Below, piece after piece: positions 1-64,000 of a DNA stretch of 64,000 bases. A model generated the notes under the pieces. The model had not been told where the DNA came from, did not search any database, and saw only the letters and a list, made by a program, of their open reading frames with translations. The translations under genes were made by a program, and so were the position numbers. Numbering within the stretch: position 1 is the stretch's first letter; each line of letters starts with the position of its first letter. This DNA comes from Clostridium sp. DL-VIII (GTDB taxonomy: Bacteria > Bacillota > Clostridia > Clostridiales > Clostridiaceae). The DNA is taken from NCBI RefSeq assembly GCF_000230835.1, contig NZ_CM001240.1, forward strand, positions 591,001-655,000. The letters run 5' to 3'.

Positions 1-1676
1 AATTCTATAAATTTATCGATTATATGTTGGGTTCATCAGAAAAAGTAAACAAGCAATACTGGTATAAGGATACTCTAAAAGAAGCTACGATGGAAATTTT
101 TTATGATAATATTAGCTATGTTCTAACTAGAACTTTAGATGCAGAAACGAATTATTTATACTATAAAGATGAAGAACAAGGAGAGTCTATAGGAAGTAGG
201 GAATATAAAGATAAATTAAATTCTATTTTTACTAAAGAAGAATTATTTCTAAAGGATATTAGGGAATTTACAGATGAAAACCTAACATATAGATCATTTA
301 CAATGTTTAATTTTTTAGGGGAAAAGAGACAAGGGGTTTTAAATGATTTTTTAGATAAATGTAGTGATATAAGATATTCTGTAAAGCTTAATCCTATATT
401 GAATTTTATATTTAATAAAAATTTATCACTGATATTTAAACTAAAAAAAGAACTTGAGGTTCTAGAAAATGAAGTGAAATCAATTGAAAGAACTGCAAGT
501 AGATTTGATTTTATATGCAATAAAGTTAATTTAAACTTACATAAATTAAATATACTTCTACCATACAACGGTAGAAATTCTGATGAAATCAAGGAACAAA
601 TTGAAAGCATAAAGTCAATGGAGAGTAAAATAAATAAGAATAGTACTAAAACTATTGCAGAGTTAGAAGCTATATTCAATAATTTAGATGAGCAGATTAA
701 AATATATGAAAATAGAATCTTAGACTCTAAAAGAATGAACATAGAAGGAGAAAATAGAAAAATACTTTTAGAGAGATTAAATTTAATTTTGCAAAATACT
801 AATGAGTTACAGTATCTAATAGAACCTGTAACTAATTTAGTTCAAGATTTAGAGAGTAGCATTTCTTTTAATAACTATATAATTAATGATACTGCAGTTC
901 AAGAAATGAGAAAACAAAGGGAAAATTTAAAGAAAGAAATTTTTAATAATAATTATAGATTTAAAAGATTTAATATAGATGAAAAAATTAAAGCAATATC
1001 TATTGTAGAAGATTATTTAAGTGAAAACATAAGCTATAATGAGGATGAACTTAAAGAGAAAAGAAAAAGAATAAGAGCAATTAAAGAAGAAATAAAAATA
1101 TTGCAAAATGCAGATGATGTTGAAAAGATAGAAATGATTTCAGAGAGTATTACTAATCTATATAAATCAGCATATGAAGTTTCAGAATTAGTTAAGCATG
1201 ATATTGATATTGAAGGATTCAAGATACAATATATTAAAAAGGGAAATATTCTTCAACCTATGATAACAGTTAATGAAGATGAAAGAAATGAAGCAGAAAT
1301 TGTAATCGAAGGTGGTAAAAAGTCTTCAGAAAAGTACTATACAGGGAGTATGGCAAGGCATACACTTATTCAGTTATCAGGGTATTTAAGTTTTTTGGAA
1401 TTATTAATTAAAGAAAATAAATATCCTATTGTACCTATTTTGGTTATTGATCATATTTCTAAACCATTTGACTTGATTAATAGAAAAGCAATAGGAACAG
1501 TTTTAGAGAAATTTTATGAAAGAATAGATAGAGAAAATATTCAAATATTTATGTTTGATGATGAAAATAATGATGATTTATTAGTAACTAATGCCACAGT
1601 AGATAACTTGATTTCTGAAAGTAAAAGTGGTTTCAATCCTTTCTATTATGAAATTAAAGATGATAATAATAAATGA
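1..1676 (+). CDS. SMC/Rad50-like coiled-coil ATPase, C-terminal part (5' truncated by window edge)
   Basis: The reading frame is open back to the first bases, so the ATG at 24 is probably internal and the gene starts outside the window. The visible 550 residues are rich in charged heptads (about 130-390), as in an SMC/Rad50-type coiled coil. A C-terminal ATPase lobe follows: a signature-like stretch YTGSMARHTLIQLSGY (about 445-460) and a Walker B-like PILVIDHISKPFD. The residue after the Walker B aspartate is His, where a catalytic Glu is usual. The N-terminal Walker A lobe would lie upstream. Known relatives include DNA-repair ATPases and ATPases of defence systems (ABC-3C type). Its place upstream of tns genes suggests transposon cargo, which is inference. 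An intrinsic terminator follows. Confidence 0.6.
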   Translation, partial: FYKFIDYMLGSSEKVNKQYWYKDTLKEATMEIFYDNISYVLTRTLDAETNYLYYKDEEQGESIGSREYKDKLNSIFTKEELFLKDIREFTDENLTYRSFTMFNFLGEKRQGVLNDFLDKCSDIRYSVKLNPILNFIFNKNLSLIFKLKKELEVLENEVKSIERTASRFDFICNKVNLNLHKLNILLPYNGRNSDEIKEQIESIKSMESKINKNSTKTIAELEAIFNNLDEQIKIYENRILDSKRMNIEGENRKILLERLNLILQNTNELQYLIEPVTNLVQDLESSISFNNYIINDTAVQEMRKQRENLKKEIFNNNYRFKRFNIDEKIKAISIVEDYLSENISYNEDELKEKRKRIRAIKEEIKILQNADDVEKIEMISESITNLYKSAYEVSELVKHDIDIEGFKIQYIKKGNILQPMITVNEDERNEAEIVIEGGKKSSEKYYTGSMARHTLIQLSGYLSFLELLIKENKYPIVPILVIDHISKPFDLINRKAIGTVLEKFYERIDRENIQIFMFDDENNDDLLVTNATVDNLISESKSGFNPFYYEIKDDNNK

Positions 1677-1716
1677 GAAAGGATATATATTTCTTATAAT
1701 AATAGATTAATATAAG

Positions 1717-1759
1717 AAAAAGGAATGCCTAGCGCAATAAGCTTTTGGTATTCTTTTTT
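1717..1759 (+). terminator. Intrinsic terminator after the coiled-coil ATPase gene
   Basis: Arms AAAAAGGAATGCC (1717-1729) and GGTATTCTTTTTT (1747-1759) pair with two G-T wobbles. An inner AGC/GCT pair extends the stem and the right arm is T-rich. It lies 41 bases past the stop codon. Confidence 0.7.
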
Positions 1760-1832
1760 CTATTTTAAGTAAGGTAAAGATGATAAAGTTGTATAAGAAT
1801 AATTTGTGATTCTACTTTTTATAGAAAAAGAG

Positions 1833-1861
1833 TGTGTATAAAGTTACTAAATTTATACACA
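1833..1861. promoter_or_regulatory. 29-bp palindrome, copy 1
   Basis: TGTGTATAAA and TTTATACACA are perfect 10-bp inverted arms separated by 9 bases. The site is 106 bases upstream of the small cysteine-rich gene. A second copy with the same 29-bp geometry is at 2668-2696. It looks like an operator or other protein-binding site; the binding protein is unknown. Confidence 0.6.
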
Positions 1862-1967
1862 TAACATGTTAAACAGTTTATTATAACAAAGTCCAATTCA
1901 TTTATCAGTTAACACAAAATTTTAAAATTTCAAGTTATACTATGTAAAAATAAAGGAGTTGGTTTGT

Positions 1968-2336
1968 ATGGAACAAAAGTGCGGCACATGCAATGGTTGT
2001 AAAACTAGTATAATTGAACAGATGCAACATTTGGTGATGTTAGGAATGAGTGATGCAAATATACTGTATCAAGATTATTGTGAAGAGCAGTATGAAGAAA
2101 TAAAATATTACTTAGAAATGTACAGGAATATGGCAGAAACTAATTTAAAAGATGATCTAAGTGGGGGATATGATTACTGTAACAATTGTAAAAGTAAAGT
2201 AAGAGTAGAAAAATTTAAAGAATATCTTAATAGAATGGTTAAGGTAATTAATAGCGATCGATATTATTATGTAGAAAAACTGCAAAGAATTTATTTTTTA
2301 CAAGATGATTATTTTGAAGATTGTGGTGGTTTTTAA
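1968..2336 (+). CDS. Small cysteine-rich protein of unknown function (possible transposon cargo)
   Basis: I do not recognise this 122-residue protein. The ATG at 1968 is preferred because AAAGGAG (1952-1958) sits nine bases before it; a TTG at 1959 is the only other candidate. The N-terminus has three closely spaced cysteines (CGTCNGC), and a second CNNC pair occurs near residue 74, so a zinc- or metal-binding fold is likely. The middle is helical and rich in Glu and Tyr, and the protein ends DCGGF. It stands alone between two terminator-like hairpins and behind palindrome copy 1. Its position between the ATPase and the tns genes suggests cargo or an accessory factor. Confidence 0.6.
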   Translation: MEQKCGTCNGCKTSIIEQMQHLVMLGMSDANILYQDYCEEQYEEIKYYLEMYRNMAETNLKDDLSGGYDYCNNCKSKVRVEKFKEYLNRMVKVINSDRYYYVEKLQRIYFLQDDYFEDCGGF

Positions 2337-2667
2337 AAATATCATGAAATTATAAGAATAAGATGGAATTGAGATAATTTTAATTAGTATTTTTAACAAT
2401 CATCTTATTTCATCCTATTTTTTAATAAATGGATTGCTTGTGATGGATTAATACAATATAAAGATAATAATAATAAACTTATTATTATGAAATCAGTAGT
2501 AGTGTTTTTAGATATAAATTTGGAGTATAAATATTATTGGCATTTTAACAAACAAGATGAAACATTTAAATTTAAATTGGATTGATGAAAGTAAACATTT
2601 TTAATTTTAAATTCACAAAACTAATAAGTTATGTTATAGAATTATTAAAAAATTTTAAAAAAAAGAA
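2337..2667. other. AT-rich gap between the cysteine-rich gene and palindrome copy 2
   Basis: No convincing gene is present. AATAAGATG (about 2358-2370) and CATCTTATT (about 2399-2409) form a hairpin that may terminate the upstream gene. A short AATAATAA/TTATTATT hairpin lies near 2470-2490. The rest is AT-rich sequence with stops in all frames. Confidence 0.5.
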
Positions 2668-2696
2668 TGTGTATAAATTTAATAAAAATATACACA
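2668..2696. promoter_or_regulatory. 29-bp palindrome, copy 2
   Basis: TGTGTATAAA at 2668-2677 faces AATATACACA at 2687-2696. The total length is the same 29 bp as copy 1, and two bases of the right arm are changed. A poly-A/GA run precedes it, as with copy 1. It lies upstream of the RNase H-tns gene cluster, which suggests shared control of both small transcription units. Confidence 0.6.
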
Positions 2697-2772
2697 AAAA
2701 TAATGTATATTTTATAAGAAACAGGTTAATAATTTAATTATAAAATACAAGTAAATATTTGATTTTAAACAT

Positions 2773-2815
2773 AAAAAAAATTTCATTACTCTTAAAGGGC
2801 AGTGAAATTTTTTTT
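2773..2815. terminator. Bidirectional terminator or attenuator hairpin before the tns cluster
   Basis: AAAAAAAATTTCA (2773-2785) and TGAAATTTTTTTT (2803-2815) are perfect 13-bp arms around a 17-base loop. The U-run is built into the stem on both strands. It lies between palindrome copy 2 and the first gene of the cluster, so it may insulate the cluster or act as an attenuator. Confidence 0.6.
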
Positions 2816-2917
2816 ATGGGACAAGCAGTTTTATGAATAAAATTTGATTTTATGTCTAAAATGACGACAGAAAGGAGAAATACAAGAATTTAGAAACAGA
2901 TTTATTAACTAGATAAA

Positions 2918-3496
2918 TTGAAAGGAGGGATTAATATAGTACAAATATATGTGGATGGCGGAGTGAAGGACAATATTATGTATATAGGGGTAATTGACGT
3001 ATATGGAACTACCGGAATAAGGTATTCTAAAAAGTTGGAGGCAGGTTACAGCCATACTGCGGAAGAATTGGCGTTATTTGATGCACTAATGATAGTTAGT
3101 AAAATGGAGTTAAATGATAAGATTATCATTTACTCAGATCAAAGAACATTAGTTGATATGATAAAGAATGAACACGTTACTCGAAGTATTCAAGATAAAT
3201 ATCCAAAGATAACTGAAATACTAAATTTAGTGAGTAATAGTAGCAATATATCGGTAGAATGGATCAAAAGCACTAAGAATGCTGCACATACTTTGGTGAG
3301 CAGTGCGTATTTAGGTATATTTTATAATAACGTTGATTTACAAGACAATAAAAACCAATTTATTGAACGACAGAATATTATTAAAAAATTTAAATTTGAA
3401 CTTCAAAAAAGAGATTTAATAATAAAAGATTTAATAAAAACTATAAATAGGCTAAATAAGTTAACTATAGATGAGAAATTTGAAGCTATAGACTAA
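2918..3496 (+). CDS. RNase H-like protein upstream of tnsA
   Basis: The protein (about 190 residues) has the RNase HI layout: YVDGG near the start (first Asp), AEELALFDAL (Glu, about residue 49) and IYSDQRTLVDM (second Asp). The late motif reads KNAAHTLVSSA, where RNase HI usually has the fourth acidic residue, so the site may be altered. A basic, helical extension of about 60 residues follows. Start choice is unclear: TTG at 2918 has no SD site upstream, whereas a strong AAAGGAGGG (2921-2929) sits just inside and would serve an ATA codon at 2936. tnsA follows after 49 bases in the same direction, suggesting a shared transcript. Nuclease activity on RNA-DNA hybrids is inferred from the fold only. 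Confidence 0.7.
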   Translation: MKGGINIVQIYVDGGVKDNIMYIGVIDVYGTTGIRYSKKLEAGYSHTAEELALFDALMIVSKMELNDKIIIYSDQRTLVDMIKNEHVTRSIQDKYPKITEILNLVSNSSNISVEWIKSTKNAAHTLVSSAYLGIFYNNVDLQDNKNQFIERQNIIKKFKFELQKRDLIIKDLIKTINRLNKLTIDEKFEAID

Positions 3497-3545
3497 TAGA
3501 GGAAAATGGAAATTACATTAATAATTTTATATAGAAAGGGATGAA

Positions 3546-4313
3546 TTGATTGTGTCAGATAATGGAGAGTCGTTTGGTTCATGGGAAAGATATGACTCTA
3601 TATTTAAACCTAAAAGAAAAGTAAATAATAAATCTAGTAATGCATTACCACACATAATAGGAACTTTCTATAGCAATAAAATGAATAAAAGCATAGAATA
3701 CGAATCTATAAATGAATTTATACTATATTCGATTTTAGAATTGGATAAAGGAACTCTTAGGTATTATGTTCAACCAATGGAAATTGAGATGAAATATACT
3801 GATAAAGATGGCATCGAGAAAAGATGGATTCATGTTCCTGATGTATTGGTTTTTCGAGATAACATGAAGCCAGTATTATATCAAGTTAAAGATCCTAAAA
3901 GTAAGATTACAGATAAAATTGAGATTATAAATAAAAGATGTAATAAATATGCTGAAAAGAATGAGTGGAATTATAATGTTATTTATCCTAAATTATTACC
4001 AACTGAATTAATAAGAAATATTAGATTTCTTGTTGGATTTTTAAAGCGAAGGAAGGAGTATAATGATTTAATTCCTAATGTAATGGCGAGATTAGAGTAT
4101 ATGAGAAATACAAACATAAATGAATTACTAAACAGTTTCTCAGATGAAATAAATACATTGAGTTTGCTTCCTACAATATATCATTTAATAGCCAATGGAA
4201 GTATTTTTACAAATATTGAGATGCCAATATCAGAATTCAGTAATATAACTCTTCATAGAGAAATAGACTATTTTAGTTATCTAAAGGAAGTGACCAGTAC
4301 TGAGAATAAATAA
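3546..4313 (+). CDS. tnsA: TnsA-like heteromeric transposase endonuclease subunit
   Basis: TnsA makes the 5'-strand cuts at Tn7-type ends, working with TnsB. The protein (255 residues) shows the restriction-endonuclease-like triad: Glu in YESINEF (residues 53/57), Asp in HVPDVLVF (D99) and the QVK motif (Q113, K115), matching the E-D-QxK pattern of TnsA. A C-terminal helical part follows, as in the two-domain family. The TTG at 3546 lies five to six bases after AAAGGG; a GTG at 3552 is possible. tnsB starts 28 bases after the stop, so the two are probably co-transcribed. Presence of TnsA predicts cut-and-paste rather than replicative movement. Confidence 0.85.
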   Translation: MIVSDNGESFGSWERYDSIFKPKRKVNNKSSNALPHIIGTFYSNKMNKSIEYESINEFILYSILELDKGTLRYYVQPMEIEMKYTDKDGIEKRWIHVPDVLVFRDNMKPVLYQVKDPKSKITDKIEIINKRCNKYAEKNEWNYNVIYPKLLPTELIRNIRFLVGFLKRRKEYNDLIPNVMARLEYMRNTNINELLNSFSDEINTLSLLPTIYHLIANGSIFTNIEMPISEFSNITLHREIDYFSYLKEVTSTENK

Positions 4314-4341
4314 ACTAAAAATTAATTCAGAAATTATATAT

Positions 4342-6366
4342 ATGGGAAAAAGATATGTAGTAGTATCAATAGAACCTCCTAATGTTTTTATTAGAAGGAT
4401 AGATTCAGATGGAGTTTCAATAATGATAGAATTTTCAGAACTAGTTTCAAATGCATTAATAAATGATGAGAATTCTCCACAATATATAAAACCAATTTCT
4501 GATGGTAATGAAGATATATCATTCAATTTATTATCAGTTCATAAGAAGGACATAGCATATAAAAAGATGAAAATAATTAGACCTTTAATTATTTTCAAGG
4601 CTATAAAAGAAGGTGATATCAGAGCGAATTATGAATTTAAAGAATACTATAGTGAACTGACATATGAAAATGAAGAATTAACTGAATTAAATCAGGAAGA
4701 ACTTATTAATAGAGTGGCTAAGAAAGAAAATATTTCAGTAAGAACAATAAAGAGATATTTATCTGCATATAGAAAAGCTGAAAATATAAAAGAAAAAAGT
4801 GGTGTAGAAGGATTAGTACCCAAAAGCGGAAGTGGATATTTAAGTAGAAAGGATAATAAAACTCTAAATATATATAATCCTAGAAATCCAAACATTATTT
4901 TGGATAGTATTAATGTCAGAATAGATAATATTTATATTCCTATTATACAGGACGTAATTTCAAAAGAATATCTTACAACAAGGCAGGCAGGGAAAAATGA
5001 AATATACGATTCTATATGCGTAAAATGCCTTATGAAAAACATTCCTCCACCTAAAATGATTACTATATATAAATTACTGGATAGAGTTAATCCACAAGTA
5101 AAATCAAGACTTAGAAATTCTAAAGAAGCCGCAGCGATATATGATGATATTGAAAGAGGATTTTCTAATGAAGATTCTATGTATCCGTTACATGTTATAG
5201 AGATTGATCATACTGAACTTAATATGGATGTAATGGATAGTAAAACAGGATATGTAAATGGAAGACCATGGATAACATTAGGGATTGATGTATATAGTAG
5301 ATGTATTTGGTGTATGTATATATCATTTGAACCCCCTTCAGCAAATAGAGTAAGAAAGGCACTAGAGAATGGAATTTTTATCAAAGATAATAAATATGAT
5401 ACACAAAATAAATGGGACGTATTTGGTATACCTAATACTATATTTTTAGATAATGGTCCTGATTTTAAAAGTGCTGAGGTAAAAAGAATGATAAATGATA
5501 CTCTAAAATCTCATGTGAAATATAGACCAGTAAGAACTCCTCGATATGGAGGAGTAATTGAACGATACTTTGGTACTATAAATGAAGAATTTATACACAG
5601 ACTTGAGGGAACAAGAAAAAGCAATTTTATAAAACTTGGAGAATATGAACCTGAAAAAATGGCAGCATTGACATTGGATGATATTAAGGAACTCTTAACA
5701 ATTTATATAACAGATGTTTATCATTGTTCTGAACATAAAGGACTCCCTGTATATGAAAATATACCGTTAGTCAGATATATTGAAGGGATTAAAAAAGCAG
5801 GATATCCGGAATTTATTAGTAAAAGTGATGAAGAATTTTATAAAGTAGAATTAATGGCTACTGATATGAAACCATATACGAGAGATGGTGTAAGATTAGG
5901 AAACGTAATTTATAAGTCTCCGGAATTTTCACAATTCATAGGAGGACGGGATAGGAAGTATAGAATTAAATATGATGATGATGATATTTCTAAGATATAT
6001 ATATTAAACCCAAAGTTAAACAAATATATAGAACTACGAGCGGCAATACCATCATATGAATCATTGGCTAATGTTAATAGGTATACGTATAAAAAGATGC
6101 TTGAACTTATTAAAGAGGAAGGAATTACAAAGAGAAATGAGCTAATTTCAACAGATGTTGTTATAAAAGCTAAAGCTAAGTTAAAACAAATTATTTCTGA
6201 AAAATATAAAGTAAATAGAAGTATAAGAAAGCAATCACAAAGAACAAATTTTGACGTAAAAATAGATGTTAGTGATGCTCAAACAAATACGAAGGAAAAT
6301 AATATGAAACTTGAAGATATAATTTCGCAAGCAAAAAAATTTGAAGAGAGAAGGAATCGAAAATAG
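4342..6366 (+). CDS. tnsB: TnsB-like DDE transposase
   Basis: TnsB binds the transposon ends and joins 3' ends to the target. The 674-residue protein has a helix-turn-helix near 122-145 and an integrase-core RNase H fold with the catalytic triad D289 (IEIDHT), D370 (FLDNGPDF) and E407 (GGVIERYFGTIN). The 36-residue D-to-E spacing fits the family. A Mu-transposase-type C-terminal domain (RDGVRLGNVIYKSPEF) and a charged tail, expected to contact TnsC, follow. Its stop codon directly abuts the tnsC start. The SD before the ATG at 4342 is weak, so expression may depend on coupling to tnsA. No frame disruption is seen. Confidence 0.9.
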   Translation: MGKRYVVVSIEPPNVFIRRIDSDGVSIMIEFSELVSNALINDENSPQYIKPISDGNEDISFNLLSVHKKDIAYKKMKIIRPLIIFKAIKEGDIRANYEFKEYYSELTYENEELTELNQEELINRVAKKENISVRTIKRYLSAYRKAENIKEKSGVEGLVPKSGSGYLSRKDNKTLNIYNPRNPNIILDSINVRIDNIYIPIIQDVISKEYLTTRQAGKNEIYDSICVKCLMKNIPPPKMITIYKLLDRVNPQVKSRLRNSKEAAAIYDDIERGFSNEDSMYPLHVIEIDHTELNMDVMDSKTGYVNGRPWITLGIDVYSRCIWCMYISFEPPSANRVRKALENGIFIKDNKYDTQNKWDVFGIPNTIFLDNGPDFKSAEVKRMINDTLKSHVKYRPVRTPRYGGVIERYFGTINEEFIHRLEGTRKSNFIKLGEYEPEKMAALTLDDIKELLTIYITDVYHCSEHKGLPVYENIPLVRYIEGIKKAGYPEFISKSDEEFYKVELMATDMKPYTRDGVRLGNVIYKSPEFSQFIGGRDRKYRIKYDDDDISKIYILNPKLNKYIELRAAIPSYESLANVNRYTYKKMLELIKEEGITKRNELISTDVVIKAKAKLKQIISEKYKVNRSIRKQSQRTNFDVKIDVSDAQTNTKENNMKLEDIISQAKKFEERRNRK

Positions 6367-7287
6367 ATGGCTAATTTATTGGAATCACAAAAATTTGCAG
6401 AAAGAGTAGCTAATATTTATATAAAGTATCCGAGAATACAAAGAATATATGATGTATTGTCATCGATGAGATGTTTGGGAACATTTAATAATAGAAATGA
6501 AAGTCAATCCAATTTATTTATAATTGGTCAATCTGGTGTTGGAAAGACTAGAATGATAAAAAGATATGCTGAAATGAATAAAGGATTTGTAAAAATAGAA
6601 GATGGGATAGAATATGATATTAAACCAGTGGTTTATTTAGAACTTCCTGATCCATTCACTCTTTTGGAATTATATCAATCCATAATCAAAGCACTTGGTG
6701 CACCTATAATTATGTATAGACCGTCCATAGGTGATGCCAAGAGACACGCATTTACTTTGCTTGAAAAGCAGCAAGTTGAAATGTTAATTTTTGATGAGAT
6801 GGATTATATATTAAGTAGTAGATATATTAAGCCACAAGAAGCAATGGAGGCTATAAAACATATTGGAAATGTAGCAAGTACCTCTCTTGTATGTGTGGGA
6901 ACACCTCAAGTAGACGAGCTAAGAAAACTGAATTTTCAATATTTTAGGAGGTTCCCTAAAATAGAATTAGAAAGATTTAATGAATTAAACGATGAGTTTT
7001 GCACGTTTTTAAATAATATAGAAAAACAAATTAATCCAATAGAAGAAATCGGACTAGGAGATATGGAAACTAATTTACCACAAGTTTTTTTTGCGATGAG
7101 TAAAGGTGTTGTTTCCATAATTACTAGAACTATTCAAGAAGCATATAGGTTATTAGGGGTATTTAATGAAGATTTTGATGATATTTCAAAAGCAAAACTT
7201 AGTATTGATTTTATATATGCAGCTTACAAGAACATTGTAGGTGATATTAATATGGAAGAGTTCGAAAGAGCTATTTACTTAAAGTAA
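6367..7287 (+). CDS. tnsC: TnsC-like AAA+ ATPase, transposition regulator
   Basis: TnsC bridges the target selector (TniQ/TnsD) and the TnsAB transposase by forming ATP-dependent filaments on DNA. The 306-residue protein has Walker A GQSGVGKT (54-61), Walker B IFDEMD (141-146), a sensor-1 strand VCVGTP (175-180) and an arginine-rich FRRFPKIELERF segment, as in the TniB/TnsC family. The ATG immediately follows the tnsB stop (TAGATG), so translation is very likely coupled. The length is short compared with Tn7 TnsC (about 555 residues) and close to the compact TniB/CAST type. This suggests reduced tails for TnsA/TnsD contacts. Confidence 0.9.
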   Translation: MANLLESQKFAERVANIYIKYPRIQRIYDVLSSMRCLGTFNNRNESQSNLFIIGQSGVGKTRMIKRYAEMNKGFVKIEDGIEYDIKPVVYLELPDPFTLLELYQSIIKALGAPIIMYRPSIGDAKRHAFTLLEKQQVEMLIFDEMDYILSSRYIKPQEAMEAIKHIGNVASTSLVCVGTPQVDELRKLNFQYFRRFPKIELERFNELNDEFCTFLNNIEKQINPIEEIGLGDMETNLPQVFFAMSKGVVSIITRTIQEAYRLLGVFNEDFDDISKAKLSIDFIYAAYKNIVGDINMEEFERAIYLK

Positions 7288-7302
7288 TACAGGAGGATTA
7301 TT

Positions 7303-9087
7303 TTGAAGATGGAAGACAAATTGACTGTTAGATTTAAACCATTCAAAGATGAACTGCTTACTAGTTACTTGGTAAGGCTTTCGAAAAATAATGGGGTAGA
7401 TTTATTACGCTTATTAAATAGTATAAAAGAAAAAAATGACGACTATATACAATTAAGTGAATTAAGTGTTATTGATAAAGTTCCGTTTAAGCATATAAAT
7501 TATGATTCACTTGAAAAGCTATTAGGATTTAGAATAGATTTTTTATTGACTAATACTTTTTATAATATTATTGAAAAGTTTGGAGATAGCAGTGAAGTTG
7601 AAAGAGCCAGATTTATTTCAGGAGTTATACGAAAGGATTTCTATTATTGTCCTAAATGTCTAGAAGAAAAGATGTACTATAGATTAATGTGGAAAATTGA
7701 AGGGATAACAAATTGTGCTAAACATAAATGTAAACTTCTAAATAAATGCCCACATTGTAATCATAAGATTAGGTATGAGGAAATAGCTTGTTTGGGAATA
7801 TGTAGTAATTGTGGAGGAAAACTTTCTGGAGATATCGAAAAGGATACAGAAAATGTTAACTATTCCTTATATGAAACTTATTTGTATGAGAGTTGGAATA
7901 AGTTGATGTATAGTAACTATAACAAAATAAAATCACAGGAAATAGCCTATAAAATTTTATACATTTTAAATAAGAAAAGAAGTATTTTTGATAAAGATTT
8001 ACTTAATAATTTAAACAAAGAAAAATATTTTTTACAAATGATTTTACAATATGCAAGAGGAACAACTATAAATAAAAAAACATTACATATATCAAATATT
8101 ATTAATATATTATTTGAAAATAAAATTAGCATTGACGATTTTTTGAATTTGCAAGTACCTAAAGAATTTGTAGCTTCAGTTAAAGAGAAAAAACAAAATA
8201 AATTAGAGAGAACTAGTTGTATGGCACCATGGTGCAAAAATTATAAAGTTAGCGGAGGATTAGTTAAAACTAATACGACTTATAGAAAATTAGTAAATAA
8301 CAGTGCTTTATTATATTATATGTACTGTCCAGAGTGTGGTTGTGAATATGCGTATGATGAAAATGGATATTTAGTTGAAAGAACATCTTTTATTGATGGA
8401 TTTAATCGCTTAAATAATACATGGAATAACAACATATCATTAGAAAATCTTGCGTATATAAATAGCATGACAGAGGATAAGATAAAGAGAGTTTTAGCAT
8501 ATTTTAATACTAGAGGCATGTATTTGAAAGATGAAAAGACAATTGTTCTAGAAGAAAAAATGATAAATTTATTTATTAAAGAGATAGAAATGGGAAGTAA
8601 TTTAAATAAAATAAAAAAATTAAAATGCTGGAGAGGTTATAGAGAATTTTTATTATATAGATTTCATAAAGAAGTAATGCTAGAACTTAATATGAAAAAG
8701 GTTGTACGTAATAAAATAGTTAATACAGAAAATAAAAGACAAAAGGTTATTAATATATTAGAAGAATTATTAAAAGGTGATATACCAATTACCTTAAATA
8801 AAGTTTGTAGTAAATTAAATATTTATCCTGAAACAATTAGGTATTGGAAATGCAATAAGTTAATTGCTGATTACAAAATTAAGCAAAAGGATAATTATCT
8901 ACAAAGAGATAGAATAGTTGTAAAAGAAAAAATAAGACTATTTATTGGAGACAATAAAGATAATGTTATTAGAACAAAAGATTTATATAAATATATAGGA
9001 ATACAAAGAAATGTATTGTGGAGAAAGTATCCTGAAATTACAGCATATATAACTAGTGAGATTAGTAGACATAACAAATTGATGTAG
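7303..9087 (+). CDS. TniQ/TnsD-family target-selection protein 1
   Basis: TniQ/TnsD proteins choose the insertion site. The N-terminal TniQ domain has its zinc ligands at C116-C119, C138-H141, C149-C152 and C167-C170 (CPKC, CAKH, CPHC, CSNC). A second Cys cluster, CMAPWC followed by CPECG about 35 residues later, and a helical C-terminal part with HTH-like repeats mark the long TnsD class (594 residues) that recognises a fixed DNA site. AGGAGG (7291-7296) is six bases before TTG 7303 and twelve before ATG 7309, so TTG is favoured. It follows tnsC by 15 bases. The target site is not identifiable here. Confidence 0.88.
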   Translation: MKMEDKLTVRFKPFKDELLTSYLVRLSKNNGVDLLRLLNSIKEKNDDYIQLSELSVIDKVPFKHINYDSLEKLLGFRIDFLLTNTFYNIIEKFGDSSEVERARFISGVIRKDFYYCPKCLEEKMYYRLMWKIEGITNCAKHKCKLLNKCPHCNHKIRYEEIACLGICSNCGGKLSGDIEKDTENVNYSLYETYLYESWNKLMYSNYNKIKSQEIAYKILYILNKKRSIFDKDLLNNLNKEKYFLQMILQYARGTTINKKTLHISNIINILFENKISIDDFLNLQVPKEFVASVKEKKQNKLERTSCMAPWCKNYKVSGGLVKTNTTYRKLVNNSALLYYMYCPECGCEYAYDENGYLVERTSFIDGFNRLNNTWNNNISLENLAYINSMTEDKIKRVLAYFNTRGMYLKDEKTIVLEEKMINLFIKEIEMGSNLNKIKKLKCWRGYREFLLYRFHKEVMLELNMKKVVRNKIVNTENKRQKVINILEELLKGDIPITLNKVCSKLNIYPETIRYWKCNKLIADYKIKQKDNYLQRDRIVVKEKIRLFIGDNKDNVIRTKDLYKYIGIQRNVLWRKYPEITAYITSEISRHNKLM

Positions 9088-9148
9088 GAATAACATTTTT
9101 TGCTGATGCATAGTTGGAGAAACCATTTCATTTGAACGGAGGAAGTTT

Positions 9149-11188
9149 ATGGATATAAGGTTACCAATAAGACTAAGTATTGTTGAAGGGGAATCATTTA
9201 GTGGATATATTATAAGATCTGCAAGGGCAATGGGTGTTGATTGCAAGGAATTTTTTAAATATATTATTTATAATTGTAACATACACTATAAATTTAAAGA
9301 TAATATAATAAATGTAGCTTACTCTCAAATAGCCAAGGGTATTGATGTTTTTCCATTTGAGATATTAAAAGAAAACAATATATGTTCTATATTTAATAAA
9401 TCAAAAGAAGAAATTGAAAATGCTACTTTTAAGAATGTATTTGATGTGTTAAATGTAAAGTTGGCTTTAGGCAAAGAACATATTGGAAAGGAGTTAGTTA
9501 AAGATGTAAGGAGATTCTGTCCTCTATGCTTAAAAGAGAATGGCATTTATAAATTAATGTGGCAAATTAAGGATATAAAGATTTGTGACATACATAATAT
9601 AAAATTGGTTAGTTATTGTGGTGTCTGTAATTCTAAGCAAAGATACTTTTCATCATATTTAGGAAATTACATATGCAGTAATTGTCATTCTTTGTTGTGG
9701 GAAAAAGTAAATAGAGATGATTTAAATATTAATAAATTAAATGAACAAATATTAGCATATAATAATTGGAAGTTTTTACTTAAATATAAAAACAAACTAG
9801 TAAAGATAATTCCACATTATAATTTTAATCAATCTCTGGCAATAACAATGTTATATATTGCACAAAATCAAGAGAATACATTTCAAATAGAAAATATAAA
9901 ACAATTTCATGAAAAAACAATTTGTAATATTGTCAAATTTATAAATAATAATGAAATTGGAGAGAAGGTCACTTTAAATGGTGTGAAACGAATAGCAAAT
10001 GATAAAAATATCTTGCTAAAGTCTTTACCTAATATTGAAGTTCCTATATCATATATTCAATCTTTAGTTGAACAAAGGAAGAAGGCTATGGAATTAATGT
10101 GTTTATCACCGTGGTGTGATTTCTTTGGTAAAAACGATAAAATTGAAATACTAGGAAAATGTAATTCAAAAAGTAATGAGTTTGTGAAAAAATTTGTTTG
10201 TACTGAATGTAATATGCGATTTGGGTATAACTTCCGAAAGAATATGTGTGAACCATTTAATAAAACGTTCTTTAATAATATACCTAAAATTAAAGAAATG
10301 ATTTTGAAAGGCAAAATTCAAGGAGAGATTGTTGATACTTTAGGAATAAGTGCATATTTGTATACAAAAATTTTAGCGTATTTACTTTTAAATAATTTAG
10401 TAAATAGTAATGTAGAAACTAATAGTTATATGATTATACCAATAGATATAAAAGATAGATTTAATGTCTTATTTGACAAAAAATGTTTAACGGATAAAAA
10501 GGCTAAGAAAATTTTTGGGTGGAGTTATTTTCAATTCCATTACTATTATTGGTTACCTGAGATACAAAATTTCCTGATCAATAAAGAAAAATATGAGGGA
10601 CTAAGAAGAAGTCAATTTAGACCCCAAAAAAGGAACTGGAAGAAAGTGTTGCTGATAGCTATATATTATTTTTTGAAAAGAGACATAGATATATGCTATA
10701 AAAATACTAATAAATATTTTCAAATTTCACGAGAAATGTTGCTTAGACATAAGTTGGGTGATATTTTCGAAACATCAATGAGATTCCAAGCGAATAAGAA
10801 AAGAATAGAATATAATCTTTACATAATTAAAAAAGTAGCTAATTATTTAGATAAGTTTAAGTTTGAAAACGTACTTCTAAAAGATTTATTTGCTAAAACA
10901 AAAATAAATCGATATCAGCTAACAACAAATTATCCGGATTTAGAAAAATATGTAGTAAGAAAGGTAAAAATACATAATTTAAAAGTTAGAGAACAAGAAA
11001 TAGAACGTTATAAAGTGGAAATAGAAAAGATTTATTTAAAAAGTATAGAAAATGGTGAGTTAGAAACAATTAGAAGTATATCTTTAAAATTAGGGAAAGA
11101 ATATAAATTTATTTCTAGATGCCCTGAATTGAATACTTTTACTAAAGAACTTTTGAAGCGTAATATTAATACGAAAAGTGACAACTAA
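9149..11188 (+). CDS. TniQ/TnsD-family target-selection protein 2
   Basis: This 679-residue protein has the same architecture as its neighbour: TniQ zinc ligands C124-C127, C146-H149, C157-C160 and C176-C179, then CLSPWC and CTEC, then a long helical C-terminus with HTH-like segments. The two proteins differ widely in sequence, so they are not a recent duplication. In known systems with two TniQ/TnsD proteins each may direct a different target (fixed site versus plasmid or guide-RNA route); no Cas genes are seen here. A good SD (GGAGGAAG) precedes the ATG. The last codons overlap the first GTGACAA repeat of the presumed transposon end. Confidence 0.87.
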   Translation: MDIRLPIRLSIVEGESFSGYIIRSARAMGVDCKEFFKYIIYNCNIHYKFKDNIINVAYSQIAKGIDVFPFEILKENNICSIFNKSKEEIENATFKNVFDVLNVKLALGKEHIGKELVKDVRRFCPLCLKENGIYKLMWQIKDIKICDIHNIKLVSYCGVCNSKQRYFSSYLGNYICSNCHSLLWEKVNRDDLNINKLNEQILAYNNWKFLLKYKNKLVKIIPHYNFNQSLAITMLYIAQNQENTFQIENIKQFHEKTICNIVKFINNNEIGEKVTLNGVKRIANDKNILLKSLPNIEVPISYIQSLVEQRKKAMELMCLSPWCDFFGKNDKIEILGKCNSKSNEFVKKFVCTECNMRFGYNFRKNMCEPFNKTFFNNIPKIKEMILKGKIQGEIVDTLGISAYLYTKILAYLLLNNLVNSNVETNSYMIIPIDIKDRFNVLFDKKCLTDKKAKKIFGWSYFQFHYYYWLPEIQNFLINKEKYEGLRRSQFRPQKRNWKKVLLIAIYYFLKRDIDICYKNTNKYFQISREMLLRHKLGDIFETSMRFQANKKRIEYNLYIIKKVANYLDKFKFENVLLKDLFAKTKINRYQLTTNYPDLEKYVVRKVKIHNLKVREQEIERYKVEIEKIYLKSIENGELETIRSISLKLGKEYKFISRCPELNTFTKELLKRNINTKSDN

Positions 11189-11282
11189 TATTATAATGAA
11201 AACGATTTGTGACAAGAGATAGTATATTTTGTGTCAAATGAATATTACAATTCTTATTTTTTTACAACAGTTTTAGTGACAA
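11178..11282. repeat. Presumed TnsB-binding repeats at the tniQ-side transposon end
   Basis: GTGACAA occurs at 11178-11184, 11209-11215 and 11276-11282, with a variant GTGTCAA at 11231-11237. All are in the same orientation and followed by AT-rich spacers. Short repeated TGACA-type boxes of this kind are the TnsB sites at ends of Tn7/CAST elements. The exact terminus (TGT...ACA) and target duplication cannot be fixed, because the partner end is not in the window. Confidence 0.5.
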
Positions 11283-11416
11283 CTGTAATTATAATTCACA
11301 AATTGTAGATTTAGAACAAAATTTGATCATTTGAAAAAAGTTTAATTAAAAATAATATGAGTGGTGATACTATACTTATATGTAGAGTATAGTATGAAAA
11401 AATAGTAGAATTATAT

Positions 11417-11463
11417 AATGGGCTGCTACAAAACTAACAAAGTTAGTTTTGTAGCAGCCCATT
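11417..11463. repeat. 22-bp perfect inverted repeat beside the IS1182 remnant
   Basis: Arms 11417-11438 and 11442-11463 are fully complementary around an AAA loop; the core reads GGCTGCTACAAAACTAAC. A T-run follows on the + strand. It lies 60 bases before the IS1182-type transposase start. It may be the IS left end combined with a terminator that shields the element from outside transcription. Confidence 0.65.
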
Positions 11464-11523
11464 TTTCCTATAAAGATAAAAATGTGAATTCTAAGGAACT
11501 CACATTGATTGTATAATTAAATT

Positions 11524-12546
11524 ATGCTAATAAATAAATTATACATTAAAAATTATAATGAATTTAATGATAATTTTCAACGTATATTACCATTAAATTT
11601 AGAAAACTTAATACCAGAAGATGATTCGGTCCATTTGCTAAGCCACATATTGGAGGAATTAGATTACAGAAAGTTGTATAAGGAGTGCTCTTCCGTTGGA
11701 AGAGAACCGGCAGTGCAACCTAAAATTATGTTTAAAATAATATCTTATGCTTATTCTCAAAATATTTATTCAAGCAGTAAAATGGAAAAATTATTAAAAA
11801 GAGATATGAATTTCAGGTGGTTACTTCAAGGTTATAATAACCCGACCATGCTACAATTAGTAGATTTCGTAAAGACTATCTTTCAAATGAGGTAATTGAA
11901 GATTTATTTTATCAAAAAGTGAATTATTTAGCCATGCAAAATGAAATATTATTTAAAAATGTATTTAATGATGGTACTAAAATCAAGGCGAATGCCAATC
12001 ACTATACCTTTGTTTGGAAAAAAGTTATTTTAAAAAATGAGGAGAAGATGTTTGATAATATTCTTGTTTTCTTACAAATCACTATCTTGAAGAGTTAAAA
12101 AAATTTACTGTTCAAAAAGAAATAGTTACTCTAAAACTGATCCAGATGCAACTTTCATACATATGAAAGTTGATTATATGAGAAATGGTCAATTAAAATC
12201 TGCATATAATGTTCAAAGTGTAGTTGATAGTGAATATATGACAGGTGTCGGAATATTTGATGATAGAAATGATATAGCAACATTAATACCTATGCTTAAC
12301 AATATGGAAGAAAAAATTAGTCGCAAATATCTTAATGTAATTGCAGATTCTGGTTATGAAAGTGAAGAAAATTATATGTATCTAGAATCAAATAAACAAA
12401 TTCCTTATATAAAGCCACAAACTTATGAAAAGTGGAAAAAAAGAAGTTTTAAAAATGATATAAGTAAACGCAAAAATATAAAATATGATGCTGAATCAGA
12501 TTTCTATATTTGTCATAATAATAGAAAATTCGCAAGTGGGTACTAG
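11524..12546 (+). pseudogene. IS1182-family transposase, decayed
   Basis: The N-terminal part (11524-11895) matches the DUF772-type head of IS1182 transposases (EDDSVHLLSHILEELDY, QPKIMFKIISYAYSQN). One base is lost near 11841: the following DNA in the next frame reads PDHATISRFRKDYLSNEVIEDL, as the family requires. The DGTKIKANAN and TFVWKK motifs remain, then an internal deletion removes the middle. The last piece, from about 12130, contains TDPDATFIHMKVDYMRNGQLK and DSGYESEENY. The protein ends early at 12546, so part of the DDE core and the right end are missing. Transposition is not expected. Confidence 0.85.
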
Positions 12547-12678
12547 AACTAAATCGCTAAAAGTGACGGCTAGGTTTGGTGACTAAATTAAAGCTTATAT
12601 GGAAAGAATAAGAAGTGGGGTTCTTTCTCGAGGAACTTCGCTTCTCATATTTTACACGCCTTTTAAAGGAGTGATAAA

Positions 12679-13202
12679 ATGCACCCCAAAATCAAGAAAA
12701 TGATTAATGATCTAGATTGCATGGTTGCAGTAAAGACACAATTAAAAATCGTGTGAATGTAGTTGAAAGCTTTTCTAGATTTTATAACAAGCCACCTGAA
12801 TTATTAGGTGAGCGTGAAATCATTAATTATTTAGAGTATTGCATAAAAACAAAAAAATTATGAAGAGGAACCGTAAATACTATAAATAGTATGTTGGAAT
12901 TTTTTTATGCTGTAACATTAGAACGGTCTTGGAATGATTTAAGAATACCAAGACTTAGGTATGATAGACATCTGCCTTCTTATTTAACAAAAGAAGAAGT
13001 AAATAGATTATTTGAATCTACAAGTTATTTAAAACATAAAGCAATACTTATGACTATATATTCTGGCGGCTTACGTGTTAGCGAAGTTGTTAATATCAGA
13101 ATATCTGATAATATGAGTAAAGAGATGAAAATTAGAATAAGAAATGGCAAACGAGACAAAGAACGATTCACTATAAAGAGTCCATTAGACACATTTGGGT
13201 AA
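12679..13202 (+). pseudogene. Tyrosine recombinase/integrase of an IS91-type element, decayed
   Basis: AAAGGAG and ATG 12679 begin a reading frame that stops after 23 codons. The expected continuation (RVNVVESFSRFYNKPPELLG, then NYLEYC) is found in another frame, followed by a stop (12861-12863). From 12891 the frame runs SMLEFFYAVTLERSWNDLRI and YSGGLRVSEVVNI, with the first Arg of the catalytic set. The C-terminal half, with the HxxR and Tyr residues, is absent. Integrases of this type commonly sit directly before IS91-family transposases, and a fragment of one follows in the same frame. Confidence 0.75.
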
Positions 13203-13478
13203 ATTATAAATTCACTTCAAGATATTATAGTTTTACATGGTGATGCCTATATTAGATCAAAAAGTTTACCGTTAAATATTTTAAAGGTACTATATTCAAT
13301 TAAGGATTGTCGAACGGCTGTGCTTGGCGGCCGTGTATATGAGCGTGATGAATGTGGTCAAACCAGAATTTCATATAACTCATGTAGAAATAGACATTAT
13401 CCAAAGTGTCAGGCTTATGCAAAAAAGATGTGGATTTATGCGAGGAATAAGGCATTATTGCCAACTCATTTTGTGTAG
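13203..13478 (+). pseudogene. IS91-family transposase zinc-binding domain, fragment
   Basis: In frame with the upstream integrase remnant, but after a TAA stop, the DNA encodes LQDIIVLHGDAY, then LPLNILKVLYSIKDCRTAVL, and the zinc-finger region (DECGQTRISYNSCRNRHYPKC). This is the N-terminal transposase zinc-binding domain of IS91-type elements, with one zinc ligand changed to Tyr. It stops after THFV at 13478. Nothing of the catalytic Tyr domain remains. Confidence 0.75.
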
Positions 13479-13600
13479 CAAATAACAAAGTGTTCTTTGA
13501 AAATTGAATAGTATTTAATTTACAATTTATGTTATAATTTATTAATAATCGTATTGCAATGTGAGGAAGATAACGAGTAATTTGAGAGGTAGGTATAGAC

Positions 13601-14101
13601 ATGAATAAAAAGAAATATGCTGTCATTTTAATATTTGTATCCCTATTGTTAATTGGATGCTCTAAAAACTCTATGACTTCGATTTATGACAATTATATGA
13701 CTTCAATTTATGATGATAATGAAAAAATTTCAAGTACCACAAATAGTTATAGTCTTAACGGTATAGAACAAAGTATTAATGGGCAACAGTTTAGAGCCAA
13801 CATAAAAAGAATAGAAGGAATGGATACCCTTTGGACTTATGAATCTGACGAAGATAGAGAATTAGATATGACATATCTAATAAGTGTAACAAGTGGAAAG
13901 TTAAAATTAGTATTAATTTCACCAGATAATTCTGTTACGAATATTATAGAAAGAACTAACCAGTTAAATATGAGTAATTATGACATAAATACTTTACACA
14001 TTAAGAAAGGTCTTAATAGGATAAAATTAGTGGCGGGTAAAGATACTAGTGCGCAATTAGATATAACAATTCCTGATGGCAAATTAAAGAAGCTAGGTTA
14101 G
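13601..14101 (+). CDS. Small lipoprotein of unknown function
   Basis: The 166-residue product starts with a lipoprotein signal (basic MNKKK, hydrophobic stretch, lipobox LLIGC with Cys at about 20), so it should be acylated and anchored outside the membrane. Directly after the Cys there is a tandem duplication: MTSIYDNY then MTSIYDDN. The remaining 130 residues are probably beta-rich and match no family I recognise. A TATAAT box at 13533-13538 may be its -10 element. It is flanked by IS debris upstream and about 690 non-coding bases downstream. Confidence 0.6.
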   Translation: MNKKKYAVILIFVSLLLIGCSKNSMTSIYDNYMTSIYDDNEKISSTTNSYSLNGIEQSINGQQFRANIKRIEGMDTLWTYESDEDRELDMTYLISVTSGKLKLVLISPDNSVTNIIERTNQLNMSNYDINTLHIKKGLNRIKLVAGKDTSAQLDITIPDGKLKKLG

Positions 14102-14789
14102 TAAACTTTAACTTCGTCAAATAGATTAAAGGAACAATCACTTAAATTATGAATCAATAAAAATAAATAGCAAATTGTAAAATCGTATTATTCAAGAGTG
14201 GTATGCTCCCTTTATGGTAGACAGATTAAAAAAATAAAAATTAGAGTTGCTATATCAGATAATGGAATTATAAAAGTTTATAATGAATTATATATAATGA
14301 AGTTAAATCCAATATTGTTAATTATTTAAATATTATTACAAATGGCTTGCTTGTATAAAAAATTATAAAATCAATTTATAGCTTTTAGGTATTTGCAAGA
14401 ATTATTTGGATCAAACTTTATTTAAAATCAACAACAATCCATTTAGGATTAGAACATTTACAATGTTTAGTTATTATAAAGCTTTGTTCAGTCGACCTTC
14501 GAAGAAGATTTAGAGTTGAGCTCAGCCTTTAATTTCATTTCTCCATTTCTTAGTCATATGAATGATTACAATGTATGGTATTTTCCCTAACGACTTATCA
14601 TTAGGGAAAACATGGTTACTTTTAGTGAATTTCCCAAGTTGATTATTATAACGTTCCATTACATTTATTTTATACATTATTTTTCTTCTAGATTATACAA
14701 TATTAAATACTTTTAGATACTTACTTAGAAATTGCCTTTATAGGGTATAGGCTTTTTAATATATGACACGGTTGCTTGTATTACCATTC
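14102..14789. other. Non-coding gap with one hairpin
   Basis: No gene is supported; stops are frequent in all frames. The only clear structure is a 10-bp inverted repeat, TTTTCCCTAA (14581-14590) and TTAGGGAAAA (14601-14610). It has no U-run typical of a terminator on either strand. The segment probably contains decayed mobile DNA. Confidence 0.4.
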
Positions 14790-15545
14790 CTAAAGCAAGT
14801 GTCCACCAGACACTTCGATATCTTGGGCTGTGACCCATCCGAAATCATCGGATAGTAAGTTCACAATGACCTTGGCAAGATCTTCAGGTTGGCCTATTCG
14901 GCCGAATACAGATTGCTCAGCTAGCGGCTTAATGAATTCAGGATGTTTATCGAAGGCTCCATCGCCAAAATTGCTGAGAGTAGGACCAGGAGAAACCGCA
15001 TTGACACGAATTTTGCGCGGCGCAAGTTCTTTGGCGATATAGCGAGTCCAAGATGACAACGCTGCTTTTAACGAGCCGTAGACTGAATAACCAGGAAATG
15101 ATTGGTTCTTGGATGAGCTCGAGGTATTTACAATGGCTCCAGCATCTTCCATGAATTGCATAAGGTGTTGCGTTAAGAAAACGGGGCCTTTGAAGTTCGT
15201 ATTAAGAATTTTGTCAAAATATTCTTCGCTCATCTCCGAGAACATCATTGGGCCACCTACACCGCCATTGTTTACTAAGTAATCAAAAGTCGTTCTATTC
15301 CAAATTTCTTTGAGATTCATCTTCACTTCTTGAACGAAGCCTTCGAATGTTGATCTTTGAGTCAGATCCAGCTTCAGTGCTACAGCCTGAACTCCATTAT
15401 TTTTTTCAATTTCCTTAACAATGTCTTCTGCTCTATCTTTATAGGAATTGTATGTGAGGATGACACTAATTCCGCGTTTGCCAAGTTCAAGCGCAGTTGC
15501 TTTTCCAATGCCATTACTTCCACCTGTTACAATTGCAATTTTCAT
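14790..15545 (-). CDS. SDR-family NAD(P)-dependent oxidoreductase
   Basis: Classical short-chain dehydrogenase of 251 residues: nucleotide-binding TGGSNGIG (8-15), NNGG where NNAG is usual, catalytic Ser in NTSSSSKN, and the YGSLK version of YxxxK. The substrate is not predictable. The gene is divergent from an AraC_N-type regulator 219 bases away, a common pairing for oxidoreductases induced by reactive small molecules. The DNA is visibly richer in GC than most of the window (codons such as CGG, GCG), suggesting import from another Firmicute. A second SDR with similar architecture is at 35,065. Confidence 0.85.
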   Translation of the reverse strand: MKIAIVTGGSNGIGKATALELGKRGISVILTYNSYKDRAEDIVKEIEKNNGVQAVALKLDLTQRSTFEGFVQEVKMNLKEIWNRTTFDYLVNNGGVGGPMMFSEMSEEYFDKILNTNFKGPVFLTQHLMQFMEDAGAIVNTSSSSKNQSFPGYSVYGSLKAALSSWTRYIAKELAPRKIRVNAVSPGPTLSNFGDGAFDKHPEFIKPLAEQSVFGRIGQPEDLAKVIVNLLSDDFGWVTAQDIEVSGGHLL

Positions 15546-15635
15546 AATAAAATCCTCCTTGTTTTGTTGCTTAAATTTGATTCTATTTTATTCGTTTCTG
15601 CTGAAATAAACTAGATCTAATGGTACCATTTTATT

Positions 15636-15708
15636 GCCTAAAAGTATCACTAGTGATAAAAATCATTTGAATTACTCTGTATTTTTATCTTTTAAAGAGC
15701 CTAAAAGT
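15636..15708. promoter_or_regulatory. Direct repeat between divergent SDR and AraC genes
   Basis: GCCTAAAAGT occurs at 15636-15645 and 15699-15708, 63 bases apart (about six helical turns). Paired direct repeats at this phasing are typical of AraC-family operators. Binding by the adjacent regulator is inference. Confidence 0.45.
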
Positions 15709-15764
15709 GCCCTGGCGTTAGGAATTGTGTTGAAAAGCACGAAGTCATGTGATAGAATACGTGT

Positions 15765-16652
15765 ATGAATAAAGTTTTAGATGAAATTATAGATTTAATG
15801 AAAAGAGCAGGCACCCGACCAATAGAAACCGAAGTACCTGGGTTAAGCATGATTAAGGGAGACGTTCCAACACATCAGCTCGCAGCACTCTACAAGCCTA
15901 TGATTGGTTTTACGATTCAAGGAACAAAGATTCTTTTAATTGGTGAACATACTACTACAATGAAAGGACCTTCATATTACGTGTTACCGATACATGTTCC
16001 TGCAACGGCGAGTGTACATCCAGACTGTGATGGGCGTCCTTACATGTCCCTAGGTCTTGAGTTAAACCAGAATGTTCTTCAGAGTTTGTTAAGGGATATT
16101 CCTGAAGATCTAATACCAACTGCTTCTGAGCACTTTGCAGCTTGCAAAATAGACATCGAGCTTATGGAGGCATGGCTGCGATTATTGAGGTTAACAAAAG
16201 CCCCAAGAGACATTCCAGCGCTTGCACCGGCTTATGAACGCGAAATACTTTATCGAGTTCTTATGGGATCGCAAGGGTGGTATCTGAGGCAACTTGGCTT
16301 GAGAGAAAGCAATTTTTCTAAGATTTCTCAAGTTGTAAAATGGCTTCGCGATAACTATACGAAGCCAATTGACATCGGTGAGATTGCATTAAAATATGGT
16401 ATGGCTATAAATACCTTTCACCGTCAATTCAAACGGGCAACGGGTTTAAGCCCGATTCAATTTCAAAAGCAATTAAGGCTTTTGGAGGCTAGAAACCTCA
16501 TGGCATTTGAGGGATATGCAGTAGCTAGTGCTGCATACCAAGTTGGATATCAGAGTCCCTCACAGTTTAATCGAGAGTATTCACGTTTCTTCGGTTCATC
16601 TCCAGCTAGGGACACTGAGAAGTTAAGACGAATTGAAGGTGCAAGGGATTAG
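15765..16652 (+). CDS. AraC-family transcriptional regulator (AraC_N type)
   Basis: The 295-residue protein has an AraC_N ligand/dimer domain over about residues 20-180 (IQGTKILLIGEHTTT, YYVLPIHVPATASV). The C-terminal double HTH spans about 195-290, including AINTFHRQFKRATGLSPIQF and YQVGYQSPSQFNREYSRFF. The start at 15765 is the only ATG before the conserved region. It is divergent from the SDR gene, with a direct repeat between the two, so it probably activates that gene and itself. GC content is raised as in the SDR, so the pair was probably acquired together. A terminator follows at 16739. Confidence 0.85.
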   Translation: MNKVLDEIIDLMKRAGTRPIETEVPGLSMIKGDVPTHQLAALYKPMIGFTIQGTKILLIGEHTTTMKGPSYYVLPIHVPATASVHPDCDGRPYMSLGLELNQNVLQSLLRDIPEDLIPTASEHFAACKIDIELMEAWLRLLRLTKAPRDIPALAPAYEREILYRVLMGSQGWYLRQLGLRESNFSKISQVVKWLRDNYTKPIDIGEIALKYGMAINTFHRQFKRATGLSPIQFQKQLRLLEARNLMAFEGYAVASAAYQVGYQSPSQFNREYSRFFGSSPARDTEKLRRIEGARD

Positions 16653-16738
16653 CAATTAGTAAGTCGCTTATATCAAAGTAATTTAATGTGGGATTAAATA
16701 ATAAGGTTTGTTTGAAAATTAATTATGTATAGATAGAT

Positions 16739-16787
16739 AAGACATGGAGTGATATAAGAATATCTTATTACTCTATGTCTTATTTTT
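16739..16787 (+). terminator. Intrinsic terminator after the AraC gene
   Basis: AAGACATGGAGT pairs with ACTCTATGTCTT through a long imperfect stem (16739-16781), followed by ATTTTT. Confidence 0.7.
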
Positions 16788-16852
16788 GAATTTAAAATAG
16801 TTTATTGCAGTAATCTAAATTAGAGATAGAATATTTCTGTGTGGCATTATTA

Positions 16853-17604
16853 TCAACAGTTGTACTTAATATGTAGATTGGGTGATGCACCCAGCCTAAC
16901 AAACAAGCATAACGCGGAAGCACCGATTAAGACAATAAGTGGTAATTCCCAGTTGCTAGCTGCATCATGTAGAAAGCCAAAAAGCATCAGCCAAAAAGCA
17001 GCGAGTAGGTGGACGATTGACTGTGCCATGCCGGACAATCTTGCCGATTCATCTGCATTTCTTGCTTTCTACGTATTATTTGAAGTATTCAGATGACAAT
17101 GGATAAGAAACTAAGTGCAGGCCAAATGCTTAACGCTCCGCTCCATCCCAATCTAGATTTTGCCGAAGCAGGGACACTGATACCGGATGCTATCGCCCCA
17201 AAAAGGCCCATAGAAGCAGTATAGATGCCAGTTATCAAACCGACCTGTTTAGAAAATTCATGTTTGATTAGACTGAGTATTAGCACATTGCCGACAGAAA
17301 TGGACAATCCAAGGATTAATGTTCCAAGAAATAGTCCAACCCCTCCAAACAATGAACGTAATGTAATTCCGAAAGTCAGAAAAATAAGTGACCAAAGCAG
17401 CACCAATTTAGTGCCAAATTTTCGCGCCAATCGTGGAGCGAAAGGTGAGAATCCTGCAAAAGCTAATAACGGAAGGGTTGTAATCATACCTGCTAATGTA
17501 TTGGAAATATGTAAGCTACCACGAATTTGATTGACCAACGGGCCAACCGCTGTTAAAGGTGAACGCAAATTTGCTGCAATAAATGCAATTCCGATTATCA
17601 GCAT
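16853..17604 (-). pseudogene. CynX/NimT-type MFS transporter, internally deleted
   Basis: The upstream part (17604-17089) encodes the first half of a CynX/NimT-like major facilitator (NLRSPLTAVGPLVNQIR, APRLARKFGTK). The family continues for about 400 residues, but here the frame ends after 171. A piece from the C-terminal end (SGMAQSIVHLLAAFWLMLFG, residues near the last two helices) follows in another frame at 17038-16853. The middle of the protein is therefore deleted. Upstream codons (SLYSKRNTPI) continue the homology beyond the ATG at 17604, but no proper start is left near the AAGGAG at about 17676. Not functional. Confidence 0.75.
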
Positions 17605-17893
17605 TATTGGTGTATTTCTTTTTGAATATAGGCTCTTTTCGCGTTCGTTATGTAATTGATTAATTTATATAGTATCTCCTTAAAGTGTGATACGCTTTTT
17701 ATATTGATTATCATTATATCAGTTTAAATTGTGAAAATAATACCTTTAGTTTATATATAACTTTTAAATATTCTTCCTTTGAGAGAATAGTTTTTTTCTC
17801 GAAGAATAACTCATATTTTGATACACGATTAATCCTCCTTACATAAATTATAGACAAAAGGAGTATGGCTGATATACACTTGAATAAAATTGG

Positions 17894-18124
17894 TTATTCA
17901 TCTTGCCTCTGTAAGAGTTTATTATTTTCAAATTTATTATTAAAAGAATTGACTGGTGGAAATATTGGACATTCATATGGGTAAAAACCAAAGAGAACAC
18001 ATGCGGCTAAAGAATTATAGATAGCCCATAAACTCAATTCAGCAGCCCATAAACTTCGTCCATCAGTTTCAAGTATTTTACGTTTATACTTTTGCTCAGT
18101 CATTTCACTATTATCATAACTCAT
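17894..18124 (-). CDS. Small paralogous protein A of a MarR-linked pair
   Basis: I do not recognise the family. Protein A and its neighbour B (18272-18469) share a charged N-terminus, LWxIYNSLAxC, and a nearly identical C-terminal block FGFYPYECPIFPPVNSFN with an invariant Cys and several Pro/Phe/Tyr. A has an extra seven-residue duplication (LWAAELSLWA) and a longer tail. DNA aligned with B's start has ATC at 18154, correctly spaced behind AGGAGGT, instead of ATG. The first ATG is ten codons later (18124). It may therefore be poorly translated, use ATC, or be decaying. The operator at 18187 matches those before B and the MarR gene. A peptide or RiPP-precursor role is speculative. Confidence 0.55.
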   Translation of the reverse strand: MSYDNSEMTEQKYKRKILETDGRSLWAAELSLWAIYNSLAACVLFGFYPYECPIFPPVNSFNNKFENNKLLQRQDE

Positions 18125-18186
18125 ATATAGCCTTGATGATTTTTTCTTTTTGATGCTAGTACCTCCTAACTAATTATGATAAAAAT

Positions 18187-18205
18187 GTGTATATCAACCA
18201 TACAC
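18187..18205. promoter_or_regulatory. MarR-type operator before protein A
   Basis: GTGTATATCAACCATACAC: 6-bp inverted arms GTGTAT/ATACAC. It is one of three 19-bp copies in this cluster, located just upstream of a CATAAT -10-like box on the minus strand. Confidence 0.6.
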
Positions 18206-18271
18206 TTGAATATAATTGATTATTCATCTTACTTTTTTAAGATCTTATCAATTTTATTATTTTCAAACTTA

Positions 18272-18469
18272 TTATTTATTAAAAGAATTGACTGGTGGAA
18301 ATATTGGGCATTCATATGGATAAAAACCAAATGGAACGCATGAGGCTAAAGAATTATAGATAACCCATAAAGTCCTTTCGTCAGCCTGAAGTATTTGTTT
18401 ATACCTCCGCTCACTTACTTCACTATTATCAGAAGCCATATATGGCTTTGATGATCTTTTTCTTTTCAT
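18272..18469 (-). CDS. Small paralogous protein B of a MarR-linked pair
   Basis: The 65-residue product begins MKRKRSSKPYMASDNSE and ends in the FGFYPYECPIFPPVNSFN block shared with protein A. The ATG at 18469 is preferred over more distal codons because it aligns with the conserved start region. Its SD (GGCGGTG) is poorer than that of A. Homology with A continues in the DNA beyond the stop, where small insertions moved the frame, so the pair arose by a tandem duplication of about 330 bp. The 19-bp operator at 18503 overlaps the -35 region of a TATAAT promoter (minus strand, 18489-18494). No signal peptide or TM segment is evident. Confidence 0.6.
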   Translation of the reverse strand: MKRKRSSKPYMASDNSEVSERRYKQILQADERTLWVIYNSLASCVPFGFYPYECPIFPPVNSFNK

Positions 18470-18502
18470 GTTAACACCGCCTAACTTAATTATAATAAGA
18501 AT

Positions 18503-18521
18503 GTGTATAGCAACCATACGC
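18503..18521. promoter_or_regulatory. MarR-type operator before protein B
   Basis: GTGTATAGCAACCATACGC. It matches the copies at 18187 and 19016 in most positions and sits eight bases upstream of the -10 TATAAT on the minus strand. Confidence 0.6.
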
Positions 18522-18534
18522 TTGCTTAAAATTT

Positions 18535-19008
18535 TTATTCATCAAAATTTTCATTAAAAAATTTAACCTTGTTTATCAGGCTCGACAAAAAGTTTGACAA
18601 AAACTCCAATTCATGTTCGGAGGCATTTTGTAGTTCATCTTCAACCATATTATTTACAATAGAATGATAGAGCATATGGTTGCTATGAGCTTTTTTACCT
18701 TCTTCAGTAAGACTTAATGAATATCTAGACAAATTAAGATCATCAATTTCTTTTATAACCAGAGCCTTTCTCTCTAGCTTTTTGAGAATTTCGGAAACAG
18801 ATCCTTTTGTTACTCCTAGAATATCGGCAAGTCCACCCACATGAATGCCAGGATGTTCGGCAATGACCTTTATTACATGTATTTCAGAGTGAAAAATCGG
18901 TACATCCGTTCCGAAGTAGCGAGTCTTTTTATCAAGGTCAGTCAAAGCAAACGCTAAATCCAGAGAATTATATGCAATTTGATGTTTGTTATTAATAAAT
19001 TTATCCAT
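18535..19008 (-). CDS. MarR-family transcriptional regulator
   Basis: The 157-residue protein is a winged-helix MarR repressor: IKVIAEHPGIHVGGLADILG and TKGSVSEILKKLERKALV (about 45-85) form the HTH and recognition helix, then a beta-wing with LSRYSLSLTEEGKKAHSNH, and C-terminal dimer helices. Its promoter is very clear on the minus strand: TTGACA (19043-19038), 17 bases, TATACT (19020-19015), with the 19-bp operator filling the spacer. The ATG at 19008 lies only six bases after the -10, so transcription should begin at or next to the ATG and the mRNA should be leaderless. The gene is therefore autoregulated and shares operators with proteins A and B downstream. Confidence 0.85.
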   Translation of the reverse strand: MDKFINNKHQIAYNSLDLAFALTDLDKKTRYFGTDVPIFHSEIHVIKVIAEHPGIHVGGLADILGVTKGSVSEILKKLERKALVIKEIDDLNLSRYSLSLTEEGKKAHSNHMLYHSIVNNMVEDELQNASEHELEFLSNFLSSLINKVKFFNENFDE

Positions 19009-19014
19009 GTCAAT

Positions 19015-19043
19015 AGTATATGGTTGCTATACACTTTTGTCAA
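19015..19043 (-). promoter_or_regulatory. MarR promoter with embedded operator
   Basis: Minus-strand TTGACA-N17-TATACT. The operator GTGTATAGCAACCATATAC occupies 19034-19016, between and overlapping the two boxes, so bound MarR would exclude RNA polymerase. Confidence 0.75.
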
Positions 19044-19118
19044 GTCATTATTGTATTAATTTTCTTATATATTGACGAGACAATATTTGATTGAACTTTA
19101 TTAATGGAGGTGAAGTGA

Positions 19119-19297
19119 ATGGTAAAAAGAAATTTAGATGTAACCAAAATGATTAAAGATGGATAGGAACAGGGAAAGTAGATAAATATAAGCCATGGAT
19201 TAAGGTTCGGGATGTACATTCTTTAGGTAGATTAAGTAGAATAAGAGAGATAAAACATGAAGGCAGAATAAACTATTATCTTTTCCTACCGTCTTGA
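19119..19297 (+). pseudogene. TnsA-type endonuclease, N-terminal remnant
   Basis: GGAGGTG and ATG 19119 start MVKRNLDVTKMIKDG; after a frame change the DNA continues IGTGKVDKYKPWIKVRDVHS, then LGRLSRIREIKHEGRINYYL, and stops at 19297. This matches the N-terminal signature of classical Tn7 TnsA (EGRGxG...YxPWL...DVxSxGRxxRI...K..R.HH.LS). It differs from the TnsA at 3,546, so it marks a second, lost Tn7-like element. The catalytic part is gone. Confidence 0.6.
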
Positions 19298-19339
19298 GCA
19301 TTTTTTTTCCTTAACTCATTGCTTCTCTTTTTCCTTGAC

Positions 19340-19390
19340 ATCAAAATAGCCTCCTATGATATTTTTATTTTATCATAGAAAGCTATTACT
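19340..19390. other. Imperfect hairpin beside the tnsA remnant
   Basis: AATAGC...TATGATA and TATCATA...GCTATT form a two-part stem around an AT loop (about 19346-19387). It may be a terminator for the tnsA remnant or the minus-strand flavodoxin gene, or an element-end relic. Confidence 0.35.
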
Positions 19391-19425
19391 TCTATTAATT
19401 TACAGACTTTTTTTACAGTCTCAAC

Positions 19426-19980
19426 TTAAACTAATTTTCTACCTAGTTCTTCGGCTTCGACTAAAACATTTGGCTGCTGACTAATATCATGTCTTTCCTT
19501 TAGATCTCCCACAATAATATTGCCTGCATTTTCCATGTCAAAGTAAGAAAAAAATTGTTTCAAATATTCTGTAACATTACTAAATGCTGCTGCTGGCGCA
19601 CCACTGCATGTTACTGTAACGTACTTTTTACCAGGTAAGTGTTTAGCTGTAAAATCAGGCTTTAAGAAAGGGCGCAATCTGTCTAGAAAGTTTTTTGTTA
19701 TTCCACTAACTTGAAGCATATATATCGGTGTACCCACAATTAGGCAGTCTGCTTTAGCTATTTCAGGAAAAAGATCCGTTAATTTGTCATTATTAATGCA
19801 ATATTCTACCTTTTCTAATTGACACGCATCACATGCTACACATTCCTTAATATTCATTTCGGATAAATTGTAAACATCAACATCATGACCGTTTTCCTGC
19901 GCTCCTTTGCAAATGGCTGCTACAATTTTGGCTGTATTTCCATCTCTTCTTGGACTACCTACGAATGCTATAATTTTCAT
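19426..19980 (-). CDS. Flavodoxin-family / NADPH-dependent FMN reductase-like protein
   Basis: The 184-residue protein starts with the FMN phosphate loop GSPRRDGNTAKIV (8-20). ECVACDACQ with a following Cys (about 47-63) resembles the cysteine motif of iron-sulfur flavoproteins, and GTPIYMLQVSGITKNFLDRL is a typical flavin-contact region. It probably reduces small quinone- or nitro-type substrates with FMN. A close paralogue is at 23,975. The SD is good (TAGGAGGAATAAAC before ATG). Downstream on the same strand there is no partner gene, and the O-methyltransferase gene ends 85 bases upstream, so co-transcription is possible. Confidence 0.8.
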   Translation of the reverse strand: MKIIAFVGSPRRDGNTAKIVAAICKGAQENGHDVDVYNLSEMNIKECVACDACQLEKVEYCINNDKLTDLFPEIAKADCLIVGTPIYMLQVSGITKNFLDRLRPFLKPDFTAKHLPGKKYVTVTCSGAPAAAFSNVTEYLKQFFSYFDMENAGNIIVGDLKERHDISQQPNVLVEAEELGRKLV

Positions 19981-20064
19981 GTTTATTCCTCCTATATTTT
20001 AAATGTTATATTTTAATTTCCATATGGAAACAAAGAAATCTTAAAGACAATCTGAGAATTTTAA

Positions 20065-20709
20065 TTAATTTGCTCTTTTTATAGCCACTGTCAAACCATC
20101 ACCAATAGGTAACAAAGTACTCTCAAATTGAGAACAATTAGCAATTTTCATATTAAATGCATCTATTGCCTCGCACATTTGGGTTAAATCGCCGAACTCG
20201 GAACCAAAATCAAACACAGGAAAGAGTGTATCCTCGGCAATTAGGAGTCCTCCTGACTTAAGCAATCGAATGTATTGGTCAAAGAGTTTCAAGTATAGTG
20301 TTTTATCACCGCAGTCTTGAAAAATAATATCAAATGTATCATTCAAACCTGATAGTACAGTTCTGGCATCACCAATCTTAACCTCAATCTGCTCATTTAC
20401 ACCTTCGCGCTCAAAATTTTCAATAGCTTGCTTCGCTACATCTGCGTCAATTTCAATTGTGACAATTTTACCACCATAAGCTTTAATAACTTTTGCCATC
20501 ATTACAGTTGAAAAACCGATACTTGTACCGATCTCAAGGATTTTTAGTGGTCTATTCATCATTATTAAAATTTGAAGCATTTTAGCCACATCGTCATCAA
20601 CCACTGGTGCAAAGTCCTTTAACTTGGTGTCCATAATATATTGCTCTTGAGTTAATTTACTTTTTTTATATAGTTGTTTAATGTAATCATTAATTTCATT
20701 AAAGTTCAA
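20065..20709 (-). CDS. O-methyltransferase family, SAM-dependent
   Basis: Class I methyltransferase of the CCoAOMT/TrmR type: SAM motif ILEIGTSIGFSTVMMAKVI, acidic ribose-binding strand IVTIEIDADV, and IIFQDCGDKTLYL, where the canonical family has a metal-binding Asp. The TTG at 20709, nine bases after AAGGAGG, is the best start; a longer frame reaches 20802 without an SD. Family members methylate catechols or tRNA uridine-34; which applies here is not clear. It lies after a DHA2 efflux gene on the same strand, hinting at a detoxification cassette. Confidence 0.75.
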   Translation of the reverse strand: MNFNEINDYIKQLYKKSKLTQEQYIMDTKLKDFAPVVDDDVAKMLQILIMMNRPLKILEIGTSIGFSTVMMAKVIKAYGGKIVTIEIDADVAKQAIENFEREGVNEQIEVKIGDARTVLSGLNDTFDIIFQDCGDKTLYLKLFDQYIRLLKSGGLLIAEDTLFPVFDFGSEFGDLTQMCEAIDAFNMKIANCSQFESTLLPIGDGLTVAIKRAN

Positions 20710-20849
20710 TTTATATTTCCTCCTTATCATGAATAAATAATCTCTTTCATTGATATGATAATTAACATAAACAGTTGTAAATTTGTTTTTTAGAAATACC
20801 AATAGTTCGTAACAACTTATTCAGTGTATTACATATGTAGCGAGTAAAA

Positions 20850-22214
20850 TTAGCTAATTGTTGCATGCCCAATGTTTTTAGGTAAAAACAGTACTTCAAT
20901 TACTGGAAATATCATCAATAGACCAAGAAATATAAAACCTAAGTCATATGCAGTAGTAGTTGAAAAGAAAATTTGTAGTAAATTAACAACAACTGTAATA
21001 AGTGATATACCCATACCTTGAGCCAATGTTGAAACAACAGCATTTAAAGTATTTGCACTATTTCGATCTTGAGGAGCTATTTCAGAAAAACTCAAGCCAC
21101 TATAAGCAGTCAAAGCTAATGAACGTCCTACACCTGAAATTAGTGCAAGAAACATTATCCAAATAGGTAAAGTATTAATTTGAATAAACGCTAAGGCGAT
21201 TGAGGTAACAAATACCATTCCAAATGAAGATAATAGTGCACCGCGATAGCCTAATTTACGAATAATTGGATTAGTAAATGGTTTTATTCCAATATTCCCG
21301 AGAAAAATAAATAGCACATAACTACCAGCTTTTACTGCAGACCAATGAAAGACTGTTTGTAAAAAGATAGTTAAGATATACGGTAATGCACCAACACATA
21401 GCCACAAAATAGAACCACTTGTTTGACAGATTCTAAAGGAAGCTATTTTTAATGAATCAAGTGAAAATAATGGATTGTCTGATTTCTTCAAGTGCTGGAA
21501 AACTATAAAGCTCAGTATTATTCCTAAAACAAATAATCCTAATGCACTAGTCCAATAATTTTTTCCATGAGTAGCTAATTCTGCTCCAACTAAAATTATT
21601 CCGGATGAAAATGAAATTTCTATAAAGCCTAAAAGATCAAATGTAGCTGTCTTCTTCTCTTTATCAGTATCTATTAGTCTTATTCCTATTAATACTATAA
21701 TTAAACCAATTGGTACATTAATCAAGAAAATCCATTGCCAGTTCCAGTAGGTAACAAGAAATCCGCCAACAACCGGTGCTATTGCTGGTGCTATGAGTGC
21801 AGGCCAAATGAGATAGCTAAACATTTTTAATAGCTGTGAAGCTGGTGTCTTTTCTAATACAATCAGTCTTGCTGTAGGTGTCATCAAAGCACCAGAAATT
21901 CCTTGTATAATTCTCATTATTAAAAGAAACGAGAAGTTAGGGGCTACTGCACTGCTTAATGAGCTAAGGGCAAAGATTATTACAGCAATAATCCAAATTT
22001 TCTTTTTTCCAAATCGATTAGCCATCCATCCACTTAAAGGGATGAAAACGGCAACTGTAATTAAATATACACTTACGAGTAAAGCAATTGTTGCCGAACC
22101 CGTATGAAAATATTCAGCCATTTTAGGTAGTGCCGTTGTTACAATTGTCCCATCTAAAATCTCCATAAAGAGACTAGCAGCCATTAATAAGGCTATTTTT
22201 ATTTCTTTTGTCAT
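20850..22214 (-). CDS. DHA2-family MFS drug efflux transporter
   Basis: The 454-residue membrane protein begins with LFMEILDGTIVTTALPKMA, the conserved first-helix motif (LD-TIVNVALP) of EmrB/QacA-type drug:H+ antiporters, and has the loop motif GWMANRFGKKK between helices 2 and 3. About 12-14 hydrophobic helices are visible, including GGFLVTYWNWQWIFLINVPI (motif C/D2 region). It should export drugs using the proton gradient. The padR gene immediately upstream ends five bases before this start, so they form an operon repressed by PadR. Substrate unknown. Confidence 0.88.
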   Translation of the reverse strand: MTKEIKIALLMAASLFMEILDGTIVTTALPKMAEYFHTGSATIALLVSVYLITVAVFIPLSGWMANRFGKKKIWIIAVIIFALSSLSSAVAPNFSFLLIMRIIQGISGALMTPTARLIVLEKTPASQLLKMFSYLIWPALIAPAIAPVVGGFLVTYWNWQWIFLINVPIGLIIVLIGIRLIDTDKEKKTATFDLLGFIEISFSSGIILVGAELATHGKNYWTSALGLFVLGIILSFIVFQHLKKSDNPLFSLDSLKIASFRICQTSGSILWLCVGALPYILTIFLQTVFHWSAVKAGSYVLFIFLGNIGIKPFTNPIIRKLGYRGALLSSFGMVFVTSIALAFIQINTLPIWIMFLALISGVGRSLALTAYSGLSFSEIAPQDRNSANTLNAVVSTLAQGMGISLITVVVNLLQIFFSTTTAYDLGFIFLGLLMIFPVIEVLFLPKNIGHATIS

Positions 22215-22219
22215 TCAGT

Positions 22220-22747
22220 TCACCATTCCTTTTTCATTTCACGTTTGAATTTTTTAATCCATTCTATTGCAGCATTAGCTTGTTGTAGTCGTAACTCAAA
22301 TTTTTTACTTGCATACCAGTGATCCTTTGAATTTTCTTTAGCTAATTTTTGAAGTGCATCTTGTGCATCTTCTATGATGTCTTTTTGTTCCTGATAGAAT
22401 TGCTCTAATAATTGGATTTGTTCATTTAGAGCAAGATGCTGCATAACATCAAGTTTTATTAAATATATATCAGCATTGTGAGCACTACTTGGAACTGGCA
22501 TTTTCATTAGTTTAAAAAAACGCTCTTTTCCCTTTTCTGTAATAGTAGCGACTTTTTTATTTTTTCCATCTGAGCCTACAGTGGTTATTTCTACAAAACC
22601 ATCTTTTTCCAATTTCTCAAGTAAGGGATAAATAACTCCATAGCTGACTTTGCGGTGACGTCCTAAAGAGACCTGCAATGCATTACGTAGGTCATAACCA
22701 CTTTGAGGTTCCTCCATTAACTCGCCTAAAATAAAAAGTTCATTCAT
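22220..22747 (-). CDS. PadR-family transcriptional regulator
   Basis: 175 residues: winged HTH with the PadR signature SGYDLRNALQ, then VSYGVIYPLLEKLEKDGFVE (about 17-55), then a helical C-terminal dimer domain of the Vir type. PadR repressors often control an adjacent efflux pump and are released by the exported drug. The gene is co-transcribed with the DHA2 transporter. Two TATCTAAAAGAT repeats just upstream are the likely operator. Confidence 0.88.
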   Translation of the reverse strand: MNELFILGELMEEPQSGYDLRNALQVSLGRHRKVSYGVIYPLLEKLEKDGFVEITTVGSDGKNKKVATITEKGKERFFKLMKMPVPSSAHNADIYLIKLDVMQHLALNEQIQLLEQFYQEQKDIIEDAQDALQKLAKENSKDHWYASKKFELRLQQANAAIEWIKKFKREMKKEW

Positions 22748-22768
22748 AATTTTTTATTCACTCCTATA

Positions 22769-22793
22769 TATCTAAAAGATGTATCTAAAAGAT
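22769..22793. promoter_or_regulatory. Tandem operator-like repeats before padR
   Basis: TATCTAAAAGAT at 22769-22780 and 22782-22793, a 13-bp period. Each contains the small palindrome ATCT-AAA-AGAT. It lies 22 bases upstream of the padR start on the minus strand. Confidence 0.5.
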
Positions 22794-22911
22794 ATATTAA
22801 ATATATATTATTTAGATTTAAAAAGCAAGTTGTTTTCATAAAAAAATTTATTCTTTAGGGAATTATATTACTGTACATTCTGTGGATAACTAATAAAAAA
22901 TATATATTATA

Positions 22912-23283
22912 ATGAAGGAGAAAATAACAGCAAAAGATATATTAAATAATAATTATAATGATTTAAAAAATAAATATTGTAATAAGGTACCGAAGGATAT
23001 GCGAAAGCATATTGATGAAGTAGTAAGTAAGGCCTTAAAGTGTAGCGATATTAAGTATGGATTTGCAGAATATAAGTGTGAGACATGCTGAGAGAGTAGA
23101 AAAGTTCCGTTTACATGCAAAAGTAAATTTTATAATAGCTGTGGTAGATTATACACAATGAAATGGACTGAAAAACAAAGGGGAAACATTCTAAGAGTTG
23201 TACATCGACACATTGTATTTATACTACTAGAGGAACTTAGAAATTATTTTTATTCTAAGAGAGAATTATTAAAGGAATTATAA
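22912..23283 (+). pseudogene. IS91-family transposase, N-terminal fragment with internal stop
   Basis: Starting at ATG 22912 the frame reads MKEKITAKDILNNNYND, then YGFAEYKCETC, a TGA stop (23089-23091, probably from Gly GGA), ESRKVPFTCKSKFYNSCGRL and RHIVFILLEELRNYFYS, to a stop at 23283. This is the zinc-binding head (CxxC...C...C..C) of an IS91/IS801-like transposase of a different lineage from the fragment at 13,203. The catalytic domain is missing. Its 3' end overlaps the broken end of the amidohydrolase gene. Confidence 0.75.
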
Positions 23284-23745
23284 GATGGAGTAAAAGAGGT
23301 GATTAAGTATTGATGCAATAAAAAGAAAGGCTCTAACGAAGCCGTATTGTTTTACGCAACGTTCAAGTTCTTTGCAGGCTGCTTCTGGGTCTTTTACTGG
23401 AAGAGTTGCACTTCCAAAGAATCGTCCAGGATATTTTTTGATTATTGCTCCAAGAGCATCATTAACTTTAGAGCATGCATCTATGCTTTCTTGGATATCA
23501 AACTGTTCAGGTCCTGGCGAACAACTGAGAACAGCTATGTCAATGCCAAGTTGATCCATTTGCTTAAGACGTGATTCTGCTATGTCTAGAAGCAATGGCA
23601 TCACAGCTGCAGCCGAAATTTTATCAAATTGTGTAAATTCAAAGACTTGAGTTTTTGTATCATAGCAAGGTGGAACTTTCCTTTTTTCCAAAACGTCAAG
23701 AATACAAGTATCATAAAAATGTTGTTCCAGATCAATTTTTTTCAT
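23278..23745 (-). pseudogene. Amidohydrolase-2 family protein, truncated
   Basis: The first 130 residues belong to the TIM-barrel amidohydrolase/decarboxylase family (PF04909-like): DLEQHFYDT with its metal-binding EQH, RLKQMDQLGIDIAVLSCSPG, NDALGAIIKKYPGRFFGSAT. Family members have over 300 residues, but here homology ends near residue 135. The last 20 residues (AFLFIASILNHLFYSIL) come from unrelated DNA next to the IS91 fragment. The remaining metal ligands are lost. The base composition is less AT-rich than the flanks. Confidence 0.7.
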
Positions 23746-23974
23746 ATAAAGCTCCTCTCATCACATGCATTTTTATATATAAAAGATTTAATGAGTGATT
23801 ATAGGATTTAGTTGAATTTTTAAAAACTATTGGTGAGAAAGTTGTCTGCTTCTCCGTAATGCTTTGGGAGAAACAAACATTTTCTACAAGAATAAGGTGT
23901 TGGGCTGCTTACAGCGTGGCTAGAAGTTTTGCCGTGTCTAGCATGGTGATTTTCTTCTGCTCTACAAAAATCAG

Positions 23975-24535
23975 TTAGTTTAGTTTTTGACCTATCTCCT
24001 CAGCTTGCTTTAAAATTTCTTGTTGACTAAGGATATCATCCTTACTGCCCAAATTTCCTGCGATGATATTACCTGCATTCACCATTTGACTATAGCCGCC
24101 AAAAATTTGATTAAGATATTCTGTAACATTTTTAAAGGCTTCAGCAGGTGCACCGCTGCATGTAACAGTTATATATTTTTTACCTGGTAAAAATCTTGTG
24201 GTATTATTAGATTCTACAAAAAACGTAAATAGTCTATCGAGGAAATTCTTTGTATAACCGCTCACTTGCAGCATATATATTGGAGTTCCAATTATAATGC
24301 AATCGGCATCTGCTATCTTAGGTAAAAGTTCAGTCATCTTGTCGTGAATAGAACAATATTCCACCTTATTTGCTTGACATAAACCACAAGCCCTGCATCC
24401 CTTATTATCAAGTTCTGATAAATTATAAGTTTCAACCTCATGTCCATTTTTCTTAATACCGGCACAGATGGCATCAACTATTTTTGAAGTATTTCCGTCC
24501 TTTCTTGCACTGCCTACAAAAGATATAACTTTCAT
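23975..24535 (-). CDS. Flavodoxin-family / NADPH-dependent FMN reductase-like protein, second copy
   Basis: A paralogue of the protein at 19,426 (same GSARKDGNTSKIV loop, CRACGLCQ motif, GTPIYMLQVSGYTKNFLDRL and KKYITVTCSGAPAEAF). The ATG at 24535 directly follows AGGAGGTAAAAAA; the frame extends seven codons further without support. 186 residues. The two copies flank the efflux and methyltransferase genes and probably act on related substrates. The upstream AraC regulator on the same strand, about 345 bases away, is a candidate controller. Confidence 0.8.
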   Translation of the reverse strand: MKVISFVGSARKDGNTSKIVDAICAGIKKNGHEVETYNLSELDNKGCRACGLCQANKVEYCSIHDKMTELLPKIADADCIIIGTPIYMLQVSGYTKNFLDRLFTFFVESNNTTRFLPGKKYITVTCSGAPAEAFKNVTEYLNQIFGGYSQMVNAGNIIAGNLGSKDDILSQQEILKQAEEIGQKLN

Positions 24536-24556
24536 TTTTTTACCTCCTAATATCAA

Positions 24557-24880
24557 TTATAAAATTAAAATAGTATTCGAATCAGCATGGTATTACAAGA
24601 GGATAGCCTAATACAGATTCAAAGACTAAATTAATTATAAATGTTATATAGCAAGAATGTTTGCCTTTTTCAATTGTCTTTTTGCATTATTCTCTAGATC
24701 GTTATTTCTTTTCTAGCCACATCAGAAAAATGAAGGTGTTAAATAAGCTGAATATTCTTGCTTAATATAAGGAAAGCCCTCAAGCTTATAGGTAGAGAGC
24801 ATAATAAGGTGGTGATTAGATTCTTTTTTGGTAGATCAAAAATCATATTAACTACTATAAATTTAAAGTTATATTTTTGG
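24557..24880. other. Gap between flavodoxin-like and AraC genes
   Basis: No gene is supported. AGCAAGAAT (about 24651) and ATTCTTGCT (about 24752) form a distant inverted repeat of unknown meaning. A short open frame crossing into the AraC gene is antisense and not credible. Confidence 0.35.
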
Positions 24881-25837
24881 TTAGTATGCTTTTTGGGGTT
24901 GTTGATGCAATCTGTCTATATATTTTCTAGGGGGAGCTCCATAAAAATTGCTGTAATCTCGGCTAAATTGAGAATTACTAACATACCCTGTCATTCTAGA
25001 GGCAGTGGTCGCATCCATGTGCTTGGATAGCATTAGATGCCTCGCTTCATGTAGACGCAGAGCTTTTTGATATTGCGTAGGGGACATCGAAGTGACCGCT
25101 TTAAAATGATTATAGAAAGATGATACACTCATATGTGTCAGCTTTGCTAGGTCTGAAACTTTAACTGACTGAGAAAAATTGTTACGCAGCCAAGCTATTG
25201 CTTCTGCCACCTGATGTACTCCTGAGTCTGTAAATCCCATGGCGGCAACATGAACTCCAACGGAACTACGAAGTAGGCGAATTAGAATTTCATCCATAAT
25301 CAGTGGGACAATAAATTCTACATCTCCGGGTTTCTGCAAGCACTCCAAAAGTCTTATCATTGCGTCAATAATGCTTATATCTGTATTCATCACATGTCCA
25401 GCGTTCCATGGTTTCATTTGAGGCAGACCATTAGGATATATTTTCGGAACAATCTCCGAAATCCGTTCAGGATTAAGATCCAACCTGATAATGAGGAGAG
25501 GCTCAGATTTGGTTACCTTCATAGTTTGTATGGAAATTGGCAAGGTGATTGGATTCATTATCATTTGTGATTTATCAAGCTGGTACGTCTCGTGACCTAT
25601 TGTGATAGACCTTGCTCCTTGGGCAATAATACTTAAAGAAGGTAAATAGAAAGTCTTTGGACAATTCATTTCTGTTCCTGAATAACGGATGATAGATAGA
25701 CCAGAGATTGGCAGATTTAAAACACCATCCTGTGGAGCATAGGTATATAGCAGATGTGCTAATCGAGTTATTTTTGCTTGGAGCAATCTTTGAGTGTTAT
25801 CCGATTCTGGAATGGAATACTCACTATATATATTCAT
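24881..25837 (-). CDS. AraC-family transcriptional regulator (AraC_N type), second
   Basis: The 318-residue protein has an N-terminal AraC_N domain ([20 protein letters not shown], about 65-180) and a C-terminal double HTH (VSDLAKLTHMSVSSFYNHFK, then TGYVSNSQFSRDYSNFYG). It is the same subfamily as the regulator at 15,765 but only distantly similar in sequence. GC content is above the local level. The ATG at 25837 is preceded by AAGGAGC. Possible targets are the flavodoxin-like gene downstream or the ferredoxin gene. Confidence 0.83.
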   Translation of the reverse strand: MNIYSEYSIPESDNTQRLLQAKITRLAHLLYTYAPQDGVLNLPISGLSIIRYSGTEMNCPKTFYLPSLSIIAQGARSITIGHETYQLDKSQMIMNPITLPISIQTMKVTKSEPLLIIRLDLNPERISEIVPKIYPNGLPQMKPWNAGHVMNTDISIIDAMIRLLECLQKPGDVEFIVPLIMDEILIRLLRSSVGVHVAAMGFTDSGVHQVAEAIAWLRNNFSQSVKVSDLAKLTHMSVSSFYNHFKAVTSMSPTQYQKALRLHEARHLMLSKHMDATTASRMTGYVSNSQFSRDYSNFYGAPPRKYIDRLHQQPQKAY

Positions 25838-26082
25838 GATTTGAAAACGCTCCTTATTATATAAATTTTATTATCATATTGCTAGTTTAGATTATAAGCC
25901 TTAAGTTGTCTATGTAGATATAATAGCAGTTTATCATTGAAATTTATATAGAATGTTTGAGATATCTTCGAAATGAAAAGTATCGAATGAATCAGTCGTA
26001 TTCATTTATACTGAAGGCATACGTGTCAGCTAAAACGTATGCTTTCAGTTTACATTTAGTAAAATATTGATTTGTGCTTAAT

Positions 26083-26862
26083 TTAACGCTTGGGAATGAG
26101 TTCGCTTACTTCTATTTTTGGATTGTGATAGCGACCTCTTTTAACGGTAGCTTTTTTATATTGTATAGATTTTTGCGGGCACCATTGCATACAAGCAAGA
26201 CATGATTCACATTGATGCTCCCATTTTGGTTTTCCATCGTGCATAACTATATTATTTGCAGGGCAAACCTTAGAACATAAACCGCATCCTATACATTTTT
26301 CATCAGTCCAGAAATTCTTCCCCATACCTTTTGGCCTAAAGGAAGCAGTGTATAGTAAGTTATAAACAGAACTCATAATAGCATTAGTCTTATATTTAAC
26401 ATGTTGTCCACTTTTTATAGCAAGAGCTATTGTACTTATCTGTTTTTCTTCATCTTTGAAAAGTTTATTTTGTTCTTCTTCAGAAACGGTAGGAAACATC
26501 AGCTGATCACTGCCAGGCATAAATACACAAAAAGATGCAGCTAAATTAATGTCTTTTTTGTTTAGTATTTTTTTTATTTGATTAAGAGTAGCACCTAACA
26601 TTCCTCCACAAGTGGCTATAGCAAAAACATAAGTGTGTTTATCAATCGGCAAGGTTTCTATAAAATTTTTTACCATTAAAGGCATTCCAAAATTATATAC
26701 GGGAAATACAAAACCTATTTTATCTGATTGAGTGTCTTTTGATGCTGGAATGCTTTCCTTAGAGATTTGTACTATCTTAGTATCAGTTAATTGATCACTT
26801 AAATCCTTTGTTACTTTTAAACTATTTCCTGTAGCGGAAAAGTAATAAATTGTTGTACTCAT
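26083..26862 (-). CDS. EFR1-family ferredoxin (flavodoxin plus 2[4Fe-4S])
   Basis: 259 residues: an N-terminal flavodoxin-like domain starting YYFSATGNSLKV (7-18), then a ferredoxin domain with two Cys sets, C190-C193-C196-C200 and C218-C221-C224-C228 (CIGCGLCSKVCP, CESCLACMQWCP). EFR1-type proteins are putative electron carriers of anaerobes; the partner is unknown. The HxlR gene is divergent, with two copies of a 17-bp box between them, so expression is probably controlled by HxlR in response to an electrophile or redox signal. Confidence 0.85.
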   Translation of the reverse strand: MSTTIYYFSATGNSLKVTKDLSDQLTDTKIVQISKESIPASKDTQSDKIGFVFPVYNFGMPLMVKNFIETLPIDKHTYVFAIATCGGMLGATLNQIKKILNKKDINLAASFCVFMPGSDQLMFPTVSEEEQNKLFKDEEKQISTIALAIKSGQHVKYKTNAIMSSVYNLLYTASFRPKGMGKNFWTDEKCIGCGLCSKVCPANNIVMHDGKPKWEHQCESCLACMQWCPQKSIQYKKATVKRGRYHNPKIEVSELIPKR

Positions 26863-26899
26863 ATTAATATCACTCCTTGATTTTCTTTAGTATGTTTAT

Positions 26900-26953
26900 T
26901 ATACTTAGAACATATATATAGCACAAGTACGCAGAATATATGAACTAAGTATA
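26900..26953. promoter_or_regulatory. Paired inverted HxlR-type boxes
   Basis: TATACTTAGAACATATA (26900-26916) is the reverse complement, with two mismatches, of TATATGAACTAAGTATA (26937-26953). One copy is nearer each divergent gene. This is the expected arrangement for dual control of the EFR1 and hxlR genes. Confidence 0.6.
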
Positions 26954-26995
26954 TTTAAGCGTACTGACTTTTACAATCGAAGGAGAATGAAATAA

Positions 26996-27349
26996 ATGGT
27001 AGATATAACATTTAAGGAGTATCAAGAACAAATAAAAGATGTAAAAATTGACAAAAGTTGTGGGACGTATAAAACATTAGAGATCTTTCAGGGAAAATGG
27101 AACATTCGAGTACTCTTTGAGTTAATAAAATATGATTCTATTCGTTTTGGTGATTTAAAAAAACAAATAGGAGAAATAACTAATACAATGCTCACTTCTA
27201 CACTTCGAGATCTAGAAAACAAGGGCTTGGTTGATAGAAGGCAATTTAACGAAATTCCACCACATGTTGAGTATTCACTATCTCAGGCAGGGAAAGATTT
27301 ATATCCTATTTTTGTTGAAATGATGCAATGGAATAATAAGTATCAGTAA
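26996..27349 (+). CDS. HxlR-family winged-helix regulator
   Basis: 117 residues with the HxlR core: KSCGTYKTLEIFQGKWNIRV (single Cys near the N-terminus, common in redox-sensing members), RFGDLKKQIGEITNTMLTST and LRDLENKGLVDRRQF (recognition helix and wing), and VEYSLSQAGKDLYPI. It probably senses aldehydes, quinones or oxidants through C22 and controls the divergent ferredoxin gene. The ATG at 26996 follows AAGGAG. Confidence 0.85.
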   Translation: MVDITFKEYQEQIKDVKIDKSCGTYKTLEIFQGKWNIRVLFELIKYDSIRFGDLKKQIGEITNTMLTSTLRDLENKGLVDRRQFNEIPPHVEYSLSQAGKDLYPIFVEMMQWNNKYQ

Positions 27350-27422
27350 GCGTATATGTAGGTTTGTGAATTATAGACTTAAATATTTATTCAAAACTTA
27401 AATATTTATCCAAGTTATATAA

Positions 27423-27489
27423 TTGACAAAAGAAAAAGATGGATATATAATAAGTGCAAATATTGAAACAATATTCCATATATGGAATA
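27423..27489 (+). promoter_or_regulatory. Consensus sigma-A promoter with downstream palindrome for the IclR gene
   Basis: TTGACA (27423-27428), 17 bases, TATAAT (27446-27451): a full consensus promoter. The perfect palindrome TATTCCATATATGGAATA (27472-27489) lies just after the expected start point, where a bound repressor would block elongation or clearance. Confidence 0.75.
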
Positions 27490-27505
27490 GTGAGGAGGGA
27501 ATTGC

Positions 27506-28273
27506 TTGAATACAGCAATTTTAAGAGGAATAGAAATTTTAAAGTTTGTTGGAGAAAGTGAAGAACCTGTAACAATAGCTGAAATAAGTAAATATCTTGA
27601 TATACCTAAAACTAGCGTATTTAATATAGTTAATGCATTAGTAAGTGAAAAGTTTTTGTCAATAAGTAATATGAAATTAAAGAATTATGAATTAGGAGTA
27701 GGCGTTTTTGAACTTGGAAGTTTATATTTAAATAAAATGGAATTAACTAAGATAGCTAGTACTACCTTAGAACAATTATCTGATAAAGTTGGAGAAACAG
27801 TGTTTCTAGCAGTAGTAAATGATAATGAACTTGTATATTTAGATAAACGAGAATCAAAAGGAACTTTAAGAACAACAGGCAATTTAGGATCTAGGACCTC
27901 AATGTATTCAACAAGTTTAGGCAAGGCTATTTTGGCAACTTATAATAATGTGCAGTTAAATAAATATTTTGAGCAAGTTACATTTGTTCCTAAAACTCAA
28001 AATACAATAATAGATAAAGAATGTTTGATAGAAAATTTAAATTTGATTAGAGAAAGAGGATATTCTATTTCTAATGAAGAAAATGAAGAAGGATTATTTT
28101 GTATAGCTGTACCTATATATAACAGAATAGGACAAGCAATAGCAGCAGTATCTATTTCAACGTTAAAGATAAAGATCAATGATGAGAAAATTAATACATA
28201 TGAGAAATACATAACTAAGGCTGCTTTGGATATTTCTAAAAAATTAGGCTACATAAAAGAAAGTTTATTTTAA
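27506..28273 (+). CDS. IclR-family regulator of the xyloside/sugar-acid operon
   Basis: 255 residues: N-terminal winged HTH (ILKFVGESEEPVTIAEISKY, then KTSVFNIVNALVSEKFL, about 8-55) and an IclR effector domain (YLDKRESKGTLRTTGNLG, SLGKAILATYN, GYSISNEENEEGLFCIAVPI). Start is TTG 27506, eight bases... after GAGGAGGG (27492-27499). It heads the operon of aldolase, dehydratase, xylosidase and symporter genes. Related palindromes before this gene and before the aldolase gene suggest autorepression and repression of the operon, relieved by a sugar-acid intermediate, as in the KdgR-type members. Confidence 0.87.
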   Translation: MNTAILRGIEILKFVGESEEPVTIAEISKYLDIPKTSVFNIVNALVSEKFLSISNMKLKNYELGVGVFELGSLYLNKMELTKIASTTLEQLSDKVGETVFLAVVNDNELVYLDKRESKGTLRTTGNLGSRTSMYSTSLGKAILATYNNVQLNKYFEQVTFVPKTQNTIIDKECLIENLNLIRERGYSISNEENEEGLFCIAVPIYNRIGQAIAAVSISTLKIKINDEKINTYEKYITKAALDISKKLGYIKESLF

Positions 28274-28326
28274 ATTTTAAGATGATTTTATAAATCATCT
28301 TAAAAAATAATTTAAATATAGAATGG

Positions 28327-28344
28327 CGTTTCAAATATGAAACG
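28327..28344. promoter_or_regulatory. IclR-type operator before the aldolase gene
   Basis: CGTTTCA-AATA-TGAAACG, 7-bp perfect arms. It shares the pattern TTYCA-WATA-TGRAA with the palindrome at 27472, which supports the same binding protein. Confidence 0.6.
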
Positions 28345-28362
28345 AACAAAAGGAGGAGTTTT

Positions 28363-29247
28363 ATGTTTAAAGGGATTTATACACCATTAATTACCATTTT
28401 TAATGAAAAAGGAGGTATTGATGAAGAAAATTCTAAAATTTTAATTGAAAAATTAATTAATGATGGAGTCGATGGAATCGTTGTGCTCGGATCTGTTGGA
28501 GAGTTCTTTAATCTTTCTTTTGAAGAAAAGAAAGATTATATCAAATTTGTGTCTGAAGTTATGAATGGAAGAACAAAGTTAATAATTGGTACAGGAAGCA
28601 ATAATATAGAAGAAGTTATAGCATTAAATGAATATTCTAAGGAAGTCAATGCTGATGGTGTTTTGATTATAACCCCATATTTCTTTGGCCTGGATGAAAA
28701 TTATATATATGAATATTATTCAACAATAGCTAAAAACACAGAATTACCTATTATGATTTATAATTTTCCTGCTAGAACATCTGTAAACGTATCGTATGAA
28801 TTAGTATTTAGATTAGCCAGTGAATTTAAAAATATTGTTGGAATAAAAGATACAACAGATTCTATGAGTAATGTGAGAAAATTTGTTCAAAAAATAAAGA
28901 AGGTTCACAAAGATTTTTGTGTAATTTCTGGATTCGATGAATACTTAGTACCTAACCTATTATCAGGTGGTGATGGTATTATAGGAGGTTTAACTAATAT
29001 AGATGCAAAATTATTTATAGATACATATAAAGCTTTTCAAGATAAAAATTTTGAGAAATTATTAGTTCTCCAAGATAAAGTAAATAAATTGACTGAATTA
29101 TATGACTTAACTAATCCATTTATAGTAGGACTTAAGGAAGCTGTTCAGATATCTTTAAAATTAGATATCAATACATCTTTTAGAAATTATGATATTAAAG
29201 TTAATGACGATACTAAAGAAAAAATAAAAAAACTTGTGCAAGGCTAA
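28363..29247 (+). CDS. DapA-family 2-keto-3-deoxy-sugar-acid aldolase (YagE/YjhH-like)
   Basis: The 294-residue protein is a dihydrodipicolinate synthase/N-acetylneuraminate lyase family TIM barrel: GVDGIVVLGSVGEFFNLS (35-52), catalytic Tyr133 in MIYNFPART and Schiff-base Lys162 in GIKDTTDS. Next to a xylonate-type dehydratase and a beta-xylosidase, the likely reaction is cleavage of 2-keto-3-deoxy-pentonate to pyruvate and glycolaldehyde. Dihydrodipicolinate synthesis is less likely in this context. AAAGGAGGAG precedes the ATG, and the operator palindrome ends 19 bases before it. Confidence 0.82.
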   Translation: MFKGIYTPLITIFNEKGGIDEENSKILIEKLINDGVDGIVVLGSVGEFFNLSFEEKKDYIKFVSEVMNGRTKLIIGTGSNNIEEVIALNEYSKEVNADGVLIITPYFFGLDENYIYEYYSTIAKNTELPIMIYNFPARTSVNVSYELVFRLASEFKNIVGIKDTTDSMSNVRKFVQKIKKVHKDFCVISGFDEYLVPNLLSGGDGIIGGLTNIDAKLFIDTYKAFQDKNFEKLLVLQDKVNKLTELYDLTNPFIVGLKEAVQISLKLDINTSFRNYDIKVNDDTKEKIKKLVQG

Positions 29248-29304
29248 ATAGATGATGATTAGATTTAACATTTAAAATAGTAAATATTTGAAAGGAGTTT
29301 TATA

Positions 29305-31041
29305 ATGCTAGATAATTTTATGACGCCTAAAAGTACTTCAGAACGTAAATTATGGTCGCAAATTGATTCTCTTCAAATGGGAATGGATTGGGATGAAGAA
29401 GACATAAAAAAACCTCAAATACTTATTGATGATGTATTTGGTGACAGCCATCCGGGAAGTTCTCATCTTATGGGATTAACGCATCAAGTAAGTATTGGTG
29501 TGTATGAAAAAGGAGGACGTCCAGGACAATTTCATGTTACAGATATTTGTGATGGATGTGCTCAAGGACACGATGGAATGAATTTTGTATTAGCGTCAAG
29601 AGAAGTTATTGCAGATATGGTAGAAATACATGGATCATTTGTTTCATGGGATGGAATGGTCTTAGTTTCTTCATGCGATAAATCTATTCCAGCTCACCTC
29701 AGAGCAGCAGCACGTATGGATATGACAGCCATATTTGTTCCAGGTGGAAGTATGAGACCAGCACCAGATATGTCAACATCCATAAAGGCTGGAGACATTT
29801 CATTAAGAGAAAAGAAAAAAGATGCGATAACTTCTCAAGAAGTCCGTGATTTTAAGTTGACGGGCTGTCCGTCTGTAGGGGCTTGCCAATTTCTTGGTAC
29901 CGCCAGCACTATGCAGTGTATGGCTGAAGCATTGGGTTTAGCTTTGCCAGGAAGTGCACTTGTTCCTGCAACAATGCGAGATATAACAGCTATGGCTAGA
30001 AAGGCCGGAAAGCAAATCATGAATTTAGTTAAAGCTAATATTAAGACAAAGGATATACTTACTCCGGAGGCATTTTATAATGCAATTGTTGTACATGCAG
30101 CTATAGGTGGGTCAACAAATGCAATGCTGCATCTTCCCGCTATAGCTTATGAACTTGGCATAGAACTAAAGCCAGAACTATTCGATGAAATCAATCATAA
30201 GATTCCACATATAGGAAACATATATCCTAGTGGCGAATATCCAACTGAAGCTTTTTGGTTTGCTGGGGGTATTCCTATGGTGCAATGGTTATTAAAGGAT
30301 TATTTAAATTTAAATGTATTAACAGTAACAGGTAAGACCCTAAAAGAAAATCTTGAAGATATAAAAAACGATGGGTTCTTTGACAGAATAGAAGGATATC
30401 TTCACAATTATGGATTGAAGCGCGAACAGCTAATAAAACCAGTTGAAACAACAAAGGAAATGGGTTCTATTGCAGTTCTGAAAGGGAACTTAGCTCCAGA
30501 AGGTGCTGTCATCAAATATGCAGCAGTATCAGAAAATATGATGTATCATGTGGGAGCAGCAAGAGTATTTAATTGTGAGGAAGATTGCCATAATTCTGTA
30601 ATTGAAGACAAAATTAATCCAGGAGAAGTCTTAATCATACGTTATGAGGGGCCAAGGGGATCTGGAATGCCAGAGATGCTTATGACAACAGAGGCTATAG
30701 TATGTGACAGAAGATTAAATGGTTCAACAGTTTTGTTAACTGATGGGCGCTTTTCAGGTGCTACAAGAGGACCATGTGTTGGACATATATCACCTGAAGC
30801 AGCAACAGGCGGGCCTATAGCATTTGTAGAAGATGGAGATTTGATTGAACTTGATATAAATGGACGTAAGATAAATATTGTTGGAATTAAAGGAGAGCTA
30901 CGTAATCCAGAAGAAGTAGAAAAAATATTAGAAGAACGGAAGGCAGAGTGGAGTATTCCTAAAATAGAAACAAGAAAAGGAATATTTGGACGTTATACAA
31001 GGGGAGCTGTATCAGCAATGAAAGGCGCTTATTTAGAGTGA
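29305..31041 (+). CDS. IlvD/Edd-family dehydratase, probably xylonate dehydratase
   Basis: The 578-residue protein has the Fe-S dehydratase cysteines C82/C85 (DICDGC), C124 (SSCDKS) and C188/C194 (TGCPSVGAC). It also has [13 protein letters not shown] and the late [19 protein letters not shown] block. [14 protein letters not shown] is the form seen in YjhG/YagF-type xylonate dehydratases rather than IlvD. It converts D-xylonate (or a related aldonate) to the 2-keto-3-deoxy acid used by the upstream aldolase. The gap of 57 bases after the aldolase and an AAAGGAG SD fit operon expression. Substrate is inferred from context. Confidence 0.85.
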
Positions 31042-31061
31042 TTTATACAATAATAAGTGCT

Positions 31062-31076
31062 TTGTAAACGATTATT
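31062..31076 (+). promoter_or_regulatory. Possible cre (CcpA) site before the xylosidase gene
   Basis: TTGTAAACGATTATT matches the WTGNAANCGNWNN core of catabolite-responsive elements but lacks the final C. Carbon repression of a xyloside operon would be expected; the match is moderate. Confidence 0.3.
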
Positions 31077-31135
31077 TAATGTAAAATATCTAAACTTTAT
31101 AAATAAATATTTAATTAATCAAAGGAGAGAAGTTT

Positions 31136-32791
31136 ATGATGAAAATTAAAAATCCAATACTAAGAGGATTTAATCCAGATCCAAGTATTTGTAGGGTAGG
31201 TGAGGACTATTATATTGCAGTATCCACTTTTGAATGGTTTCCGGGAGTGCAAATTTATCATTCGAAAGATTTAATTAATTGGAAGTTAGTTGCTCGCCCT
31301 CTAAATAGAATTTCACAATTGGATATGAAAGGCAATCCAGATTCAGGTGGTATTTGGGCTCCTTGTTTAAGTTATAGCGACAACAAATTTTGGCTAATAT
31401 ATACAGATGTAAAGGCTCCGTACGGAGCTTGGAAAGTGTGTCATAATTACTTAGTTACCTGTGAAACTATTGATGGGATTTGGAGCGAACCAATTAAATT
31501 AAATAGTTCAGGCTTTGATCCTTCCTTATTTCATGATAAAAGTGGTAAAAAGTATTTAGTAAACATGCTGTTAGATCACAGAGTAAATCATAATAGATTT
31601 GGAGGTATTGTAATGCAAGAGTATTCTCCAGAAAAACAAAAATTAATTGGGAAGCCTCAAATAATTTTTAAAGGTACAGAGCTTGGATTAACAGAAGGAC
31701 CTCATTTGTATCAAATTGATGGTTATTATTATCTTTTAACCGCTGAAGGTGGTACAAAGTATGAACATGCTGCAACAATAGCACGTTCTAAGAATATAGA
31801 AGGACCATATGAGGTACATCCTGACAATCCTATACTTACTGCATGGCATAGACCTGAAAATGAATTACAAAAATGTGGACATGCATCTCTCGTTCATACA
31901 CACACAGATGAATGGTATCTTGTTCATTTAACAGGAAGATCTCTTCCAATCGATAGGGCTTATGGCACCGAACAGAGAGGATATGACAGCGTGACAGGAA
32001 AACAACTTACACATGTAGCTCCTAGAGGCTATTGTCCACTTGGAAGAGAAACAGCTATTCAAAAACTTGAATGGCGTGATAGATGGCCATATGTAGTAGG
32101 TGGAAAAGAAGGTGCCATGTTAGTTGATGCTCCTTATAATATTAAAGAAGTAAAATGGGAAAAGGACTATCCAGAAAGAGATGACTTTGATGATTGTAAA
32201 TTAAACATTAATTTTCAATCATTACGTATTCCATTAACAGATAATATAATGTCACTAACTGAAAAGCCAGGAAACTTAAGATTATATGGTAAGGAATCAT
32301 TGAATTCTAAATTTACGCAAGCGTTCGTAGCAAGACGATGGCAGTCTTTTAATTTTGTTGCCGCAACAAGTGTCTCATTTGATGCGGATACTTATCAGCA
32401 GTCAGCCGGCCTTGTATGCTATTACAATACAGAAAATTGGACCACAGTTGATGTAACTTGGAATGAAGAAAAAGGAAGAGTAATTGATATTATTTCCTGT
32501 GATAACTCTGAATTTTCCCAGCCAATATATGATTCTATGATTCCTGTTCCAGCTGAGGTTGAATATGTTCATCTAAAAGTAGAAGTTAAGATTGATGTTT
32601 ATAAATTCCATTATTCTTTTGATGGATTAAAGTGGAATGAAATACCTGTAAACTTTGAAGTTAAAAAGTTATCGGATGATTATATAATAGGATCGGCCTT
32701 CACGGGGGCATTTGTGGGAATACACTGTCAGGATAATGGTGGAACTAATAAACCAGCTGATTTTGATTACTTTATGTATAAAGAGCTATAA
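31136..32791 (+). CDS. GH43 beta-xylosidase
   Basis: The 551-residue protein starts with the five-blade propeller of glycoside hydrolase family 43: NPDPS (general base D15), GFDPS (pKa-modulating D128) and TEGPH (general acid E187). A C-terminal beta-sandwich follows (about 330-551; [20 protein letters not shown]), as in GH43 xylosidases that act on xylo-oligosaccharides. There is no signal peptide, so it should act in the cytoplasm on imported xylosides, consistent with the symporter gene downstream. ATG 31136 is six bases... after AAAGGAGAG. Confidence 0.9.
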
Positions 32792-32836
32792 AATAAATGC
32801 GGTAATCTTATAAATTAAAATAAAGGAGAGCTTTAA

Positions 32837-34219
32837 ATGGATATTACTAAAACTAATCAATTGGCATCTAATGTGTTTGAAAAAATCAGTTTGAAAGAAA
32901 AACTTGGGTATGCTTCAGGTGATTTAGCTTGTAACTTTATTTATCAGACAGTAAGCAGCTATCTACTATTCTTTTACACAGATGTTTTTGGAATTACAGC
33001 TGCAGCAGCTGGATTCATGTTTCTAATTGTGAGAATGTTTGATGCTGTAATGGACCCCTTTATTGGAACGGTAATTGATAAGACAAATACAAAATATGGA
33101 AGATTCCGCCCGTACATTTTATATGGTGCAATTCCATTTGCAGTGGTAGCTATTCTTTGTTTTACAACTCCTGGGTTTTCTGATCCTATGAAGCTAGTGT
33201 ATGCGTATATTACTTATATTTTGTTATCAGTAACATATTCAGTGGTTAACATTCCTTATGCAGCTCTTACTTCAGCAATTACCCAAGATAATAAGGAAAT
33301 TGTAAGCTTAACTTCAGTGAGAATGCTATTCTCAAATGCTGGGGGAATAATTGTTTCTTTTGGTGTACCGCTTTTAGCAGGAATCTTTACACACATGACT
33401 GGAAAAACAAGTAGCGGATGGCAAATTACCATGTCAACTATGGGGATCTTAGGAGCTATTATATTAATATTCTGTTTCTTAAATACAAAAGAGCGTGTTC
33501 AAGTTAATCATTCCAAAGAAGCAAAAATTAATTTTAAAGATATTTTTCTTCAATTAAAAACAAATCGTCCACTAGTTATTATATGCCTTTTCTTTATTCT
33601 TAATTTTGGTGTTAACTCAATCGTTAATTCTGTTGGAATTTATTATATCACTTATAATGTTGCAAGACCAGACTTGGTAAAATGGTATGGTTTAATGGGA
33701 ACTCTACCTGCACTAGTACTTATGCCTTTAATGCCACTGATGAATAAACTGATGGGCAAGAAAAAATTACTATTTACTGCCTTATCTATGAAGGCAATTG
33801 GATTAATAGCTTTATTTTTAATTCCTTCATCAATGGTTCCTCTTATATTTACAGCACGATTAATTGCGGCACTAGGTACCATCACTGCAGGCGGTTTCGT
33901 ATGGGCACTAATTCCTGAAACTATCGATTATGGTGAATATAAAACAGGTAAACGTACAAGTGGTATCATCTATGCATTAGTTGGATTCTTTTTCAAGTTT
34001 GGTATGGCAATCGGAGGAATTGTCCCAGGTTTAATTTTATCTAAATATGGTTATGTTGCTAATCAGGTCCAAACTGCAACAGCATTACATGGTATTTTGA
34101 TGACATTGACCTTAATTCCGGCAATATTTGTAGTCATTGAGCTTGGTGCAATATTCTTCTACAACTTGGACGAAAAAGAACATAAGAGAGTACTTAATGA
34201 ATTAAATGCAAGAATGTAA
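32837..34219 (+). CDS. GPH-family (glycoside-pentoside-hexuronide) cation symporter
   Basis: The 460-residue, 12-helix protein opens with KLGYASGDLACNFIYQTVSS and contains DAVMDPFIGTVIDKTNTKYG followed by RFRPYILYG, the GPH signature around the first cytoplasmic loop, plus ALIPETIDYGEYKTGKRTSG in the C-terminal half. XynP/YicJ-type members import xylosides with H+ or Na+. Being last in the xylosidase operon, it probably supplies beta-xylosides to the GH43 enzyme. A terminator follows at 34263. Confidence 0.88.
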   Translation: MDITKTNQLASNVFEKISLKEKLGYASGDLACNFIYQTVSSYLLFFYTDVFGITAAAAGFMFLIVRMFDAVMDPFIGTVIDKTNTKYGRFRPYILYGAIPFAVVAILCFTTPGFSDPMKLVYAYITYILLSVTYSVVNIPYAALTSAITQDNKEIVSLTSVRMLFSNAGGIIVSFGVPLLAGIFTHMTGKTSSGWQITMSTMGILGAIILIFCFLNTKERVQVNHSKEAKINFKDIFLQLKTNRPLVIICLFFILNFGVNSIVNSVGIYYITYNVARPDLVKWYGLMGTLPALVLMPLMPLMNKLMGKKKLLFTALSMKAIGLIALFLIPSSMVPLIFTARLIAALGTITAGGFVWALIPETIDYGEYKTGKRTSGIIYALVGFFFKFGMAIGGIVPGLILSKYGYVANQVQTATALHGILMTLTLIPAIFVVIELGAIFFYNLDEKEHKRVLNELNARM

Positions 34220-34262
34220 TTTTATTTAATCAATAACACTATATTGCTTGATAAGCAATATA

Positions 34263-34305
34263 AAAGGCTAAGCATTTTAAGAGTAAATCTTAATGTTCAG
34301 CCTTT
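34263..34305 (+). terminator. Terminator of the xyloside operon
   Basis: AAAGGCT (34263-34269) and AGCCTTT (34299-34305), extended inward by CATT/AATG and TTAAGA/TCTTAA with small mismatches; followed by CTCTTAT. Confidence 0.65.
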
Positions 34306-34420
34306 CTCTTATATGTAAACATAGTCATTGATTATATTTGAACTAGATTATTTTATAAATAAGTAGAAATACTTCAATGTTCATTAAATTAATTTGCCGT
34401 TTTATATAAAGTCGTATGGT

Positions 34421-34843
34421 TTATAACAGGTTGTTTTCACGTTTTTCTTCATAAGCCTTTTTTCTTTCTTCATTAATAAGTTCGACAGCATTAGGAGCTT
34501 CATATCTTTTAATTTTAAAATCAACCAATTCTAGCTTTTCTTTTAGATTATCTATTTGTTTAACAATTTCTTTTCGATGATCAACAAGTAAATCTCTTCG
34601 AGAATCTATAGTTTCAGCACCTTCCATACATAAATCAATATATTCTTTAATATCTTTAATCTGCATTCCTGAGTTTTTCAGACAACAAATTACCATGAAT
34701 AGGCCTAAGTCTGATTCAGTAAATTCTCTATTTCCTAATTTATTTCTTGCTACAAATGGTAAAAGTCCTTGCTTATCATAAAAACGAATTGTATATATGG
34801 AAAGCCCTAATATTTCTGATACATCTTTTATAGTGTAAGTCAT
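34421..34843 (-). CDS. MerR-family regulator
   Basis: About 140 residues: MerR N-terminal HTH (YTIKDVSEILGLSIYTIRFY, then DKQGLLPF), a wing (GNREFTESDLGLFMVI) and a helical coiled dimerisation segment. The ATG at 34843, after AAAGGGG, is preferred to the longer frame. It lacks the Cys set of metal-sensing MerRs and resembles MerR regulators paired with oxidoreductases. It is divergent from an SDR gene whose promoter has the stretched 19-base spacer typical of MerR activation. Confidence 0.85.
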   Translation of the reverse strand: MTYTIKDVSEILGLSIYTIRFYDKQGLLPFVARNKLGNREFTESDLGLFMVICCLKNSGMQIKDIKEYIDLCMEGAETIDSRRDLLVDHRKEIVKQIDNLKEKLELVDFKIKRYEAPNAVELINEERKKAYEEKRENNLL

Positions 34844-34878
34844 TTTAAAATCCCCTTTAAAATTTATTAAAAAAAAGC

Positions 34879-34909
34879 TTGCCCTAGACATAACTCTAGG
34901 GATTAACAT
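34879..34909 (+). promoter_or_regulatory. MerR-type promoter with 19-base spacer
   Basis: -35 TTGCCC (34879-34884), 19 bases, -10 TAACAT (34904-34909), directed at the SDR gene. The palindrome CCCTAGA-CATAAC-TCTAGGG (34882-34901) fills the spacer. This is the classical MerR arrangement, in which the regulator twists the DNA to align the boxes. Confidence 0.65.
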
Positions 34910-35064
34910 GAGTATAAATCATAAGAAGTTAATTTTCAAGAATTATAAATGCTTAGTAAAATTAAAATTCACGAATAAAATAACCATTTGTGTTTTAAAG
35001 TATACCTAAAGCTATATGAACATAATTTCTAAATGATTAGTAAATATTTAAAGGAGAGTTTTTT

Positions 35065-35826
35065 ATGAGCAAAAACAGTAAAATTGCGTTAGTTACAGGT
35101 GGAAGTCGTGGAATTGGCAGAAATTCTGCAATATCATTATCTAAAAAGGGAATAGATGTGATTATAACTTACAATAATCAAAAGGAAAAGGCAGATGAAG
35201 TTGTAAAAGAAATTGAAGCAAATGGTGGTAAAGCTGCTGCTATTCAGCTTAATGTAGGTGATGTATCTTCCTTTGATTCCTTTGTATCTAAATTGTCACA
35301 TGTTTTAAAAGATAAATGGAATCAAGAGTATTTTAATTTTTTAATTAATAATGCTGGAATCTCAAATCATACGCCTATTTCAAATGTTACAGAGGAAGAA
35401 TTTGATAAAATATTTAATGTACACTTTAAAGGAGTTTTCTTTTTGACACAAAAGCTAATTCCCCTTATTGCTGATGAAGGTAGAATTATAAATACCTCCA
35501 CAATGTTAACTCGCTCTACATCTCCAGGTTCTGGACTTTATGCTTCTGCGAAAGGTGCCGTAGAAGTTTTTACTAGATATCTAGCTAAGGAATTAGGACC
35601 AAGAAAAATAAGAGCAAACACTATAGCTCCAGGAGCTGTTGATACTGAATTTAGTAAAGATACTTATATCAAAAATCCAGGACTTAAAGATATGATTGCT
35701 TCTTATACTGCACTTGGAAGAATGGGGGAAGCTTCTGATATTGGACCTGTCGTTGCAAGCCTATGTACAGATGAAATGGGTTGGGTCAATGGCCAATGTA
35801 TTGGAGTATTTGGATCAGTTCTATAA
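35065..35826 (+). CDS. SDR-family NAD(P)-dependent oxidoreductase, MerR-controlled
   Basis: 253 residues: TGGSRGIG cofactor loop (12-19), NNAG, catalytic Ser in NTSTMLTRS, YASAK active-site Tyr/Lys. It shares the size and several family positions with the SDR at 14,790 (such as LAKELGPRKIRANTIAPGAV), but its codon use fits the local AT-rich genome. Substrate unknown. AAAGGAG precedes ATG. The promoter at 34879 and the divergent MerR gene indicate inducible expression. Confidence 0.87.
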   Translation: MSKNSKIALVTGGSRGIGRNSAISLSKKGIDVIITYNNQKEKADEVVKEIEANGGKAAAIQLNVGDVSSFDSFVSKLSHVLKDKWNQEYFNFLINNAGISNHTPISNVTEEEFDKIFNVHFKGVFFLTQKLIPLIADEGRIINTSTMLTRSTSPGSGLYASAKGAVEVFTRYLAKELGPRKIRANTIAPGAVDTEFSKDTYIKNPGLKDMIASYTALGRMGEASDIGPVVASLCTDEMGWVNGQCIGVFGSVL

Positions 35827-35955
35827 TTAAAAACTGACAAACCTTGGAACGAATTAAATTTAAGCAGTTAGTTTTAATGAAAATTTATTATATAAATAAA
35901 TGTTTTGTAAGATCTTGGAGTAAACTGAAATAAAAGTGGAATGAGTGATTATAAT

Positions 35956-35989
35956 AACCCGTAGATAATTTGATTATTACTTACGGGTT
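35956..35989. terminator. Bidirectional terminator between convergent genes
   Basis: AACCCGTA (35956-35963) and TACGGGTT (35982-35989), with inner ATAAT/ATTAT pairs. A T-rich tail follows on the + strand. It separates the SDR gene from the convergent cupin gene. Confidence 0.7.
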
Positions 35990-35999
35990 TTGTTTTTGA

Positions 36000-36329
36000 C
36001 TACTCTAAAAAGTCTTCTCTTGTTGGCGTAAATACGTCTAATACTTCAGAACCTTCTTCCAAGACAATACATCCATGAGGAACATTCGAAGGGAAAAGTA
36101 TAGAATCTCCAGCAGTTACTATAGTTTCTTCACCATCTATTATAAATTTTAACTTACCCTTGAGTACGTAAGTAAATTGATCGTGAGGATGTGTATGTGG
36201 AACAACAGAGGTAGTTGTTTTATCAAACATGACTCTTGCACCTAGTAAATTTTCTCCGTTGGCTAAAATTTTTCTCTTTGTATTATCATCCGGGAATTGC
36301 ATAACTGCATCTTCATTTTTTATAATCAT
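36000..36329 (-). CDS. Cupin-domain protein
   Basis: The 109-residue single cupin has both motifs: HTHPHDQFTYVLKGKLKF (metal-binding His residues and Glu-like position) and GDSILFPSNVPHG. Small cupins of this kind bind a metal and a small ligand, or catalyse dioxygenase or isomerase steps; the role cannot be told from sequence. AGGAGAT precedes the ATG at 36329. It stands as a single gene convergent with the SDR gene. Confidence 0.85.
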   Translation of the reverse strand: MIIKNEDAVMQFPDDNTKRKILANGENLLGARVMFDKTTTSVVPHTHPHDQFTYVLKGKLKFIIDGEETIVTAGDSILFPSNVPHGCIVLEEGSEVLDVFTPTREDFLE

Positions 36330-36544
36330 AAAAGCATCTCCTTAATAAAACAATTTATATAAATTATACTATATTATCATTGTTTTTTGTGGAAAGTATT
36401 TTAGATAAGAAATTCGTATTATAAATATACAAAATATATGATGAATATACAATTAAAGAGTAATGGAACTGATATAATAGTGCTAAATTGAAGCTGCAGC
36501 TCATGAAAAAAGAAATAATATAATTTAACGGGGTGGAAGATTAT

Positions 36545-38806
36545 ATGATAGAAAATGATTTGAGTGAAATTTTAAAAGAGAGACTTGGCACAGAAGTTAG
36601 TAAAGCAAGTAATGAAGAAATTTATTTAGCATTATTAGAATTAACTAAAGGAGCTATTAATAAAAAGGGTATAAACAAAGGAAAGAGAAAATTGTATTAT
36701 ATTTCTGCTGAATTTCTAATTGGTAAATTATTATCTAATAATTTAATAAATCTAGGCCTATATGAGGAAGTTAAAAGCGCTTTAGCCAAAGGAGGAAAAG
36801 ATTTATCTGAAATTGAAGAGGTTGAATTAGAGCCATCTTTAGGTAATGGTGGACTTGGAAGATTGGCATCCTGTTTTTTAGATTCAATTGCAACTTTAGG
36901 TTTGAATGGAGATGGAGTTGGACTAAATTATCATTTTGGATTATTTAAACAAGTTTTTGAAGATCATAAGCAAGGAACAATTAAAAATCCATGGATTACA
37001 AAAGAAAGCTGGTTAACTAAGTCTGACATAAAATTTAATGTTCAATTTGGTGGATTTACAGTAATTTCAACTCTATATAATATAGATGTTACTGGATATG
37101 ATAAAGCTTCAAACAAACTTCATTTATTTGATATAGATACAATAGATGAGACTTTAGTTAAAGATGGGATTGATTTTAATAAAGAGGATATTAAAAAGAA
37201 TTTAACCTTATTCTTATATCCAGATGATAGTGATGAAGCCGGAGAGTTACTTAGAGTATATCAGCAATATTTCATGGTAAGTAACGCAGCTCAATTGATT
37301 TTGTTTGAGGCAGAAGAAAATGGGTATAATCTTCATAAATTAAATGAACATGTTGTAATCCAAATAAATGATACGCACCCATCAATGATTATTCCAGAAC
37401 TAATAAGGTTATTGGGTGAAAGAGGAATAGTTATATCAGAGGCAATCGAGATTGTTTCAAAGATATGCGCTTATACTAATCATACAATATTAGCAGAAGC
37501 TTTGGAAAAGTGGCCAGTATCATACTTGCAAAAAGTTGCGCCACAATTGCTACCTATTATTAGAGAGCTGGATAATCAAGTTAAGATGAAATTCAAGGAT
37601 GAAAAAGTAGCGATTATAGATAAAGAAGGCAGAGTTAATATGGCTCATATGGATATACATTATGGATTCAGTGTAAATGGCGTTGCAGCATTACATACTG
37701 AAATCCTAAAAAATGAAGAATTAAAACACTTTTATAATATATATCCACAGAAATTTAATAACAAAACTAATGGTATAACCTTTAGAAGGTGGTTAATTCA
37801 TTGCAATAATAAATTAGCTGATTATATTTCTGAACTTATAGGAGATGAATATAAAAAGGATGCTTCAAAGCTGGAAGGGTTAATTAAATTTATAGATAAT
37901 AAGGCTGTGTTAAAAAGAATAGGAGAGATAAAGAAGGAAAATAAAATCTCATTAAAAAAATATCTAAAGGAAACTCAAAACATTGAATTAGATGAAAACT
38001 CTATTTTTGATATTCAAATTAAAAGACTCCATGAATATAAGAGACAACAGATGAACGTACTATATGCTATCTATAAATATTTAGAGATAAAAAATGGCAG
38101 GATTCCAATAACTCCAATAACTATGATATTTGGAGCAAAGGCAGCTCCAGCTTATGTAATAGCTCAAGATATAATCCATGCTATTCTATGTTTGCAGGAA
38201 ATAGTAAATAATAATCCAGAAATTAATAAGTATTTAAAAATCGTTATGGTTGAGAATTATAATGTAACTAAAGCTTCTAAGTTAATTCCTGCTTGTGACT
38301 TATCAGAACAGATTTCTCTTGCATCGAAGGAGGCATCTGGTACTGGTAATATGAAGTTTATGTTAAATGGAGCATTAACTTTAGGAACAGAAGATGGAGC
38401 AAATGTTGAAATACATCAATTGGTTGGTGATGATAATATTTATATTTTTGGTGAATCTTCAGAAGATGTAATTGAACACTATAGGAAAAAAGATTATACT
38501 CCTAAGAGGTATTACGAAAAAACATCAATTAAGCAATTAGTAGATTTCATAATTGGAGATGAAATGAAAGCAGTTGGAGATAATGAGAATCTCATAAGAC
38601 TTCATAAGGAATTAATTAATAAGGATTGGTTTATGACCTTATTAGATATTGAGGATTATATAAAAGTAAAAGAACTTGCATTTAAAGATTATGAGGATAG
38701 AGAAACTTGGAACAGGAAAGTGTTAATCAACATTAGTAAAGCAGGATTTTTTTCTTCAGATAGAGCAATTGCTGAGTATAATAAAGATATTTGGAAATTA
38801 TCATAA
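36545..38806 (+). CDS. glgP: Glycogen/alpha-glucan phosphorylase
   Basis: The 753-residue protein is a GT35 phosphorylase: [40 protein letters not shown] and the pyridoxal-phosphate site [16 protein letters not shown] with its Schiff-base Lys. It releases glucose-1-phosphate from stored glucan (granulose in clostridia). ATG 36545 is favoured over GTG 36533 because GGGGTGG lies at a normal distance. The length is near the short bacterial forms. It is a single gene here; no other glg genes are adjacent. Confidence 0.93.
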
Positions 38807-38998
38807 GTTGAGTTTTCATAGATTGTTCCATTTTTTGCTTCGCTTGAATTTATTTTTAGGGGATGAAGAAATTGGACCAATCTCTTTATTAGTAGCTTAT
38901 AGTAAAAATTGTGTAAGTTCTGCGGAAAATATATATGTAATTGTGATAGAACAGCATATAAATCTAAATTTAAAGTTAGTTATTTATAAGTATTTAAT

Positions 38999-39685
38999 TT
39001 ATCCAAAATTACTATTTCTATATTCTGAGGGTGATACTCCGGTAAAAGATTTAAAAACCTTGTTAAAATGGCTTTGATCGTGGAAGCCTAGAATTAAACT
39101 TATTTCCAGAATACTGCTGGTAGTAGTTACAAGCAGTACTTTAGCTCTATCAATCCTTATTTTTTTAGCATATTTCATAATTGTTATACCCATGTGTTTT
39201 TTAAAGCATTCAGATATATAGCCTTCAGATAAATTTAGATCTTTAGATATTTTTTTTAAAGAGATCTGACTTTCTATGTTAAGGTGGAGATGTTTTAGTA
39301 TTCTGTTTATAACAAAATTATCTTTCACTTCAACATCATTTATGAGCAAGTTAATATAAGTATCGATCATTTTTACTTCAAGTTCTTGAAGTTCTTTTAG
39401 GGTATTAATGGTTGGGATCAAGGTATAAAATTTATTATATATTGGATGAAGATATTTTGTTAAAATGCCATATTCAACTATTTCGCGAGTATACATTGCA
39501 TTCCAGATAATCAAATCATTTCTTTTATCTTCAATAGATATTCCTTCAGAAACTTCTTCTGTATGCTTTTTTAAAATTATTTCCAAGATTTGTGGTTTGG
39601 CTCTAAGTTTAATTAAGAAAGATACATCGTTATTAAAAATATTCATATCAGATATAAATGAATTATCCAAAGTAATCTCCTCCAA
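38999..39685 (-). CDS. AraC-family transcriptional regulator
   Basis: 228 residues. The C-terminal 100 residues form a double HTH (LKKISKDLNLSEGYISECFK, then ISLILGFHDQSHFNKVFKSF and TGVSPSEY). The N-terminal 125 residues are helical and match no named sensor domain that I recognise. The ATG at 39685 follows a GGAGGAGA-type SD. It faces the end of glgP on the opposite strand; targets are unknown. Confidence 0.8.
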   Translation of the reverse strand: MEEITLDNSFISDMNIFNNDVSFLIKLRAKPQILEIILKKHTEEVSEGISIEDKRNDLIIWNAMYTREIVEYGILTKYLHPIYNKFYTLIPTINTLKELQELEVKMIDTYINLLINDVEVKDNFVINRILKHLHLNIESQISLKKISKDLNLSEGYISECFKKHMGITIMKYAKKIRIDRAKVLLVTTTSSILEISLILGFHDQSHFNKVFKSFTGVSPSEYRNSNFG

Positions 39686-39865
39686 ACATTCCGGTTACAT
39701 ATTTTGAGTTTGATGCTAGATATATACATATTATAGTAGAAATATATTAAAAATATCAAATATATTTACGGAAGATTAATAGGATTCTTTTAATTTTAGA
39801 CAGTTAGTATTTGTCATGCTAAAATAGAGAAAGAGTAAATAAAAAATGTGACAGATGGTGAGCGA

Positions 39866-40288
39866 ATGATAAAAGCGAAATTAGAGAAGAACAAAAATGG
39901 AAAGATAATATTCAAATTGAAGCTTGATGATATTGATAAAGATAATATTCTATTTAAGAGAGTACTTATGGAGTCAAAAATTATCAAGGGAAAGTCCAGA
40001 TATCAATATGAGGTTCCATTAAGATTTTTTGTTCCTATATGTAATAATATAGGAGAGGGAAATATGATATTAGACAAGAAAAGCATATTATCATATTTAG
40101 AATTTTCGGATTACTATGATCAAAATTATTATACGGATGTAGAGGCTACAGCAAAATACATGAAAAAGTGGAGAGAAGAAGAATGCCCGGATATTTATAG
40201 AATTACCGTAGATAAAGATGACTATACAATAAAAAAGGAAGTAGCTTTTAAGAGGAATAAAATAGTAATTAAAAATTTTAAACTTTAA
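39866..40288 (+). CDS. Conserved-looking hypothetical protein
   Basis: About 140 residues, charged, with no signal peptide, membrane segment or motif I recognise. The first half looks like beta strands (KIIFKLKLDDIDKDNILF), the rest alternates aromatic and acidic residues. Start is uncertain: ATG 39866 has GGTGAG close by, and a GTG at 39848 is in frame. It is followed by a terminator and faces the HutD-like gene. Confidence 0.5.
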   Translation: MIKAKLEKNKNGKIIFKLKLDDIDKDNILFKRVLMESKIIKGKSRYQYEVPLRFFVPICNNIGEGNMILDKKSILSYLEFSDYYDQNYYTDVEATAKYMKKWREEECPDIYRITVDKDDYTIKKEVAFKRNKIVIKNFKL

Positions 40289-40357
40289 GGCACATGAAAA
40301 TAGGCTGGCAGATGGGCTTGTTATTTTTTTGATTGTGCCTAACTATAATAAATGAAG

Positions 40358-40392
40358 AAGGAGTGCTCATAAAAATAATAGGAGTACTCCTT
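40358..40392. terminator. Intrinsic terminator
   Basis: AAGGAGTGCTC (40358-40368) and GAGTACTCCTT (40382-40392) with one G-T pair, followed by TTTTA on the + strand; it also has AAAA before it for the opposite direction. Confidence 0.75.
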
Positions 40393-40412
40393 TTTATAAA
40401 ATATATATTAAA

Positions 40413-41030
40413 TTAGTAACGATATATTATACTTGCAATAATGTTAGTGGTATCAAAGCAATTATTGGAGAAAATAAATTCATATATTGACCGGGCATTA
40501 ATGTTATTGATTACTAATAAGTCATTAGTTCTAACATTATAAGGCTTATTGTCTATAGTACATTTAAAATTGCCATTTATCACATAAAAGCACAGAGCTA
40601 CTAGATCTTTATTAAGGGTTGTCTTATGTTTAAACTTAAGTTGTTTTTTGGGCAAAATACTTAAGTGAACTAGTTCTCCATTATAATTTTCTTTCGTCAT
40701 CAAATTAAAAACAGAGGCTTTGCCATAAGTTTTGGTATTCCAATCTCCCATGAAACCATCTTGATCAAAAGGTTTGAGTAATTTTGAATATTTATTTTCA
40801 TGTTCAAGGGTTATCTGGCCTTCAGTAACCATGAATTTACGCGAAACATTTGGAAGACTGCTAAAAGTAGATTCAGGGATATCAATTTTAGCAACACCAA
40901 GTCTCCATAAAAAATTCCTGCTTGCATAATCAGAATTTGCTGGATATGTTGTTAATTCTGTAGCCATACCTCCTGACCAAAATGTTGGCTTATAACCTTC
41001 TTGTTTTATTAATTCAACATTGCAGTTCAT
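40413..41030 (-). CDS. HutD/Ves-family cupin-like protein
   Basis: 205 residues with the family pattern: FWSGGMATELTTYPANSDYA, RNFLWRLGVAKID, STFSSLPNVSRKFMVTEG, LKPFDQDGFMGDW and SVFNLMTKE. HutD proteins accompany histidine-utilisation genes in some bacteria and have a bicupin fold; their biochemical role is poorly defined. No hut genes are nearby. The start follows AGGAGAG. Confidence 0.78.
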   Translation of the reverse strand: MNCNVELIKQEGYKPTFWSGGMATELTTYPANSDYASRNFLWRLGVAKIDIPESTFSSLPNVSRKFMVTEGQITLEHENKYSKLLKPFDQDGFMGDWNTKTYGKASVFNLMTKENYNGELVHLSILPKKQLKFKHKTTLNKDLVALCFYVINGNFKCTIDNKPYNVRTNDLLVINNINARSIYEFIFSNNCFDTTNIIASIIYRY

Positions 41031-41229
41031 AAAATTACTCTCCTTCTATTTGATAAATATTTTACATTCATTATATTAAAAAATATATGTATAATTGATG
41101 AAGTTAAGTACAATATAAAATATAATTAATTATGTAACTAAATTATACAATAAAATTGGAAAACAATTCATAGTAAAATGAAAATTAAAAGCAATTATTT
41201 AAAAAATATAATTATGGGGGGATAATATT

Positions 41230-41814
41230 ATGGATTACTTTAATGCTAAAAAGACATTGAGAAAAGAAATATTAAAAAAGCGCGAAAATATAGATATAGA
41301 TAATAAAGAAAAAATGGACAAGGAGATAATAAGGAGATTTTGTGAAAGTAAGTATTATAAAGATGCAAAACATATATTTATTTATATATCTTACGGTACA
41401 GAAATAAATACTAGAGGAATAATCAAAAAAGCTTTAAATGAAAATAAAAAGATTTATGTTCCAAGAACTGAACTTGATACTAGAATTATGGATGCAGTAG
41501 AAATTACATCAATGGATAATTTGATAAAAAGTTCCTATGGAATTTTAGAGCCATCAAAGGGAGAAGCAGAGATTAATCCAAATGAGCTTGATTTAATTGT
41601 GGTTCCCGGAGTAGCTTTTGATAGAAGTGGTGGAAGAATGGGATATGGTGCTGGATTTTATGATAGGTACTTTAAAAAAATTCATGAAGTAAATGTAGGA
41701 CGAATTACAAAAGTGGCATTAGCTTATGATTTTCAAGTTATTGATAAGGTACCAATGAATAAACAGGATGTGCCTATAGATTATATTATAACGGAAAAAG
41801 AATTCATAGATTAA
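41230..41814 (+). CDS. 5-formyltetrahydrofolate cyclo-ligase
   Basis: 194 residues. The ATP/folate-binding motif GGRMGYGAGFYDRYF is near the C-terminal third, the N-terminal basic helix KKTLRKEILKKRENI is typical, and YVPRTELDTRIMDAVEI follows. It converts 5-formyl-THF to 5,10-methenyl-THF with ATP, repairing the folate pool. GGGGGGAT is the SD. The coiled-coil gene follows after 43 bases and may be co-transcribed. Confidence 0.9.
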   Translation: MDYFNAKKTLRKEILKKRENIDIDNKEKMDKEIIRRFCESKYYKDAKHIFIYISYGTEINTRGIIKKALNENKKIYVPRTELDTRIMDAVEITSMDNLIKSSYGILEPSKGEAEINPNELDLIVVPGVAFDRSGGRMGYGAGFYDRYFKKIHEVNVGRITKVALAYDFQVIDKVPMNKQDVPIDYIITEKEFID

Positions 41815-41857
41815 AAACGTAGCACAGTTTGCGGTAGGTTTCTCGGAGGAATAGACT

Positions 41858-44482
41858 ATGGAATATAATGAAAGTAACTTTTTTTACCTGAAAAAAACTG
41901 ATATAAGTGAATATTATGATGAGTTAGTAAAAGCTGAATGTTTATGTGAGTATTTTCCGATAGTTACAAAAATTATAGTAAGAAAGATAATGGAAGTTTT
42001 TTTAAAGCATATAGCAGAGAAAAATAGCATAGAAGCGGATGTAGCTGTGAGAATTTTACTTAATAATGTTAGATTAAGTCCAAGTATTTCATTACCAGAA
42101 GAAATTTATAATGGTATTGAAACTGTGCTGATTAATGGATATGAGCATTCTTCGAGCAGCAATAAAAATGGAATAATTTTAAAGCATCCAATAGAAGTTT
42201 TAGAAACAATGCATCAGGTTCTGTGCTGGTATCTAAGAAAAACAACTCCAGAAGCAATAGAGACACTTGGAGATGTGAGTTTTAAAGCACCAAGCACTAT
42301 AGAATATACGGAAAAAGAAGCTACTAGAATAAAAGAAGATGTTTTATTAAAAAACAATCAAATTAATAATCTAAGGCAGAAAATTATTGAATCAGATGGT
42401 AAGTTCACAAATATAAGAGAGATAAATAATATTATAATTATAATAAAGGAAGAAAAATCTCGCTTAGAAAAAACGCAAATATTATTATGTGAAAAAATTA
42501 AGCTGCAAAAAAGATATGTATTAGAAGTTGAAAAAGATTATAAAACTTATATTAAAATATGCGATGATTTAAGGGAAAAATGTGATGAAAGCCAGGAATT
42601 ACTTTTTGAAAAAGAAAGTCAACTTGTTAAGCTTGAAATTCAAAGGCAGGAGTTAAAAAACTCAATAAAAAAATTAGATTATGAAGATCATTCGATAAAA
42701 AAAATGGAGCTGTCTCTGGATAGGGAAGTGGAAATATTAAGAGATACATATGATAACTTATCTAAATTAACAAATGAATATCAGGATATATTGGAAACTG
42801 TGGAGTTTTCATATGATAAGGAATTGCAAGAGATTTTAGGCGCTAAAAAAAATAACATAAAAGTTAAAATGAATTTTGAAGATGGAATATTTAATGAAAA
42901 TGTAATTAAGTGTACTCAAAATATAGCTGAAGCTAAGAGAAAAGTTATAATATTTAAGGAAATAGTGAATGAAAAAATTAATAGAGAAATTAAATATGAA
43001 TTACTTTATAAGAGCTTTTTAAGATTAAAGGGAAGAGAACTTAGAATCCTTTATACTATTCTTAATGTAACTGTTAACTTATTAAATAAGCCTAGAGAAC
43101 TATTTGCAAAATCAAATGAAGATAAGATTTTAGAAAATGTAACTCAAAATTTAGAAGAGCTTAGAAATGTGGATGATGAGGAAATTAAGCTAATTGTATA
43201 TTATAAATTAATAAAGCTATCAAAAGCGCCATTTGGAAGCATCTTCAGCAAGCTGCAATTTATAAAAAACTTGGATTCATTAGTAGACAAATCTTATGAG
43301 ATTTTAATGAGTAAAAAAAATTTTGACGGAAAGATAAAGAAGTTAGATTCAATTATTGAATATTATTTACAAAAGGTTATATTACTTGCAAAAAGTAAAG
43401 GGAATAGTAAGCAAATAAATGAAGAAATAATATCTAAAATTTGTAATAAGCTTTTAGAATTAAGGCGGAGAACAGACAATATAGGAAAAGTGCATTATGA
43501 AAAATTTAATTTAGATATCATGTCAGAAGCAGAACTTAAGAGCAGTATAGAAGCACAGCCGTATACATTTTTATCAATAATGCTTGATTTAGGAGATATT
43601 AATTCATATAGGGATATTTCTTTAATTATATTTGAAGTTTATAACATTGTTAATAAAAGATTTACCGAATATGATAGTAAAAATTCACTTGCAGGATTTT
43701 CAAATGAATACTTTATGATTCTTTTATTTTTATCGGATGAAAATACTTTTTTGGTTCAAAGGGATCAGGAAGAATTACTGCCGCTTTTAACTGTAGAAAT
43801 AATGGCGACAGTTTTTTTCTCAGATAATGAAGAAGCAGATTTAAATAGTTATAATAAAATGGTCTATATATGGAAGCAAAAGCAGCAAAGATATAGTTCT
43901 ATTTCCATTAAGAAGGAAGAAGAGGAAAGAGATCTAGAATTGCTGATGGAAGAAAAGAAGAGATTGGAAGTAATTCAAAAGGAATTAATGAGAAATCATA
44001 ATACTTTAGCTCAGAATTATGATAGTTATAGGGATCAATTTAAGAGAATTATAATGAATTCAGAAAAAAGAATTCTATTACCATCATATATGAATTACGA
44101 GGAATTGCGCATAAGAAAAGAAAAGGCTGAAAATAATATTAGCAAATCTAAAGATAAGCTTGGAACTTTAAAAAGCATAGTTTCACCAAGTATGTGGAAG
44201 GAACAGGCTAGTAAATTTATCAATGAATCAAACATGGATGAGGCCGAAAAACGCTTAATAGAAGAAGCGAAGCAAAAGCCATATTTTAAGAAAGAATACT
44301 TAGTATTCGTAGAATTAGAAGAAAAAATTAAACAGATAAATGAGTTAATAGAGAAAAATAAAGGAGAACTTCAAGATAAAGAATCTAAAATATCTGACAT
44401 TCAAGCTAAGATTAATGAGTTAAACAGGATGCTTTCTACTATAAAAGAAGTGTATGTAGACATAGAAGAAGGATATTATTAA
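41858..44482 (+). CDS. Large coiled-coil protein with DUF4145-like N-terminus
   Basis: 874 residues. The first 130 look like DUF4145 (an all-helical, HEPN-related domain found with restriction and defence enzymes): VRKIMEVFLKHIAEKN...INGYEHSS...VLCWYLRK. Residues about 155-350 and 690-870 are long coiled coils, separated by a helical central region. No ATPase motif, signal peptide or membrane segment is visible. This suggests a cytoplasmic scaffold or an antiphage/stress factor; I cannot assign a function. CTCGGAGGAA precedes the ATG. A strong terminator follows. Confidence 0.65.
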   Translation: MEYNESNFFYLKKTDISEYYDELVKAECLCEYFPIVTKIIVRKIMEVFLKHIAEKNSIEADVAVRILLNNVRLSPSISLPEEIYNGIETVLINGYEHSSSSNKNGIILKHPIEVLETMHQVLCWYLRKTTPEAIETLGDVSFKAPSTIEYTEKEATRIKEDVLLKNNQINNLRQKIIESDGKFTNIREINNIIIIIKEEKSRLEKTQILLCEKIKLQKRYVLEVEKDYKTYIKICDDLREKCDESQELLFEKESQLVKLEIQRQELKNSIKKLDYEDHSIKKMELSLDREVEILRDTYDNLSKLTNEYQDILETVEFSYDKELQEILGAKKNNIKVKMNFEDGIFNENVIKCTQNIAEAKRKVIIFKEIVNEKINREIKYELLYKSFLRLKGRELRILYTILNVTVNLLNKPRELFAKSNEDKILENVTQNLEELRNVDDEEIKLIVYYKLIKLSKAPFGSIFSKLQFIKNLDSLVDKSYEILMSKKNFDGKIKKLDSIIEYYLQKVILLAKSKGNSKQINEEIISKICNKLLELRRRTDNIGKVHYEKFNLDIMSEAELKSSIEAQPYTFLSIMLDLGDINSYRDISLIIFEVYNIVNKRFTEYDSKNSLAGFSNEYFMILLFLSDENTFLVQRDQEELLPLLTVEIMATVFFSDNEEADLNSYNKMVYIWKQKQQRYSSISIKKEEEERDLELLMEEKKRLEVIQKELMRNHNTLAQNYDSYRDQFKRIIMNSEKRILLPSYMNYEELRIRKEKAENNISKSKDKLGTLKSIVSPSMWKEQASKFINESNMDEAEKRLIEEAKQKPYFKKEYLVFVELEEKIKQINELIEKNKGELQDKESKISDIQAKINELNRMLSTIKEVYVDIEEGYY

Positions 44483-44683
44483 GTCATATTCTAGTGTATA
44501 AAAATGTTTTTAACTATATAAGTTCTAATTGAAATAATACATTTTACTAAAATATTAGTTTTAGAAATTTTGAAAAAATTTCATCATTCATTTTGAATTG
44601 TTAAACGTACATTGTTAATTGGAACTTATATATAAACTCTTGAAGCAGTTCTAATAAAAAAGGGTTGCTCCATTAGGAAAATC

Positions 44684-44731
44684 AGTCACAATATATTGTA
44701 TTTAAATTAAAAAATACAACATATTGTGACT
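44684..44731. terminator. Long bidirectional terminator between the coiled-coil gene and thrS
   Basis: Two 20-base arms (44684-44703 and 44712-44731) pair with one mismatch around an AAATTAAA-type loop; the outer GGTTGCT/AGCAATCC extends the stem. It lies between two convergent genes. The remaining bases of the 380-base gap show nothing else. Confidence 0.7.
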
Positions 44732-44862
44732 TTCATTCTTTGTGTAGCAATCCTAAGATTTTTTGTTGATAATATAACTAATAAGCTACAACTAGGAATC
44801 TACACAGTTTAAATAGCTATATAGATTCTACTACTGTAGATTGCGAATGTTAACTGATTTGA

Positions 44863-46794
44863 CTATCTTTCTTTATTAGCTATTTCAGTAACAATTCTTT
44901 CAATAAATGCATCTAACTTAATAGCACCTTCATCATCATTTTTTCTGCTTCTTACAGAAACTTCATTGTTTGTAGCTTCTTTTTCGCCAACAACTAAGAT
45001 GTAAGGAGTTCTTTCAAGTCTTGCTTCTCTAATCTTGTAACCAATTTTTTCAGCTCTATAGTCAGCTTCAACTCTAATACCTCTATTTTTTAATGCTTTT
45101 GTAACTGTTTCAGCATAATCATTGTACTTATCAGAGATTGGAAGTATCTTTGCTTGAACTGGAGATAACCATGTTGGGAAAGCACCAGCATATTCTTCTA
45201 TAAGCATAGCTAAAGTTCTTTCATAACATCCAATTGATGATCTATGAATTATATATGGACGTTTCTTCTCTCCATTTTTGTCTACGTAACTCATATCAAA
45301 TCTTTCAGCTAAAGCAAAATCAATTTGAATTGTGAATAATGTGTCTTCTTTACCATGAACATTTCTAAATTGTAAATCAAGTTTTGGACCATAGAAGGCA
45401 GCTTCATCATCAGCTTCAATATAATTAATCTTTAAGTGATCCAAAATATTTCTCATTGTATCTTGAGTTTTGTTCCAAGCCTCAGGATCATTGATATATT
45501 TTTCAGTATTGTTTGGATCCCATTTGGAGAATCTATAAGTTATTTTTTCAGCAATTCCTAAAGTTCCCATTAAATATTGAATTAATTCAAGTACACCTTT
45601 AAATTCTTCTTCCAATTGTTCAGGTGTAACAATTAAGTGACCATCAGCTAAAGTGAATTGTCTAACTCTTATAAGACCATGCATTTCGCCTGAAGCTTCA
45701 TTTCTAAATAAAGTAGAAGTTTCACCATATCTGATTGGAAGATCTCTATAGCTGTGTTGTTCAGCATTATAAACTGTATATTGGAATGGGCAAGTCATTG
45801 GTCTTAAAGCAAATACTTCATCATCTTTTTCCTCATCACCTAATACAAACATACCATCTTTATAGTGATCCCAGTGACCAGAAATCTTATATAAATCACT
45901 CTTAGCCATAAGAGGAGTCTTAGTTAAAAGGTAACCTCTTTTTTCTTCTTCATCTTCAACCCATCTTTGAAGAATTTGAACTATTTTAGCTCCTTTAGGC
46001 ATTAATAATGGAAGGCCTTGACCTATAGTTTCATCAGTAGTAAATAATTTTAATTCTCTACCAAGTTTATTATGATCTCTCTTTTTAGCTTCTTCTAAAG
46101 CTTCTAAGAATTCATCTAAATCAGATTTCTTTAAGAAGGCAGTACCATAAATTCTAGTAAGCATTTTATTTTTTTCATTGCCTTTCCAGTAAGCACCAGC
46201 ACTTCTAGTAAGTTTTATCGCTTTTACTGATTTTAAGGATAAAAGGTGAGGCCCAGCGCATAAATCAGTGAAGTCACCCATTGTATAGAAAGAGATTACT
46301 TCATCTTCTGGAAGATCGTTTATTAATTCTACTTTATAAGGTTCATCTTTCATTAATTCTAAAGCTTCATTTCTTGGAAGTTCAGATCTTTCTATAGTTG
46401 GATTTTCCTTAATTATTTTTTGCATTTCTGCTTCAAGTTTTTCTAAATCAGCAGCAGTAAATGCTGTTTCTCTATCGAAGTCATAATAGAAACCATTAGA
46501 AATAGAAGGTCCTATGGCTAATTTTGTTTCAGGGAATAATCTTTTTACAGCATAAGCTAGAACGTGTGAGATACTATGTCTTACTGTATCTTTACCTTCT
46601 TGAGAATCAAAGGTGCATATATTTAAAGATACATCTTCATTAACTTCTGTTCTAAGATCTACCACTTTCCCGTTAATAACACCACAACAAGCATTTCTAG
46701 CTAAACCTTCACTAATAGACTTAGCGATTTCATAAACTGATAATCCAGCTTCAAGTTCTTTAACTGAACCATCTTTTAAAGTTACTTTTATCAT
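44863..46794 (-). CDS. thrS: Threonyl-tRNA synthetase
   Basis: 643 residues in the full class II layout: TGS domain (1-62), second additional (editing) domain with HSISHVLAYAVKRLFP and DLCAGPHL, catalytic core with motif 2 (LFRNEASGEMHGLIRVRQFT) and motif 3 (HRSSIGCYERTLAMLIEEY), and the anticodon-binding domain (VQAKILPISDKYNDYAETV). It charges tRNA-Thr. The length is normal and no motif is missing. The gene is controlled by the T-box leader directly upstream. Confidence 0.96.
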   Translation of the reverse strand: MIKVTLKDGSVKELEAGLSVYEIAKSISEGLARNACCGVINGKVVDLRTEVNEDVSLNICTFDSQEGKDTVRHSISHVLAYAVKRLFPETKLAIGPSISNGFYYDFDRETAFTAADLEKLEAEMQKIIKENPTIERSELPRNEALELMKDEPYKVELINDLPEDEVISFYTMGDFTDLCAGPHLLSLKSVKAIKLTRSAGAYWKGNEKNKMLTRIYGTAFLKKSDLDEFLEALEEAKKRDHNKLGRELKLFTTDETIGQGLPLLMPKGAKIVQILQRWVEDEEEKRGYLLTKTPLMAKSDLYKISGHWDHYKDGMFVLGDEEKDDEVFALRPMTCPFQYTVYNAEQHSYRDLPIRYGETSTLFRNEASGEMHGLIRVRQFTLADGHLIVTPEQLEEEFKGVLELIQYLMGTLGIAEKITYRFSKWDPNNTEKYINDPEAWNKTQDTMRNILDHLKINYIEADDEAAFYGPKLDLQFRNVHGKEDTLFTIQIDFALAERFDMSYVDKNGEKKRPYIIHRSSIGCYERTLAMLIEEYAGAFPTWLSPVQAKILPISDKYNDYAETVTKALKNRGIRVEADYRAEKIGYKIREARLERTPYILVVGEKEATNNEVSVRSRKNDDEGAIKLDAFIERIVTEIANKER

Positions 46795-46908
46795 TTCAAA
46801 TCCTCCCTTTAATTAGTTAACAAATTATGCCCTTTAGTATATCCTGCGGGCAGTTAACAGTTATGGATGAAATCACTATGTGATTTCTAAATTAATTTAA
46901 ATAAAAAA

Positions 46909-47190
46909 ACTCCGTCTCTAAAAATATAGAGACGGAGTAATATTCCGTGGTTCCACTCTAATTACCTAATATAGATTAGTTAAAGTATCTTGTGGATATT
47001 TATAAACACAAAATCACGACTTTAAAATAATCTAATAAAATAGGTCACTTAAATTTATCGTAACGTGATAATAACGGACTTTATTAGAGTCACTCAGAGG
47101 TGGTTTTCAGTCTAAATTTATTTAAGAATAATCACACCAGCATATTCTCTCTCTGAAAATAAGATTTTAGCTTACTGTCCTCATCAACGT
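46909..47190 (-). promoter_or_regulatory. T-box riboswitch of thrS
   Basis: Read on the minus strand: the Stem I start GATGAGGACAGTAAG (near 47184), a likely specifier ACC (Thr) within GAAAACCACC, the T-box proper TGGAACCACGG (46955-46944), and a terminator with 12-bp arms (46938-46927 and 46920-46909) followed by a run of seven Ts. Uncharged tRNA-Thr should stabilise the antiterminator and allow thrS transcription. Confidence 0.9.
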
Positions 47191-47212
47191 ATTATTATAT
47201 TAATATTTTTAA

Positions 47213-47241
47213 TTATAAGCATTCAAATTTTTCATGTCAAT
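47213..47241 (-). promoter_or_regulatory. Consensus sigma-A promoter for thrS
   Basis: Minus strand TTGACA (47241-47236), 17 bases, TATAAT (47218-47213), placed directly before the T-box leader. Confidence 0.8.
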
Positions 47242-47393
47242 AAATTAACAAAAAATTTTAGAAGTAATTTATTTGAATAGGATACATTTAGTTGTTTTAA
47301 CAAGAATTTAATCAGATTTTAATAGAGAATTTATTATGCTGCAATAGAATTGTACCGTAAGGAAAATATTAGTACTTGCTTCAGGAGGTAGAA

Positions 47394-49886
47394 ATGAATA
47401 AAAAAATTAGAAGCATAAAGGTTAAAATTATAATGTTTTTAATACCTATGTTACTTATGGCATTTATAGTATTATCTCTGTTAGGGTACAAATTTGCAAG
47501 TGACTCCTTAAGGGAAAGTAACCTTAATATAATGTCAGATGTTACGAATGCTGCTGCAAAAAGAGCAAATGATCAAATAGAAGGTGAGATTAAAAATCTT
47601 GAAGTTGTTGCAAGTAATCCTCAAATTAGTGATGCAAATACACCTTTAAAGGATAAGATAGAAATTATAAAACCGGCGTTAAAGACAATTGGACAATTAC
47701 AACTGGTTATAAGTAATAAAGATGGCCATTCAATAGACACAGATGGAAATGAAAAAGAGATGAAAACCTCTCAAAGCTTTATGAAATCAATAAATGGAGA
47801 GAACTTTATAACAAATCCATATATAGATCAAGCTACAAAGAAAAAGGTTATATCTTATTCAGTTCCTATTAAAGATTCTGGAAATAATGTAATTGGAGTT
47901 ATAACCTCAGTAAAAGATTGTGAGGATTTTTCAAAATTAAATGAAGGAACAAACTTTTTAAAAACAGGAAGTTCTTTAATTGTAGATAGTAATGGAAATT
48001 TTATAGTTGCAAAAGATCAGAGCTTAGTAAGTGAAAATAAAAATATAACTAACATGACATCAGATAAAGGTTCATTAGATCAATTAAACAATATAGGTAA
48101 AGATATGATTACTGGAAGTAAATCTGGTATAGGAAAATATATGTACGAGGGCAAATCGATGTATATATCATACAGTGCAATTGGAAATACTGGTCTTTCT
48201 ATTGGTGTTACTGTTGAGGAAAAGGATTTGTTAGGTGCATTAAATAACTTAGGAATTGTTGATACTGTTATAACAATAATTATGATATTGTTAATATCTG
48301 TAATAATTGTTGGAGTTATAATTAAAATGATAAATAGATTGTTAGGTGCTAAAACTTATGTAGATAGTATTGCAAAGGGAGATTTCTATACTTCAATTGA
48401 TAAAAAATATATTAAGGCAAATGATGAAATAAGTGAAATATGTTTAAGCGTTGATAAAGCTAAAAAGTCTGTTGGAGGAATGATAAGATCTGTAAGAGAT
48501 AATGCCAATATAGTTAGAGATGGGTCATTATCATTAAGTGAAATTGCAGAAAAATTATCTGTACTTACAGAAGAAATATCTGCTTCTATAGAGGAAGTTT
48601 CAGCAAATACTAATAAGCAAAACTCTGATTTTCAAGTGATAACAAATAAGTTATCAAGCTTTGGAGAAGAAATAAATTTAGCTAAAGATAGAATTCATTT
48701 AATTAATAAAGATGTTTCAGTAATAAATGATAAATCATCAAAAGGAACTAGTAATATAAAAGAATTAAATACTGGAATTACGAATGTTAATGATACTTTT
48801 CAAAAATTTTCAATTAGCATTGAATATATACAGGGTGATATGAAAAATGTTAATGAAATCACTAATATCATAAATGGGATTGCAGAGCAAATAAATCTCT
48901 TAGCATTTAATGCAGCTATTGAAGCCGCCAGTGCAGGAGAAGCGGGAAGAGGCTTTAATGTAATAGCATCAGAAGTCAGAAAGCTTTCCGACAAGAGTAA
49001 AGAATCGGCACAAAACATCTATGTAATAATAAGGAGACTTATGGATGTGATAAACAAGCTTGTGGAAGAATCTAAAAATATGGATAGTGAACTCGAAAGG
49101 CAAAAGGACATAATTTATAATACATCAAGTTCATTTAAGGAAATTGCAGAATTAGTTGAAGAGATTACACCTAAGGTTTCAGAAATAGAAAATGTTTTTG
49201 AAGGTATTAGCTATAATAAAGATTCAATTGTAGATACGGTATATGGTTTATCAGAAGAAATAAAGGATACATCAAGTTCATTAGAACAGGTAACTGACTC
49301 TTCAGGAGAGCTCGCACAACTTGCTGAAGAAGTAAATAACAGGTCAGATATTTTATTAGATAAAGCTGATGACCTTGGAGAAAAAGTAAGACAATTTAAG
49401 ATTGATGAAGATGAAGGTCATATGAAAGCAGTTTTAAATATAGAAGAATCAAATTCAGATGTTGAAGAACATGATTCAAGTATTGAAGAAGCACATTTAG
49501 AAAATGAGAATTCCGAAAATGCATTAACATTAAATGAAGCTGAAGGCGATGAGAATTATGAATTACCAGTAGAAAAAGAAGAGATTCAAGAAACTATTAG
49601 GGAAGAAGCTGAGATAGAGGAAATAAAAGAGATTGAAAATTTAGATTTACAATTGGACGAGACAATTATAGAGAATGAAATATTAGAGGAAGAGATAATT
49701 AATGAGAAAGAAAGGCAAGCACAATTATTAGATGAATCTGATAATAAAGAAGATAATAATATATCAGCAGAGAAAGATATAGATTTATATACTTATGCAG
49801 AACAAGAGAATGAAACGCATATTAAGAAAGAAGAGTTCCAGGAAGATTATGAAGAAGATGACATGAGAGAAGAGGATGTTGTGTAA
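47394..49886 (+). CDS. Methyl-accepting chemotaxis protein with long acidic tail
   Basis: 830 residues. TM1 (about 10-31), an extracellular Cache-type sensor (about 35-280, including VISYSVPIKDSGNNVIGVIT), TM2 (about 290-312), HAMP-like linker, then the receptor signalling domain with the hairpin tip INLLAFNAAIEAASAGEAGR and VIASEVRKLSDKSKESAQNI. It binds a small extracellular ligand and controls CheA. After the signalling domain (about residue 682) there are roughly 145 residues dominated by Glu and Asp (LEEEIINEKERQ, EDYEEDD), far longer than a usual receptor tail and without a CheR pentapeptide. ATG 47394 with AGGAGGT is the start. Confidence 0.88.
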   Translation: MNKKIRSIKVKIIMFLIPMLLMAFIVLSLLGYKFASDSLRESNLNIMSDVTNAAAKRANDQIEGEIKNLEVVASNPQISDANTPLKDKIEIIKPALKTIGQLQLVISNKDGHSIDTDGNEKEMKTSQSFMKSINGENFITNPYIDQATKKKVISYSVPIKDSGNNVIGVITSVKDCEDFSKLNEGTNFLKTGSSLIVDSNGNFIVAKDQSLVSENKNITNMTSDKGSLDQLNNIGKDMITGSKSGIGKYMYEGKSMYISYSAIGNTGLSIGVTVEEKDLLGALNNLGIVDTVITIIMILLISVIIVGVIIKMINRLLGAKTYVDSIAKGDFYTSIDKKYIKANDEISEICLSVDKAKKSVGGMIRSVRDNANIVRDGSLSLSEIAEKLSVLTEEISASIEEVSANTNKQNSDFQVITNKLSSFGEEINLAKDRIHLINKDVSVINDKSSKGTSNIKELNTGITNVNDTFQKFSISIEYIQGDMKNVNEITNIINGIAEQINLLAFNAAIEAASAGEAGRGFNVIASEVRKLSDKSKESAQNIYVIIRRLMDVINKLVEESKNMDSELERQKDIIYNTSSSFKEIAELVEEITPKVSEIENVFEGISYNKDSIVDTVYGLSEEIKDTSSSLEQVTDSSGELAQLAEEVNNRSDILLDKADDLGEKVRQFKIDEDEGHMKAVLNIEESNSDVEEHDSSIEEAHLENENSENALTLNEAEGDENYELPVEKEEIQETIREEAEIEEIKEIENLDLQLDETIIENEILEEEIINEKERQAQLLDESDNKEDNNISAEKDIDLYTYAEQENETHIKKEEFQEDYEEDDMREEDVV

Positions 49887-50015
49887 AATATTTCAAATTA
49901 AATATTGATTTCCGTGGTAAAAAAGGAATATAATTACTATGGGCGAATGAGAAAGGTTAGCATATGTACTATTATAATATGTAATTAGCTTGGTATTCTA
50001 ATTATGCCTAAGTGG

Positions 50016-50090
50016 GCGGAAGTGACTCAATGGTAGAGTGTCACCTTCCCAAGGTGAACGTTGCGGGTTCGAGCCCCGTCTTTCGCTCCA
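50016..50090 (+). tRNA. tRNA-Gly(CCC)
   Basis: Acceptor GCGGAAG pairs with CTTTCGC (one G-T). The anticodon stem TCACC/GGTGA has loop TTCCCAA, giving anticodon CCC. The T-arm contains GGTTCGAGCCCC. The CCA end is encoded (50088-50090). It is a single tRNA, not in a cluster. Confidence 0.92.
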
Positions 50091-50156
50091 TTGTTTGTTA
50101 GATGAAAAAATTAATTGATAGGAAATTAATTTTACAGAATAGAAATTTAATAAAAT

Positions 50157-50196
50157 ACAAAAACAATCCACCTTTTTGAAGGTGGATTGTTTTTGT
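50157..50196. terminator. Strong terminator after tRNA-Gly
   Basis: Perfect 18-bp arms (50157-50174 and 50179-50196; core CAATCCACCTT/AAGGTGGATTG) around a TTTG loop, with the U-run in the stem; it would work in both directions. Confidence 0.8.
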
Positions 50197-50247
50197 GTAA
50201 AATTTGTAAATAAAATATTTTTCTAATTTTATATTATAATTAAGAAT

Positions 50248-50652
50248 TTAATAATTATCTTCAATCAATTTATCTAGAGTTAAATTAACAATCATTTCTT
50301 CCGAATAGAAATTTTCGCCCATTATTTTGAAAATCACTTCTGATTTTTTATAACCTTCTTTATAAAGCTTCAAATTTTTAGTTATTCTTTTAAGGGTATT
50401 TTTAGGAATATTTAATTCCAATGCTAATTCCTTAAAAGAGTAGTAATCTTTTTTTAACATATCATATAGCCTATTTTGAAGATCTAATTTATATCTAAGA
50501 TCAACTTCTTTGGATTGATGGGGACCATACTTCCCGCGATGATGAGATGGACATAAATATTTATAATTCAATTCTATATCAAAGCCACCTTCACTTCTGT
50601 GAACAATATGATGTATATCAGCTTCAGAATTACATATTTCACATAAAGACAA
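50248..50652 (-). CDS. HNH-endonuclease-like protein
   Basis: 134 residues: N-terminal compact HNH zinc fold (CEIC, then DIHHIVHRSEGG, then NYKYLCPSHHRGKYGPH, with zinc ligands in C4/C7 and C34/H37), followed by a helical region with an HTH-like segment (SFKELALELNIPKNTLKRIT). The combination suggests a DNA-binding nuclease-like or regulatory protein. The target is unknown. AGGAGGA precedes the ATG. Confidence 0.75.
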   Translation of the reverse strand: MSLCEICNSEADIHHIVHRSEGGFDIELNYKYLCPSHHRGKYGPHQSKEVDLRYKLDLQNRLYDMLKKDYYSFKELALELNIPKNTLKRITKNLKLYKEGYKKSEVIFKIMGENFYSEEMIVNLTLDKLIEDNY

Positions 50653-51008
50653 TGCTAATCCTCCTTAGAATTCACCTTATATATCCCTTAAGGTATATAT
50701 AGTCTTAAAAAGTTTAGTATAAAAAATTACGATTTTTATAGTTTAAAAGTAAAATAAATTTGGATTTCATATCAAATCCCTTAATATTTTATATTATAAA
50801 GTAATGGAGAGAAAATATCAATTTTAATATAGAATATAAAATTCAATTATGTGGAAATAAAAGTCAAAAAGTGGTATAATAATAATATAAAAATAAAATA
50901 CTAAAAAATGAATATCTATAATAGAAAAGTCTTCTTAATACTTTACAGCATAACCGATATTACCTAGATATTATATTTTATAAAATATTGAATTGGAAGG
51001 TGAATAAA
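50653..51008. other. AT-rich intergenic region with a likely promoter
   Basis: No gene is seen. TATAAT at 50875-50880, with TGGAAA 17 bases upstream (50852-50857), is a plausible promoter for the gene at 51009. The rest is AT-rich sequence without clear structure. Confidence 0.4.
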
Positions 51009-51683
51009 GTGAGAGAAAATTATAATTCTTTTGAATTTTGGGAAAACGTTATCAGTAAGAACAAGACAATAAGAGGGCATATGTTTATGCAAAAACCACC
51101 GACCGAGAAAAGTGTTTATTTTCATACACTTATATTTGGAAATAAAAATGGAATAAATAATATATGGGGATATGTTCCTAATATGCGATGTTTGATTGGA
51201 TATATTCAATATTCATTTTTGCAGGAAGCTTTTTATAAATGGATATATGGAAGAGAAAGAATAATAACTAGAATTCCGCATTTAACAGTAGATAAGATCA
51301 TCCAAGAAGGAGAGAGCTCGAATAAAATAAGTAAGGAAACTGCTTTCAATATGAGAAGGGATTATGAATTTCTAGATTTCTTGTGGAATAAGCCAAGTCA
51401 TGAAGTTGAAGTTGAGTTAAGGGAATTCTTTAGGGATTTTAATAAAAGATGGATGGGAAATAATAAGGAATTTATTTATATAAAAATTTTTAAGACACCA
51501 GAGGAATTAGGAGAATTCGTAATTTCCTCAGCATTATTAACCAGCTCAGAAAAAGAATTAGAAGACAGAATGGGGATTACAATAGGACAATGGAAGGATA
51601 TTTGTAGTGGAGCTATAGTCAATGCAGATAAAGGTGAAGTTTTTAGAAATACTTTACTTAAAAAGTTAAGTCAGGTACTTTAA
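51009..51683 (+). CDS. Hypothetical protein
   Basis: 224 residues, unrecognised. Start GTG 51009 is six bases after GGAAGGTG; longer starts lack an SD. The sequence is rich in aromatic and charged residues (IYGRERIITRIPHLT, DYEFLDFLWNKPSHEVEVEL, RDFNKRWMGNNKEF), soluble and mainly helical, without Cys clusters or repeats. A terminator shared with ispF follows. No neighbour suggests a function. Confidence 0.6.
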   Translation: MRENYNSFEFWENVISKNKTIRGHMFMQKPPTEKSVYFHTLIFGNKNGINNIWGYVPNMRCLIGYIQYSFLQEAFYKWIYGRERIITRIPHLTVDKIIQEGESSNKISKETAFNMRRDYEFLDFLWNKPSHEVEVELREFFRDFNKRWMGNNKEFIYIKIFKTPEELGEFVISSALLTSSEKELEDRMGITIGQWKDICSGAIVNADKGEVFRNTLLKKLSQVL

Positions 51684-51754
51684 AATATTATAATCCATTA
51701 AATATATTATTTTTTATCCAGTGTGGGGGATAAGAAATAATATTACTAAAAAAG

Positions 51755-51817
51755 ATAACAAGTCATTATGTAAGTTTAGTTTTCCTTATGAAAACTAACT
51801 ACATTTTGACTTGTTAT
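51755..51817. terminator. Bidirectional terminator between convergent genes
   Basis: ATAACAAGTCA (51755-51765) and TGACTTGTTAT (51807-51817), continued inward by TGTAAGTTTAGTTTTC against GAAAACTAACTACA; a long, nearly perfect stem. Confidence 0.75.
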
Positions 51818-51824
51818 ATTCATT

Positions 51825-52304
51825 TTATAAATTTATTTTTTCAACAGAAGCTATACTTTGGGAGGAGATTCCAAGCATTTCACCAGTAAATCCAAGACCT
51901 TCTTCAGTTGTAGCTTTAATATTAATTTTATCAATATCGATATTAAGAGCTTTTGATATATTCTCACGCATATTTTCAATATGTGGCAGCATTTTAGGTT
52001 TTTGAGCTATTATTGTGGCGTCTATATTATTTATTGAATATCCAGCATCCGAAATTAATTTGCCAGTATCTTTAAGCAATGCAATGCTAGAGATATTTTT
52101 AAATTTATTATCTGTATCTGGAAAGTGTCTGCCAATATCTCCAAGTGCACATGCTCCGAGTAAAGAATCCATTATAGCATGAATGAGGACATCAGCATCA
52201 GAATGCCCCAAAAGTCCTTTTTCAAAGGGAATTTCAACTCCACCTAAAATTAATTTTCTATTCTCAACTAATTTATGCACATCATATCCGAGTCCAACTC
52301 TCAT
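51825..52304 (-). CDS. ispF: 2-C-methyl-D-erythritol 2,4-cyclodiphosphate synthase
   Basis: 159 residues with all IspF landmarks: GLGYDVHKL (metal ligands D8, H10), [20 protein letters not shown] (third His), [11 protein letters not shown], and the C-terminal [20 protein letters not shown]. It forms MEcPP in the non-mevalonate isoprenoid pathway as a homotrimer. The length is standard. It is not fused or adjacent to ispD, as it is in some bacteria. Confidence 0.95.
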
Positions 52305-52677
52305 ATAGTCACCTCATTTCAATGTTTTAAGATCGTATATATTCTAACATACTATTAGGAGAATATAAAATAATATATTACCAGGATAATTAATTAAAAT
52401 TACGTTTGATTCTTATTGTATCCGTGCTTTGAGATGGGCTGCTCTTAAGATTAAATTTAGTTAACAATAGGATAAGGATTCTATTTACAATAAAATGTAT
52501 AAAGGTTACTCTGCGCTTTTTAATAAAATCTACATATATAATTTTCCCCTTCATATAATTAGCTCCCAAATATTATTTTCAAATTAAATTTAAACATATA
52601 AAGTCCAATATATATAATTTTATATGCTATAATACATAGTATGAAGAAGTTATATAAAGGGTTAATATTTTAAAGAG
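52305..52677. other. Intergenic region upstream of the RsgI-like gene
   Basis: No gene is found. ATGCTATAATACATAG near 52625-52640 contains a good -10 box, but no matching -35 is clear, so an alternative sigma factor may be involved. The rest has no visible structure. Confidence 0.35.
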
Positions 52678-52689
52678 GTGTTAATATAT

Positions 52690-53715
52690 ATGGAGAATTC
52701 TAGCTTTAATAAGAATAGGTATGTATTTGCTTCTATGCCAGTGATGTCATTAATTGGAGATTCAGTGGATGAAAGCAAAAGCAGACAAATAGCCTTATTT
52801 TTAAATGAATTAAATATGTATAATGTATTGCTTAAGGATCTGATTAATTTCCCTTTAAAAGAAAGGGAAAGAAATGTTGCTTTAAACATAGCTTTCTATA
52901 TAACTAATGATGAGGAACTGCTCGAAGTGGTAGCTAGAAAAAAGGAATTACCTATATCAAAGGTTAGTAAAGCGACAAGAATTAAAGCTGATTATTTGGA
53001 GAAATGCAAGGATTATATCATAGCATATTACATAATTTTAGTTAACCCCAATTATAAGTGTATACAGGATTCTCTTAATATAAAGTTAAAAGAAGATGAT
53101 AAAATAATAAGCATTTCGGGGAAAAATAAAAATCTACATAAGGGATTAGTAATTAAATTATTTAAAAGAAGTGCATATATACTAACTTCTAAAGGAGAAT
53201 TCATTAAAATAAAACCTGATGGTGAAGTGAAAATTGGAGAAGTATGTGAAGGTAAAGAGAAAAAACTTTTAGGAGATTTTAAGATACATATTTCTATTTT
53301 ATTAGTTATACTTATAATGATTGCAAGCGGTATAATTGTTGAATATAGAAGAACTCAAAGTATAATTGTAATTGAAACGACTTCTAGGATAAAAATAAGT
53401 ATCAATAAGTCAAATAAAGTTATATATGCATATTCGGACACGGACAAAGGAAAAGAACTTATTGAAAGTACTAACATTCTAAATGACGGAGTAGATGATG
53501 CTATAGCTAAGATGTTAGAGTATGCGTCAGATAATAATATGATAGATTCAAGTAAGAAAGTTTTGATAACCATTAGTGGACAACCAATAAAATATGGGTT
53601 ACTTTCAGAGACTGATAAAGTTATATCTAAAGATAATATACCTATAGTTATAAATAATTCAGGTAATCAACAAAAATTACCTAAATATTCAACCGAAGCT
53701 GACGATGATGAATAA
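52690..53715 (+). CDS. RsgI-like anti-sigma protein with a SigI-like N-terminal domain
   Basis: 341 residues. About 150-195 is an RsgI_N anti-sigma domain (KGLVIKLFKRSAYILTSKGE, then FIKIKPDGEVKIGE). A single TM helix follows (about 199-218), then an outside region resembling the RsgI middle domain (RIKISINKSNKVIYAYSDTD). The unusual part is residues about 30-130: SRQIALFLNELNMYNVLLKD, LINFPLKERERNVALNIAFY, ELPISKVSKATRIKADYLEK, CKDYIIAYYI. This matches the C-terminal, promoter-35-binding domain of sigma-I factors. It may be a self-contained SigI-C/RsgI module without the core-binding sigma domain. ATG 52690 follows AGAGGTG. Confidence 0.75.
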   Translation: MENSSFNKNRYVFASMPVMSLIGDSVDESKSRQIALFLNELNMYNVLLKDLINFPLKERERNVALNIAFYITNDEELLEVVARKKELPISKVSKATRIKADYLEKCKDYIIAYYIILVNPNYKCIQDSLNIKLKEDDKIISISGKNKNLHKGLVIKLFKRSAYILTSKGEFIKIKPDGEVKIGEVCEGKEKKLLGDFKIHISILLVILIMIASGIIVEYRRTQSIIVIETTSRIKISINKSNKVIYAYSDTDKGKELIESTNILNDGVDDAIAKMLEYASDNNMIDSSKKVLITISGQPIKYGLLSETDKVISKDNIPIVINNSGNQQKLPKYSTEADDDE

Positions 53716-53790
53716 TATTCAAGTAAGCCTTGGAACTGTTATTTATTTTCATGTGCCTGAGCTGAAAATGACTCTCATTAAAATTGGGGG

Positions 53791-54735
53791 TTATTTTTTT
53801 GTTCCATTTAAAATTTCTTTAAATGTAGTAATATCATAATTAGAACTAATGTAAATTCTATCAAGCTTAAATGGATCATCATCTCTATCAGATAAACCTC
53901 TATTAGTGGTAAAGCCTAATTTATAACCAGCTGCTTTTGCAGCCTTTATGCTATCATCGTTGAAATGTCCAAATGGATAAGCAATAGCATATACTTCTCT
54001 TCCGGTTATCTCCTCCAATGTTTTCTTAGATTCTTGCAATTCACGTAATTGTTTATCATATGGTAGTTCATTTAATTTAATATGATTAACAGTATGACTT
54101 TCTATGTCTATGCCATAGTTTAGCATTTCGGTTATAGCTTCTTTTGATAGATAATAAGAGCCATCTAAATTAGAAGTTATACAGAATATAGTTGCTTTCA
54201 TATTTAGGGCTTTTAGTATAGGAAAGGCATTATAATAGTTATCCATATATCCATCATCAAAGGTTATAACTATACTTTTTTTAGGTATTGGTGAATTATG
54301 TAACAAGTAATCACTAAGTTCATTCATGGTTAAGGTTGTATAGCCTTCATCTTTTATATACTGGAGTTCAGCTTTTAGATTTTCAGGTGTTATTATAACT
54401 TCATTATCAGCACTTTCACGAACAGAATGATAATATAGTACAGGAACACCCCTGTTATCATTAACCAAATCAACTTTGTCAAAAGAGTTCATAGTTTGAT
54501 TTTTAGTAATTTCACTATTATTATAATTTGCATGCTCATTTATGTTGGCATCAGCTTCTGAGTGATTTATGAAATTACTCTTATTAATTAGAGCTTTTTT
54601 ATAAGAAATATTAGAATATGTTAAATATGTACAAAGTACTAGAAATAAGATAAGGCAGCTAATTAATACTTTTGTTATCTTGAAAACGTTTTTGGACAAA
54701 GGTTTAGTTATGTATGGGATGATTCTTTTTGACAT
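53791..54735 (-). CDS. Membrane-anchored polysaccharide deacetylase
   Basis: 314 residues: cytoplasmic start, one TM helix (about 21-41), a low-complexity linker, then a NodB domain with TFDDGY (D160, D161) and HTVNH (H214, H218), the zinc triad of CE4 esterases, and AYPFGHFNDDS. It should deacetylate peptidoglycan or another cell-wall glycan outside the membrane, giving lysozyme resistance. The N-terminal linker rich in Asn is typical of surface proteins. The DUF3298 gene is divergent. Confidence 0.88.
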   Translation of the reverse strand: MSKRIIPYITKPLSKNVFKITKVLISCLILFLVLCTYLTYSNISYKKALINKSNFINHSEADANINEHANYNNSEITKNQTMNSFDKVDLVNDNRGVPVLYYHSVRESADNEVIITPENLKAELQYIKDEGYTTLTMNELSDYLLHNSPIPKKSIVITFDDGYMDNYYNAFPILKALNMKATIFCITSNLDGSYYLSKEAITEMLNYGIDIESHTVNHIKLNELPYDKQLRELQESKKTLEEITGREVYAIAYPFGHFNDDSIKAAKAAGYKLGFTTNRGLSDRDDDPFKLDRIYISSNYDITTFKEILNGTKK

Positions 54736-55041
54736 AAATATTTTGATTACCTCCTTAATTAAGCTAAAAGAGAATATTCTGTTATCATTATATCCTAAAT
54801 TATAATAAAATTTACATAAACTTATAGGAAATTGAAGAATATTTTAATTATGTTATGTGAGAATTGGAATAAGATTTCTAAAAGAGTAGCATAATATAAA
54901 AATAGTACAACTTATTAACATTATCCACAAGTGCCTGTGGATAAGATGTTATAAAGATGTTAATATACATAATTTTACATGTTAATTTTGTGGATACACG
55001 GAAAACTGTACTATGAATTCGGTGATTGAGGAGGTGTTATT
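54736..55041. other. Divergent intergenic region holding DnaA-box-like sites
   Basis: The region between the deacetylase and DUF3298 genes is AT-rich, with no gene. Its notable content is the DnaA-box cluster listed separately. Promoters for both genes must lie here, but no consensus pair stands out. Confidence 0.5.
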
Positions 55042-55109
55042 ATGGGTATCTTAACTAATATAGCGGGAATAATTGTAATGGGATCAATGTTATATACAAC
55101 TTATCCACA
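54921..55109. promoter_or_regulatory. Cluster of DnaA boxes
   Basis: TTATCCACA, the consensus DnaA box, occurs at 54921-54929 and 55101-55109, and inverted (TGTGGATAA) at 54936-54944. A one-mismatch copy (TGTGGATAC) is at 54989-54997. The first two form an inverted pair around AGTGCC. The last lies inside the DUF3298 coding region. Binding by DnaA is inference. Confidence 0.55.
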
Positions 55110-55770
55110 ACAAGTGTTTATAAGTTCTCAAGTGCAAAGTGAGAGTAAGCTTGAAATTGGTGAAAAATCTATAATTAAGAATTTGGAATATTTAAAAGAG
55201 GATGTAAAAATACCACAATTAATAAATGGAAATGATGAAAAGAAAATAAGCTCAATAAATGATAAAATAACCAGCGATATCAGGCCTAAGGTAGAGGAAG
55301 CTGAAAAGACTTCAGAGGAGTATTTTGGTGGAATAGAAAAAGAAAGGCCTACATTTCCATATGAAATATATTCAAGATATACAATAACTAAGGATAACAA
55401 TTCAATTATTAGTCTATATGATGATTATTATGAATATTTAGGAGGAGCTCATGGAATGACAACAAGGAGCTCTTATACAATTGATAGAAAACAAGAAAAA
55501 TTATTAAGCTTAAAGGAATTATTTACTGAAGGTTATAATTATAAAGATACAATAAATAAAGAAATAAAGACAGAGATAAATAAGCATCCTGATAATTATT
55601 TTGATTCAGGAGATTCGTTTAAGGGAATTAGTGATAATCAAAGTTTTTATATAGAAGGAGATAATCTCATAATTTATTATCAATTATATGATTTGGCACC
55701 ATATGTATTTGGATTTCCTGAATTCAAAATTCCATTGAAATTATTTGATAAAAATTTTATTTATTCTTAA
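55042..55770 (+). CDS. Secreted or anchored DUF4163/DUF3298 protein (RsiV/PdaC-like sensor domain)
   Basis: 242 residues: N-terminal hydrophobic segment (ILTNIAGIIVMGSMLYTTY, signal or anchor), then a DUF4163-type half and a DUF3298 domain (YEYLGGAHGMTTRSSYTIDR, KLLSLKELF, APYVFGFPEFKIPL). The same fold forms the lysozyme-binding part of the anti-sigma factor RsiV and the N-terminus of deacetylase PdaC. It is divergent from a deacetylase gene, so both may serve cell-envelope defence. GAGGAGGTG precedes the ATG. A DnaA box falls within codons 20-23. Confidence 0.75.
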   Translation: MGILTNIAGIIVMGSMLYTTYPQQVFISSQVQSESKLEIGEKSIIKNLEYLKEDVKIPQLINGNDEKKISSINDKITSDIRPKVEEAEKTSEEYFGGIEKERPTFPYEIYSRYTITKDNNSIISLYDDYYEYLGGAHGMTTRSSYTIDRKQEKLLSLKELFTEGYNYKDTINKEIKTEINKHPDNYFDSGDSFKGISDNQSFYIEGDNLIIYYQLYDLAPYVFGFPEFKIPLKLFDKNFIYS

Positions 55771-55875
55771 GCTAGTTAAATATAATATGAAAATTAACAT
55801 ATAGAATGGGTGTAAAAAGAAGATGCCTATAAATCATAGAACATCTTCTTTTATTATAAAATACAAAAGTTGTTT

Positions 55876-56925
55876 TTAATATGCATTGTGAGCATTAATA
55901 TTTTGATTACCTCTAAAACCATAGCCGTCTGAAATAATCCTGCCAATTCCAGTTATTTTTCCAGTTATGCAGCCTCTGCAGTGAGCTGGAGTATCACCTG
56001 TGCATATCTTACCTGGATATAATGCATAGAGTTTTCTGTATTCACCTTCAGTAACGTTAGGCATTACAACATTAGCTCCACTTTGAAGTGCCTTTACTCT
56101 GCCATTAGGTGCTAGAGATTCCATAGCAGTTGTGGCTGGAATGTTTATGTCTGGAAGAATTAGTCTAGTTATAGCCATAACCTTTAGAGCTAAAGTAAGA
56201 CTTCCACCTTCTGCATCCTTTAAAGGCGTATCTTCATTTGGAATAAATGGACCTACACCTATCATATCTGCATTAATTTCTTTAAAAAACAATATGTCTT
56301 TAGCTATAGACTCTAAAGTCTGGTTGGGAAGTCCAACAAGAATACCGCTTCCAACTTCATATCCTAAATCACCTAAATTTTTTAGACAATTTAATCTTTC
56401 TTCAAAGCTCATATTAGGATCCATAGCTTCATAAAGTTTTTTATCAGTGGTTTCAATACGTATTAAGTATCTATCTGCACCAGCTTCTTTAAATGCCTTA
56501 TATTCATCATAAGTTTTTTCACCTAAGCTTAATGTTAAAGCAACACCTAATTTTTTTATTTCTTTTACTATAGATACCATTCTATCTTTGGTGAAGTAAT
56601 CATCTTCACCACCCTGAAGAACAATAGTTTTGTAACCATAGCTGACAGCTTTTTTTGCAAAATCCACAATTTCATCTTGAGTTAGTCTATATCTTTTAAG
56701 GTTTGTATTGTCACGTCTAAGTCCGCAGTACATACAATTTCTTTTACAGATGTTTGTAAATTCAATTAATCCACGCAAGTGTACATAGTTTCCTAAACAT
56801 TCATTACGAACATCATCAGCAGCTTTAAAAAGTTCTTCATTTATATCATCATTTTGTAATAATTGCAATATTTCTTCTTCATTTAAATTATGAGTAAGTT
56901 TAGCTCTTTCAATAAGTTTGTTCAT
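55876..56925 (-). CDS. hydE: [FeFe]-hydrogenase H-cluster radical SAM maturase HydE
   Basis: 349 residues: radical-SAM cluster motif C60-x3-C64-x2-C67 (CKRNCMYC), IVLQGGEDDYFT, SLGEKTYDEYKAFKEAGADR and VGLPNQTLESI, plus the C-terminal HydE-specific CTGDTPAHCRGC (C-x7-C-x2-C) that can hold a second cluster. HydE works with HydF and HydG to build the H-cluster diiron site. The related BioB and PylB enzymes lack this combination. hydF, hydG and hydA are not adjacent, as is common in clostridia. CTAGGAGG is the SD (minus strand). Confidence 0.92.
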   Translation of the reverse strand: MNKLIERAKLTHNLNEEEILQLLQNDDINEELFKAADDVRNECLGNYVHLRGLIEFTNICKRNCMYCGLRRDNTNLKRYRLTQDEIVDFAKKAVSYGYKTIVLQGGEDDYFTKDRMVSIVKEIKKLGVALTLSLGEKTYDEYKAFKEAGADRYLIRIETTDKKLYEAMDPNMSFEERLNCLKNLGDLGYEVGSGILVGLPNQTLESIAKDILFFKEINADMIGVGPFIPNEDTPLKDAEGGSLTLALKVMAITRLILPDINIPATTAMESLAPNGRVKALQSGANVVMPNVTEGEYRKLYALYPGKICTGDTPAHCRGCITGKITGIGRIISDGYGFRGNQNINAHNAY

Positions 56926-57019
56926 ACATCCTCCTAAGTTAAAATATAAGTAATTGCTATTAGTATACTATATAATTTATAAATATAACAACAATATACT
57001 TAAAGCTGTAAGTTAATAT

Positions 57020-59683
57020 TTATGCAGCCTCAGTTTGTGAAATATTAGCAGTTTTTTCTTGATGTTTATCATCCATGCTTTCTAAGAAATCTTTAATTAT
57101 TCTAAAGATTTGTATTATTAAAGTAGGAATGAAAGCAAGAAAATGAACTAATAATAATTGGTTAGTTACAAGTGGAGTTATTTCAAATAATCTTTGAAGG
57201 ATAGGTACAAGTAAGACTAGGTTTACAAGTACAACACCAGTTATAAAGGCAATCCAGCTGAATTTATTAGCGAATACTCCAAGTGAAAAAATTGATTTTT
57301 TACCTCTACAGTTAAATCCATGGAATAACCTTGCCAAACATAAGGTACTAAAGGCCATAGTCATTGCAATTCCATGATTACCAGTATTTAAACCAATATG
57401 ATACGAAGTCATGGTGAATATCCCTATAAGCAAACCTTGAATACAAATCTCTCTAATGAAATCTTTATTTAATATAGATTCTTTTGAATCTCTAGGTTTA
57501 TCCTTTAGAACATCTTTTTTAGATTTTTCCATACCAATTGCTATTGCTGGTAAGCTATCGGTCAATAAGTTTATAAACAATAAATGCACTGCAGCAAATG
57601 GAACAGGAAGAGCTAATAGTGAGGAATAGAGAACAGCAAGTATTCCTGACATATTACCTGAAAGAAGAAATTTAATTGAATTTTTTATATTGGCGTAAAT
57701 GTTCCTTCCATTAGTAACTGATTTAACAATAGTTGCAAAGTTATCATCTGTTAAAATCATTGATGCAGCATCCTTTGAAACTTCTGTACCTGTTATGCCC
57801 ATTGCAATACCAATATCAGCTTGCTTAAGTGCAGGTGCATCATTAACACCATCTCCAGTCATAGCAACTATTTTACCTTTATCTTGCCATGCTCTTACTA
57901 TTCTTATTTTGTGCTCAGGAGATACTCTTGCATAAACTGAAATATGTTTCAGTTTAGAATTAAGTTCATCATCAGACATTTTATCAAGTTCTAAACCTTC
58001 TACAGCTAAGTCACCTTCCTGCAAAATTCCAATCTCCTTAGCAATAGCAGAAGCTGTAATTTTATGATCACCAGTAATCATAATTGGCTTAATAGAAGCT
58101 TTAATACAATCACTAACAGCCGCTTTAGATTCTTCTCTAGGAGGATCAATCATTGAAATTAATCCAAGGAAAGTAAAGTCAGTTTCATCTTCTAAAGTCA
58201 GCTCTTTATTTTTATCAAGTTCCTTGTAAGCAAAAGCTAAAACTCTTAAACCTTGAGATGAAAGTTCACTATTAATATTATTTATATTGATTTTATCTTG
58301 AGATGAAAGTTTCTGCACGCCTTTTGATGTCTTTATTGAGGTTACTCTATTTAATAATACGTCAAGAGCACCTTTAGTAATCATTATATATTTATCATCA
58401 ATGATATGGAGTGTGCTCATAAGCTTTCTATCAGAATCAAAAGGGATTTCCCTAAGTCGTGCATAAGAATTTCTATATTCAATTTCATTCATAGAATACT
58501 TATGTCCTAAATTAACTAAAGCTACTTCTGTAGGGTCACCAATCTCATTACCATCTATAGATGTAGAATCATTACAAAGTATAGAACTTGTTAAAAGGAA
58601 GTTAGTATTAGGGTCAGTAATGTCTATTCTATTATCATCGATTAATTTATTATCAACAAAAATCTTTTTAACTGTCATCTTGTTTTGTGTTAAAGTACCT
58701 GTTTTATCAGAGCAAATAACAGATACGCAGCCTAAGCCTTCAACAGCTTTAAGCTTTTTTATAATTGCATTTTCTTTAGCCATTGATTGGGTACCTATAG
58801 CAAGTACTATTGTAACTATGGAACTTAGAGCTTCTGGAATAGCAGCAACAGCAAGGGCAACGGCAAACATTAATGAATCTAAAATATCTGTACCTCGATA
58901 TATACTTAAACCAAATACAATAGCACATATTCCAATAATAGAAATTGCAAGCTTTTTAGAGAAATCATTTAAAGAGGCTTGAAGTGGAGTAGTTTTCTCT
59001 TGAGTTGATTCCATAAGAGAAGCGATCTTGCCAAGTTCTGTATTCATACCAGTATTGGTAACAAGGATAGTAGCTCTACCATAAGTAACTAATGAACTAG
59101 AAAAAACCATATTCTTTTGGTCACCTAAAGCAACATCATCCTTTGCAATAACCTCTGAGAACTTGTCCACACTTTCGGATTCACCTGTTAAAGAACTTTC
59201 ATTAACCTTAAGAGAGAAATTTTCTAGAATTCTGCCGTCGGCAACAACTAGATCGCCAGCTTCCAAGACTAAAATATCTCCAGGAACAACATCCTTAGAT
59301 GGAATTTCAATTTTAACACCATCCCTAATAACCTTAGCATTAGGGGCAGATAAAGCTTTTAAACTATTAAGAGACTGCTCTGCTTTAATATATTGAATAG
59401 TTCCTAAAATAGCATTCATAACTATAACAATTAAAATAACAAGTGTACTTTCAATATTACCGGTCATAGCTGAAATAATAGCAGCAGCAATTAGAATAAT
59501 CACTAATAAGTCCTTAAATTGATCTAGAAATACAGAGAAAGTGCTTTTCTTCTTTTTCTCATTTAAAATGTTTTCTCCAACTGAAGTTAAGGTTTCAGCA
59601 GCTCTCTTGTTAGTCAGGCCATTTAAAGTTACATCAAAGTCTTCAAGAGATTTTTCAATGGTTTTTGAAAAGTATTTTTTCAT
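57020..59683 (-). CDS. P-type cation-transporting ATPase behind a Mn2+ riboswitch
   Basis: 887 residues: N-terminal cation-ATPase domain (GLTNKRAAETLTSVGENILN), actuator TGES (166-169), IPEAL in TM4 (282-286), phosphorylation site D326 in SDKTGTLT, MTGDGVNDAPALKQADIGIA hinge, and a C-terminal membrane domain. Overall it is a P2A (SERCA/PMR1-like) pump, usually annotated as Ca2+-exporting. The yybP-ykoY riboswitch directly upstream indicates induction by Mn2+, so Mn2+ export (or both ions, as in PMR1) is a reasonable inference. The length and all catalytic motifs are normal. Confidence 0.9.
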   Translation of the reverse strand: MKKYFSKTIEKSLEDFDVTLNGLTNKRAAETLTSVGENILNEKKKKSTFSVFLDQFKDLLVIILIAAAIISAMTGNIESTLVILIVIVMNAILGTIQYIKAEQSLNSLKALSAPNAKVIRDGVKIEIPSKDVVPGDILVLEAGDLVVADGRILENFSLKVNESSLTGESESVDKFSEVIAKDDVALGDQKNMVFSSSLVTYGRATILVTNTGMNTELGKIASLMESTQEKTTPLQASLNDFSKKLAISIIGICAIVFGLSIYRGTDILDSLMFAVALAVAAIPEALSSIVTIVLAIGTQSMAKENAIIKKLKAVEGLGCVSVICSDKTGTLTQNKMTVKKIFVDNKLIDDNRIDITDPNTNFLLTSSILCNDSTSIDGNEIGDPTEVALVNLGHKYSMNEIEYRNSYARLREIPFDSDRKLMSTLHIIDDKYIMITKGALDVLLNRVTSIKTSKGVQKLSSQDKININNINSELSSQGLRVLAFAYKELDKNKELTLEDETDFTFLGLISMIDPPREESKAAVSDCIKASIKPIMITGDHKITASAIAKEIGILQEGDLAVEGLELDKMSDDELNSKLKHISVYARVSPEHKIRIVRAWQDKGKIVAMTGDGVNDAPALKQADIGIAMGITGTEVSKDAASMILTDDNFATIVKSVTNGRNIYANIKNSIKFLLSGNMSGILAVLYSSLLALPVPFAAVHLLFINLLTDSLPAIAIGMEKSKKDVLKDKPRDSKESILNKDFIREICIQGLLIGIFTMTSYHIGLNTGNHGIAMTMAFSTLCLARLFHGFNCRGKKSIFSLGVFANKFSWIAFITGVVLVNLVLLVPILQRLFEITPLVTNQLLLVHFLAFIPTLIIQIFRIIKDFLESMDDKHQEKTANISQTEAA

Positions 59684-59751
59684 TTATATCATCGTCCTTT
59701 CCAATTTAATAGAGGGATAAAGCTACTTTGGAGATTTTGGATAAATAAAAA

Positions 59752-59878
59752 GAGACTTTTAATATAACTTCAAAAATTTGAAGTTATATTAAAAGTCTCG
59801 TTACCACACGGGCATATAACACCAGACTAAAAGTTAGTCGAGATTGTTGATGTTATAATTTATAACTACTCCCTCTTA
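59752..59878 (-). promoter_or_regulatory. yybP-ykoY (Mn2+-sensing) riboswitch with terminator
   Basis: Minus-strand landmarks: GGGAGTAG near the 5' end, CTCGAC, TTTTAGTCTGGTG, GCCCG and GGTAACGAGAC at the 3' end of the aptamer (59807-59797). A perfect 20-bp terminator stem (59799-59780 with 59771-59752) followed by TTTTT overlaps the 3' aptamer strand GAGAC, so ligand binding would compete with termination. Confidence 0.88.
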
Positions 59879-59901
59879 AATATATATTATCTGTTTATAT
59901 C

Positions 59902-59930
59902 AGTATATTATAGAAAAGATAAAATGTCAA
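59902..59930 (-). promoter_or_regulatory. Sigma-A promoter of the riboswitch-P-ATPase unit
   Basis: Minus strand TTGACA (59930-59925), 17 bases, TATACT (59907-59902), just before the aptamer. Confidence 0.75.
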
Positions 59931-60086
59931 TGATAAATACTTTAAAGGTTAACTGATATCCTTTAATATAGTTTGAACTGAGAATCATATTTTCTATGCT
60001 TTATTTTTTGTAAATCTTAATTTAAAATAGATAATTATGGGAAAGAAATAACATTAACTAATTAAGTAAGAGTGGAGGTTTAATTT

Positions 60087-60929
60087 ATGACTGGACTTGT
60101 ACTTGAAGGTGGAGCCTTTAGAGGGTTATTTACGGCAGGTGTATTAGATGCACTTTTAGATATAAAAGCAGAATTAAAATATATTATTGGAGTATCGGCA
60201 GGAGCAACTAATGCATATTCATATGTTTCTAAGCAAAGGGGAAGAAACCTAGAAATAATGGAAAGATTTATGGATAATAAAAGATATATTAGCTATAGAA
60301 ATCTAATTAGATGCAGATCTATCATGGATTTAGAATTTGTGTTTGATGAGATACCTAATAAATATTGTCCATTTGATTACAAAGCCTTTTATGAATTTGA
60401 AGGAAAAATGCTAGCTGGTGCTTTTAATATTGAATCAGGAGAAAACGAGTATTTTGATAAGGATTTATTAGACAAGAGGAATTCTATACTTAGGGCGAGT
60501 ATAGCAATACCATTAGCATTTCCATTCGAAAAAATTAATGGTAAGTATTATGCAGACGGAGGCCTCTTAGAGCCTATACCAATTAATAAATCAATAGCTG
60601 ATGGTAATGATAGGAATATAATAGTTCTAACAAGAAATGAAGGATATAGGAAAAAACAATCTAAAGCTAACATGATGACGTACAGACTTTATAAAAATAA
60701 ATATCCTAAATTAGCTAATGTACTAAGAGACAGACATATTAAATATAATGAACAGCTTGATTATTGTAAGAAGTTAGAAGATGCTGGAAGAGCGATTATA
60801 ATAAGGCCAACTGTAGATATGAATATAAATAGATTTGAAAAAGATAAGGTTAGACTGAAATCAATATACGAAAATGGTTATGATTTAGTTATAAAAGATA
60901 AAGATAAAATACTAAGTTATATAAAATAG
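60087..60929 (+). CDS. Patatin-like phospholipase (RssA-type)
   Basis: 280 residues: oxyanion-hole motif GGAFRGLFTAGVLDALL (8-24), nucleophile S37 in GVSAGA and D157 in ADGG, the Ser-Asp dyad of patatins. It probably hydrolyses acyl esters of phospholipids in the cytoplasm. The C-terminal 100 residues are basic and helical as in bacterial relatives. GTGGAGG precedes the ATG. A terminator follows. Confidence 0.88.
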   Translation: MTGLVLEGGAFRGLFTAGVLDALLDIKAELKYIIGVSAGATNAYSYVSKQRGRNLEIMERFMDNKRYISYRNLIRCRSIMDLEFVFDEIPNKYCPFDYKAFYEFEGKMLAGAFNIESGENEYFDKDLLDKRNSILRASIAIPLAFPFEKINGKYYADGGLLEPIPINKSIADGNDRNIIVLTRNEGYRKKQSKANMMTYRLYKNKYPKLANVLRDRHIKYNEQLDYCKKLEDAGRAIIIRPTVDMNINRFEKDKVRLKSIYENGYDLVIKDKDKILSYIK

Positions 60930-60997
60930 GTTGCTTTTATTTACAAAATTATGTTAAGTATGCTGCTGGATTTTTATATAAAAGTAAATATATGCAG

Positions 60998-61029
60998 AAA
61001 GAGTAGTGGAAGATTGCAAACTGCTCTTT
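60998..61029 (+). terminator. Intrinsic terminator after the patatin gene
   Basis: AAAGAGTAGT (60998-61007) pairs with ACTGCTCTTT (61020-61029) with one mismatch, then TTTATTTTAT. The rest of the gap to 61298 holds only a short, unsupported open frame. Confidence 0.7.
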
Positions 61030-61298
61030 TTTATTTTATATATAAAGTTGCCATATTTTTATGTGTCTTATAATAAAAATAAAGTTTACTAATATGAGGG
61101 AATGTATTAGTATTTTTGCGTTGATTGATGATCAGATGAGAATGATTCAAACACATATGATAGTTAAAAAAGTATATATAAACTCAATTGCTAATAGTAA
61201 AAAGTTAAGAAATTATAAAAAATCAGAATTTATAAAACCTTTATAATAAGTTTTTCCTCTTATGTAATAGGAGCTTCAAAAGAAAGAGAGGTGTAAAT

Positions 61299-61871
61299 AT
61301 GGAAATAGAAGAAATAGTAACGCGTTGCAAGAACGGAGAAAGGGAAGCATTTCGTGAACTCTTACAAACTGTGGAAAGAAAAGCACTAGCAACTGCTTAT
61401 TTTTTGTCAGGGAATAGAGGAATAGCTGAGGACATACTTCAAGAAACATATATGAAATGCTTTATTGAGATAAATAAACTTAAAGAGCCACAAGCGTTTA
61501 AAGTATGGTTTTTTAAAATACTTGTCCGAACTGGATGGGAAATGTCAAAAAGACAATCAATCTTAGTTCCTACAGAAATAACATCAGAAAATGAGAAACT
61601 ATTTTATGATAAAAATAGAGATAGTAATAATGTAATTGATGAGTACGAAATAAAGAATGTTATGGAAAATGCCATAAATAATTTAAGCCAAAATTTAAAA
61701 ACAGTTGTTATTCTATATTACTATAATGATATGTCTATAGATGAAATTTCAAGAGTTACAGGATGTTTCAAAGCTACAATAAAATCGCGCTTGTTTTATG
61801 CAAGAGCTGCTTTGAAAAAGCAGTTAAGTAACTGTATTGAAATAGAGCATGGAATAAGTACAGCTAAATAG
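61299..61871 (+). CDS. ECF-type RNA polymerase sigma factor
   Basis: 190 residues: sigma region 2 (REAFRELLQTVERKALATAY, then GIAEDILQETYMKCFIEINK, about 14-60) and region 4 (INNLSQNLKTVVILYYYNDM, then SIDEISRVTGCFKATIKSRL, about 125-175). The two are joined by a linker. It directs polymerase to stress or envelope promoters, probably including its own. GAAAGAGAGG precedes the ATG. The anti-sigma gene begins 17 bases after its stop. Confidence 0.9.
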   Translation: MEIEEIVTRCKNGEREAFRELLQTVERKALATAYFLSGNRGIAEDILQETYMKCFIEINKLKEPQAFKVWFFKILVRTGWEMSKRQSILVPTEITSENEKLFYDKNRDSNNVIDEYEIKNVMENAINNLSQNLKTVVILYYYNDMSIDEISRVTGCFKATIKSRLFYARAALKKQLSNCIEIEHGISTAK

Positions 61872-61888
61872 AAAGGAGTGTAATTAAA

Positions 61889-62815
61889 GTGAAGAATAAA
61901 TATTACTTAGATAATATGCTAAAGTCTATTATAGATGATAATCTTTCCAATATTGAAATTTCAAGAGATGTTTTCACCGAGTCTTGGAACAGGAAGGAGA
62001 GTGGAATAAGCAAAAAAAGATATTCTAATATTAAAAATACAAGAAAGACAGTGTTAGTATCAGTATGTTGTGTGGCATTAGCCATTAGTGGAGTTTTTAC
62101 ATTCTTTCCAGGAGCAAGAGTTGCTGCGCAAGATGCACTTAAAACTATATTTGTACCTGATAAATCTGGAAAAATTGTAGAAAAGCCAGAAGATACAGAA
62201 ATCTGGTTTAGTGTTGGGGATAAAGTACTAACAGAGAAAAATAAGGTTGATATGGAAAGAAAGCTTGGCTTCAAGGTTAATTTGCCCGGTGAAATTGGTA
62301 AGTATACCTATAAAAGCGATGACAGTTTTGCTCTAGCACCAAGAGTTGTTGTGTGTGCTCGTGTAAAATATAAAGATAAAGATAAAATAAAGGATAAATT
62401 AAAAAAGGCGTTAGATGATGATAAGGTTTTTGAGGATCTTAAAAAGGATTATGAGTTGGATAGTTATGCTAGTTCGTCATATGTAGATGATCAAGGACAT
62501 AAATTTAGGATTACTCTATCTAAAGATGCAGAGGCACCTCAAAAAAACGTTCAAGATAATATAAAAGAAGTGAATATTGATAATACTGAATGTATTATTT
62601 TACAGGACAAGAAATTTAACTATGGTTTAAAAATGTATGATGATGGAAGTGTTGGAAGTGATATGGAACATAAACCAATTAGTAGTGAAGAACAGTATAA
62701 TATGTTCTGGACATATAATGGAGTAAATTATTATTTAGACATCGGTAAAAATTCTTCAGATATTGATGCAGCTATAGAATTTGCAACAGATTATATTAGA
62801 ATTTTACAACAATAG
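61889..62815 (+). CDS. Membrane-bound anti-sigma factor (DUF4367-like)
   Basis: 308 residues: cytoplasmic N-terminus of about 48 residues (YYLDNMLKSIIDDNLSNIEI, sigma-binding part), one TM helix (about 51-70, VLVSVCCVALAISGVFTFF), then an extracellular region that ends in a DUF4367-type domain (FWTYNGVNYYLDIGKNSSDI). Such proteins hold the partner ECF sigma at the membrane until a signal arrives. The GTG start at 61889 follows GAAAGGAG. The KYKDKDKIKDKLKKALDDDK segment is very charged. It is translationally close to the sigma gene. Confidence 0.82.
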   Translation: MKNKYYLDNMLKSIIDDNLSNIEISRDVFTESWNRKESGISKKRYSNIKNTRKTVLVSVCCVALAISGVFTFFPGARVAAQDALKTIFVPDKSGKIVEKPEDTEIWFSVGDKVLTEKNKVDMERKLGFKVNLPGEIGKYTYKSDDSFALAPRVVVCARVKYKDKDKIKDKLKKALDDDKVFEDLKKDYELDSYASSSYVDDQGHKFRITLSKDAEAPQKNVQDNIKEVNIDNTECIILQDKKFNYGLKMYDDGSVGSDMEHKPISSEEQYNMFWTYNGVNYYLDIGKNSSDIDAAIEFATDYIRILQQ

Positions 62816-62830
62816 TAGAATAAGAAATAG

Positions 62831-62855
62831 TAAGGCAAGTGTTTCGCTTGCCTTA
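62831..62855 (+). terminator. Intrinsic terminator after the sigma/anti-sigma operon
   Basis: TAAGGCAAG (62831-62839) and CTTGCCTTA (62847-62855), loop TGTTTCG, then TTTATT. The following 300 bases hold a TATAAT box (63032-63037) likely serving the next gene. Confidence 0.8.
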
Positions 62856-63159
62856 TTTATTAATTAAAGATGTGATATTCCCGTTTAATGTCTGGTGAGA
62901 ATATAGAAATTTATTTACAATAAAAAAAGCATATTCCTTCTTTAATAGGTTAATAATAAAAAATATTTAGAAATTAAGATGAAGAATAGTTCTCATCATA
63001 TGTAATTGTAGGATTTAAGTTATCTTTGATGTATAATGTATTGGGAGACATATAAAAAAATAATGAACTAGAAAACGTGTATTATTGTGATGTTATTTTC
63101 TTATACGTGTCTAAAGGAAATATAAACTTAAAGATAATCAGTAAATAAGGGAGATACAT

Positions 63160-63858
63160 ATGTTCGTAGCTAATAAGAATCCAAAAGTGTATGATCAGGT
63201 TATAGAAGAAATCAAAAGTAAAATAAAGTCGGGAGATATAAAAAAGGGCGACAGATTACCGTCAGAGAGGGAGATGGCAGAATCTCTTGGAGTATCACGT
63301 ACCTCGGTTAGAGAAGCATTAAGAGCTCTAGAGGTGGTTGGCTTAGTAGAAAGCAGGCAAGGGGCAGGAAATTACATAAAAACAAATTTTGATAATTCAC
63401 TATTTGAGCCTATTTCAGTCATGTTTATGTTGCAGGAAAGCTCACCAAAGGAAATGTATGATTTAAGAGAAACATTAGAGTTGCAGTGTGCTAGATTGTC
63501 TGCTAAAAATATAGAGGACAATGAACTTGATCTTTTGACAGCAATTTTAGATAGAATGTATATTGCAGAAAGTGAAGAAGAAAGTCTTAAATTAGATATT
63601 AAGTTTCACTACTTAATTGCAAAATCCACAAGGAACGTATTACTATTAAATGTTCTTGACGTTATATCACAGCTTGTAGATGAATTTATCCAGAAATTTA
63701 GAATGCAAATTTTGCATGCTGGAAACACTAAAGAAAATTTGCTAGAGATACATGAAAATATAGTAAGAGCTTTGAAGCTGAGGGATGAATCAAAAGCGTA
63801 TAATGCCATGTTAGAACATTTTGAGTTAATCAGAAAAGCTTATGGCTATGAAAATTAG
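63160..63858 (+). CDS. FadR/LldR-type GntR-family regulator
   Basis: 232 residues: N-terminal GntR winged HTH (GDRLPSEREMAESLGVSRTS, then VREALRALEVVGLVESRQGAG, about 31-68) and a C-terminal FCD ligand domain (YDLRETLELQCARLSAKN, LDIKFHYLIAKSTRN, ENLLEIHENIVRALKLRDES) with the metal/ligand His positions. Members of this group sense organic acids such as lactate. The regulated genes probably lie past the window edge, or the gene stands alone because a terminator follows directly. GGGAGAT precedes the ATG. Confidence 0.87.
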   Translation: MFVANKNPKVYDQVIEEIKSKIKSGDIKKGDRLPSEREMAESLGVSRTSVREALRALEVVGLVESRQGAGNYIKTNFDNSLFEPISVMFMLQESSPKEMYDLRETLELQCARLSAKNIEDNELDLLTAILDRMYIAESEEESLKLDIKFHYLIAKSTRNVLLLNVLDVISQLVDEFIQKFRMQILHAGNTKENLLEIHENIVRALKLRDESKAYNAMLEHFELIRKAYGYEN

Positions 63859-63886
63859 ACTTACTTTATAAATAAATAGAAGAGAT

Positions 63887-63934
63887 ATACTGGAATTATC
63901 AGCACAATTCAAGCTGTACTGATAATTCCAGTAT
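63887..63934. terminator. Terminator after the GntR-family gene
   Basis: Perfect 16-bp arms ATACTGGAATTATCAG (63887-63902) and CTGATAATTCCAGTAT (63919-63934), followed by TTGTTTTG. Confidence 0.75.
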
Positions 63935-64000
63935 TTGTTTTGTTATTTTTTAAACAATCAAATGTAGAAGAAATGAATTTAAACTCAAGTTATGAACTTT

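Follow-up and report, generated by a model that had tools for sequence, protein, structure and literature searches.

The window analysed here, a stretch of 64,000 nucleotides of Clostridium sp. DL-VIII, carries the tns genes of a clostridial Tn7-like transposon, and the evidence supports an intact element with two long, divergent TniQ proteins. Comparison with related loci suggests, with a probability of about 70%, that TniQ1 is a homing TnsD and TniQ2 a selector for another target.

Boundaries of the element

The window is contained in a complete genome of 6.48 Mb, in which the element is 23,064 bp long (genome 579237-602300) and ends within the window (1-11300). It is bounded by inverted TGT/ACA repeats and by a perfectly matching 5-bp duplication, AATTG, and presents three TnsB-type sites at each end. 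At the glmS-distal end, the terminal inverted repeat lies at 11286..11300 (TGTGAATTATAATTA on the minus strand) and the duplication at 11301..11305. The partner repeat on the glmS side is found at genome 579237-579251 (TGTGAGTTATAATTA), next to the partner duplication at genome 579232-579236, 22-26 bp past the glmS stop; this end begins 26 bp past glmS, which is the classic Tn7 site.

The initial annotation had described GTGACAA repeats at one end and placed the other end outside the window, and both statements hold. The TnsB-type repeats of the distal end (11178..11282, minus strand) comprise exact GTGACAA copies at 11178, 11209 and 11276 and a degenerate GTGTCAA at about 11231, the three exact copies being the sole close cluster among the nine found in 224 kb. 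The glmS-side end was located 11,764 bp beyond the left edge of the window; the annotation had asked for a matching end within 100 kb upstream, and the one found 11.8 kb away matches in both inverted repeat and 5-bp duplication. Its range of 2918..11282 does enclose the tns genes, but the right boundary is at 11300 and the first open reading frame of that range is not a tns gene.

A scan for exact TTGTCAC clusters at the left end found nothing. The sites of this end are degenerate, and it was recognised from the sequence downstream of glmS and then checked. In three genomes with glmS 3′ ends 91-92% identical to this one (G030, G003 and G013), no such end is present behind glmS. The right flank resembles an older element, and a base-exact empty site is not demonstrable from these three genomes.

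Genes, motifs and cargo

The element combines TnsA, a DDE TnsB, an AAA+ TnsC and TniQ/TnsD proteins, which is the Tn7-like gene set, all encoded on the plus strand. The tnsA gene (3546..4313) encodes a 255 aa endonuclease subunit with the Pfam TnsA N and C domains and the motifs EYESI (51), PDVLVF (98) and LYQVK (111). It is followed by tnsB (4342..6366), for a 674 aa DDE transposase with a Pfam Mu-transpos_C match and the motifs IDH, LDNG and IER, of which D289, D370 and E407 are invariant in a 17-sequence alignment, and by tnsC (6367..7287), for a 306 aa AAA+ regulator of I-F3 type (TniB, E 2.3e-30) with a Walker A motif, GQSGVGKT (54), and a Walker B motif. We take these motif residues to have their customary roles in TnsA, TnsB and TnsC. 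The two TniQ genes come last, tniQ1 (7303..9087, 594 aa; TniQ, E 8e-17), the proposed homing selector (TnsD) for glmS, and tniQ2 (9149..11188, 679 aa; TniQ, E 5e-15). All five are open reading frames, with dN/dS values of 0.14-0.31 relative to Clostridium sp. C2-6-12 (0.31 for tniQ2), and the earlier description of an intact tnsA-tnsB-tnsC-tniQ-tniQ set with catalytic residues is borne out by the open frames, Pfam matches and motifs. The element is complete and, judging by its sequence, probably active as a cut-and-paste transposon.

Directly upstream of tnsA, an RNase H-like open reading frame (2918..3496, plus strand; Pfam RVT_3, E 8e-8) is either cargo or an accessory gene; a copy 84% identical occupies the same position in Clostridium sp. 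C2-6-12. Further upstream, the cargo includes the 3′ portion of a gene for an LmuB-like ATPase (1..1676, plus strand; PADLOC LmuB, E 4.9e-17), which starts upstream of the window, and a small Cys-rich open reading frame of 125 aa (1959..2336, plus strand), with a sub-cutoff Pfam match only. In line with the initial annotation, no Cas genes were identified, either among the nine upstream cargo open reading frames or among those scanned in the window, and repeat scans of the element gave no CRISPR-like array. The cargo gave a weak HEPN-type PADLOC match to Csx1/Csm6 (E 0.0027), which does not represent an effector.

Structural relatives of the Tns proteins

The closest solved relatives of TnsB are the I-F3 TnsB proteins. 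In the same way, the best solved relative of TnsC is the I-F3 (Tn6677) VchTnsC, with an E value of 1.5e-16 compared to 2e-4 for Tn7 TnsC, in agreement with the earlier remark that this TnsC is short and closer in size to CAST/TniB proteins than to Tn7 TnsC. The TniQ1 model (pLDDT 84.6) matches TniQ 8fcu_P and TnsD 8v32_J in the PDB, and its core matches I-F3 TniQ. The TniQ2 model is poor overall (pLDDT 56.9) and unfit for structure search, with C-terminal helices that are confident; by profile, TniQ2 matches TnsD 8v32_J with an E value of 2e-9. Both proteins present the TnsD pattern of a TniQ core and a long C-terminal part, and in TniQ2 separate TniQ Cys/His motifs are accompanied by a second cluster of Cys residues and by helix repeats of its own at the C-terminus.

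Attachment genes across the family

Using TniQ profiles built from the family's own proteins, we surveyed 27 loci, 23 of which have a pair of long TniQ proteins. The four exceptions comprise one locus cut by a contig end, one nearly so and two that are decayed. G1300 has a broken TnsA and TnsB and no TniQ, and G1120 a truncated TnsB, with no TniQ in the next 7 kb (a further 8 kb of contig lies outside the reading). Split copies of TniQ2 occur in G1160 and in one of the G876 elements, and split copies of TniQ1 in G956 and G493. The hosts are Clostridium, Brevibacillus and Ureibacillus, and presumably Alicyclobacillus and Paenibacillus. B. centrosporus carries two TniQ genes, the second 15 kb further on.

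A host gene beside the tnsA side could be read in 20 loci, and in all 20 it is an attachment-type site: glmS in ten, an ABC-2 permease gene in five, a SpoU rRNA methylase gene in three, and nrdJ and a GNAT gene in one each (one gene of each attachment kind was identified). No gene could be read in the remaining seven loci (G1086, G1290, G1211b, L021, G493 and two in G876). Relaxing the search for ends so as to dispense with the duplication gave nothing usable in G1086, L021, G493 or the second G876 element. Script-measured distances past glmS are 21-28 bp in seven of the ten glmS loci. G974 and G956 were counted as glmS loci with tnsA about 270 bp past glmS, their ends not being fixed. The relative in Clostridium sp. 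C2-6-12 (G032), 95% identical, sits 24 bp (by eye) behind a different glmS with the duplication TATAT; the 3′ end of that glmS is only 68% identical to the present one, which points to an independent insertion.

Both ends with matching 5-mers were also found in nine relatives and in G032. In some of these end pairs no more than 12 of the 16 terminal bases agree, a score that chance pairs reach too, and for the weak pairs the position behind the gene and a TGTG(A/G)G start settled the choice. For G1316 and G1243 the ends were assigned by eye, and in G402 two ends were found, the 5-mers of which do not match.

TniQ1 and TniQ2 in relation to the attachment site

TniQ1 and TniQ2 form separate clades (96/94; 200 of 200 bootstrap trees), and the duplication of TniQ looks like one old event common to the Bacillota family. 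The first trees comprised 20 of the 27 loci, split or cut genes being excluded together with G1311, which was added later. Grouping within TniQ1 agrees with the gene used for attachment, be it glmS, ABC-2 permease or SpoU-type rRNA methylase, with one change per site and single groups in 90, 100 and 100% of bootstrap trees; upon addition of G1311, which was placed in the glmS group as expected, the values were 96, 100 and 100%. The TniQ2 clades do not follow the attachment gene: glmS requires three changes and forms a single group in 0% of bootstrap trees, and the deep branches are long and poorly resolved. The permease-site TniQ2s, too, form a clade.

The elements G796 and G1313 occupy one and the same glmS site and share 88.6% identity in TnsB and 91.9% in TnsC, compared to 51% in TniQ1 and 24% in TniQ2. 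A role of TniQ2 as the glmS reader was rejected because its identity between these two elements is only 24%. In G1211a, inserted at a methylase gene, TnsB groups with permease-site elements (100/100) and TniQ1 with methylase-site elements. The three site labels can likewise be placed on the TnsB tree with only two changes, the smallest number possible, so that simple inheritance from an ancestral methylase site may also explain them.

The first G876 element contradicts a simple rule linking TniQ1 to the site. It has both ends and the duplication, and its TniQ1, 67% identical to the glmS type, falls inside the glmS clade; no glmS was found in the 140 kb read. It sits in an array of Tn7-like elements, near genes that we take to be nagB and nagA.

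Proposed mechanism

Following what is established for Tn7, TnsB, together with TnsA, would recognise the TTGTCAC-type repeats of the two ends to excise the element, and TnsC would couple the transposase to a target selector, the insertion yielding the 5-bp duplication. From the comparison of loci, TniQ1 appears to be a homing TnsD that would read the 3′ end of glmS, its relatives reading other conserved genes, and would set the element just behind the gene with the tns genes directed away. TniQ2 would be another TniQ-type selector, directed to a different target, filling the place of TnsE in Tn7 or of the Cas-bound TniQ in CASTs, so that two routes would provide a safe chromosomal home and spread. 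This role is less sure than that of TniQ1, all 20 readable host genes being attachment-type sites. Regarding the two targeting routes proposed by the initial annotation, evidence exists for the first only, in that TniQ1 follows the attachment site, and the TniQ2 route is putative.

Candidate roles of TniQ2

TniQ2 appears to be fast-diverging and almost always kept alongside TniQ1. It is very unlikely to be a passenger or a decaying duplicate devoid of a role; its gene is split in two elements, but that of TniQ1 is split equally often, and a dN/dS of 0.31 and its retention in 23 of 27 loci across several genera argue against decay. The same retention, and the 20 attachment-type sites, would also suit a single complex of TniQ1 and TniQ2 acting at one attachment site on a single route, TniQ2 stabilising TniQ1 or recruiting TnsC. 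We consider this unlikely, since TniQ2 is far less conserved than TniQ1 in the G796-G1313 pair, where the site is shared, and since its Cys/His motifs, second Cys cluster and helix repeats are those expected of a separate DNA reader; moreover, PMC10293859 describes a CAST I-D TnsABC with TnsD that homes without the other TniQ.

As a selector for another target, TniQ2 could be a second homing protein that directs the element to another chromosomal gene in hosts or conditions in which the first site is missing or already occupied. The TniQ1 relatives use five genes, which indicates that TniQs of this family switch site readily, the site behind glmS is already occupied by other Tn7-like elements in some Clostridium genomes, and the first G876 element would fit. 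Such a role is nevertheless doubtful, since, G876 aside, no element is at a site unpredicted by its TniQ1 group. A tentative, wider reading is a Bacillota-wide Tn7 family in which a protein-only TniQ2 takes the place of TnsE and CRISPR and would recognise mobile DNA (plasmids, phages or their replication), diversifying or being swapped as a cassette, while TniQ1 would be re-tuned to different chromosomal genes. If true, Tn7-like elements would have solved their two-route problem in a third way. On present data the second-homing and mobile-DNA readings are indistinguishable.

Plasmids, phages, viral contigs and the family loci contained no sure case of a TniQ2-made insertion, in a search that did not extend to the surroundings of the TniQ2 relatives in C. 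butyricum and C. diolis (P0002, P0005). There was no TniQ2 match in 72,556 plasmid records. The best TnsB identities were 25-26% on plasmids (among the 40 matches listed of 4,935), 25-28% on five phage records and 27% over part of the protein in viral contigs.

Comparison with known systems

The element shares with Tn7 the tnsABC genes, the TGT ends, a 5-bp duplication, an insertion point some 25 bp past glmS and tns genes directed away from glmS. It differs in its short TnsC, in TnsB and TnsC proteins closer to those of I-F3 CASTs, in cargo lying between the glmS-side end and tnsA, and in having a second long TniQ where Tn7 has TnsE. The TnsE_C profile (PF18623, E<=0.001) matched in none of 12 carrier genomes; as controls, one of three Clostridium genomes with other Tn7 elements was positive and none of 14 standard control genomes. 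From the I-F3 CASTs (Tn6677, PseCAST), which provide the closest solved TnsB and TnsC and the match to the TniQ1 core, it is set apart by a separate homing TnsD, with no Cas genes or array found.

Since Tn7-like elements are a source of programmable insertion tools, and TniQ target switching is still a question, the family offers natural pairs: related transposases whose TniQ1 proteins address different genes, and nearly identical transposases that share a site but carry strongly differing TniQ2s. Both the TniQ1 code and the TniQ2 target are directly testable without a Cas part.

The presence of two TniQ/TnsD genes per element is an arrangement already described. In the literature searched, with subscription papers and supplements mostly outside it, neither the attachment genes nor the two-TniQ family was met, and they may already be described. 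The Tn7017 branch, as presented in PMC10293859 and PMC11406308, is likewise I-F3-related, with two TniQ/TnsD genes and mostly without Cas genes; one TniQ serves Cas and the other the parE site. Going by these descriptions, the present element is set apart by two long TniQs (594 and 679 aa). Faure et al. 2023 (PMC10293859) describe 998 dual TniQ/TnsD loci, including some with two tnsD genes, with a model of in-situ duplication followed by a change of function, and a second TniQ that is usually substantially smaller. The present element likewise has its TniQ/TnsD genes in tandem, but the second TniQ is the larger, and one of the two copies goes with the attachment gene.

Extent and gene content of the element

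The Clostridium sp. DL-VIII genome is complete in a single contig of 6,477,357 bp, of which the window covers bases 591001-655000. The initial annotation had proposed a Tn7-like transposon, tnsA-tnsB-tnsC-tniQ-tniQ, with one end and the target outside the window. The five genes are all open and in this order; the first gene within the proposed range, at window 2918-3496, is an RNase H-like ORF rather than a tns gene. The 160 kb upstream of the window contain a gene identified by family as glmS, which ends at genome 579210, and behind it the missing end, 11.8 kb left of the window. This end begins 26 bases past the glmS stop codon with TGTGAGTTATAATTA, next to which lie three TGTCA-type sites. 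The distal end, at window 11286-11300, is the mirror image of TGTGAGTTATAATTA with 1 mismatch in 15, and presents three exact sites. Since the inverted ends match and AATTG borders the element on both sides, the element is 23,064 bp long.

About a dozen genes lie between the glmS-side end and tnsA. This cargo, which is probably defence-like, encodes one CorA-like and one HEPN-type protein, a metallophosphoesterase and an ATPase resembling LmuB, and also includes the RNase H-like ORF and unknowns. The RNase H-like ORF lies directly upstream of tnsA and has an 84% counterpart in Clostridium sp. C2-6-12; beside tnsA of the compared Brevibacillus centrosporus and Ureibacillus massiliensis loci it was not found. 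A 47-nt repeat, with copies 81% alike at window 1818-1864 and 2653-2699, each containing a palindrome (TGTGTATAAA..TATACACA), flanks an ORF of 125 aa rich in cysteine (1959-2336).

Relatives and insertion sites

The protein search returned at least 221 TnsB relatives (only the 7,996 best candidates scored), and the names among the 120 of them that were listed are Bacillota genera. TnsB identity is 95% with Clostridium sp. C2-6-12, 53% with B. centrosporus and 44% with U. massiliensis. In whole-genome searches, in which the source genome is counted and the genome sets overlap, TnsB matches at E 0 occurred in 2/68 genomes of the genus (5/68 counting weak ones). Matches were also found in 4/206 genomes of the family and 2/398 of the phylum, as well as in 6/398 genomes of the class and 15/394 of the family of the compared genome G402, and 1/39 of the family of G970. 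The closest solved proteins to TnsB and TnsC are those of I-F3 CAST, ahead of Tn7.

We compared the surroundings of 27 loci, the element itself among them (G, genomes; L, loci). The two ends, bearing matching 5-mers, could be identified in G000, G970, G1313, G1052, G1311, G1301, G1159, G1300, G1191 and the first G876 element, and, spread over two contigs, in G032. A host gene was readable beside the tnsA side in 20/27 loci, with tnsABC oriented away from it in 20/20, and none was seen in 7/27. The host gene is glmS in G000, G032, G970, G796, G974, G956, G1313, G1052, G1311 and G484, an ABC-2 permease gene in G1301, G1300, G1191, G1160 and G1120, a SpoU-type rRNA methylase gene in G1159, G402 and G1211a, nrdJ in G1316, and a GNAT gene in G1243, whose stop codon is provided by the element's end. 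A glmS ribozyme (RF00234) lies upstream of the occupied glmS, at L008:6116-6263. At L021:17118-17200 and near 7540 of the G1086 locus, the right end of one family element precedes the left end of the next by only about 10-50 bp, an arrangement that reads as tandem arrays of the same family.

Two long TniQ proteins as a shared trait

TniQ1, the proposed homing selector (TnsD), and TniQ2 are both present in 23/27 loci, in some of them 15-70 kb from tnsABC. Among the four exceptions, G484 is cut by a contig end, G1243 stops about 2 kb past its sole visible TniQ, and G1300 and G1120 have a broken TnsB. One TniQ is split in 4/23 dual loci (TniQ1 in G956 and G493, TniQ2 in G1160 and the first G876 element). 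The gene orders are tnsABC-TniQ1-TniQ2, tnsABC-TniQ2-TniQ1, TniQ1-tnsABC-TniQ2, and tnsABC and the TniQ pair at opposite ends. The G974 and G796 elements, which span at least about 79 and 50 kb, respectively, have tnsABC at the glmS end and both TniQ genes at the other extremity, with cargo in the middle.

In a joint tree of 44 rows, 2 of them outgroup TniQs, TniQ1 and TniQ2 split cleanly (96/94; 200/200 bootstrap trees), for which a single old duplication is the simplest account. Two TniQ1 proteins, from G1316 and G1243, have diverged strongly (branch 2.6). The dual TniQ/TnsD arrangement itself is already known: PMC10293859 gives 998 of 3,953 loci, in which a long protein is usually paired with a much shorter one, and describes many independent origins. 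The studied family agrees with the duplication model described there, but has two long TniQ proteins and an apparent division of roles.

Correlation of TniQ1 with the insertion site

Site labels were scored for 13 rows (7 glmS, 3 permease and 3 methylase); nrdJ and GNAT, with one row each, were left unscored. In the TniQ1 tree, the glmS, permease and methylase rows each form one group, with bootstrap frequencies of 90, 100 and 100% and support values of 59/93, 93/97 and 100/99, and addition of G1311, a glmS row initially omitted, gave the same grouping (96, 100 and 100%). The TniQ2 tree, with 12 labelled rows, requires 3 changes for glmS and 2 for methylase, and keeps the two permease rows together. 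The three labels jointly need the minimum of two changes on the TnsB tree, on which the glmS group is weak (38%; 62% with G1311) and the methylase rows form one group in 0% of bootstraps, because G1211a is placed with full support among permease-site elements. The TnsC tree needs three changes. G796 and G1313, both at glmS, are 88.6% identical in TnsB, 51% in TniQ1 and 24% in TniQ2. By these label changes and the G796/G1313 pair, TniQ1 tracks the site more closely than the other three genes tested (TniQ2, TnsB, TnsC), and TniQ2 does not track it, a correlation drawn from few independent events.

The first G876 element counts against a simple rule linking TniQ1 to the site. Its TniQ1 is 67% identical to that of the glmS-site G974 element and falls within the glmS clade, but the 140 kb of surrounding sequence showed no glmS end. 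The element lies inside an array of Tn7-like elements (L103-L106), with its own ends and duplication intact; it may reflect rearrangement of the array, a change of specificity or insertion by another route. CRISPR-like repeats occur just past its right end.

TniQ2 as a candidate for a second targeting route

The tniQ2 gene is intact, with dN 0.012, dS 0.039 and a ratio of 0.31 against C2-6-12, compared with ratios of 0.14-0.28 for tnsA, tnsB, tnsC and tniQ1, and is, as judged from these values, under purifying selection. Its dS is low relative to the other four genes (0.09-0.22), which suggests a recent exchange of tniQ2 between strains. TniQ2 has the TniQ Cys/His motifs. Both TniQ proteins also carry a further Cys cluster and, at the C terminus, helix repeats, of which TniQ2 has, by eye, one more than TniQ1; the structure model of TniQ2 is confident at these repeats only. 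TnsE, described in PMC11406308 as almost universal in glmS-site Tn7-like elements, was found in 0/12 carrier genomes searched. With an intact gene under purifying selection, TniQ motifs and no TnsE found, the best candidate for an inferred second targeting route is TniQ2. Plasmid, phage and viral-contig collections, in which Bacillota plasmids may be thinly sampled, yielded no sure case of a second-route insertion.

Other Tn7-like DNA

The right flank of the element is similar to the termini that other Tn7-like elements of the genus have behind glmS, with a match of 89% over 38 nt to the sequence downstream of glmS in G045 (E 9e-10, in a comparison of 12 short AT-rich sequences only). The glmS site was probably held earlier by a different Tn7-like element. 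G004, G010 and G045 each encode a distant TnsB (23-28% identity) 2-13 kb past glmS.

Window 11301-11420 begins with the apparent end of an older, different Tn7-like element, at whose extreme tip the studied element is inserted; a pattern search within the window did not find the other end of the older one. Directly behind the element, at 11524-12546, is a broken DDE transposase with DUF772 and DDE_Tnp_1 pieces in separate ORFs. The glmS-side end of the studied element also occurs behind glmS at L030 (G023 C1:2376087), in a genome that gave no TnsB match; this copy appears to be a remnant or a cargo-only island. Two more Tn7-like loci of the source genome, L016 (genome about 6414542) and L017 (about 5856280), encode a shorter TniQ, of about 429 and 380 aa, and a TnsB 23-24% identical to that of the studied element.
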